Shown: piece by piece, positions 1-33,309 of the stretch
How the letters are laid out: the number at the start of each line of letters is the position of its first letter
Numbering within the stretch: position 1 is the first letter of the stretch
From: Gammaproteobacteria bacterium
GTDB lineage: Bacteria > Pseudomonadota > Gammaproteobacteria > Nitrosococcales > Methylophagaceae
Assembly (NCBI GenBank): GCA_029210875.1
Contig: JARGFJ010000027.1
Location: 1-33,309, forward strand
DNA length: 33,309 bases
Direction of reading: 5' to 3'
Notes under the pieces: generated by a model
The model's database searches: none
What the model saw: only the letters and a program-made list of their open reading frames with translations
What the model was told of the DNA's origin: nothing
Made by a program: the position numbers and the translations under genes

Positions 1-2
1 AA

Positions 3-80
3 CAAGATATCAAAAAACACGAAGCGATGTTAAATGAGGGTGTTTATGTTGGTCGTTTTTGTGATGATAAAAAAATCTAG
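3..80 (+). CDS. C-terminal end of an unidentified CDS (partial)
   Basis: An open frame enters from the left edge and ends at TAG 78-80, giving 25 residues that finish in GVYVGRFCDDKKI. It stops 24 bases before fnlA and lies on the same strand, so it is probably the last part of the preceding gene of the polysaccharide locus. Too little remains to name a family. No start codon is visible because the gene extends beyond the window. Confidence 0.45.
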   Translation, partial: QDIKKHEAMLNEGVYVGRFCDDKKI

Positions 81-104
81 TTCAAATTTTGCTAAGGAAT
101 AAAG

Positions 105-1139
105 ATGTTTAAAAATAGAGTCTTAATGATCACCGGCGGTACGGGTTCATTTGGTAATGCAGTGTTAAAGCGATTTTTGGATTCAGATTTAAAAGAAATT
201 CGCATCTTCTCACGTGATGAGAAAAAACAAGATGATATGCGCAAGCGTTATGCGAATTCTAAACTCAAGTTTTATATCGGTGATGTGCGCGATTTTCGTT
301 CAGTTTTGAGTGCAACGCGAGGCGTGGATTTTATTTTTCATGCGGCGGCCTTAAAGCAGGTTCCTTCTTGCGAGTTTCATCCGATGGAGGCTGTGAATAC
401 CAATGTATTAGGTACAGAAAATGTGCTTGAAGCAGCGATTCAAAATAATGTGAAGCGTGTAGTGTGTTTGAGTACCGATAAAGCGGTTTATCCTATCAAT
501 GCAATGGGTATCTCCAAGGCGATGATGGAAAAAGTGATGGTCGCCAAATCGCGTAATGTCGATGATGATAAAACCGTTATTTGTGGTACACGTTATGGCA
601 ATGTAATGGCTTCGCGTGGCTCGGTGATTCCGCTGTTTATTGAGCAGATGCGTGCGGGTACGCCTTTGTCGATTACTGACCCCAATATGACACGCTTTAT
701 GATGACGTTGGCGGATGCGGTCGATTTGGTGCTGTATGCGTTTGAACATGGCAATAATGGCGACATTTTTGTACAGAAAGCACCAGCAGCAACGGTTGAG
801 ACTTTGGCAATTGCCTTGCGTGAGATGATGAGTTTACCTGAACACCCGATCAATATCATTGGCACCCGTCACGGTGAGAAATTGTTTGAAGCTCTGTTAA
901 GCCGCGAAGAAATGGCGTGTGCGATGGATATGGGTGATTATTATCGTGTGCCGCCGGATTTGCGTGATCTTAACTATGCTAAGTTTGTTGAAGAGGGCGA
1001 TAAGCATATCTCCGAATTAGAAGATTACAACTCTCACAATACCCAGCGCTTGGATGTGGATGGGATGAAGCAGCTATTGCTTAAACTTGAGTTTATGCAA
1101 AAAATCGCAAACGGTGAATACGTCACGCCAGAGGAGTGA
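105..1139 (+). CDS. fnlA: UDP-GlcNAc 4,6-dehydratase/epimerase, FnlA/CapE type
   Basis: This is a 344-residue extended short-chain dehydrogenase. In the FnlA/CapE family it carries out the first step of UDP-N-acetyl-L-fucosamine synthesis in the cytoplasm, dehydrating and epimerising UDP-GlcNAc. The NAD(P)-binding TGGTGSFG is at residues 10-17. The usual YxxxK is replaced by MGISK, with Met134 and Lys138 in a LSTDKA...MGISK context; such an SMK-type triad is known in this dehydratase group. The start is the ATG at 105 with AAGGAA upstream. The expected partners FnlB and FnlC follow, but a HEPN/MNT cassette separates this gene from fnlB. The final GAGGAGTGA is shared with the upstream edge of the second cassette copy, so the last two codons may come from the cassette. 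Confidence 0.9.
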   Translation: MFKNRVLMITGGTGSFGNAVLKRFLDSDLKEIRIFSRDEKKQDDMRKRYANSKLKFYIGDVRDFRSVLSATRGVDFIFHAAALKQVPSCEFHPMEAVNTNVLGTENVLEAAIQNNVKRVVCLSTDKAVYPINAMGISKAMMEKVMVAKSRNVDDDKTVICGTRYGNVMASRGSVIPLFIEQMRAGTPLSITDPNMTRFMMTLADAVDLVLYAFEHGNNGDIFVQKAPAATVETLAIALREMMSLPEHPINIIGTRHGEKLFEALLSREEMACAMDMGDYYRVPPDLRDLNYAKFVEEGDKHISELEDYNSHNTQRLDVDGMKQLLLKLEFMQKIANGEYVTPEE

Positions 1140-1849
1140 TCGATTGATGTCAAATCAAGATATTCGCTGGCTACAGCGTTTTGAGAATTATTTGAAGGCC
1201 TTGGGTCAGTTACAGTCTGCGTTGTCCGTGTATGATGCGTCAGCTGAAGCCTTGATCAAAGAGGGTATTTTGCAGCGTTTTGAGTTTACCCATGAGCTTG
1301 CTTGGAAAGTAATGAAAGATTATTTGGAATATGAAGGCCATCAGGGGATTACGGGGTCTCGTTCGGCTAGTCGCTTGGCTTTTAATCTGGGGTTGGTAAC
1401 AGACGGTCAGGTTTGGATGGATATGATTGAAAGCCGTAACAGAACAGTTCATACCTATGATGAACGTGTTTTGGAGCAGGAGTTTGCAAAAGTTCAAAAT
1501 CGCTATGCGAGCGCATTTTTGCAATTTGCGCAGACCATGCAGGGTTTTAAATAATGTTTGGATTGCCTGACGCTACAGTGGTGTCGATGCAGCGGGTTTT
1601 TGAACGTTTTCCACAAGTTGAAAAGGTCATCATTTATGGTTCTCGCGCAAAAGGCAATTTTCGCCTCGGTTCGGATATTGATTTGACTTTGTTAGGTCGA
1701 GAATTGAATGGCTTGGTGTTAAGTCATATCTTGGTTGATTTGGATGATTTAAATATGCCTTATATGTTGGATGTGTCTTTATTTGATCAGATTGGTTCGG
1801 ATGATTTAGTGAGTCATATTGAGCGGGTGGGTAAGGTGTTTTATCAAAA
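1131..1849 (+). repeat. Direct repeat copy 1 (HEPN/MNT cassette)
   Basis: This segment matches 5406-6120. It begins with a shared GAGGAGTGAT, then a 4-base CGAT present only in this copy, then near-perfect identity to the shared TTTTATCAAAA. I see only two substitutions over about 708 bases. The copies lie in the same orientation and flank fnlB-fnlC-wbuB, so recombination between them could delete or duplicate those genes. Confidence 0.93.
1147..1554 (+). CDS. HEPN-domain toxin of HepT/HI0074 type, copy 1
   Basis: This is a 135-residue helical protein of the nucleotidyltransferase substrate-binding (HI0074, HEPN) family. HEPN members of HEPN/MNT pairs are known as RNase toxins kept inactive, often by AMPylation, by the partner nucleotidyltransferase. 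The hallmark RX4HXY motif is present as RNRTVHTY, with Arg97, His102 and Tyr104. A longer start at 1087 exists, but the ATG at 1147 has GAGGAG just upstream and is the start that agrees with copy 2. The stop overlaps the MNT start in TAATG. The pair sits inside a polysaccharide operon rather than in its own locus. This copy has Val28 where the second has Met. Function is inferred from family and motif. Confidence 0.85.
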   Translation: MSNQDIRWLQRFENYLKALGQLQSALSVYDASAEALIKEGILQRFEFTHELAWKVMKDYLEYEGHQGITGSRSASRLAFNLGLVTDGQVWMDMIESRNRTVHTYDERVLEQEFAKVQNRYASAFLQFAQTMQGFK

Positions 1850-1862
1850 GAAAAATGATTGA
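1554..1862 (+). CDS. MNT-domain nucleotidyltransferase antitoxin, copy 1
   Basis: This is a 102-residue minimal nucleotidyltransferase (HI0073/MntA-like), the expected partner and antitoxin of the upstream HEPN protein. The GSX10DXD signature is exact: Gly29-Ser30, then Asp41 and Asp43, read as GSRAKG...GSDIDL. Known MntA proteins transfer AMP to a tyrosine of HepT. The start overlaps the HEPN stop by one base. The last residues (KND) differ from copy 2 because the duplicated DNA ends about four codons before the stop. Its TGA at 1860-1862 lies beside the GAGGG that serves as ribosome-binding site for fnlB, so fnlB translation probably depends on this gene being read. Confidence 0.85.
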   Translation: MFGLPDATVVSMQRVFERFPQVEKVIIYGSRAKGNFRLGSDIDLTLLGRELNGLVLSHILVDLDDLNMPYMLDVSLFDQIGSDDLVSHIERVGKVFYQKKND

Positions 1863-1869
1863 GGGATTT

Positions 1870-2976
1870 ATGAAAGTTTTAGTTACCGGTGCGGATGGGT
1901 TTATTGGAAAGAACTTATGCGTTACCTTGCGATGCCGTGATGATATTGAGATAGTTAAATTTACGCGAGAATCGAGTTCTGCTGATTTACCAGGTCTGGT
2001 GGCTGGGGTAGATTTTATTTTTCATTTAGCGGGTGTGAATCGGCCTAAAGAAGAGAAAGCGTTTTTTGAGGGCAATGCCGATTTAACCAAGCTGATTTGC
2101 GATGCGATTCGTACGTCTGGGCGTAAGGTTCCTGTTATTTTGTCATCATCGATTCAAGCAGAGCGTATGAATCCTTACGGTCGCAGTAAATTGCAGGCCG
2201 AAATGCATTTATTGAATTTGTATATGGAAACCGAAAATCCGGTTTATATTTACCGTTTGCCCAATGTGTTTGGTAAGTGGTGTAAACCTAATTACAACTC
2301 GGTGGTGGCAACGTTTTGTCACAATATTAGCCATGATTTACCGATACAGATTAACGATCCGTCCGTGCCATTAACTTTGGTGCATATTGATGATGTGGTG
2401 TCGTCTTTTGTGGGCGTGATGTCTGAATTACCCAAAGAGACTTTGTATGTTGATGTAGAGCCAGTGTATCAAACCACCGTGGGTGAATTAGCGGATCAGT
2501 TGGTTCAGTTTAAAAAGAGTCGTGAAAGCCTAGTGGTTGAAGCTGTTGGCGATGGTTTTGTCCGCGTGTTATATGCAACCTATATTAGTCATCTTTCCCC
2601 CGATCAGTTTAATTACCCTTTAAAAAAACATGAAGACCCGCGTGGCGTGTTTGTCGAGATGTTAAAAACCAAAGATTCGGGTCAGTTTTCATTTTTTACC
2701 GCGCATCCCGGAATTACCCGTGGCGGGCATTATCATCATGTTAAAAACGAAAAATTCTTGGTGATTAAAGGCAAGGCGCGTTTTGGGTTTCGGCATATTG
2801 TTAGCGATGAAACCTGTGAGATTTTTACCTCTGGTGAACAGCCTGAAATCGTCGAAACCGTGCCTGGTTGGTCGCACGACATTACCAATGTGGGTGAGGA
2901 TGAAATGGTGGTAATGTTGTGGGCAAATGAGAATTTTAATCCAGAAAAGCCGGATACAGTCGCTTACAAAGTTTAA
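1870..2976 (+). CDS. fnlB: Bifunctional reductase/cupin epimerase, FnlB/CapF type
   Basis: This is a 368-residue, two-domain enzyme of the CapF/FnlB family and the second step of UDP-N-acetyl-L-fucosamine synthesis. The N-terminal SDR domain has TGADGFIG at residues 6-13 and YGRSK, with Tyr103 and Lys107, for NADPH-dependent reduction. The C-terminal cupin begins near residue 250 and carries HPGITRGGHYHH and KNEKFLVIKGKARF, the likely metal-binding part with epimerase activity. The ATG at 1870 preceded by GAGGG at 1861-1865 is preferred; longer in-frame starts at 1819 and 1855 run back into the MNT gene and add no domain. fnlC follows after 11 bases. Confidence 0.9.
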   Translation: MKVLVTGADGFIGKNLCVTLRCRDDIEIVKFTRESSSADLPGLVAGVDFIFHLAGVNRPKEEKAFFEGNADLTKLICDAIRTSGRKVPVILSSSIQAERMNPYGRSKLQAEMHLLNLYMETENPVYIYRLPNVFGKWCKPNYNSVVATFCHNISHDLPIQINDPSVPLTLVHIDDVVSSFVGVMSELPKETLYVDVEPVYQTTVGELADQLVQFKKSRESLVVEAVGDGFVRVLYATYISHLSPDQFNYPLKKHEDPRGVFVEMLKTKDSGQFSFFTAHPGITRGGHYHHVKNEKFLVIKGKARFGFRHIVSDETCEIFTSGEQPEIVETVPGWSHDITNVGEDEMVVMLWANENFNPEKPDTVAYKV

Positions 2977-2987
2977 GAGTAAAAAAG

Positions 2988-4118
2988 ATGAAAAAATTAA
3001 AAGTGGTTACCGTAGTCGGTACACGCCCAGAAATTATTCGCCTTGCCTGTGTGATGAAAAGCCTGGATGAACATTGTGAGCATATTTTGGTACATACTGG
3101 CCAAAATTATGATTATGAGCTGAACGAGATTTTTTTTAATGATTTAGGTATTCGTAAACCGGATTATTTTTTAGGCGCAGCGGGAGCAAGTGGTGCAGAA
3201 ACCATTGGTAATGTGATTATTTCAGTAGACAAAGTGCTAGCCGAGGTTGAGCCAGAAGCGGTACTTGTTTTAGGGGATACCAATAGCTGTATGGCGGTCT
3301 TACCTGCTAAACGTCGTAAGATTCCTACTTTTCACATGGAAGCGGGTAATCGTTGCTTTGATCAGCGTGTGCCGGAGGAAATTAACCGTCGTTTAGTCGA
3401 TCATATGGCAGATATTAATCTCACTTACAGTTCCATTGCCCGTGATTATTTATTACGTGAAGGTTTACCGGCGGATATGGTGATTAAAACGGGTAGCCCG
3501 ATGTTTGAGGTGTTGAATACTTATCGTGAAGGGATAGAAGCCTCAGACGTTTTAGAGTTATTAAACCTTAAGAAGCATGAATTTTTTGTGGTCAGTGCGC
3601 ACCGTGAAGAAAATGTCGATTCTGATAAAAACTTTTTAAACTTAGTCGAATCATTGAATACCGTTGCTGAAACCTATCAACTGCCGGTAATCGTCTCAAC
3701 CCATCCAAGAACGCAAAAACGTGTTGATGCGATGGGGATTGTGTTTAATCCATTAGTGCGTTTGTTAAAGCCATTAGGGTTTAAAGACTACAACAAATTG
3801 CAGTTATGCGCCAAAGCGGTGCTGTCGGATAGCGGTACGATTAATGAAGAATCATCGATTATGAACTTCCCAGCTTTGAATTTACGTGAGGCCCATGAAC
3901 GCCCTGAAGGCATGGAAGAAGCAGCAGTGATTATGACTGGGTTGCAGAAAGAGCGCATTATGCAAAGCTTGGCTATCATAGATAAGCAACCGCGAGATGA
4001 TGAGCGTTTAATCCGCCAGGTTTACGATTACTCTATGCCGAATGTGTCTGATAAAATTGTTCGTATCATTCACAGTTATACCGATTATGTGAATCGTGTG
4101 GTTTGGAAAAAATATTAA
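2988..4118 (+). CDS. fnlC: UDP-N-acetyl sugar 2-epimerase, FnlC/CapG type
   Basis: This is a 376-residue WecB-like, non-hydrolysing UDP-sugar 2-epimerase. In the FnlABC/CapEFG pathway the third enzyme gives UDP-N-acetyl-L-fucosamine. Family blocks visible in order are VVGTRPEIIRLA near the start, HTGQNYDYELNEIFF, VLGDTNS, HMEAGNRCFDQRVPEEINRR and DSGTINEESSI near residue 285. The length is normal for the family. The gene is three bases upstream of wbuB, so the two are probably cotranscribed. The neighbours FnlA and FnlB decide between FnlC and the general WecB assignment. Confidence 0.9.
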   Translation: MKKLKVVTVVGTRPEIIRLACVMKSLDEHCEHILVHTGQNYDYELNEIFFNDLGIRKPDYFLGAAGASGAETIGNVIISVDKVLAEVEPEAVLVLGDTNSCMAVLPAKRRKIPTFHMEAGNRCFDQRVPEEINRRLVDHMADINLTYSSIARDYLLREGLPADMVIKTGSPMFEVLNTYREGIEASDVLELLNLKKHEFFVVSAHREENVDSDKNFLNLVESLNTVAETYQLPVIVSTHPRTQKRVDAMGIVFNPLVRLLKPLGFKDYNKLQLCAKAVLSDSGTINEESSIMNFPALNLREAHERPEGMEEAAVIMTGLQKERIMQSLAIIDKQPRDDERLIRQVYDYSMPNVSDKIVRIIHSYTDYVNRVVWKKY

Positions 4119-4121
4119 ACC

Positions 4122-5363
4122 ATGCGAATTTTGATTGTTACGCAGTATTTTTGGCCTGAAAATTTTCGTATTAATGATTTGGTTGAGGAGTTGGTTAACC
4201 GTGGGCATGAAGTAACAATTCTAACCGGTAAACCAAATTATCCATCGGGTGAGATGTTCCCAGAGTTTAAAGCATCACCAGAAAGGTTTAGTGAGTATAA
4301 GGGGTGTGAGGTTATTCGTGTCCCTATAACTATGCGCGGGCAAGGCAGCGGCAGAAAGCTTGTTACAAATTACGTGAGTTATGTGTTAGCAGCATCATTT
4401 ATTGGTTATTGGAAGCTGCGAAAAAAACAGTTTGATGTTTCGTTTGTTTATGAGCCTTCTCCAGTGACGGTTTGTTTACCTGCCATCTTTTTTAAGAAAA
4501 TGAAGGGCATTCCGGTTGTCTTTTGGGTGTTGGACTTATGGCCTGAAACACTTGAAGCAATAGGTGTTGTAAAGTCACCGCGCATTCTTTCTTGGGTTGG
4601 AAAATTGGTTGGGTTTATTTATAACCGCTGTGACTTGGTTTTGGGGCAGTCAGCCGCTTTTTATGAAGGTATTGTTCAATATTGTGACAATAAAAATAAA
4701 ATTAAGTATTTTCCAAGTTGGTCGGAGTCGGTGTTTTTAGGGTCAAAGAACTCAAGTGTTAACGCGCTAATGGAAACCGACGCATTTAAGGTTTTGTTTG
4801 CTGGCAATGTTGGTGAGGCACAAGATTTTTCTGCGATACTCTCCGCTGCCGAAGCGATTAAAGCGCAGGGACGGAACATCAAGATTTTTGTGGTAGGGGA
4901 TGGGCGAGCGTTTGATGGTGTTAAGCAGCAAGTTCTAGAAAAAGGTTTAACGGAAACTGTCATTTTACTTGGTCGTTTTCCTTTAGATGATATGCCCTCT
5001 TTTTACTCTTCAGCTGATGCCTTGCTGGTTACGTTAAAAGAAAGCAAAGCCTTTTCAATGACCATCCCAGGTAAGGTACAAACTTATATGGTAGCGTCAA
5101 AGCCTATTTTAACTATGTTATCTGGCGAAGGCTCAAGAATTGTTGATGAGGCTCAATGTGGGTTAACAGCGGATTCTGGCGATTATAATCAGTTGGCTAA
5201 TAACATGATTACTATGTCAGCTTTATCGCATGAGAAATTAGAAACCTTAGGTAAAAACGCCAAGGCGTATGCTGGTAAAGAGTTTGATCGAGATACATTG
5301 ATTTCACAGCTGGAGTCATGGTTTGAAGAAGTTGCAGAGCTGTCTAAGGAAAAGCAACAATGA
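4122..5363 (+). CDS. wbuB: Glycosyltransferase family 4, WbuB-like (probable FucNAc transferase)
   Basis: This is a 413-residue GT-B glycosyltransferase. The N-terminus VTQYFWPENFRINDL and the block TGKPNYPSGEMFPEF are typical of WbuB-like enzymes, which commonly follow fnlABC and are thought to transfer N-acetyl-L-fucosamine to the lipid-linked oligosaccharide. The C-terminal half holds LFAGNVGEAQDFSAIL, the GDGR segment and the acidic Glu-containing nucleotide-binding region. A hydrophobic stretch near residue 118 (PAIFFKKMKGIPVVFWVLD) may give membrane contact. The stop TGA overlaps the ATG of a decayed epimerase start. A wbuC homologue is not found next to it. The acceptor cannot be judged from sequence. 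Confidence 0.82.
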   Translation: MRILIVTQYFWPENFRINDLVEELVNRGHEVTILTGKPNYPSGEMFPEFKASPERFSEYKGCEVIRVPITMRGQGSGRKLVTNYVSYVLAASFIGYWKLRKKQFDVSFVYEPSPVTVCLPAIFFKKMKGIPVVFWVLDLWPETLEAIGVVKSPRILSWVGKLVGFIYNRCDLVLGQSAAFYEGIVQYCDNKNKIKYFPSWSESVFLGSKNSSVNALMETDAFKVLFAGNVGEAQDFSAILSAAEAIKAQGRNIKIFVVGDGRAFDGVKQQVLEKGLTETVILLGRFPLDDMPSFYSSADALLVTLKESKAFSMTIPGKVQTYMVASKPILTMLSGEGSRIVDEAQCGLTADSGDYNQLANNMITMSALSHEKLETLGKNAKAYAGKEFDRDTLISQLESWFEEVAELSKEKQQ

Positions 5364-5391
5364 TTTTTTAACAGGCGTAACTGGCTTTGTG
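5360..5391 (+). pseudogene. Relic of an epimerase gene start
   Basis: ATG 5360-5362 overlaps the wbuB stop as ATGA. If one T is restored to the T run, the frame reads MIFLTGVTGFV, the nucleotide-binding start of an SDR epimerase. Bases 5364-5391 match the start of the intact epimerase gene at 6412 at 25 of 28 positions. Similarity stops at the C run at 5392, shortly before the second HEPN/MNT cassette. I read this as the remnant of an epimerase gene that once followed wbuB directly. Confidence 0.6.
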
Positions 5392-5405
5392 CCCCCTTGG
5401 ACTTG

Positions 5406-6120
5406 GAGGAGTGATTGATGTCAAATCAAGATATTCGCTGGCTACAGCGTTTTGAGAATTATTTGAAGGCCTTGGGTCAGTTACAGTCTGCGTTGTCCAT
5501 GTATGATGCGTCAGCTGAAGCCTTGATCAAAGAGGGTATTTTGCAGCGTTTTGAGTTTACCCATGAGCTTGCTTGGAAAGTAATGAAAGATTATTTGGAA
5601 TATGAAGGCCATCAGGGGATTACGGGGTCTCGTTCGGCTAGTCGCTTGGCTTTTAATCTGGGGTTGGTAACAGACGGTCAGGTTTGGATGGATATGATTG
5701 AAAGCCGTAACAGAACAGTTCATACCTATGATGAACGTGTTTTGGAGCAGGAGTTTGCAAAAGTTCAAAATCGCTATGCGAGCGCATTTTTGCAATTTGC
5801 GCAGACCATGCAGGGTTTTAAATAATGTTTGGATTGCCTGACGCTACAGTGGTGTCGATGCAGCGGGTTTTTGAACGTTTTCCACAAGTTGAAAAGGTCA
5901 TCATTTATGGTTCTCGCGCAAAAGGCAATTTTCGCCTCGGTTCGGATATTGATTTGACTTTGTTAGGTCGACAATTGAATGGCTTGGTGTTAAGTCATAT
6001 CTTGGTTGATTTGGATGATTTAAATATGCCTTATATGTTGGATGTGTCTTTATTTGATCAGATTGGTTCGGATGATTTAGTGAGTCATATTGAGCGGGTG
6101 GGTAAGGTGTTTTATCAAAA
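5406..6120 (+). repeat. Direct repeat copy 2 (HEPN/MNT cassette)
   Basis: This is the second copy of the 1131-1849 segment, offset by 4271 bases downstream of the first after the small indel. It keeps the GAGGAGTGAT that in copy 1 ends fnlA, even though no fnlA is here. That hints that copy 2 was derived from copy 1, or that this sequence belongs to the cassette as its ribosome-binding site. Confidence 0.93.
5418..5825 (+). CDS. HEPN-domain toxin of HepT/HI0074 type, copy 2
   Basis: This is a 135-residue duplicate of the protein at 1147-1554, identical except Met28 in place of Val28. The RX4HXY motif (Arg97, His102, Tyr104) is intact, so the copy should be functional if the family activity holds. 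The ATG at 5418 is chosen over the TTG at 5415 because GAGGAG lies at the right distance and it matches copy 1. It couples through TAATG to the MNT gene. It follows the wbuB end and the epimerase relic rather than fnlA. Confidence 0.85.
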   Translation: MSNQDIRWLQRFENYLKALGQLQSALSMYDASAEALIKEGILQRFEFTHELAWKVMKDYLEYEGHQGITGSRSASRLAFNLGLVTDGQVWMDMIESRNRTVHTYDERVLEQEFAKVQNRYASAFLQFAQTMQGFK

Positions 6121-6148
6121 ACACAGAGGGGCCAGGCCTTACATTTGA
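5825..6148 (+). CDS. MNT-domain nucleotidyltransferase antitoxin, copy 2
   Basis: This 107-residue duplicate of the MNT protein at 1554-1862 has Gln in place of Glu50. Gly29-Ser30 and Asp41/Asp43 of GSX10DXD are kept. The homology ends at base 6120 and the frame then reads through foreign DNA, so the tail is KHRGARPYI instead of KKND. Because only the extreme C-terminus changed, catalytic function is probably retained, though a change in pairing with the HEPN partner is possible. The natural C-terminus of the family cannot be told from these two copies alone. Confidence 0.8.
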   Translation: MFGLPDATVVSMQRVFERFPQVEKVIIYGSRAKGNFRLGSDIDLTLLGRQLNGLVLSHILVDLDDLNMPYMLDVSLFDQIGSDDLVSHIERVGKVFYQKHRGARPYI

Positions 6149-6204
6149 CGATCGAATTGGTTTATTTTGATCTGCAATAAAGCCTACCTTAGTAAGGACT
6201 GCGA

Positions 6205-6273
6205 ATGGCAAGACCTTTACGTATTGAATTTGCAGGGGCGTTGCATCATCTGACGCTGGTGGTAATGCACAAG
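6205..6273 (+). pseudogene. Truncated RAYT (REP-associated Y1 transposase) start
   Basis: The frame from ATG 6205 reads MARPLRIEFAGALHHLT, the characteristic N-terminus of REP-associated tyrosine transposases. One base is then missing; with it restored the sequence continues SGGNAQ, again as in RAYTs (TSRGNA-type). After about 23 residues the similarity ends and a REP-like palindrome follows. The catalytic HUH and Tyr regions are absent, so this is a dead remnant. It is further evidence that the junction between the second cassette and the epimerase was built by mobile DNA. Confidence 0.7.
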
Positions 6274-6280
6274 TTGGGTT

Positions 6281-6298
6281 GTCGGACTAAAGTCCGAC
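6281..6298. repeat. REP-like palindrome GTCGGACT-AA-AGTCCGAC
   Basis: This is a perfect 8-bp stem with a two-base loop, immediately after the RAYT relic. Short GC-rich palindromes next to RAYT genes are the expected REP partners. It could also act as a transcription-dampening hairpin, but it has no T run. Confidence 0.7.
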
Positions 6299-6318
6299 CT
6301 ACGGTGATGGTGATCTAG

Positions 6319-6336
6319 GTTCGGTTTTAACCGAAC
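6319..6336. repeat. REP-like palindrome GTTCGGTT-TT-AACCGAAC
   Basis: A second perfect 8-bp stem lies 20 bases after the first. A near-identical palindrome (TTCGGTTAAAACCGAA) occurs at 7478-7493 on the other side of the epimerase gene, so the gene is bracketed by the same repeat family. Confidence 0.65.
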
Positions 6337-6411
6337 GCGGGCGGCAAGTGCTACTTTCGATTGGATAGTTCTCACGGTCGCCTTGGGAATGTGGTAACGA
6401 GACAATAACGT

Positions 6412-7386
6412 ATGAAAATTTTTTTAACAGGTGCAACAGGCTTTGTGGGTTCGGCTTTGTTGAGTCGGTTTATTGCTGATGGTGATGAGATTACGGCTTT
6501 GGTGCGTAATCAAGCTGTTGTGTTGCCTGATGCGGTTAAGCGAGTCGTTGGCGATTTGTCCAGATTGTCACGATCTGACGACCTCGCAATGACAGACAAA
6601 GAGAAGTTCGCGCTGGCTGATATTGATGTGGTGATCCATACGGCGGCCCGCGTTCATATCATGGATGATTCAGCGGCTGATCCACTGACTGAATTTAGAA
6701 AGATAAATACAGCGGGGACGTTAAATTTAGCCAGGCAAGCGGCTGAAGCTGGCGTTAAACGTTTTATCTTTATCAGTTCTATTAAGGTTAATGGTGAAAT
6801 GACTAAGTCTGGTCAGCCATTTACGCCTGATAATGATTTTATTCCAACAGATCCTTATGGTTTGTCTAAATATGAAGCTGAGCGAGGTTTGCTGGATTTA
6901 GCAAAAGAAACAGCAATGGAGGTGGTGATTATTCGTCCACCATTGATTTATGGCCCTGGAGTAAAAGCTAATTTTGCTTCGATGATGAAGTGGGTTAATC
7001 GAAGCGTGCCTTTGCCATTGGGTTTAATTCATAATCAACGATCTTTAGTGGCAATAGATAATTTAGTGAGTTTTATAATTCATTGTATCGGTCATCCGAA
7101 AGCAGCTAATGAAATATTTTTGATTTCTGATGGCGAGGATGTTTCGACTACCGCGTTATTACAAAAAGTAGCAAGAGCTTTTGGCAATAAGCCAAGGTTA
7201 ATTTCTGTGCCAGTTTGCTTGATGACATTTGCCGCCAGATTGATTGGCAAGGGTGATGTGGCTAATCGGTTGTTTGGTAATTTGCAGGTGGATAGTTCTA
7301 AAGCGCGTGATTTATTAGGTTGGCAGCCGGTAGTGACGATGGATGAGCAGTTGGCGAAAATGGTTGAATTTGGTGACCAAACTTGA
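6412..7386 (+). CDS. NAD-dependent sugar-nucleotide epimerase/reductase (WbpV/Gne-like SDR)
   Basis: This is a 324-residue extended SDR. TGATGFVG is at residues 7-14, HTAARVHIM near 80, FISSIKVNGE near 120, the catalytic YGLSK near residue 150 and RPPLIYGPGVKANF near 177. These blocks are those of the WbpV/UDP-quinovosamine 4-reductase and related UDP-hexose 4-epimerase group, which in many O-antigen loci pairs with an initiating transferase like the one at 7555. The exact substrate is undecided. Residues about 51-66 look like an extra loop encoded by a short repeat-like element (6562-6593). The gene is flanked by REP-like palindromes and lacks a strong ribosome-binding site. Confidence 0.82.
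   Translation: MKIFLTGATGFVGSALLSRFIADGDEITALVRNQAVVLPDAVKRVVGDLSRLSRSDDLAMTDKEKFALADIDVVIHTAARVHIMDDSAADPLTEFRKINTAGTLNLARQAAEAGVKRFIFISSIKVNGEMTKSGQPFTPDNDFIPTDPYGLSKYEAERGLLDLAKETAMEVVIIRPPLIYGPGVKANFASMMKWVNRSVPLPLGLIHNQRSLVAIDNLVSFIIHCIGHPKAANEIFLISDGEDVSTTALLQKVARAFGNKPRLISVPVCLMTFAARLIGKGDVANRLFGNLQVDSSKARDLLGWQPVVTMDEQLAKMVEFGDQT
6562..6593. repeat. Short repeat-like insert inside the epimerase gene
   Basis: The segment begins AGATTGTCACG and ends CTCGCAATGACAG, resembling the widespread interspersed elements of the form GATTGC...CTCGCAATGAC. It has imperfect inverted ends (ATTGT and GCAAT). It is read in frame as LSRSDDLAMTD, between VVGDLS and DIDVVIHTAA, where relatives usually have a shorter loop. 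The assignment rests on remembered consensus, not on a search. Confidence 0.45.
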
Positions 7387-7426
7387 TTGGCTGCTGTCGG
7401 CACACTCAAAGCATAGGTCAAATCCC

Positions 7427-7493
7427 CAACGCTTATGCGTTGTCGTTACGCGCAACAACCAGTCTGCAATCCAACCCTTCGGTTAAAACCGAA
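7427..7493. repeat. Two palindromes in the convergent intergenic region
   Basis: CAACGC-TTAT-GCGTTG occupies 7427-7442 and TTCGGTT-AA-AACCGAA occupies 7478-7493. The second belongs to the same family as the palindrome at 6319-6336. They sit between the converging epimerase and sugar-transferase genes, so they may also serve as a bidirectional transcription barrier, though no long T run follows. Confidence 0.6.
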
Positions 7494-7554
7494 CTCACAG
7501 CACGTGAAACCACCCAAAAAAATGATATGCCCCTGTAATCCCCCCTAAAAACAT

Positions 7555-8115
7555 TTAATGTGATACGCCATCTTTCCTGATGACTTTGATAAAGGTCAGC
7601 CATAAGATTTTAATATCAAACCAGAACGACTGTTTTTGTAAATAGTCATAATCCAAATCAACTTTTTGTGGGATAGGCAACTCATCTCTTCCGTTAACTT
7701 GAGCCCATCCAGTTAAACCGGGTAGCAGTTGCTCAATCCCTTTTTCTGTTCTGAGCGCGATTAAATCATCTTGATTAAATAATGCTGGTCGTGGTCCAAC
7801 AAAACTCATATCACCTTTTAGAATTGACCACAATTGTGGCAATTCATCTAAACTCGATTTTCGCAAGAAATTGCCGATGGGCGTCAATACGCTTTTAGGA
7901 TCGGCTAACAAATGTGTTGCCACCGCTGGCGTATTAACTTTCATACTGCGAAACTTCGGCATTTTGAAAAGATGATTGTGCCTACCTACTCGATCTGACC
8001 AATATAATGCTGGTCCCTTTGAGCTTAACTTGACCAACACGGTGACGATAATAATAGGCAGCAGTAAAATGGCTGCGGCAATCATTGCTAATATGAGATC
8101 AAAGAGTCTTTTCAT
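7555..8115 (-). CDS. Initiating sugar-phosphate transferase (PglC/WbaP-C type monotopic PGT)
   Basis: This 186-residue bacterial sugar transferase should move a sugar-1-phosphate from a UDP-sugar onto undecaprenyl phosphate at the inner membrane, starting repeat-unit synthesis. It has one N-terminal re-entrant hydrophobic helix (about 5-29), KMPKFRSMKV, the catalytic Asp90-Glu91 in SSLDELPQLW, VGPRPAL at 106-112 and GLTGWAQVNGRD at 133-143. The size is that of the minimal catalytic form without the WbaP multi-TM region. It converges on the epimerase at 6412, whose product may be its substrate. The start ATGA overlaps the stop of the small ORF 8112-8216. Confidence 0.88.
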   Translation of the reverse strand: MKRLFDLILAMIAAAILLLPIIIVTVLVKLSSKGPALYWSDRVGRHNHLFKMPKFRSMKVNTPAVATHLLADPKSVLTPIGNFLRKSSLDELPQLWSILKGDMSFVGPRPALFNQDDLIALRTEKGIEQLLPGLTGWAQVNGRDELPIPQKVDLDYDYLQKQSFWFDIKILWLTFIKVIRKDGVSH

Positions 8116-8216
8116 TTTACCATCCCATTCCCTTCTGCTAGTCTCACTAGATCATTCAGGTCGAGAGTCAGCATCATTGCACAGCGCTGTTTTGCCTGTT
8201 GGCTAAATTTATTCAC
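8112..8216 (-). CDS. Small coupled ORF, possible glycosyltransferase C-terminal relic
   Basis: This 34-residue frame begins at GTG 8216, overlapping the hipB stop, and ends in a TGA that overlaps the ATG of the sugar transferase. Its start reads NKFSQQAKQRCAMM, which resembles the last helix of GT4 glycosyltransferases. It may be the surviving tail of a glycosyltransferase gene cut off by insertion of the hip module. No ribosome-binding site of note is seen. It might act only as a coupler bringing ribosomes to the transferase start. Identification is tentative. Confidence 0.35.
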   Translation of the reverse strand: MNKFSQQAKQRCAMMLTLDLNDLVRLAEGNGMVK

Positions 8217-8458
8217 CACTGTTTCATCTCATCTAAAGTAGGCAATCCAAATGAATTGCGCTGTTTAAACGCTAATTCATAACCCAAGGCATCTAAAATA
8301 AGATCGATTGTTTTTAAGGAAATAGAACCTAAGTTCGCCCTTTCAAGTTTACCTAAAGTCACTCTACTTATTCCAGCAATATCAGCCAGCTGCTTTTGCG
8401 TTAGCTTTTTATCCTGTCGCATTGCTTTTATTTTTGGCCCAATTTCGTCTAATTTCAA
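8213..8458 (-). CDS. hipB: HipB-like XRE-family antitoxin, TTG start
   Basis: This protein of about 81 residues has a single helix-turn-helix domain (KIKAMRQDKKLTQKQLADIA, then GISRVTLGKLERANLG), as in HipB antitoxins. HipB proteins bind operators and neutralise the partner kinase. An ATG at 8482 is in frame, but the TTG at 8456-8458 is preceded at six bases by a perfect AAGGAGG (plus coordinates 8465-8471), which decides the start for me. The gene overlaps the 3' end of hipA by 50 bases in another frame, so translation is coupled. It follows hipA, the reverse of the classical hipBA order. Confidence 0.8.
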   Translation of the reverse strand: MKLDEIGPKIKAMRQDKKLTQKQLADIAGISRVTLGKLERANLGSISLKTIDLILDALGYELAFKQRNSFGLPTLDEMKQW

Positions 8459-9641
8459 TGGGAACCTCCTTATGTGTTTCATTGTTGAGTGACAGGTTCC
8501 ATGTATCGATCATTCGCAAGCCTATCTCTGAAAACCCAGGGTTTTGTTGAATATAATCCTGCAAATCGACGATAGCACTTTCAACCGCCCGCACACAATC
8601 ATCATAAAATGCATTGGCCATCTTCTCTGAAATATAACAACAGTCAACGCCAAACTTAATTAATTCCCTGCGTGAAAACCATGCCTTCTTACCAAATAGA
8701 GTTAATGCAGGCCGATCACTTGGAACATAAACAGCAGTATTAACAATATCATAGGCAGGTGAAAATCGAATTTTACTCATATCGCTATCATAAAGAACAC
8801 CAAAGTTTTTAAGGTGCGCATTACCGTTTTTGAGTAAATAACTCATGACCAGCGTTTTATAGAAAGATGCCATATCGCGACGTTTATTCGCAACGACACG
8901 ATAAAACACCGTTGCTACCTGTTCATAACTGCCTTCATACTTTTGCTCTTTATTTTTACCTAATAACCCCAGCACTTCTTCAAACCCCAAGTAAGAATCA
9001 TTACTTTTATCCAGGTTAAACCGCTCAACAACCAAAAACTGCTTATTCTCTGACAGAAAAATAATCGGAATTTCAACACCCGCTTTTTCAACCGCCTTGA
9101 GACAAAAATATTCATTTTCAGCTAAATGCGGATATTCCGCCCCCCATGTTTTAATAATGTATTCCTTAGTAGTCAGTGATTCTTTATCTTGCAGCAAAGC
9201 TAATGTTTTCGGTTGAACACCAGAAATAGCATTTTTACTCAAAAATAATTGAACTAACCTTACAAAAGTATCTTCACTATCATTGTGTAAAATCTCATCT
9301 AAATCCAAGGCATCAACGTTATTAGCAGTAAACTCGCTAGAAAATGACAGTCGACCATGAATATTCGGACACAAATAAGAAAACAACAAAAAATCATTAA
9401 TATAACCATGCTGTTTGTTTAAATAGTTCTTCAATATTTCAAATAAATAGCCTTCTGGCATATTCATATCAAAGACTGGGTGTAAGCGATTATTCCAAAG
9501 GTATGTTGATGCTTTATAAGGCATCACTAAAGAAACAGGCGCAGTATCAGACGTATAGTTAAAGCCATAGCACTGGTTAGCGGCTTCATAAAAAAGCTCA
9601 CCGACTTTGTTGTTTTGTATTTTAACCGCTATTTTGTCCAT
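8409..9641 (-). CDS. hipA: HipA-family serine/threonine kinase toxin
   Basis: This is a 410-residue HipA-like kinase. Known HipA proteins phosphorylate aminoacyl-tRNA synthetases (GltX in E. coli) and induce dormancy. The N-terminal HipA subdomain covers about 1-110. SGVQPKTL is the glycine-rich ATP loop near residue 142, NGNAHLKNFG near 275 is the catalytic loop, and PAYDIVNT near 297 is the metal-binding DxG-like segment. All key residues seem present, so the kinase looks intact. ATG 9641 is preferred over the adjacent TTG 9644; AAGGCG lies upstream. The C-terminus overlaps hipB. The module interrupts the end of the polysaccharide locus and may have been gained by transfer. Confidence 0.85.
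   Translation of the reverse strand: MDKIAVKIQNNKVGELFYEAANQCYGFNYTSDTAPVSLVMPYKASTYLWNNRLHPVFDMNMPEGYLFEILKNYLNKQHGYINDFLLFSYLCPNIHGRLSFSSEFTANNVDALDLDEILHNDSEDTFVRLVQLFLSKNAISGVQPKTLALLQDKESLTTKEYIIKTWGAEYPHLAENEYFCLKAVEKAGVEIPIIFLSENKQFLVVERFNLDKSNDSYLGFEEVLGLLGKNKEQKYEGSYEQVATVFYRVVANKRRDMASFYKTLVMSYLLKNGNAHLKNFGVLYDSDMSKIRFSPAYDIVNTAVYVPSDRPALTLFGKKAWFSRRELIKFGVDCCYISEKMANAFYDDCVRAVESAIVDLQDYIQQNPGFSEIGLRMIDTWNLSLNNETHKEVPIEIRRNWAKNKSNATG
8465..8471 (-). promoter_or_regulatory. Strong internal Shine-Dalgarno for hipB
   Basis: AAGGAGG on the minus strand lies inside the hipA coding sequence, six bases before the TTG at 8458. It is the strongest ribosome-binding site in this region and supports separate, possibly high, translation of the antitoxin from the hipA message. 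Confidence 0.75.
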
Positions 9642-9750
9642 CAAAAGCGCCTTAAATGATAAATGTAGTTATCAATTTATTTTAAAACAACAGAAATGTA
9701 AACTAAAATTATCTTTTTCAGTTAATGCCTGGAATTTCGTAGCGCCTGTT

Positions 9751-9915
9751 TTATTTAAGCTCGACAATTTGATTAAGTCGCTCACAAACTTCAAAAAATA
9801 ACGCATCATTATGGAACCCTGCCATACAGGCCGGAATGTAGCGCAAGAAACGGCAAACATGGTTAAACAGATTTCTCGGTAAAAACGGAGGGATGCGTTC
9901 TTGTGCCGCATCCGA
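9751..9915 (-). pseudogene. Protein-like relic frame of unknown origin
   Basis: The minus frame is open for 54 codons after a TAA and reads like part of a protein, for example RIPPFLPRNLFNHVCRFLRY and IPACMAGFHNDALFFEVCER. It lacks ATG until residue 31 and any ribosome-binding site. It could be the tail of a lost gene or a repeated noncoding element whose translation happens to look regular. I do not recognise a family. Confidence 0.25.
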
Positions 9916-10285
9916 TTAAAGTATGGAGTAAACCGCGATGTTTAAAGACATTTGGAGGGAGGCTATCAGCGGTCATTTGATTTGAGATGTGCCGCCTGAT
10001 AGGGTTTGAAAAAAAGAGCTTGGTCCGATTGACAAAATCGGTCAATATCGGGAAATCAGCTGAAATTTCCTTTCTCTTCGTCCTTCTAAAAGGTGTCTGT
10101 CGAGGCAGGTATAACTCATTAATTTACAGTCATTTATCCAATGTCGAGTCAGCAGAGAATCAATGCTGTTAAAACTTGGAACCCTCCAGAAAATCACACC
10201 CAGATCGCAACGGCAAACACGCGAAACGCTAGTGTAATCGACTAAGGTTTATCTGCAAATCACAACACAGTCGAGACCATTCAGG

Positions 10286-10314
10286 CAGGTGCCCACACCC
10301 GTGGGGATGAACCG
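10286..10314 (+). CRISPR. Solitary type I-E-like CRISPR repeat
   Basis: Bases 10292-10314 (CCCACACCC then GTGGGGATGAACCG) match the 3' 23 bases of type I-E repeats of the form GTGTTCCCCACACCCGTGGGGATGAACCG. Stem CCCAC/GTGGG with loop ACCC and the GATGAACCG 3' handle are intact, while the first six bases are diverged. No second repeat occurs 61 bases to either side, and no cas gene is in the window. It is best read as the relic of an array or an orphan repeat. Confidence 0.6.
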
Positions 10315-10426
10315 ACTACACTACGATCATCAGGTTATCTGCTAAAAAGGCAACTTAGAACTTCCTGGGTATAGTCTGTGGCCAAGCCCAATATGTCGAG
10401 TTGAAACACTACTAACAAAACTATGT

Positions 10427-12451
10427 TTATTTAACGCGCATCCCCGCTTGGGCACCATCATCTGGGTTTAAGATAAACAAATCCTTACCGCCTGGTCCAG
10501 CCGCTAATACCATGCCTTCAGATAAGCCAAATCGCATTTTTCTTGGTGCCAGGTTGGCGACCATTACGGTTTGTTTTCCAATTAAGTTTTCTGGTGAATA
10601 AGCTGATTTTATGCCCGCAAATACGTGGCGTTCACTTAAGCCAATATCTAAGGTCAGTTTTAGTAGTTTATCTGCACCTTCAACATGTTCGGCATTGACA
10701 ATTTTGGCAATGCGTAAGTCGATTTTGGCAAAGTCGTCAAAACTGATTTCAGGGAAGATCGGTTCAATATTACTTGTGTCAGTTTTTGTTGGTGCTGGTT
10801 TTTCTGTTGTCATAGTTTCTTTTGATGCGTGCTGAATGGCTTCAATTTTATCAGCTTCAATTCGAGTCATTAACGGTTTGAATTTGTTGATCTTATGGTT
10901 AAGCAGTGGTGTAGCAATAGCACTCCATTGAAGTGGTTCAATGTTCAAGAATGCTTCAGCTTCAGTAGCCGTTGTTGGCAATACTGGTTTCAAATAAGCA
11001 ATTAATACACGAAATAAATTGATACCCATGGTACAAATATCATGCACGTGTTGGTCTTTGCCTTGTTCTTTTGCTAAAGCCCATGGTTTCATTTCATCAA
11101 TATACTGATTGGCTTTGTCGGCTAAGGCCATAATGTCTCGCATGGCATGACCGAACTCGCGTTTTTCCATCTTATCGGCAATGGTGTCGGCTTGAGCAAT
11201 AAAGTCATCAAATAAGGCTTGTTCAGATACGTTATCTGCTAATTTTCCATCAAAACGTTTGTTGATAAAACCGGCACAACGACTAGCAATATTAACGACT
11301 TTACCGACGAGATCAGAATTGATACGACTTTGGAAGTCTTCCAGGTTCAAATCGATATCGTCAATACCTGAACCCAATTTAGCTGCAAAGTAGTAACGTA
11401 AATATTCTGGATTTAAATGGTCAAGATAGGTACGTGCTTTAATAAATGTGCCACGAGATTTCGACATTTTTTTGCCATCTACGGTTAAAAATCCGTGGGC
11501 AAAAATTGAGTTTGGCAATCTAAAACCAGCACCTTGTAACATGGCAGGCCAGAACAGGGCATGGAAATAAATAATATCTTTACCGATAAAATGAATCATT
11601 TCAGCAGTACTATCTGGTTTCATATATTCATTGAAATCAACACCGCTGCGATCACAGTAGTTTTTAAAGCTCGCTAAATAGCCAATCGGTGCATCTAACC
11701 ATACATAAAAGAATTTGTTAGGTGCATCGGGGATTTCAAAGCCGAAGTAGGGCGCATCACGCGAAATATCCCAATCTTGTAAGCCGCTTTCGAACCATTC
11801 GTTTAGTTTATGGCTGACTTCAGCTTGTAAATGACCACCTTGTGTCCACGATTTTAAATCCTGTTCAAAATCACCTAACTTAAAGAAATGGTGTTCTGAG
11901 TCTTTGGTGATCGGTGTCGCGCCTGAGACGGCAGAAACCGGATTTTTTAATTCGGTAGGATCATAGGTAGCACCACAGGCTTCACAGTTATCACCATATT
12001 GATCAGCCGCACCACATTTAGGACATTCACCTTTAATAAAGCGATCAGGTAAAAACATTTTTTTTTCAGGATCATAGGCCTGGCTGATAGTGCGGGTTGC
12101 AATATGGCCAGCATCTCGATTAGCTAAATAGATTTGGCTGGCTAAGGCTTTATTTTCAGGACTATGGGTGCTGTAGAAATTATCGAAATTAATATTAAAC
12201 TCGGCAAAGTCAGCTTGATGTTCTTTGCTGACATTCTCGATTAGCTGTTCTGGGGTAATGCCTTCATTTTGAGCACGAAGCATGATCGGTGTACCGTGGG
12301 CATCATCTGCGCACACATAATGACATTCATGACCACGCATTTTTTGAAAGCGTACCCATATATCAGTTTGAATGTATTCAACTAGATGGCCTAGGTGAAT
12401 AGAACCGTTAGCGTAGGGTAATGCGCTAGTAACAAGGATTTTTCTTTGCAT
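10427..12451 (-). CDS. metG: Methionyl-tRNA synthetase
   Basis: This 674-residue class I synthetase charges tRNA-Met in the cytoplasm. HLGH (the HIGH motif) is at residues 19-22. A zinc-binding CPKC...CEAC with Cys143, 146, 156 and 159 marks the long MetG1 form. KKMSKS ends at residue 332. The C-terminal ~105 residues ([20 protein letters not shown] onward) form the dimerising EMAP/Trbp111 tRNA-binding domain. The length matches the E. coli enzyme. A low-complexity Ala/Thr/Lys linker precedes the last domain. It is transcribed away from the TPR/sdh cluster. Confidence 0.97.
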
Positions 12452-12642
12452 GAATTGACCGGATATAACAAGGTAAATGACGGTGAAAGATACCAGAAAT
12501 CGTGTTGTGACTCCATCTGCTTGTTATAAAAAGCATAATTATGTTGTTAGTATTAGCCATTTCTATTGAAATACGTTTCGCTTTGGATTAGATTGAAGCA
12601 GGAACAATGCTGTCATCAATTTACAATTAGATAAGGATTGAG

Positions 12643-13155
12643 ATGGAGCTTGAATTAGAACTACACGACATTCACCCTGATGCAGTCAAACAGGCGTTGA
12701 AAAAAGCCAAACAGTACCGATCGTTACTTGAACCAGACATAGCAGAAAGCATTTGCCTTGATATTCTAAAAATTGATGAGAATAATCAAGAAGCGCTTGT
12801 CATCTATATTTTGTCGTTGACCGATCAACTTCATCACACGGAAAGACAAACGCAAATTAAAGATATTACTCAAGCTATTGAGAAACTTGAGAGTGAATAT
12901 AAGCGTTTTTATTACACCGGCTTGTTAAATGAACGTCGAGCATTAGCCTTGATGAGTCAACCGATGTCACATTCATTTGCCTATGATTATTTTATTGAGG
13001 CGCTTCAGTGTTATCAGCATGCTGAAAAAATATGTCCCGATGAAGGCAATGATGAGGCTACCTTGCGCTGGAATAGTTGTATTCGAACCATTCAAAAAGA
13101 AAAGCTGCAGCCAAGACAAGATACGACACATGTTCATAGCTATATGGAAAGTTGA
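12643..13155 (+). CDS. TPR-like protein coupled to sdhCAB
   Basis: This 170-residue, acidic, all-helical soluble protein has no signal peptide. Tetratricopeptide-like stretches include YRSLLEPDIAESICLDILKI and the block around ALQCYQHAEKICPDE near residue 130, which suggests a protein-interaction scaffold. AAGG precedes the ATG. The stop lies one base before the sdhC start, so it is translationally coupled and probably serves the succinate dehydrogenase, for instance in assembly. That role is inference from position only. Confidence 0.7.
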   Translation: MELELELHDIHPDAVKQALKKAKQYRSLLEPDIAESICLDILKIDENNQEALVIYILSLTDQLHHTERQTQIKDITQAIEKLESEYKRFYYTGLLNERRALALMSQPMSHSFAYDYFIEALQCYQHAEKICPDEGNDEATLRWNSCIRTIQKEKLQPRQDTTHVHSYMES

Positions 13156-13156
13156 T

Positions 13157-13750
13157 ATGACTACACCACTTCAATTGCAAAAAAGAACAATGGCGATAGC
13201 GGGTGTAGTCATGACGGTTTATTTGGTCTTACATATGTTGACCAATCTAAATTTCTTTAATCAATCGGCCTTTACTGCATTTTATGATTGGTATAACAAC
13301 AGCATTATTCGTTGGTTAGTATTGTTGGTGATGGCGGTAGTGATGTTACTTCATGTAAAAACGGCAATTAAAATACGTCACGTCAATGCCAAGGCAAGAA
13401 CGGTTGACTATAAGAAACACGATAGGTTTAAGATCCCGGCCGTGTTTGTCAGTTTAAGCATTGTTTTTCTTTTTGGATTTATTCTACTCCATGTCTATCA
13501 AACCCTGACATTCGTTAGTACTGATACTTATGCTGAAACCGTGCAGCTGTTTCAGTCACCATGGATGACTTTGTTTTATCTGGCAGGACTGTTTGTATTG
13601 TTAATGCATTTGCACCATTCATTAGCTAATGTGTTACAGACATTGGGTAAAACATCATTTAGCTGTCACTGTCTTGCTTGGGGGGTACCTCTTGTGTTGG
13701 TGGGTGGACTTGCCAGCATTCCTCTTTATATCAGTGTTGTGATGCCATGA
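13157..13750 (+). CDS. sdhC: Succinate dehydrogenase/fumarate reductase cytochrome b subunit, b558 family
   Basis: This is a 197-residue membrane anchor with five predicted helices (about 11-30, 50-70, 93-113, 134-155, 173-193). Histidines at 26, 66, 112 and in the HLHH cluster near 151-154 are candidate haem b ligands. A single large anchor without sdhD, followed by A and B, is the b558 (type B, di-haem) arrangement known from Bacillus and Bacteroidetes. Most gammaproteobacteria have sdhCDAB instead. The start at 13157 is chosen because the upstream extension lies inside the TPR gene. It overlaps sdhA by ATGA. Confidence 0.83.
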
Positions 13751-15687
13751 GTGATTTTGAATTAGATAGTCAAACCCCCAAGGGCAGTTTGGAAAATCGT
13801 TGGAAACAACATAAATTTAATCTGAATATTGTCAACCCCGCTAATCGCAAAAAATATAACGTTATTGTGGTTGGTACAGGTTTGGCAGGTGCGGCGGCGG
13901 CGGCATCAATGGGCGAAATGGGGTACAACGTTAAAACTTTTTGTTTTCAAGATAGTCCACGTCGTGCTCACAGCATAGCTGCTCAAGGTGGTATTAATGC
14001 AGCCAAAAACTATCAGAATGATGGTGATAGTGTCTGGCGCTTGTTTTACGACACGATTAAAGGTGGTGATTATCGGGCGCGTGAATCGAATGTATTCAGG
14101 TTAGCAGAACTCAGTACCAGTATTATTGATCAAGCGGTGGCACAAGGCGTGCCTTTTGCTCGTGAGTATAGCGGTTATTTAGCTAACCGTTCATTTGGTG
14201 GTGCTCAGGTTTCTCGTACCTTTTACGCTCGTGGACAAACAGGACAGCAGTTATTGCTTGGTGCCTATCAGGCAATGAGTAAACAAGTTGATGCTGGCAC
14301 TGTGGTACATAAATCACGCTGTGAAATGCACGATGTGATTATGATCGATGGTCAAGCCAAAGGCATTGTTAGCCGTGATTTAGTCACGGGTGAACTTGAA
14401 ACGCATATCGCCGATTGTGTGGTGTTATGTACGGGTGGTTATGGCAATGTATTTTATCTATCGACTAATGCTAAAGGCTGTAATGCCTCTGCTGCGTGGC
14501 GTGCGCACAAACATGGCGCTTTATTTGCCAATCCCTGTTTTACTCAAATCCATCCAACTTGCATTCCACAACAAGGTGAGTTGCAATCCAAACTGACATT
14601 AATGAGCGAATCATTGCGCAATGATGGGCGGATTTGGGCGCCTAAACATCAGCAAGATTGCGAAAAACGTCCTGAAGCGATCCCAGAGCACGATCGCGAT
14701 TATTTTCTTGAACGCATGTATCCTGCATTTGGTAATTTAGTGCCTCGTGATATTGCATCACGCGCTGTCAAATTGATTTGTGATGAAGGTCGTGGTGTAG
14801 GGCATGCTATTGATGGAAAAAAACTAGGTGTTTATCTCGATTTTGCGAAGGCGATTGAAAAATTTGGCTTGGATGGCGTAGAAGAAAAATACGGTAATTT
14901 GTTTGATATGTATCAGCATATTACCGCAGAAAATCCCTATGAAACGCCCATGCGCATTTATCCTGCTGTGCATTACACCATGGGTGGTTTATGGGTTGAC
15001 TACAACTTGATGACATCAATTGATGGTTTGTTTGCTGGTGGTGAAGCCAATTTTTCTGATCATGGTGCCAATCGTTTAGGGGCAAGCGCTCTTATGCAAG
15101 GTTTGGCTGATGGTTACTTTATTTTACCAACAACCGTTTCAAACTATCTTGCTCAGCAAACACCGATTGATATCACCAAATCTTATCCAGAAGCGCAACA
15201 AACTCTACAAGCCTGCCAAGCTCAACTTGATCGTTTACTTAATGCGCCTGATCCCCAAAAAACACCCGATGAGTTTCACCGTAAATTGGGACAAATTTTA
15301 TGGAATGCCTGTGGTATGGCGCGTGAAAAAGCTATTCTTGAATCAGCGATTAGTGATATTCAAGCCTTGCGCAAACAGTTTTGGCAACAGGTCAAGGTTA
15401 CAGGTAGCGATAAAACGCTGAACCAGACACTGGAACGTGCTGGGCGTATTGCTGACTTCTTTGAATTAGCCGAATTAATGTGTATTGATGCCTTAACTCG
15501 TGAAGAATCCTGTGGCTGCCATGCTCGTGTTGAGCATATTACAGACGATGGTGAAGCACAGCGCCATGATGATGAATATGCGTTTGTTTCAGCGTGGCAA
15601 TATAGTGGTAATGTCAGTATGCCGGTGTTGTATAAAGAAGAATTGCACTTTGAATTTGTTAGGCCAACAACGAGAAACTACAAATGA
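13747..15687 (+). CDS. sdhA: Succinate dehydrogenase/fumarate reductase flavoprotein subunit
   Basis: This 646-residue flavoprotein interconverts succinate and fumarate. The FAD-binding GTGLAG is at 43-48. His75 in [11 protein letters not shown] is the likely covalent FAD attachment site. [16 protein letters not shown] and [18 protein letters not shown] are conserved substrate and FAD-binding blocks. The length and C-terminal CGCHARVEH block fit the b558-type enzymes. ATG 13747 overlaps the sdhC stop and its own stop overlaps sdhB, so the three subunits are coupled. Direction in vivo (succinate oxidation or fumarate reduction) cannot be decided here. Confidence 0.93.
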
Positions 15688-16412
15688 TTTTCACGCTGCA
15701 TATATGGCGACAACACGATGCCAACAGCCAAGGTAACTTTGAGCAACATCAAATTGATGTCAGTGAAGATACATCCTTTTTGGAAATGTTAGATGCATTG
15801 AATGAGCAACTTATTCAGACTGGACAAGAAGCGATAGCATTTGATTTTGACTGTCGTGAAGGTATCTGTGGTTCATGTAATTTGGTCATCAATGGTACAC
15901 CCCATGGCAAACATCGCGCGACCACAACCTGCCAACAATATATGCGTGATTATGCAGGTGAAAATGAACTGTGGATTGAACCGTGGCGTGCTACTGCGTT
16001 TCCAATTATTAAAGATTTGATTGTTGATCGCAGTGCCTTTGATAGGATAATTCAGGCGGGCGGTTATATTGAGATTCGTACCGGTTCAGCACCTGAAGCC
16101 AATACCATGCCGGTTGAAAAACATATTGCTGATCATGCTTTTGATGCTGCAACCTGTATCGGCTGTGGTGCCTGTGTTGCTGCTTGTCCCAATGCATCGG
16201 CAACCTTATTTGTGGCTGCCAAAGTCAGTCATCTTGGCTCATTACCTCAAGGGCAAATGGATCATCAACGAGCCAGAAAAATGTTATTGGCGATGGATGA
16301 ACAAGGCTTTGGTGGTTGTAGTAATTATCGCGAATGTGAGCGTGTTTGTCCGAAAGAAATTAGCGTTAGTAATATCACTACGATGAATAAATTACTCTAT
16401 CAATCATCCTGA
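15684..16412 (+). CDS. sdhB: Succinate dehydrogenase/fumarate reductase iron-sulfur subunit
   Basis: This 242-residue electron-transfer subunit has three clusters. The 2Fe-2S ligands lie in CREGICGSC with a further Cys in TTCQQ. The 4Fe-4S cluster is in [12 protein letters not shown] near 155, and the 3Fe-4S cluster is formed with [12 protein letters not shown] near 218. All ligands are present. It accepts electrons from SdhA FAD and passes them to the SdhC haem/quinone site. It is the last gene of the coupled set; only a weak AT-rich hairpin follows. Confidence 0.93.
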
Positions 16413-16481
16413 TGCTGTTTGAGTGTTAAGTCAAAACACCTCTCGCTAATCTAATTTTTAACTGTTCGGAGGTATAACTCT

Positions 16482-16676
16482 ATGACCAGAGTCATCTTTA
16501 CACATCTATACCTTATTATTGTTGCCACGCTGGTTGTTATGGCAGGTAATATCTTGGCAGACCAATATGGGCCTGACATCAAACAAGCGTTGTCAGACAT
16601 GATGAATTCAGCTGATCATAGTGTGAATAATGTTGAACAAACGGTGACAGACTGGAATAAAAAAATTCTGGATTAG
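16482..16676 (+). CDS. Small membrane-anchored protein upstream of the rim cluster
   Basis: This 64-residue protein has one N-terminal hydrophobic helix (about 6-26, YLIIVATLVVMAGNILA) and an acidic, amphipathic helical tail. A good ribosome-binding site (GGAGG at 16468-16472) supports translation. It precedes a RimB-like protease and RimK by position, as the small RimA does in the Pseudomonas rimABK operon. I cannot show homology, and the cleavable versus anchored state of the helix is open. Confidence 0.65.
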   Translation: MTRVIFTHLYLIIVATLVVMAGNILADQYGPDIKQALSDMMNSADHSVNNVEQTVTDWNKKILD

Positions 16677-16701
16677 CAAAACCCTAATAATTGGAAAAAA
16701 T

Positions 16702-17199
16702 GTGTCAGAAAATAATGAACAAATTGTAGTTGGCTGGCGAGAGTGGTTGGCATTACCTGACTTAGGTGTGTCATCAATTAAAGCCAAAGTCGATAGCGGT
16801 GCTCGTACCTCAGCACTGCATGCTTTTTCAGTTGAGCCTTTTGATAACAACGGTGAGTTATGGGTCAAGTTCGGCATGCACCCGCTGCAAAACAACACAG
16901 ACAAAGAGGTTTGGTGTGAAGCAAAAGTCATTGACCAACGTGCAGTGACTGACTCTGGCGGTCATACCGAACAGCGCTATGTGATTGAAACTAAAGTGAC
17001 CGTAGGTCAAAAAACGTGGACGATAGAGGCAACGTTGACAAACCGGGATAGCATGTTGTTTAGAATGTTATTGGGACGAACAGCGATGACTGCTGGTAAT
17101 ATAGTGGTCAATCCCGCACTGTCCTATCTGGCAGGTCAAACCTTAATTGAGCACATGCAAGATTCTCTGCAAGATAATCTTGAAGGAAATTTCGAATGA
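16702..17199 (+). CDS. RimB-like retropepsin-fold protease (Zn_protease family)
   Basis: This 165-residue protein belongs to the so-called ATP-dependent zinc protease family, now seen as retropepsin-like. The active-site Asp31 lies in [13 protein letters not shown] and the C-terminal [10 protein letters not shown] completes the fold. In Pseudomonas the RimB member trims glutamate tails added to ribosomal protein S6 by RimK. The start is GTG 16702; the overlapping ATG at 16700 is out of frame. The stop overlaps the rimK start as ATGA, which argues for a joint role. Confidence 0.8.
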
Positions 17200-18101
17200 A
17201 AATAGCGATTTTATCTCGCAACCCGAATTTATATTCAACACGTAGATTGGTCGAAGCTGCCGAAGAACGTGGTCATGAAGTTCATGTTATTGATGTATTA
17301 CGTTGTTATATGAATATCACATCAATGAAGCCCGAGGTGCATTACAAAGGACAAAATTTAACAGGATTTGATGCCGTTATTCCTCGCATTGGTGCATCGG
17401 TTACATTTTATGGCACAGCAGTATTGCGTCAGTTTGAAATGATGCATGTTTATCCATTAAATGAGTCTGTAGCAATCAGTCGTTCACGCGATAAATTACG
17501 CGCTTTGCAATTATTATCTCGTAAGGGCTTGGGATTGCCAGTAACAGGTTTTGCTCATCGCCCCGATGATGTTGATGATTTAATTAAAATGGTAGGTGGT
17601 GCACCGTTAGTGATTAAATTATTGGAAGGCACACAAGGAATTGGCGTGGTTTTAGCTGAAACTAAAGGCGCAGCCGAAAGTGTTATCGAAGCCTTTATGG
17701 GTATGAAGGCTAATATTCTGGTTCAGGAGTTTATTAAAGAAGCGGGTGGTGCCGATATCCGTTGTCTGGTTATTGGCGACAAAGTCGTAGCAGCAATGAA
17801 ACGTCAAGGTAAAGAAGGTGAGTTTCGTTCTAATATTCATCGAGGCGGATCAGCTAATTTGATTCGCATTACACCTGAAGAACGTTCAACTGCGGTAAGA
17901 GCTGCCAGAACAATGGGCTTGAATGTCTGTGGTGTCGATTTATTGCGTTCAAATCATGGTCCGGTTGTAATGGAAGTAAACTCATCACCCGGTTTACAAG
18001 GTATTGAAGGGGCAACAGGTAAAGATATTGCCGGTATGATCATTGGCTTTACAGAAAAAAATGCAAAATCAGGTAAAACCCAAACACGGGGACGTGGCTA
18101 A
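17196..18101 (+). CDS. rimK: Ribosomal protein S6 glutamate ligase (ATP-grasp)
   Basis: This 301-residue ATP-grasp ligase has the usual RimK length. RimK adds glutamates to the C-terminus of ribosomal protein S6 and can make poly-glutamate. The substrate domain starts with [23 protein letters not shown]-grasp parts are [15 protein letters not shown] near 150, [18 protein letters not shown] near 182, and the metal-binding [10 protein letters not shown] near 265. It is coupled to the upstream RimB-like protease and followed after six bases by an M14-type deacylase, suggesting one unit that adds and removes amino-acid tails. Confidence 0.92.
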
Positions 18102-18107
18102 AACGCT

Positions 18108-19160
18108 ATGGCTGACATCTTAACGATTGCTGGTCAAAACATTGGTCTGGGGCACACTAAAATAGTCGATGTGGCATTACCCGATTTGTATATGCACACA
18201 TCATTAAGTATGCCGGTGCAAGTTATCCGTGGTCGTCGCAAAGGGCCGATATTATTTATTTCTGCTGCTGTGCATGGCGATGAAATTAATGGTGTCGAAA
18301 TTATTCGACGTTTAGTTAAGCTTAAAGCGATAAAAGGCTTACGTGGTACCTTGATTACCGTGCCGGTTGTTAATGTCTACGGTTTTATCAATCAATCACG
18401 TTATTTGCCTGATCGTCGTGATTTAAATCGCTGTTTCCCAGGCTCTAGTGAAGGTACATTAGCTGGGCGATTAGCACATGCCTTTATGACTGAAGTTGCC
18501 TCTAAATGTACACATGGTATTGATCTGCATACCGCTGCTATTCATCGGGATAACTTGCCACAAATACGTGCAGATTTGTCGAATGCAGATGTTGAGACAA
18601 TGGCACATGCATTTAATGCGCCTGTTGTTGTCAATTCAAATCTGATTGCAGGATCATTACGACATGCTTGTTCTGATTACGATGTTCCAGTGATTGTGTA
18701 TGAAGCAGGTGAAGCCTTGCGTTTTAATGAGTTAGCAATACGGGCTGGTGTCAGCGGTGTACTCAATGTCATGCGCTCGATTGGCATGTTGACATCACGT
18801 TCAAAAGCAAAGAAAAAGACGCATCCTTTTGTAGCACGTTCAAGTACATGGGTGCGGGCACCACAAAGTGGTATTTTCAGAATGTTAGTACCAATGGGTA
18901 ATCACGTTAACAAGGGTGATTTATTAGGTATTGTTGCCGCCCCATATGGTGATCAAAATAGTGAAGTTGAGGTGATTGCAACAAGTTCAGGTGTGGTTAT
19001 AGGAAGAACGAACTTGCCCTTGGTTAATGAAGGTGAAGCCTTGTTTCATATTGCGCGATTTAATCGACCTGATGAAGTGGCGGATAGTGTTGAAGCCTTT
19101 CATTCTGATTTAGATCCTGCCACTGATACAGCCGTACCAGAAGATTTACCGATTATGTAA
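18108..19160 (+). CDS. Succinylglutamate desuccinylase/aspartoacylase-family zinc hydrolase
   Basis: This is a 350-residue M14-like zinc carboxypeptidase/deacylase. Zinc ligands are His56 and Glu59 in AAVHGDEINGVE and His141 in GIDLHTAAIHRD. IVYEAGE near 196 is the catalytic region, and the C-terminal beta domain (about 245-330) is typical of AstE/AspA relatives. Other arginine-catabolism (ast) genes are missing, so a role in AstE-type catabolism is unlikely. The tight linkage to rimK suggests it removes glutamate or a related acyl group from a RimK product. That is inference. Confidence 0.78.
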   Translation: MADILTIAGQNIGLGHTKIVDVALPDLYMHTSLSMPVQVIRGRRKGPILFISAAVHGDEINGVEIIRRLVKLKAIKGLRGTLITVPVVNVYGFINQSRYLPDRRDLNRCFPGSSEGTLAGRLAHAFMTEVASKCTHGIDLHTAAIHRDNLPQIRADLSNADVETMAHAFNAPVVVNSNLIAGSLRHACSDYDVPVIVYEAGEALRFNELAIRAGVSGVLNVMRSIGMLTSRSKAKKKTHPFVARSSTWVRAPQSGIFRMLVPMGNHVNKGDLLGIVAAPYGDQNSEVEVIATSSGVVIGRTNLPLVNEGEALFHIARFNRPDEVADSVEAFHSDLDPATDTAVPEDLPIM

Positions 19161-19170
19161 TATCACCATG

Positions 19171-19237
19171 TCAGTTTTAATATGAAAAAACTGATAAAAA
19201 CTTTGCTTTTTAAGGCGGAAATAGTGAAAATTCCGCC
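19171..19237. terminator. Tandem hairpins between the M14 gene and speA
   Basis: TCAGTTTT/AAAACTGA (19171-19178 with 19187-19194) is followed by GGCGGAA/TTCCGCC (19214-19220 with 19231-19237). Neither has a classical T run on the plus strand. They may weakly end the rim unit or act as a structured leader for speA. Confidence 0.4.
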
Positions 19238-19269
19238 ATTTGAATCATCCCCTCAAGGATATTTGCACA

Positions 19270-21213
19270 ATGCAAGATAGCATCCGCTTCAATAATTCTT
19301 TAGAGCAAACACAATCAAACTGGGATGCACAACAAAGTTCGCAACTCTATGGTGTGCGAGATTGGGGTGCGGATTATTTCGATGTTTCTGACGATGGTAA
19401 TGCTGTTGCGACAGTTCAATTTGGTGATAAGACTGTTTGTGTACCATTAATTGATATTGTTGAAGGTATGAAAGAGCGTGGCTTGGAAATGCCAGCGGTA
19501 CTTCGTATCGACAATCTACTTGATCAACGCATCAAACAATTAAATGAGGCCTTTGCAAAAGCTATCGAACAAGCGGAATATCAAAACTATTACCGTGGTG
19601 TGTTTCCAATCAAAGTAAACCAACAATGTCATGTTATTGAGGAAATAGCCGATTTTGGACGCCAATACCATCACGGTTTGGAAGCCGGCAGTAAAGCCGA
19701 GTTAATTATTGCCTTATCGCAATTACAAGATCATGACAGTTTAATCATTTGTAATGGTTATAAAGATGCTGAGTTTATTGATCTTGGACTTTATGCTCGC
19801 CAGATGGGGATCCCGTGTTTCTTTGTTTTAGAAACCACAACAGAATTAGCCATTATTATTGAACGTAGTAAAGCGCTTGGTATTGAACCTCTTATTGGTG
19901 TTCGTATTCGTTTATCATCGATGGTTGAAGGTCACTGGAATGAAGATAGTGGTGACCGTTCAATTTTTGGTTTATCAACCAATGCCTTATTAGATGTCGT
20001 TGAGCAGTTAAAGCAGGCAGATATGTTGCATTGCTTGCAGTTGCTTCATAGTCATTTAGGTTCGCAGATACCCAATATTCGTAACATTCGTACAGGTGTA
20101 TTAGAAGCCTGTCGTTTTTATACGGGCTTAATCGAAGAAGGTGCCCCAATGGGCTATATCGATTTGGGTGGTGGCTTGGCCGTTGACTATGAAGGCACTC
20201 GTTCAAACAGTACTCACAGTATGAACTATGGTCTGGATGAATATTGTTACAACATCATTGAAACATTACAGGAATGTTTAGATCCGCTTGATATCAAACA
20301 TCCCGTCATTGTGACCGAGTCTGGTCGAGCGTTGGTCGCCTATTCATCTATGTTGCTATTTAATATTTTAGATGTGCGTGATCATAAGCCTAGTGCGGTT
20401 CCTACTGAATTAGCACAAGATAGTCACGATCAACTTTTGAATTTATTCGAAGTGTTACATAACGTTGAGCTAGCTAACTTACAAGAGTGTTATAACGATG
20501 CGCTCTATTATCGTGATGAAATTCGTGAACTGTTTCATCGTGGTCAAGCCAGCTTGCGTGATCGTGCGATGGCTGAAAATATGTCATTGGCTATTTTGGA
20601 AAAAATTACAGAATTGCTACCGCAAGCCAAACGTGTTTCTGCTGAATTAGAAACCTTACCAGAGTTATTATCTGATATTTACTATGGTAACTTCAGCTTA
20701 TTTCAATCGTTGCCAGATATTTGGGCCATTGATCAAATCTTTCCGATCATGCCTATACATCGCCTGAATGAAGCACCAACACGCAATGCGGTGTTGGCAG
20801 ACATGACCTGTGATTGTGATGGCAAAATTGATTCTTTTGCACATATAGATGGTGTTCGCAAGACATTACCATTACACCCATTGAAACAAAATGAAGAATA
20901 TTATTTAGGTGTTTTTCTAGTTGGAGCCTACCAGGAAACATTAGGTGATTTACATAATTTATTTGGTGATACCAACGTGGTGAGTGTGCATATCAATGAA
21001 AATGGCAGTTTTGATTTTATTCGTGAGTTTCATGGTGACAGCATTGCCGATGTGTTGAGCTATGTCGAATATGATCCAAAAATCATGCAAGAACAATTTA
21101 GACGTATTGCCGAACAAGCAGTACGTGATGGCAAAATCTCGGTGGCGATGCGCCAACAAGTGTTACAGGCTTTTCGTGAAAGCATGCAGGGTTATACCTT
21201 TTTTGAACGATAG
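19270..21213 (+). CDS. speA: Biosynthetic arginine decarboxylase
   Basis: This 647-residue PLP enzyme converts arginine to agmatine. Lys115 in YYRGVFPIKVNQQ is the PLP lysine. HSHLGSQIPNIRNI, the glycine-rich LGGGLAVDYEGT and VTESGRALVAY are conserved fold-III decarboxylase blocks. The ATG at 19270 has AAGGAT upstream and replaces a longer TTG start at 19240. It opens a four-gene polyamine operon; the next gene starts 27 bases downstream. Confidence 0.95.
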   Translation: MQDSIRFNNSLEQTQSNWDAQQSSQLYGVRDWGADYFDVSDDGNAVATVQFGDKTVCVPLIDIVEGMKERGLEMPAVLRIDNLLDQRIKQLNEAFAKAIEQAEYQNYYRGVFPIKVNQQCHVIEEIADFGRQYHHGLEAGSKAELIIALSQLQDHDSLIICNGYKDAEFIDLGLYARQMGIPCFFVLETTTELAIIIERSKALGIEPLIGVRIRLSSMVEGHWNEDSGDRSIFGLSTNALLDVVEQLKQADMLHCLQLLHSHLGSQIPNIRNIRTGVLEACRFYTGLIEEGAPMGYIDLGGGLAVDYEGTRSNSTHSMNYGLDEYCYNIIETLQECLDPLDIKHPVIVTESGRALVAYSSMLLFNILDVRDHKPSAVPTELAQDSHDQLLNLFEVLHNVELANLQECYNDALYYRDEIRELFHRGQASLRDRAMAENMSLAILEKITELLPQAKRVSAELETLPELLSDIYYGNFSLFQSLPDIWAIDQIFPIMPIHRLNEAPTRNAVLADMTCDCDGKIDSFAHIDGVRKTLPLHPLKQNEEYYLGVFLVGAYQETLGDLHNLFGDTNVVSVHINENGSFDFIREFHGDSIADVLSYVEYDPKIMQEQFRRIAEQAVRDGKISVAMRQQVLQAFRESMQGYTFFER

Positions 21214-21240
21214 ATAACGAGTTGATATAGGAATTTAGCA

Positions 21241-22440
21241 ATGTCTAAAGTAGTGATTATTGGCGCTGGTGGTGTTGGCGGTGTTGTGACACATAAATGT
21301 GCTCAATTGCCAGATGTATTTACTGAAATTGTATTGGCAAGCCGAACGTTGGCTAAATGTGATGCAATTGCAGCGCAACTTGATCGACCTATCAAAACCG
21401 CCAAAATTGATGCTGATAATGTACCAGAACTAACAGCGTTTTTACAGGCTGAAAAACCTGATGTAGTGATTAATGTTGCCTTACCATATCAAGATTTAAC
21501 GATTATGGATGCCTGCTTAGCCGCGGGCGTTGATTACATGGACACGGCCAACTATGAGCCGTTAGATACGGCTAAATTTGAGTATAAATGGCAGTGGGCA
21601 TATCACGATAAATTTAAACAAGCTGGTCTGACAGCCTTATTAGGTAGTGGTTTTGATCCCGGTGCAACTAACGTGTTTACTACCTATGTTGCAAAACATT
21701 ATTTTGATGAAATTCATGAGCTTGACATCATTGATGTCAATGGTGGTGATCATGGCTATCCATTTGCTACTAATTTCAATCCTGAGATCAATATTCGTGA
21801 AGTCACAGCAGAATGCCGCCATTGGGAAAATGGTGAATTTGTGACTACGCCTGCAATGTCGAAAAAAGCATCATTTGAATGCCCTGAGCAGGTTGGTACC
21901 TATAATATCTACCGTATGTATCATGAAGAATTGGAATCGTTGACTAAAAACTTCCCAGGTTTGAAGCGTGCCCAATTTTGGATGAGCTTTGGTGATAACT
22001 ATCTCAAGCATTTAGACGTATTGGGTAATGTCGGTATGTTAGGTATTGAACCTATTATCTATAACGGTCAAGAAATTGTGCCAATTCAATTGCTGGCACA
22101 TTTGTTACCTGATCCATCATCGCTGGGTCCTCGTACCAAAGGTAAAACCTGCATCGGCTGCGTGGTTAAAGGTATTAAAGACGGTAAAGAAAAAATCGTT
22201 TACATTTATAACATTAAAGATCATCAAGATTGTTATAAAGAAGTGCAATCACAAGCGATTTCATACACGACCGGTGTGCCAGCCATGATTGGTGCCAAAA
22301 TGATGCTTGAGCAAAAATGGAAACAAGCTGGTGTTTGGAATATCGAACAATTTGACCCAGATCCATTTATGGAAGATATGAATAAATACGGCTTACCGTG
22401 GAATGTGATCGAGCTAGATAGTTTTAACTTGGATCAATAA
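21241..22440 (+). CDS. Carboxynorspermidine synthase (saccharopine dehydrogenase-like)
   Basis: This 399-residue enzyme belongs to the saccharopine-dehydrogenase-like family that includes carboxynorspermidine/carboxyspermidine dehydrogenase. It condenses aspartate semialdehyde with a diamine and reduces the Schiff base with NADPH. GAGGVGGVV is at residues 8-16 and GSGFDPGATNVF near 138 is a family block. With speA and speB but no norspermidine genes nearby, the likely product is carboxyspermidine from putrescine. The stop overlaps the next start (TAATG). Confidence 0.88.
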   Translation: MSKVVIIGAGGVGGVVTHKCAQLPDVFTEIVLASRTLAKCDAIAAQLDRPIKTAKIDADNVPELTAFLQAEKPDVVINVALPYQDLTIMDACLAAGVDYMDTANYEPLDTAKFEYKWQWAYHDKFKQAGLTALLGSGFDPGATNVFTTYVAKHYFDEIHELDIIDVNGGDHGYPFATNFNPEINIREVTAECRHWENGEFVTTPAMSKKASFECPEQVGTYNIYRMYHEELESLTKNFPGLKRAQFWMSFGDNYLKHLDVLGNVGMLGIEPIIYNGQEIVPIQLLAHLLPDPSSLGPRTKGKTCIGCVVKGIKDGKEKIVYIYNIKDHQDCYKEVQSQAISYTTGVPAMIGAKMMLEQKWKQAGVWNIEQFDPDPFMEDMNKYGLPWNVIELDSFNLDQ

Positions 22441-23606
22441 TGCAATTGACCGATTTTTCCAAATTGGATTTACAGCGACTGCCATCACCGTGTTTTGTGG
22501 TAGATGAAGTCGCGGTTGAACGCAATTTATCGATCTTAAAAAACGTCGCGGATGCGAGTGGCGCTAAAGTATTAGCAGCATTAAAAGCATTTTCAATGTG
22601 GTCACTTGGACCATTAACAGCACATTATCTAAGCGGCACTTGTGCCAGCGGATTACATGAAGCAAAATTGGGTCATGAGCAATATGGTGGTGAAGTGCAT
22701 GTGTTTGCTGCTGCCTATAGTAAACAAGATATTGTCGAATTATTAGAGTTTGCGCATCATATTGTGTTTAATTCATGCGGTCAGTGGTTACGTTTTCGTG
22801 ATATCTGTTTAGCGGCTCAAACAAAGCGACCTGAATTACAGTTTGGTTTACGTATTAACCCTGAACACTCTGAAGGTGCTGTGCCAATTTATGATCCCTG
22901 TGCGCCGGGTTCGCGCCTGGGCATCACCTTATCTGAATTGGATGAAACTGTTTTAGATGGTATTACTGGCCTACATTTTCATACCTTATGTGAACAAGGT
23001 TATGAACCACTTGCAAGAACGGTGGCAGCAGTTGAAGCTAAATTTGGTCATTTATTACCGAAGATGCACTGGGTCAATTTTGGTGGTGGTCATCATATTA
23101 CGGCGGATGGCTACAATATAAATGGACTGGTTGAGCTAGTGCGTGATTTTATGGCACGTTATCAAGTGCAAGTCTATCTTGAGCCTGGCGAAGCCGTTGC
23201 TATCGGTACCGGTATATTAAGTTGTGAAGTGTTGGATATGACCTTCAATCAGTTAAACCAGGCGATCTTGGATACCTCGGCAACCTGCCATATGCCGGAT
23301 ACATTGGAAATGCCATATCGACCTGATATCACTGGCGCAGCCGAGGCTGAACAGTATGCCCACACCTATCGTTTAGGTGGTTTAACCTGTTTAGCCGGTG
23401 ATGTCATTGGTGATTACAGTTTTGAACAACCGTTGCAGATTGGTCAACGCATTATCTTTGAAGATATGAGCCATTACACCATGGTTAAAACCACCACCTT
23501 TAATGGCACTAAACTACCGGCATTAGCATTATGGAATTCTAATACTGATCAATTACGCGTCGTTAAAACATTTGGCTATGAAGACTTTAAAAACAGGCTG
23601 TCCTAA
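22440..23606 (+). CDS. nspC: Carboxynorspermidine/carboxyspermidine decarboxylase
   Basis: This 388-residue fold-III PLP decarboxylase releases CO2 from carboxyspermidine to give spermidine. Lys49 in VLAALKAFSMWSL is the PLP lysine. LHFHTLCEQ, WVNFGGGHHIT and LEPGEAVAIGTG are the expected blocks, and SATCHMPDTLEMPYRP near 278 is typical of NspC. Start and stop overlap both neighbours by a single base. Enzyme families here act on nor- and normal spermidine forms; the substrate is inferred from the agmatine-putrescine context. Confidence 0.92.
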   Translation: MQLTDFSKLDLQRLPSPCFVVDEVAVERNLSILKNVADASGAKVLAALKAFSMWSLGPLTAHYLSGTCASGLHEAKLGHEQYGGEVHVFAAAYSKQDIVELLEFAHHIVFNSCGQWLRFRDICLAAQTKRPELQFGLRINPEHSEGAVPIYDPCAPGSRLGITLSELDETVLDGITGLHFHTLCEQGYEPLARTVAAVEAKFGHLLPKMHWVNFGGGHHITADGYNINGLVELVRDFMARYQVQVYLEPGEAVAIGTGILSCEVLDMTFNQLNQAILDTSATCHMPDTLEMPYRPDITGAAEAEQYAHTYRLGGLTCLAGDVIGDYSFEQPLQIGQRIIFEDMSHYTMVKTTTFNGTKLPALALWNSNTDQLRVVKTFGYEDFKNRLS

Positions 23607-24484
23607 TGAGTGAGCAACAAATAAAACCCTATCCGATATTTTTAGGTTCAGAAATTGAACAAGCTGATCCTGAACAAGCGATGTTTCATGTTCTACCTGT
23701 ACCGTATGAAAAGTCAGTATCGTATGGCAGCGGCACCGCATTAGGTCCAAAAGCGATATTAAAAGCGTCGTGGCAGCTAGAAACGTGGGATGGTAAAAGT
23801 AAACCTTGCGATCAAGGTATTTATACCTGTGAAACGATTGATTGTTCGGTCGAGCCTGAGCAAGTGATTGAAAATATTGCCAATGCAACCCAAGAAATTA
23901 TAGAACAGGGTGGGTTGCCCGTCGTGTTAGGTGGCGAACACACTGTGACCTATGGTGTATTGAAAGGTCTAAAAGCCGCAGGTATCGAAGACTTTGGTAT
24001 CGTCCAAATTGATGCTCATGCTGATTTACGTGATGCCTATGAAGGTGACCCATTAAGTCATGCCTCAGTGATGAAACGTGCTGTTGATATGGGCATTCCA
24101 CTATATCAATTAGGTATTCGCGCCTACTGTGAAGAAGAAATGGGCTGCCGTGAGCAGTTTGGTGTTTATTTCCAAGATGCAGATCAATTAGTACCTAACA
24201 ACATTACTGAATTGACCCTGCCGGATGATTTTCCAGAAAAAGTATTTTTCACCTTAGATATTGATGGGATGGATCCGTCCGTATTCCCATCAACAGGCAC
24301 ACCTGTTCCCGGCGGTTTAGGCTGGTATCAAACATTAAGCTTAGTTGAATCAGTAGCAAAACAGCGTGAAATCATTGGTTTTGACATCATGGAATTTGCG
24401 CCTATCAATGATTTTCATACTTATGATTTTGCTGCGGCCATGCTCACATATAAAATGATGGGCATCGTTGAACGCAGCCGTTAA
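23606..24484 (+). CDS. speB: Agmatinase (ureohydrolase)
   Basis: This 292-residue ureohydrolase converts agmatine to putrescine and urea. The binuclear manganese ligands are visible: His112 in GGEHTVTYG, Asp136, His138 and Asp140 in IDAHADLRD, and two Asp in LDIDGMDPS near 218. The context with speA favours agmatinase over arginase. It provides the putrescine for the two preceding enzymes, although it is last in the operon. No strong terminator follows; a MITE-like element starts about 60 bases later. Confidence 0.93.
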   Translation: MSEQQIKPYPIFLGSEIEQADPEQAMFHVLPVPYEKSVSYGSGTALGPKAILKASWQLETWDGKSKPCDQGIYTCETIDCSVEPEQVIENIANATQEIIEQGGLPVVLGGEHTVTYGVLKGLKAAGIEDFGIVQIDAHADLRDAYEGDPLSHASVMKRAVDMGIPLYQLGIRAYCEEEMGCREQFGVYFQDADQLVPNNITELTLPDDFPEKVFFTLDIDGMDPSVFPSTGTPVPGGLGWYQTLSLVESVAKQREIIGFDIMEFAPINDFHTYDFAAAMLTYKMMGIVERSR

Positions 24485-24815
24485 GGATTAAAGCGTACAA
24501 ATTTGCAAAATGAACGATTTATTTTGCCCAACATCAGATATTTAATCTGAATCCTGGATAAGAAACAGCGCTTAGCAGCCCTGGTGACGCGAATAACGTC
24601 GTTGCAAAAGCGAGCAATAGAAATACGATTACATCACTTTTGCGCCTTGTTGTTGACACCACTGGAGCTGCTGAGTTTAACAGTCTGATTACAGTAGGGA
24701 AATAGAGTTTTGCACTATCCCTTATCCAGTATTCAGGTTATTTAGGAAGTTCTCCCATACAGAAATTGTAGCAATATCATTAGAGTAACGCTCTTTGATT
24801 GATAGCATTTTCTAG
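24485..24815. other. 331-bp intergenic region, speB to sensor kinase
   Basis: Apart from the MITE-like element I see no gene. A small hairpin TCAGAT/ATCTGA (24534-24550) lies at its left edge. The bases after 24740 must carry the promoter and start region of the sensor kinase, but no clear -35/-10 pair or good ribosome-binding site stands out. Confidence 0.6.
24543..24740. mobile_element. MITE-like element with imperfect inverted arms
   Basis: TAATCTGAATCCTGGATAAG at 24543-24562 is matched in reverse complement at 24721-24740 with 18 of 20 bases; extending inwards gives 23 of 29. Further inside, CTTAGCAG...TGGTGA of the left arm pairs with CTCAGCAG...TGGTGT of the right arm, and GCAAAAG (24604-24610) pairs with CTTTTGC (24637-24643), so nearly the whole element can fold on itself. 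ATTT occurs directly at both edges (24540-24543 and 24740-24743), a possible 4-bp target duplication. A minus frame 24534-24737 is open for 67 codons without a start and is probably a by-product. Confidence 0.65.
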
Positions 24816-26147
24816 ATGAATCTAAAACTCCGACTCAACCTTATCATAACGCTTTTATTGTTAATGATTATCGCAATAGGGGCGGTATCGACCATTCATA
24901 ATGCACGCCAAAATGTGCAAGCGGAAATTGCGTCTACAGCAGTGTTGGCAGTGCATATGTTAGATGCTGAGATATTGCTATATAGCTATGGAGCCGATTG
25001 GGGCCGACCTTCTGATGGTGCCAAGCGATCCAATTTCAATTTAAATAAATTACAGAATGTTCGACATTTAAAGATAGAGTTCTTAAACGTGTTTGGTGAT
25101 TTGATAGACAGTAATCACTATGCACAACATGAAACCATAGCACCTGACTGGTTTGTCCAAATTATGGACTCGGTGACAAAACAAATGCAGCCGACACAAC
25201 GCCAAGTATTTAAAGCTGGTCATATGATAGGTGAATTAGTTGTGACACCTGATCCATTAAATGAGATTGATGAAGTCTGGGAAGAAACTAAAACCATGTT
25301 GATCTTGCTGGTTTTTTTCATTATTACCGCTAATGTATTGATATATTTAGCAGTAAATCAGGCGTTGAAACCTATAGACCGAATTATAGAGGCATTATCA
25401 GAAATAGAATTGGGCAAATTTTCATTAAGACTGCCACAATTTTCTCTGCCGGAATTAACGAATATAAGCAATAAGTTTAATGTAATGGCAGACACGCTAC
25501 AGAAAAGCGTAGAAATGAATCGTCGTTTACACCAGCAAATCATTAATGTGCAGGAAAACGAACGCAAAAATCTTGCACGTGAGTTACATGATGAGATTGG
25601 TCAGCATTTAACCGCAATCAATCTAGATGCCGCAGCAATTAAAACGGCACCTAATCTTAAAGTAGCACAAGAAAGTGGTTCAGCTATCTCAGGTGTTGTC
25701 AGGCAAATGATTGATATTGTACGTAATATTTTGCAACGACTACGTCCCGCTGATCTTGATGAATTAGGACTTAAGCTTGCACTTGCCGAATTGGTCAATA
25801 CATGGAAACTACGCAATCCCACCACGCAGTGTCAGCTTAATGTGCGAGGTGAATTTGTTGATTTAGACGATTCGCTGCTAATTGCTATTTATAGAATTGT
25901 TCAAGAATGCCTGACTAATGTTGCCCGTCATTCGAATGCAGAGCATGTCGACATTACATTGATACAGGAAATAGATGAAATTAGTTTTACTGTCAAAGAT
26001 GATGGTGTTGGGTTTGATTTATCTCAAACTGGAAATAGCTTTGGTTTGCTAGGCATGAAAGAACGTTGTGAAGGTTTAAATGGAAGCTTTCATATCACGT
26101 CTGGGATTAATCACGGTGCCTGCATAGAAATAAGGCTGCCTTCTTAA
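24816..26147 (+). CDS. MoxY-like membrane sensor histidine kinase (HisKA_3)
   Basis: This 443-residue sensor has TM1 (8-27), a periplasmic domain of about 130 residues, TM2 (159-180), HAMP (about 181-235), a dimerisation helix with His258 in NLARELHDEIGQHL, and an ATPase domain with ECLTNVARHSNAEH and DDGVGFD. The periplasmic start (AEIASTAVLAVHMLDAEIL) resembles the LapD/MoxY N-terminal domain. MoxY and MxaY kinases are known regulators of methanol oxidation and, in some methanotrophs, of the lanthanide switch. The adjacent response regulator and the xox operon 1.7 kb downstream support such a role here. The ligand is unknown. Confidence 0.82.
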   Translation: MNLKLRLNLIITLLLLMIIAIGAVSTIHNARQNVQAEIASTAVLAVHMLDAEILLYSYGADWGRPSDGAKRSNFNLNKLQNVRHLKIEFLNVFGDLIDSNHYAQHETIAPDWFVQIMDSVTKQMQPTQRQVFKAGHMIGELVVTPDPLNEIDEVWEETKTMLILLVFFIITANVLIYLAVNQALKPIDRIIEALSEIELGKFSLRLPQFSLPELTNISNKFNVMADTLQKSVEMNRRLHQQIINVQENERKNLARELHDEIGQHLTAINLDAAAIKTAPNLKVAQESGSAISGVVRQMIDIVRNILQRLRPADLDELGLKLALAELVNTWKLRNPTTQCQLNVRGEFVDLDDSLLIAIYRIVQECLTNVARHSNAEHVDITLIQEIDEISFTVKDDGVGFDLSQTGNSFGLLGMKERCEGLNGSFHITSGINHGACIEIRLPS

Positions 26148-26154
26148 AGGAAAA

Positions 26155-26799
26155 ATGATGGATAAAAAAATTACAGTATTACTGGTCGATGATCATGCAG
26201 TTGTTCGTTCTGGTTTGAGACGATTGCTTGAGCAAGGCGACGAGGTGGATGTGGTTGCTGAAGCAGAAAGTGGTGAGCAGGCTTATCAACTATATGGCGA
26301 AATATTACCCGAGATTTTGGTTATGGATATGTCTATGCCCGGCATCGGCGGATTGGAAGCGCTTCGGCGTATTAAATTACGTTATTCGAAGGCAAAAATC
26401 ATTATTTTCTCAATGTATGAAAATGCCACATTTTCTACACAAGCACTGACTGCCGGGGCATTAGGTTATGTATCCAAGTCAGGTGAGGCAGGCGATCTAC
26501 TCACTGCAGTTAAACAGGTCTATGCAGGCAAAATTTATCTTAGCTCTGAAATGGCCCAGAAAATTGCACTGCACACGATGAGTGGTGACGATAATCCGAT
26601 ACAAAAGCTGACAGCAAGAGAGTTTGAGATTTTTCGCCTTCTAGCAGAAGGCAAAGTAGTCGATGAAATAGCAAAACTGCTCAATATAGGTCAAAAAACA
26701 GTGGCAAATTATCAAACACTATTAAAACAGAAGTTGCATATCAACAGTCCTGTTGAGCTGGTACGCCTCGCGATTCGACACGGTGTAATAGAAGATTAA
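26155..26799 (+). CDS. NarL/LuxR-family response regulator
   Basis: This is a 214-residue two-domain regulator. The receiver has Asp12/Asp13, the phospho-acceptor Asp58 in VMDMSMPG and Lys108 in VSKSG. The C-terminal GerE/LuxR helix-turn-helix covers about 150-210 (LTAREFEIFRLLAEGKVVDE). AAAGGA precedes tandem ATGs at 26155 and 26158; either could be used. It starts seven bases after the kinase gene, so the two form a cognate pair. The xoxF upstream region, with its inverted repeats, is a plausible target. Confidence 0.87.
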   Translation: MMDKKITVLLVDDHAVVRSGLRRLLEQGDEVDVVAEAESGEQAYQLYGEILPEILVMDMSMPGIGGLEALRRIKLRYSKAKIIIFSMYENATFSTQALTAGALGYVSKSGEAGDLLTAVKQVYAGKIYLSSEMAQKIALHTMSGDDNPIQKLTAREFEIFRLLAEGKVVDEIAKLLNIGQKTVANYQTLLKQKLHINSPVELVRLAIRHGVIED

Positions 26800-26812
26800 A
26801 TTAGGAGTAATA

Positions 26813-27628
26813 ATGAAAAAACAACTAAAAACATTAGCAGCATTATTAATGGTGTCTATGCCAACCCTGGTGAATGCCGACTTTGTGCAAGGCAAAACAG
26901 CGATGATAGCGGGTGATTATGCAACAGCCATATCAGAGTTTTCACCTTTAGCTCAACAGGGCGATGTGATATCACAATATCTTATGGGTGTCATATACGA
27001 TGATGGTCTGGGTGTTGAACGTGATCAGAAGCAGGCCGCTAACTGGTACGAAAAGGCAGCTCATCAGGGCAATGTCAATGCGCAATATAATTTGGGCGTG
27101 ATGTACAGTAAAGGTCAAGGTGTTGAAATAGATTTAGAAAAAAGTGCACATTGGTATGGTAAAGCCGCTGAACAAGGACTTGCCTTAGCTCAGTTTGCAC
27201 TTGGAGATATGTATACAAAAGGCTGGGGTGTCAAACAGGATTACCAACAAGCTGCGAATTGGTTTGAGAAAGCAGCAAAACAGAAACACTTTAAATCACA
27301 GTTTTCTTTAGGACTGCTTTATTACGAAGGTAAAGGTGTACCAAAAGATCAACAAAAAGCGGCATATTGGACACGCCTGTCAGCGGAACAAGGTCATTAT
27401 AAAGCGCAATACACCTTAGGCATGATGTATAAAGAAGGCATTGGAGTGGAACAAAACCTTGTTCTTGCTTATGCATTATTAGAGCTAGCAACACGTGATG
27501 GTCATGCGGCCGCTGAGAAGTTCAAGAAAGAACTAACATTGGAAATGAAAGAGGAACAACTTAAAAAAGCTAAATCTATCGCCAGTTCATGGCAAACAAG
27601 TACGCCAATATCTATCCCAAGTACTTAA
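26813..27628 (+). CDS. Secreted Sel1-repeat protein
   Basis: This 271-residue protein has a signal peptide (cleavage likely after LVNA, residue 22) and five or so Sel1-like repeats of about 36 residues, for example AQYNLGVMYSKGQGVEIDL and AQFALGDMYTKGWGV. These repeats form alpha-solenoids used for protein contacts. AGGAG precedes the ATG and the gene is 13 bases after the response regulator, so it is cotranscribed with the two-component pair and may modulate the sensor in the periplasm. That role is inferred. A strong terminator closes the unit. Confidence 0.8.
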   Translation: MKKQLKTLAALLMVSMPTLVNADFVQGKTAMIAGDYATAISEFSPLAQQGDVISQYLMGVIYDDGLGVERDQKQAANWYEKAAHQGNVNAQYNLGVMYSKGQGVEIDLEKSAHWYGKAAEQGLALAQFALGDMYTKGWGVKQDYQQAANWFEKAAKQKHFKSQFSLGLLYYEGKGVPKDQQKAAYWTRLSAEQGHYKAQYTLGMMYKEGIGVEQNLVLAYALLELATRDGHAAAEKFKKELTLEMKEEQLKKAKSIASSWQTSTPISIPST

Positions 27629-27653
27629 TTCTAAGTCATTGTTTTATAGATAT

Positions 27654-27683
27654 AAAAGGACGGTCCTAGGGCTGTCCTTTTTT
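27654..27683 (+). terminator. Rho-independent terminator after the Sel1 gene
   Basis: AAAAGGACGG pairs with CTGTCCTTTT (one G-U pair), loop TCCTAGGG, followed by further T residues. It separates the regulator unit from xoxF. Confidence 0.9.
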
Positions 27684-27717
27684 ATTTCACGCTACTCTTA
27701 GGGAAGCAGTCATATTC

Positions 27718-27762
27718 AAGCTCGGGAACTCCTCTCGTTTCATGGTGTTAAGTCGAGCTTAA
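27718..27762. promoter_or_regulatory. Inverted repeats upstream of xoxF (possible operator)
   Basis: TTAAG-TCGAG-CTTAA at 27748-27762 is a 5-bp inverted repeat with 5-bp spacer. AAGCTCG at 27718-27724 is also repeated inverted as CGAGCTT at 27754-27760. They lie about 70-110 bases before the xoxF start in the only sizeable noncoding space of the operon, so they are candidate binding sites for the adjacent LuxR-type regulator. No promoter hexamers are obvious. Confidence 0.4.
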
Positions 27763-27830
27763 ACTTTTACACGCTATCCGTAAAAACGGTGAAGCGGCTT
27801 AATATCCTAACAAAAATCAAGGGGAGAAAT

Positions 27831-29741
27831 ATGAATAAAGCCAAATTTACTTTGCGAGCCAGTATAGTTGCACTGGGAACAGTGGCAATGATTGGTCTTG
27901 CAGGTCAGGCAAGTGCTAATGATGAAATCATCAAGCGCAGCCAAAATCCTGATATGTGGGCGGCACCAGGTGGTGACTTGGCAATGACACGTCACAGTGC
28001 TTTGAAAGATATCAATACAAAAAATGTTAAAAACCTTCACATGGCATGGTCACAATCAACAGGTGCACTTCGTGGTCATGAGGGGCAACCTGTTGTGGTT
28101 GAACATAATGGTAAGCCAATGATGTATTTTGTCAGTGCCTGGCCAAACATTGTGCAAGCACTAGATCTATCAAATCCTGATAAACCTGCACAGGTATGGA
28201 ACTATCAGAAAAAAACCGATCGTGATATGTCTGCAGTACCGCGCGCCTGTTGTGACACGGTTAACCGTGGTTTGAACTATGCTGATGGTAAAGTTATTTT
28301 CCATACACTGGATGGTTTATTGATTGCACTTGATGCCACGACTGGTGAAGAAGTGTGGGTGACCAAACATGCATATCCAGATAAAGGTGAAACACACACT
28401 GGACCAGCAATGGTAGCTGAAAACCTGGTTATTGCCGGTTTTGGTGGTGACGAATTTGCAGCACGTGGCCGTATGGTTGCTTATGATATTAAAACAGGTA
28501 AAGAAGTATGGACTTGTCATAGCACAGGTTCTGACAAAGACGTTTGTTTAACACCTGAAACCAATAAAGATAATCCGCACTACGGTACCTACGGACATGA
28601 TTTGGGTATGATTACTTATCCACGCGATGAGTGGAAAATTGGTGGTGGTGCACCATGGGCATGGTTCACTTATGACCCTGATTTGAAAATTGTTTATGCC
28701 GGTACCGGTAACCCAGGTCACTGGTCACCTGCGTATCGTTGTGGTGAAGAAGGCAAAAACTTGACGCATGAAAAATGTAACGAGTACAACCCAAAAATCA
28801 ATTCAGGTAACTGGGATAACAAATGGTCTATGACTATTATGGCTCGTAAAGTTGATACGGGTGAAGTAGTGTGGGCTTACCAGAAAACGCCATTTGATCA
28901 GTGGGACTATGATGGCGTAAACGAAAACATCCTGGTTGATAACCTGAAGGTTGACGGTAAGAAGCATAAAGCATTGGTTAACTTTGATCGTAATGGCTTT
29001 GCTTATGTTATGGATCGTACCAACGGTGATCTACTTCGTGCGCACAAATTCGTTACCGTTGATTGGGCTGAGAAAGTAGACTTGGTAACAGGTCGTCCGC
29101 TTAAAGTGAAAGAGCACTCACCATTTGAACGCGGTCGTAATGTAGCTACATGCCCATCTGCACAAGGTGGTAAAGATCAGCAACCGGCATCGGTTGATCC
29201 ATCTGAACCAAACATTTTCTATGTACCAACAAACAACTGGTGTATGGAAGATGAACCTCAAGAACGTACTCATACTCAACAAGGTACGGTTTACGTATTT
29301 GCTAACGTCTATATGTATCAAGAAAAACCAGGTGTTTCTGGTAAGTTGAAAAAATTTGACGTTGTAACAGGTAAAACCATTTGGGAAATTGCTGATTCAT
29401 ACCAAAACTGGAGTGGTACATTGAACACTGCTGGTGGTTTAGTGTTCTACGGTAGCATGGGTGGTGACTTCCGTGCGGTTGACCGTAATTCAGGTAAAGT
29501 GGTTTGGGAACGTAAGCTGGGTTCAGGTATTATCGGTAACCCAATTTCCTGGAAAGTCGATGGTAAACAATATGTTGGCGTATTCAGTGGTTTAGGTGGT
29601 TGGGCTGGTTTGCCAGTAACTGCCGATCTGGATTTCTCTGACAAATATGGTGCTATCGGTGCAACAGCGATGGCGAAAGCTGCCAAACTGAACCTCATTC
29701 CACAAGGTGGTGAGTTCACAGCATTCCGGGTTTATCCATAA
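27831..29741 (+). CDS. xoxF: Lanthanide-dependent PQQ methanol dehydrogenase
   Basis: This 636-residue periplasmic quinoprotein oxidises methanol. The signal peptide ends near QASA (residue 29). Adjacent Cys140-Cys141 in RACCDTVNRG form the vicinal disulfide under PQQ. Asp359-Tyr360-Asp361 in QWDYDG carries the extra Asp (+2) that marks lanthanide-binding XoxF-type enzymes, in contrast to Ala in MxaF. Glu208 and Asn294 (in GTGNPGHW) are likely metal ligands. The ATG at 27831 with GGGGAG upstream replaces a GTG at 27789. Segments 229-239 and 301-328 hold extra Cys pairs (229/239, 304/316). XoxJ and XoxG follow. Confidence 0.95.
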   Translation: MNKAKFTLRASIVALGTVAMIGLAGQASANDEIIKRSQNPDMWAAPGGDLAMTRHSALKDINTKNVKNLHMAWSQSTGALRGHEGQPVVVEHNGKPMMYFVSAWPNIVQALDLSNPDKPAQVWNYQKKTDRDMSAVPRACCDTVNRGLNYADGKVIFHTLDGLLIALDATTGEEVWVTKHAYPDKGETHTGPAMVAENLVIAGFGGDEFAARGRMVAYDIKTGKEVWTCHSTGSDKDVCLTPETNKDNPHYGTYGHDLGMITYPRDEWKIGGGAPWAWFTYDPDLKIVYAGTGNPGHWSPAYRCGEEGKNLTHEKCNEYNPKINSGNWDNKWSMTIMARKVDTGEVVWAYQKTPFDQWDYDGVNENILVDNLKVDGKKHKALVNFDRNGFAYVMDRTNGDLLRAHKFVTVDWAEKVDLVTGRPLKVKEHSPFERGRNVATCPSAQGGKDQQPASVDPSEPNIFYVPTNNWCMEDEPQERTHTQQGTVYVFANVYMYQEKPGVSGKLKKFDVVTGKTIWEIADSYQNWSGTLNTAGGLVFYGSMGGDFRAVDRNSGKVVWERKLGSGIIGNPISWKVDGKQYVGVFSGLGGWAGLPVTADLDFSDKYGAIGATAMAKAAKLNLIPQGGEFTAFRVYP

Positions 29742-29792
29742 ATTACGGAATGGTTAGAACAAGCAAATCTAAGTAGCAAAACTTGCCGAAGG

Positions 29793-29826
29793 GAGGGCAC
29801 CTGTAACAGGTGCTCTCTCTTTGGCT
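29793..29826 (+). terminator. Hairpin between xoxF and xoxJ (attenuator or terminator)
   Basis: GAGGGCACCTG, loop TAA, CAGGTGCTCTC forms an 11-bp stem with one G-U pair, followed by a pyrimidine/T-rich run. It probably lowers xoxJG expression relative to xoxF or protects the xoxF 3' end. Confidence 0.75.
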
Positions 29827-29853
29827 TTTTACGTTGTATCAACAGGAAATATC

Positions 29854-31521
29854 ATGGCAAGTAAATTAATTCTCACATTATCGGCCACTAGTCTGGCAAT
29901 AAGTAGCGCTGTGTTTGCAGCTGATAATGTTCCGGCACTACGTGTATGTGCCGATCCCGGCAATATGCCTTTATCCAATACACAGAGTGAAGGCTTTCAT
30001 AACAAAATTGCAGAAGTCCTGGCGCAAGCAATGGGGACACATGTCACTTATGCCTATAGACCGTATCTTGAGCGTGGCCTGACGCGACAAACATTCAAAA
30101 ATAACCGCTGTGACATATTGATGGATATGTCGGCAGACAATGAAAGAATGATTACGACCACACCGCTATATCGAAGCACATTTGTGCTTGCAACTAAAGC
30201 TGATAGTCCATACAAATTTAGTTCTTTTGCTGATCCTGAGTTGAAAGAATTGACTATTGGGGTATTTCAACATTCTGCTATCAGAACTGAATTGATGGAA
30301 CACGGCATCAATGGCAACAACCTAAGGCTTCATATCATTAGTCACAATGCTGATTTAAAACCGGAAAGGCAACCTACCAAGCAAGTCGAAGCCGTTATCA
30401 ATGGTGATCTGGATATTGCTGGCGCGTGGGGACCTTTGGCTGGCTGGTACAACGCGGGCGATACAAAACCGTTGACCTTATATCCACTTAATCAATACGA
30501 CACAGTATTACCAATGGAGTTTGAGCTGGGAATTGGTTTGAAAAAATCTGATACGCAATTGCGAGATAAACTCAATCAAGTACTGATTCAAGAAAAAGAA
30601 AAAATCAAGGAAATATTAGTGTCATATGGCGTGCCACTTGTTGAGTGTTCAAACTGTATTGTATCTGGTGATATTCCTTCACATGGTCCGTATCAACAAC
30701 ATGAGCATGTCGTAGCCAAATATCAAACAGCGAAACAATCTAATAAAGATGAATTACCAGAACAGATTGATGCAGCATTGCAAGCTGGCAGTACCTTAGA
30801 TGGTGAGTTGCTGAATGCTGTGCTGGCAAAAGATTTACCGCGTGTTAGTTATGTCATTGAACGTGGTGCAGATATAAATACGCCCGATGCCAATGGACTG
30901 ACGCCTTTAATGAATGCGGTTAAGGGTGCAAACCTCGATTTGGTTAAATTATTACTTAAAAACAAGGCCGAACCGAATGCAATTGATAGTGATGGTTGGA
31001 CAGCTGCAATGCATGCTGCCTGGTTAAATGAACCTAAGATGATTAGAACTTTATCGGCCTATGGTACTGATTTTGAAAAAGTTGAAAAGCTGACTCAAAG
31101 TACAGCCTTAAGTTTAGCAGTACAGAACGGTAAAGCCTTAGCCGTAGTTGCATTGCTCGATAGTGGTGCTGATGCCAATCTAGCGGTAGGTGAGGCTAAC
31201 TATACACCTCTGATGATTGCTGCAAAAGTTGGCAAACTACCTGTGGCTCAAACCTTAGTTCAATATGGTGCGAACCCAAATCTGACCAATGATGGTGGTG
31301 TCACTGCATTGATGATCGCTGCGGCAAATAATAACCCGGATATTATTTCTCTATTGATTAAATCCGGTGCAGATCCTGAACTGAAAAATGCGAAAGGTCA
31401 GACCGCGTATGAAATTGCTCATCAGCGTGAAGCGAAAGATGCCATTCACATGTTCCACCGATTTAACATCAATAAGCTGTCGATAGCGACACAAAACAAT
31501 AAATTATCAATCGAGTCTTAA
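29854..31521 (+). CDS. xoxJ: XoxJ periplasmic binding protein fused to ankyrin repeats
   Basis: This is a 555-residue exported protein (signal peptide to about FAA, residue 23). Residues 27-265 are the MxaJ/XoxJ-type periplasmic solute-binding domain found beside quinoprotein dehydrogenases (RVCADPGNMPLSN, GDLDIAGAWGPLAGW) and thought to help activate or load the dehydrogenase. A CSNC motif at 265-268 ends it. Residues 316-535 hold about six ankyrin repeats, such as TPLMNAVKGANLDLVKLLLK and TPLMIAAKVGKLPVAQTLVQ. Ordinary XoxJ is about 270-300 residues, so the C-terminal half is an added module. The ATG at 29854 has AGGAAA upstream. The frame is continuous and codon use seems alike throughout. 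Confidence 0.88.
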   Translation: MASKLILTLSATSLAISSAVFAADNVPALRVCADPGNMPLSNTQSEGFHNKIAEVLAQAMGTHVTYAYRPYLERGLTRQTFKNNRCDILMDMSADNERMITTTPLYRSTFVLATKADSPYKFSSFADPELKELTIGVFQHSAIRTELMEHGINGNNLRLHIISHNADLKPERQPTKQVEAVINGDLDIAGAWGPLAGWYNAGDTKPLTLYPLNQYDTVLPMEFELGIGLKKSDTQLRDKLNQVLIQEKEKIKEILVSYGVPLVECSNCIVSGDIPSHGPYQQHEHVVAKYQTAKQSNKDELPEQIDAALQAGSTLDGELLNAVLAKDLPRVSYVIERGADINTPDANGLTPLMNAVKGANLDLVKLLLKNKAEPNAIDSDGWTAAMHAAWLNEPKMIRTLSAYGTDFEKVEKLTQSTALSLAVQNGKALAVVALLDSGADANLAVGEANYTPLMIAAKVGKLPVAQTLVQYGANPNLTNDGGVTALMIAAANNNPDIISLLIKSGADPELKNAKGQTAYEIAHQREAKDAIHMFHRFNINKLSIATQNNKLSIES

Positions 31522-31545
31522 AATCTTAATCACAAAGGAAGTCAA

Positions 31546-32064
31546 ATGAAGATAAAGCAAGTATGTATTGCAGCCAGTTTTGCAACGGCAATGATGTTGT
31601 CCATGAGTGGGTTTGCAGGTGGCGAACCAGAAGGCACATTAGCAGTAAGCGATGATAGCTCAGCTATGGTTGGTATGAGTCCGCGTGAGCGTGTGGCTTC
31701 AACACCCAAAGGTGAATTGAAAAATCCCTATACCGACAATGAAGAAATGATCACAGCCGGTAAAGATAGGTATTTCGGTAATAGTTGTAACGGCTGCCAT
31801 GGCGGTGGAGCCGGTGGTGGTATGTGCCCCCCTATATCAAACGAAGTATTTGTCTATGGCAGTGATGATGACACCTTATTTCGTTTAGTTACACTAGGTA
31901 GTGATGATTTGCAAAAAGCCGGTTACTTTCGAAAAGGCATGGAAGGCGTTGTTGGACCAATGCCACCTTATGGCGACATTATCAAAACAGATGATGAGCT
32001 ATGGAAAATCATTGCTTGGCTAAGAACGCAGTACAAGGGTGATATCAAACGTCGCGACTGGTAA
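31546..32064 (+). CDS. xoxG: Cytochrome c electron acceptor of XoxF
   Basis: This 172-residue periplasmic monohaem cytochrome (cytochrome cL-like) has a signal peptide ending near FAG (25), the haem motif CNGCH at 81-85 followed by a Gly-rich loop and MCPP, as in MxaG/XoxG, and Met139 in VGPMPPYGD as likely axial ligand. It receives electrons from PQQ in XoxF. It has its own AAGGAAG ribosome-binding site, 24 bases after xoxJ. Confidence 0.9.
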   Translation: MKIKQVCIAASFATAMMLSMSGFAGGEPEGTLAVSDDSSAMVGMSPRERVASTPKGELKNPYTDNEEMITAGKDRYFGNSCNGCHGGGAGGGMCPPISNEVFVYGSDDDTLFRLVTLGSDDLQKAGYFRKGMEGVVGPMPPYGDIIKTDDELWKIIAWLRTQYKGDIKRRDW

Positions 32065-32083
32065 TAAAATTAGGAATAAAATA

Positions 32084-33052
32084 ATGAATAAAGTAACAAA
32101 ATTGGCTACAGCCCTTACCTTAGGAATGATAGGACAAACTATATTGGCAGCATCATCTGCACCCTTGGCTTATGTGCCAAATGAAAAAGATGCCACAATT
32201 TCTGTTATCGATACCGGTATTGATTCTGTCATCATGCAGATCCCTAAAGAGGGGCGTCTTGGTGAAGAAATCAACGCTGTGGTAACTGATAAATCAGGCA
32301 ATATTTTATATGTGGTTGATGCTGAAGATGGCAAGATTGTGCGAGTGGCACGACAATCCAGAACAATTATTGATAAATTGGATGTGGGTGAAGGTACAGA
32401 AGGTGTGATGCTATCACCAGATGGTCAGGAACTGGTAGCCTGTCAGGAAGAAATGAACCGAGTTTCTTTTATTGATGTGGCTACGTTCAAGATGGTTGCC
32501 AGTGTCGATACAACTGGTGATGCCCCTGAGCATTGTGTCTATTCACCTGACGGTAAATTAGTATTGGCCAGCCAGGAAGGCTCTGACAGTATCGACATCA
32601 TTGATGTGGCAGCTCGTAAAGTTATCAAAACATTAGCGGCTGCTGGTCATCCACGAGGGATGGATTTCACACCTAATGGTAAAACACTTTATGTGGCAAA
32701 CGAAAAAGCACATGTAACAGAAGTGTGGAATACACAAGACTGGTCATTAACGACCACCATCAAAACCGGTGAACGTTCAAATGGGGTAAAAGCGTCTCAT
32801 GATGGGCGTCGTGTTTATATTTCGGGTGGTAAAAGCTATACCGTTGATGTGATCGATACTGCATCGAATAAAGTGATTAAAACCATCGCTGTAGGTGAAC
32901 GTCCATGGAACATGGCACTGACGCATGATGATAGAAAATTGTATGTCGCTAATGGTCGTTCTAACTCAGTTTCAGTGATTGATACGATGAGATTGGAAAA
33001 ACTAAAAGACATAACGGTTGGTGAAATGCCTTGGGGTGTTTATATTCCATAA
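32084..33052 (+). CDS. PQQ-dependent catabolism-associated YVTN beta-propeller protein
   Basis: This 322-residue exported protein (signal peptide near residues 1-22) is built of repeated blades, each of the type YVPNEKDATISVIDTG, LYVANEKAHVTEVWN or LYVANGRSNSVSVIDT. It matches the beta-propeller proteins that accompany PQQ alcohol-dehydrogenase operons; their role is unknown, perhaps a scaffold or chaperone. The ATG at 32084 with TAGGAA is preferred to the frame opening at 32039, which overlaps xoxG. A terminator follows, so it ends the operon. Confidence 0.83.
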   Translation: MNKVTKLATALTLGMIGQTILAASSAPLAYVPNEKDATISVIDTGIDSVIMQIPKEGRLGEEINAVVTDKSGNILYVVDAEDGKIVRVARQSRTIIDKLDVGEGTEGVMLSPDGQELVACQEEMNRVSFIDVATFKMVASVDTTGDAPEHCVYSPDGKLVLASQEGSDSIDIIDVAARKVIKTLAAAGHPRGMDFTPNGKTLYVANEKAHVTEVWNTQDWSLTTTIKTGERSNGVKASHDGRRVYISGGKSYTVDVIDTASNKVIKTIAVGERPWNMALTHDDRKLYVANGRSNSVSVIDTMRLEKLKDITVGEMPWGVYIP

Positions 33053-33067
33053 ATGAGGCTGACGACT

Positions 33068-33094
33068 TAGCCCCTGAATAACAGGGGCTATTTT
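33068..33094 (+). terminator. Rho-independent terminator of the xox operon
   Basis: TAGCCCCTG, loop AATAA, CAGGGGCTA, then TTTT. It is a perfect 9-bp stem 15 bases after the beta-propeller stop. Confidence 0.92.
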
Positions 33095-33251
33095 CATGAA
33101 GCTAAGAATATATGTGTGATTCATGCCCCTTTGGCAATGCGCGGACAGGGTAGTATTTAACTATTGGCATATAGTTTTGGTGGGCTTGAGGTGGGAAATA
33201 GGGTGCCAAAAAGCTCACTAAGGAATTTTTTCTAATTAACCTGAGATCGGT

Positions 33252-33308
33252 TTAAGAGACGACCATCATCTTAAATTCTTCACTAGTAATTTTCAGTGAT
33301 GGCTTGTT
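33252..33308 (-). CDS. Possible C-terminal end of a minus-strand gene (partial)
   Basis: A minus-strand frame enters from the right edge and ends at TAA 33252-33254, reading NKPSLKITSEEFKMMVVS. It is plausible protein sequence in a region with no plus-strand gene, but it is too short to identify and could be chance. Confidence 0.25.
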   Translation of the reverse strand, partial: NKPSLKITSEEFKMMVVS

Positions 33309-33309
33309 C

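Follow-up and report, generated by a model that had tools for sequence, protein, structure and literature searches.

AnkB, found near catalase in Pseudomonas, is a stand-alone periplasmic ankyrin protein, and cytochrome cGJ of Methylacidiphilum (Versantvoort 2019, cited in PMC8546591) is, to judge by its name, a fusion of XoxG with XoxJ. It was proposed that XoxJ and MxaJ bind partly folded methanol dehydrogenase (MDH) for the insertion of PQQ and metal (PMC12997753), and MxaJ was also proposed as an adapter between MDH and cytochrome cL (PMC9728263). A solved MxaF-MxaJ entry is available (9ISM). No mention of XoxJ joined to ankyrin repeats was found in the open literature searched.

The xoxJ-ank Gene and Its Neighbours

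The window, that is, the whole analysed stretch of 33,309 nucleotides, carries such a joined gene in the order histidine kinase, response regulator, Sel1-repeat protein, xoxF, xoxJ-ank, cytochrome and propeller. The features are as follows:

24816..26147, + strand: MoxY-like sensor histidine kinase (LapD_MoxY_N, HAMP, HisKA_3 and HATPase_c)
26155..26799, + strand: LuxR-type response regulator (Response_reg and GerE)
26813..27628, + strand: exported Sel1-repeat protein (Pfam Sel1, E 4e-53)
27828..29741, + strand: xoxF of the XoxF1 clade (7O6Z match, tree, WDYDGVN, long insert before DNKW)
29854..31521, + strand: xoxJ-ankyrin fusion gene, 555 aa (open frame, TIGR03871, Pfam)
29854..29919, + strand: Sec signal peptide, residues 1-22 (MASKLILTLSATSLAISSAVFA, followed by AD; read from the sequence)
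29935..30642, + strand: XoxJ domain, residues 28-263 (TIGR03871, 6ONP match)
30643..30744, + strand: linker ECSNCIVSGDIPSHGPY..., residues 264-297 (fusion alignment)
30745..31473, + strand: ankyrin domain, approximately residues 298-540, seven helix pairs (Pfam Ank, AlphaFold2, Foldseek)
31546..32064, + strand: xoxG-like c-type cytochrome (Pfam cytochrome c)
32084..33052, + strand: beta-propeller of PQQ-ADH systems (TIGR03866-like, 180.3 bits, under the cut-off)

The fusion frame starts with the ATG at 29854, 112 bases after the end of xoxF, and runs without any internal stop to the stop codon at 31519-31521, encoding 555 aa. The first-pass annotation had read it as one unbroken frame leading from XoxJ through a CSNC motif into ankyrin repeats, with the product placed in the periplasm. 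These readings hold, and the gene lies in a methanol-dehydrogenase operon. The XoxJ half scored 240.6 bits against TIGR03871, the XoxJ/MoxJ-2 family (cut-off 212.15; model positions 1-232 of 232), and its closest solved chain was the XoxJ 6ONP (E 1.6e-29), while the MxaJ profile TIGR03870 gave 120 bits, under its equivalog cut-off of 258.1. Pfam Ank_2 matched the fusion with E 7e-36 in three stretches, the top one covering residues 320-408. Export is indicated by the signal peptide, within which the AlphaFold2 model places a hydrophobic helix (residues 2-20), and the operon by the xoxF, cytochrome and propeller neighbours, the cytochrome scoring 50.8 bits against TIGR03872, under the cut-off of 147.8.

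The two halves are connected by a linker carrying CSNC at residues 265-268 (30646-30657). In the alignment of fusions, C265, C268 and G272 are invariant; the CxxC linker occurs in 31 of 31 fusions, and no such tail was seen on non-ankyrin XoxJ. Haem attachment at this motif was ruled out, as CSNC is followed by Ile and not by His, and the whole protein contains no CxxCH.

In the AlphaFold2 model, residues ~298-540 form an ankyrin stack of seven helix pairs with block-mean pLDDT of 75-94, mostly 80-94, and Foldseek matched this part to DARPins and natural ankyrins. The earlier reading of an ankyrin domain thus stands, its count of about six repeats being slightly low, since seven helix pairs are modelled. 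The full-length model was built from an alignment of three sequences only, and for this reason the XoxJ half was poorly modelled, with pLDDT mostly under 50, so that this half was identified by sequence, through 6ONP. Among fusions, the mean frequency of the top residue was 0.64 in the XoxJ half versus 0.53 in the ankyrin half. Since the ankyrin half is less conserved and the majority of its invariant positions look structural, conservation across the fusion alignment singled out no clear binding patch on it.

Two other features of the window region were observed. In 7 of 7 fusion-bearing genomes of the genus, the Sel1-repeat gene lies directly upstream of xoxF1, constituting a second repeat protein of the operon, and no clear counterpart was found in the remaining fusion loci examined. 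Moreover, a nucleotidyltransferase/HEPN-like two-gene pair is present in two near-identical copies (1087-1862 and 5415-6148, + strand), ~4.3 kb apart within a polysaccharide gene region.

Distribution and Single Origin of the Fusion

Altogether, 31 fusions were found, 30 of them complete, so that the full-length form seen in the window recurs at 29 further loci; they come from alpha-, beta- and gammaproteobacteria, where the class and family of the genomes outside the genus were deduced from kinship labels and from the genes present. Within the genus, seven genomes have the whole fusion; the copies of the six others show 61-95% identity to that of the window, and two of the seven are Kmv26 (a Gammaproteobacteria MAG) and Methylophaga sp. 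NORP53. No fusion was found in other genera of the same family or in the order's other family, and plasmids yielded plain XoxJ only. The idea that the fusion is confined to the genus was nevertheless rejected, as wider searches recovered it in other families. TIGR03871 searches combined with inspection of long open frames gave two fusions each in families f67 and f120, one in f224 (on the alphaproteobacterial side) and ten in f182, and a XoxF1 search located nine more in the Beijerinckiaceae (f207). Some long frames of G+C-rich genomes (e.g., G1125, G1198 and G1138) with XoxJ at their C-terminal end were discarded as read-through from an upstream frame.

The first pass had raised the possibility that most XoxJ proteins carry ankyrin repeats, which was not borne out: in a class-wide draw, XoxJ was above the cut-off in 36 of 369 genomes, and only four of these 36 (G000, G127, G180 and G362) encoded XoxJ-Ank. 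Plain XoxJ proteins extend no more than about 40 residues past the domain.

To place the homologues, 115 XoxJ domains, stripped of linker and ankyrin part, were used for a maximum-likelihood tree. All 31 fusions fell on one side of a single branch (support 100/99, present in 100% of bootstrap trees), and on the same tree fusions of XoxJ to cytochromes required 6-7 changes. The ankyrin part is in frame in 30 of 30 complete fusions, and no ankyrin loss was seen within the fusion clade. Judged from these sequences, the joining of XoxJ to ankyrin happened once.

Pairing with XoxF1 Dehydrogenases

Every fusion found adjoins a XoxF gene. In the window, the encoded XoxF scored 814.6 bits against 7O6Z (XoxF1), 559.5 against the XoxF2 4MAE and 484-492 against XoxF5, and it contains the lanthanide-coordinating Asp motif WDxD as WDYDGVN. 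The 7O6Z chain is the XoxF1 of Methylacidimicrobium thermophilum AP8 (PMC8546591). In the first set of fusion loci, 21 of 21 full-length XoxF proteins were closest to 7O6Z, at 53-67% identity, and no XoxF from other loci was. In a XoxF tree of 80 sequences, the 30 neighbours of XoxJ-Ank, an orphan XoxF1 and 7O6Z formed one branch (SH-aLRT 100) with 48 of 48 other MDHs outside it, a grouping judged against XoxF2, XoxF5 and MxaF references.

The reverse test, in which 248 Beijerinckiaceae genomes were searched, returned ten XoxF1 copies in eight genomes. A complete XoxJ-Ank accompanied eight of the ten, another XoxJ-Ank was cut by the contig end just past the CxxC motif, and one copy lacked XoxJ. 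This last copy (locus L164, 10205-12118, + strand, genome G1291) showed no XoxJ within its 20-kb stretch, and two other XoxF1 copies of the same genome each have a XoxJ-Ank; with its three XoxF1 copies, G1291 agrees with the description of Methylovirgula ligni in PMC12482762. An alphaproteobacterial draw gave seven more XoxF loci, none of XoxF1 type and none with an ankyrin fusion, six of them with plain XoxJ; at the loci examined, XoxJ outside XoxF1 operons was without ankyrin. Because the pairing is with XoxF1 only and the reverse test agrees, the fusion is, on comparative evidence, the J protein that proteobacterial XoxF1 operons normally carry, and it makes up a minority of all XoxJ. What the first pass implied to be an oddity of a single genome is thus the rule in these operons.

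The XoxF1 enzymes have a distinctive feature of their own. The segment from GNPxxW to NKW spans 20-31 residues in XoxF1 (28 of 32 sequences in which the motif was found) versus eight residues in other MDHs (37 of 41 where it was found). Judging from the known fold, this segment presumably sits near the active-site entrance. The insert (GNPGHW...DNKW in the window xoxF, 27828-29741, + strand) often contains two cysteines.

A named isolate may be connected to this group. Genome G1305 has the order XoxF1, full XoxJ-Ank, XoxG and ABC-type binding protein, the same as Msil_3149, 3148, 3147 and 3146 of Methylocella silvestris BL2 (PMC9291206). Since the gene order agrees and the XoxJ1 of G1305 has the ankyrin part, XoxJ1 of Methylocella silvestris (Msil_3148) probably belongs to the XoxJ-Ank group. 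This protein was published as a solute-binding protein only, the word ankyrin being absent from that paper, and it was detected with a 62-fold drop in the presence of lanthanum, together with XoxF1 and XoxG1 (PMC9291206). Methylocella silvestris is a known isolate in which XoxJ-Ank is very probably expressed.

Proposed Function and Alternative Explanations

The arm was joined on once and has been retained, strictly paired with XoxF1, across three proteobacterial classes. This suggests a task linked to the XoxF1 enzyme type and lends indirect support to the earlier suggestion of a role for the ankyrin part in methanol oxidation. In the explanation that we favour, with about an even chance of being right, XoxJ-Ank would be a maturation or docking protein dedicated to XoxF1, its ankyrin arm gripping a partner of that system. 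The exported protein would act as the J protein of the XoxF1-type, lanthanide-site MDH, with the bilobed XoxJ half holding or opening the immature dehydrogenase for loading of PQQ and metal, as thought for XoxJ/MxaJ; this maturation role is carried over from studies of other such proteins. Ankyrin repeats are a fold typical of protein binding, and the ankyrin half, standing on the conserved CxxC linker, may be a protein-binding arm for a partner in the same system. As the phylogenetic link to XoxF1 is strict, a partner inside the XoxF1 system is the best guess, most likely XoxF1 itself, perhaps through the clade-specific insert, and such an arm could raise affinity and specificity in cells with other dehydrogenase-J pairs. 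Counting against this explanation, the insert may be there for a different reason, XoxJ is missing beside one XoxF1 copy, and the ankyrin half presents no clear binding patch.

A more specific form of this proposal, which we put forward tentatively, is that the arm is a clade-specific recognition module docking on the XoxF1-only insert of 20-31 residues, so that XoxF1 and its J protein would make an orthogonal assembly pair free of cross-talk with XoxF5 and MxaF in the same periplasm. If true, a quinoprotein would here be served by a periplasmic ankyrin chaperone arm of a new kind. The function of XoxJ/MxaJ is an open question in methylotrophy, to which a detachable arm limited to one dehydrogenase clade offers a direct handle, since one could remove it, exchange it or employ it as bait; XoxJ-Ank also serves as a marker telling XoxF1 operons from other XoxF operons.

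Alternatively, in line with the first-pass suggestion of a docking scaffold, the arm may keep XoxG and/or the beta-propeller beside XoxF1, making XoxJ-Ank the hub of an electron-transfer complex. This scaffold is a possible but doubtful reading: XoxG and propeller genes lie beside the fusion in most loci, the adapter role proposed for MxaJ (PMC9728263) is in line with it, and XoxJ has repeatedly been fused to c-type cytochromes in the same bacterial family, but at some Beijerinckiaceae loci there is no XoxG match next to the fusion.

It is rather unlikely that the arm binds a target outside the methanol system, such as a general chaperone or an envelope structure, or acts in cis by stabilising or shielding the XoxJ cleft. 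Ankyrin domains are versatile and the two halves could be locked to each other through the CxxC linker, but the strict XoxF1 link in three classes favours a partner within the system. Neutral accretion of an ankyrin part without an important role is very improbable, given its retention in frame in all complete fusions since the single origin, although conservation is somewhat lower in the ankyrin half than in the XoxJ half. Finally, joining of two genes by an assembly or sequencing error, against which the first-pass annotation had cautioned, has a negligible probability and was excluded because the same full-length fusion recurs in six more genomes of the genus and in alpha-, beta- and other gammaproteobacteria, being complete in the assemblies of 28 further species.

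Comparison with Known Systems

Like the XoxJ/MxaJ proteins (TIGR03871 and TIGR03870; 6ONP, 5SV6 and 9ISM), the window fusion has a full XoxJ domain, is exported and is encoded beside dehydrogenase and cytochrome genes; unlike them, it adds a C-terminal CxxC linker and an ankyrin domain of seven helix pairs.

With AnkB and other stand-alone periplasmic ankyrin proteins, it shares ankyrin repeats in the periplasm, partly by another PQQ alcohol dehydrogenase, but those ankyrins are separate genes with no XoxJ joined. Six Methylophagaceae genomes have a cluster of this latter kind (L040, 3670-7043, and L041, L042, L043, L080 and L090), in which a PQQ-ADH and a cytochrome are followed by a stand-alone exported ankyrin; the L040 dehydrogenase has the WDxD motif. 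These clusters are apparently an independent pairing of ankyrin with a PQQ dehydrogenase.

The window genome also has a second XoxJ (L033, 11055-12296, - strand, contig C28), without ankyrin and with a C-terminal c-type cytochrome (TIGR03874-like, CxxCH), and in relatives XoxJ genes with a cytochrome tail adjoin XoxF5. As in cytochrome cGJ, the XoxJ domain of the window fusion belongs to a XoxF operon and has a second functional domain attached. However, where the partner in cGJ is a c-type cytochrome, XoxJ-Ank has no haem motif and carries ankyrin instead, with XoxG encoded by a separate gene.
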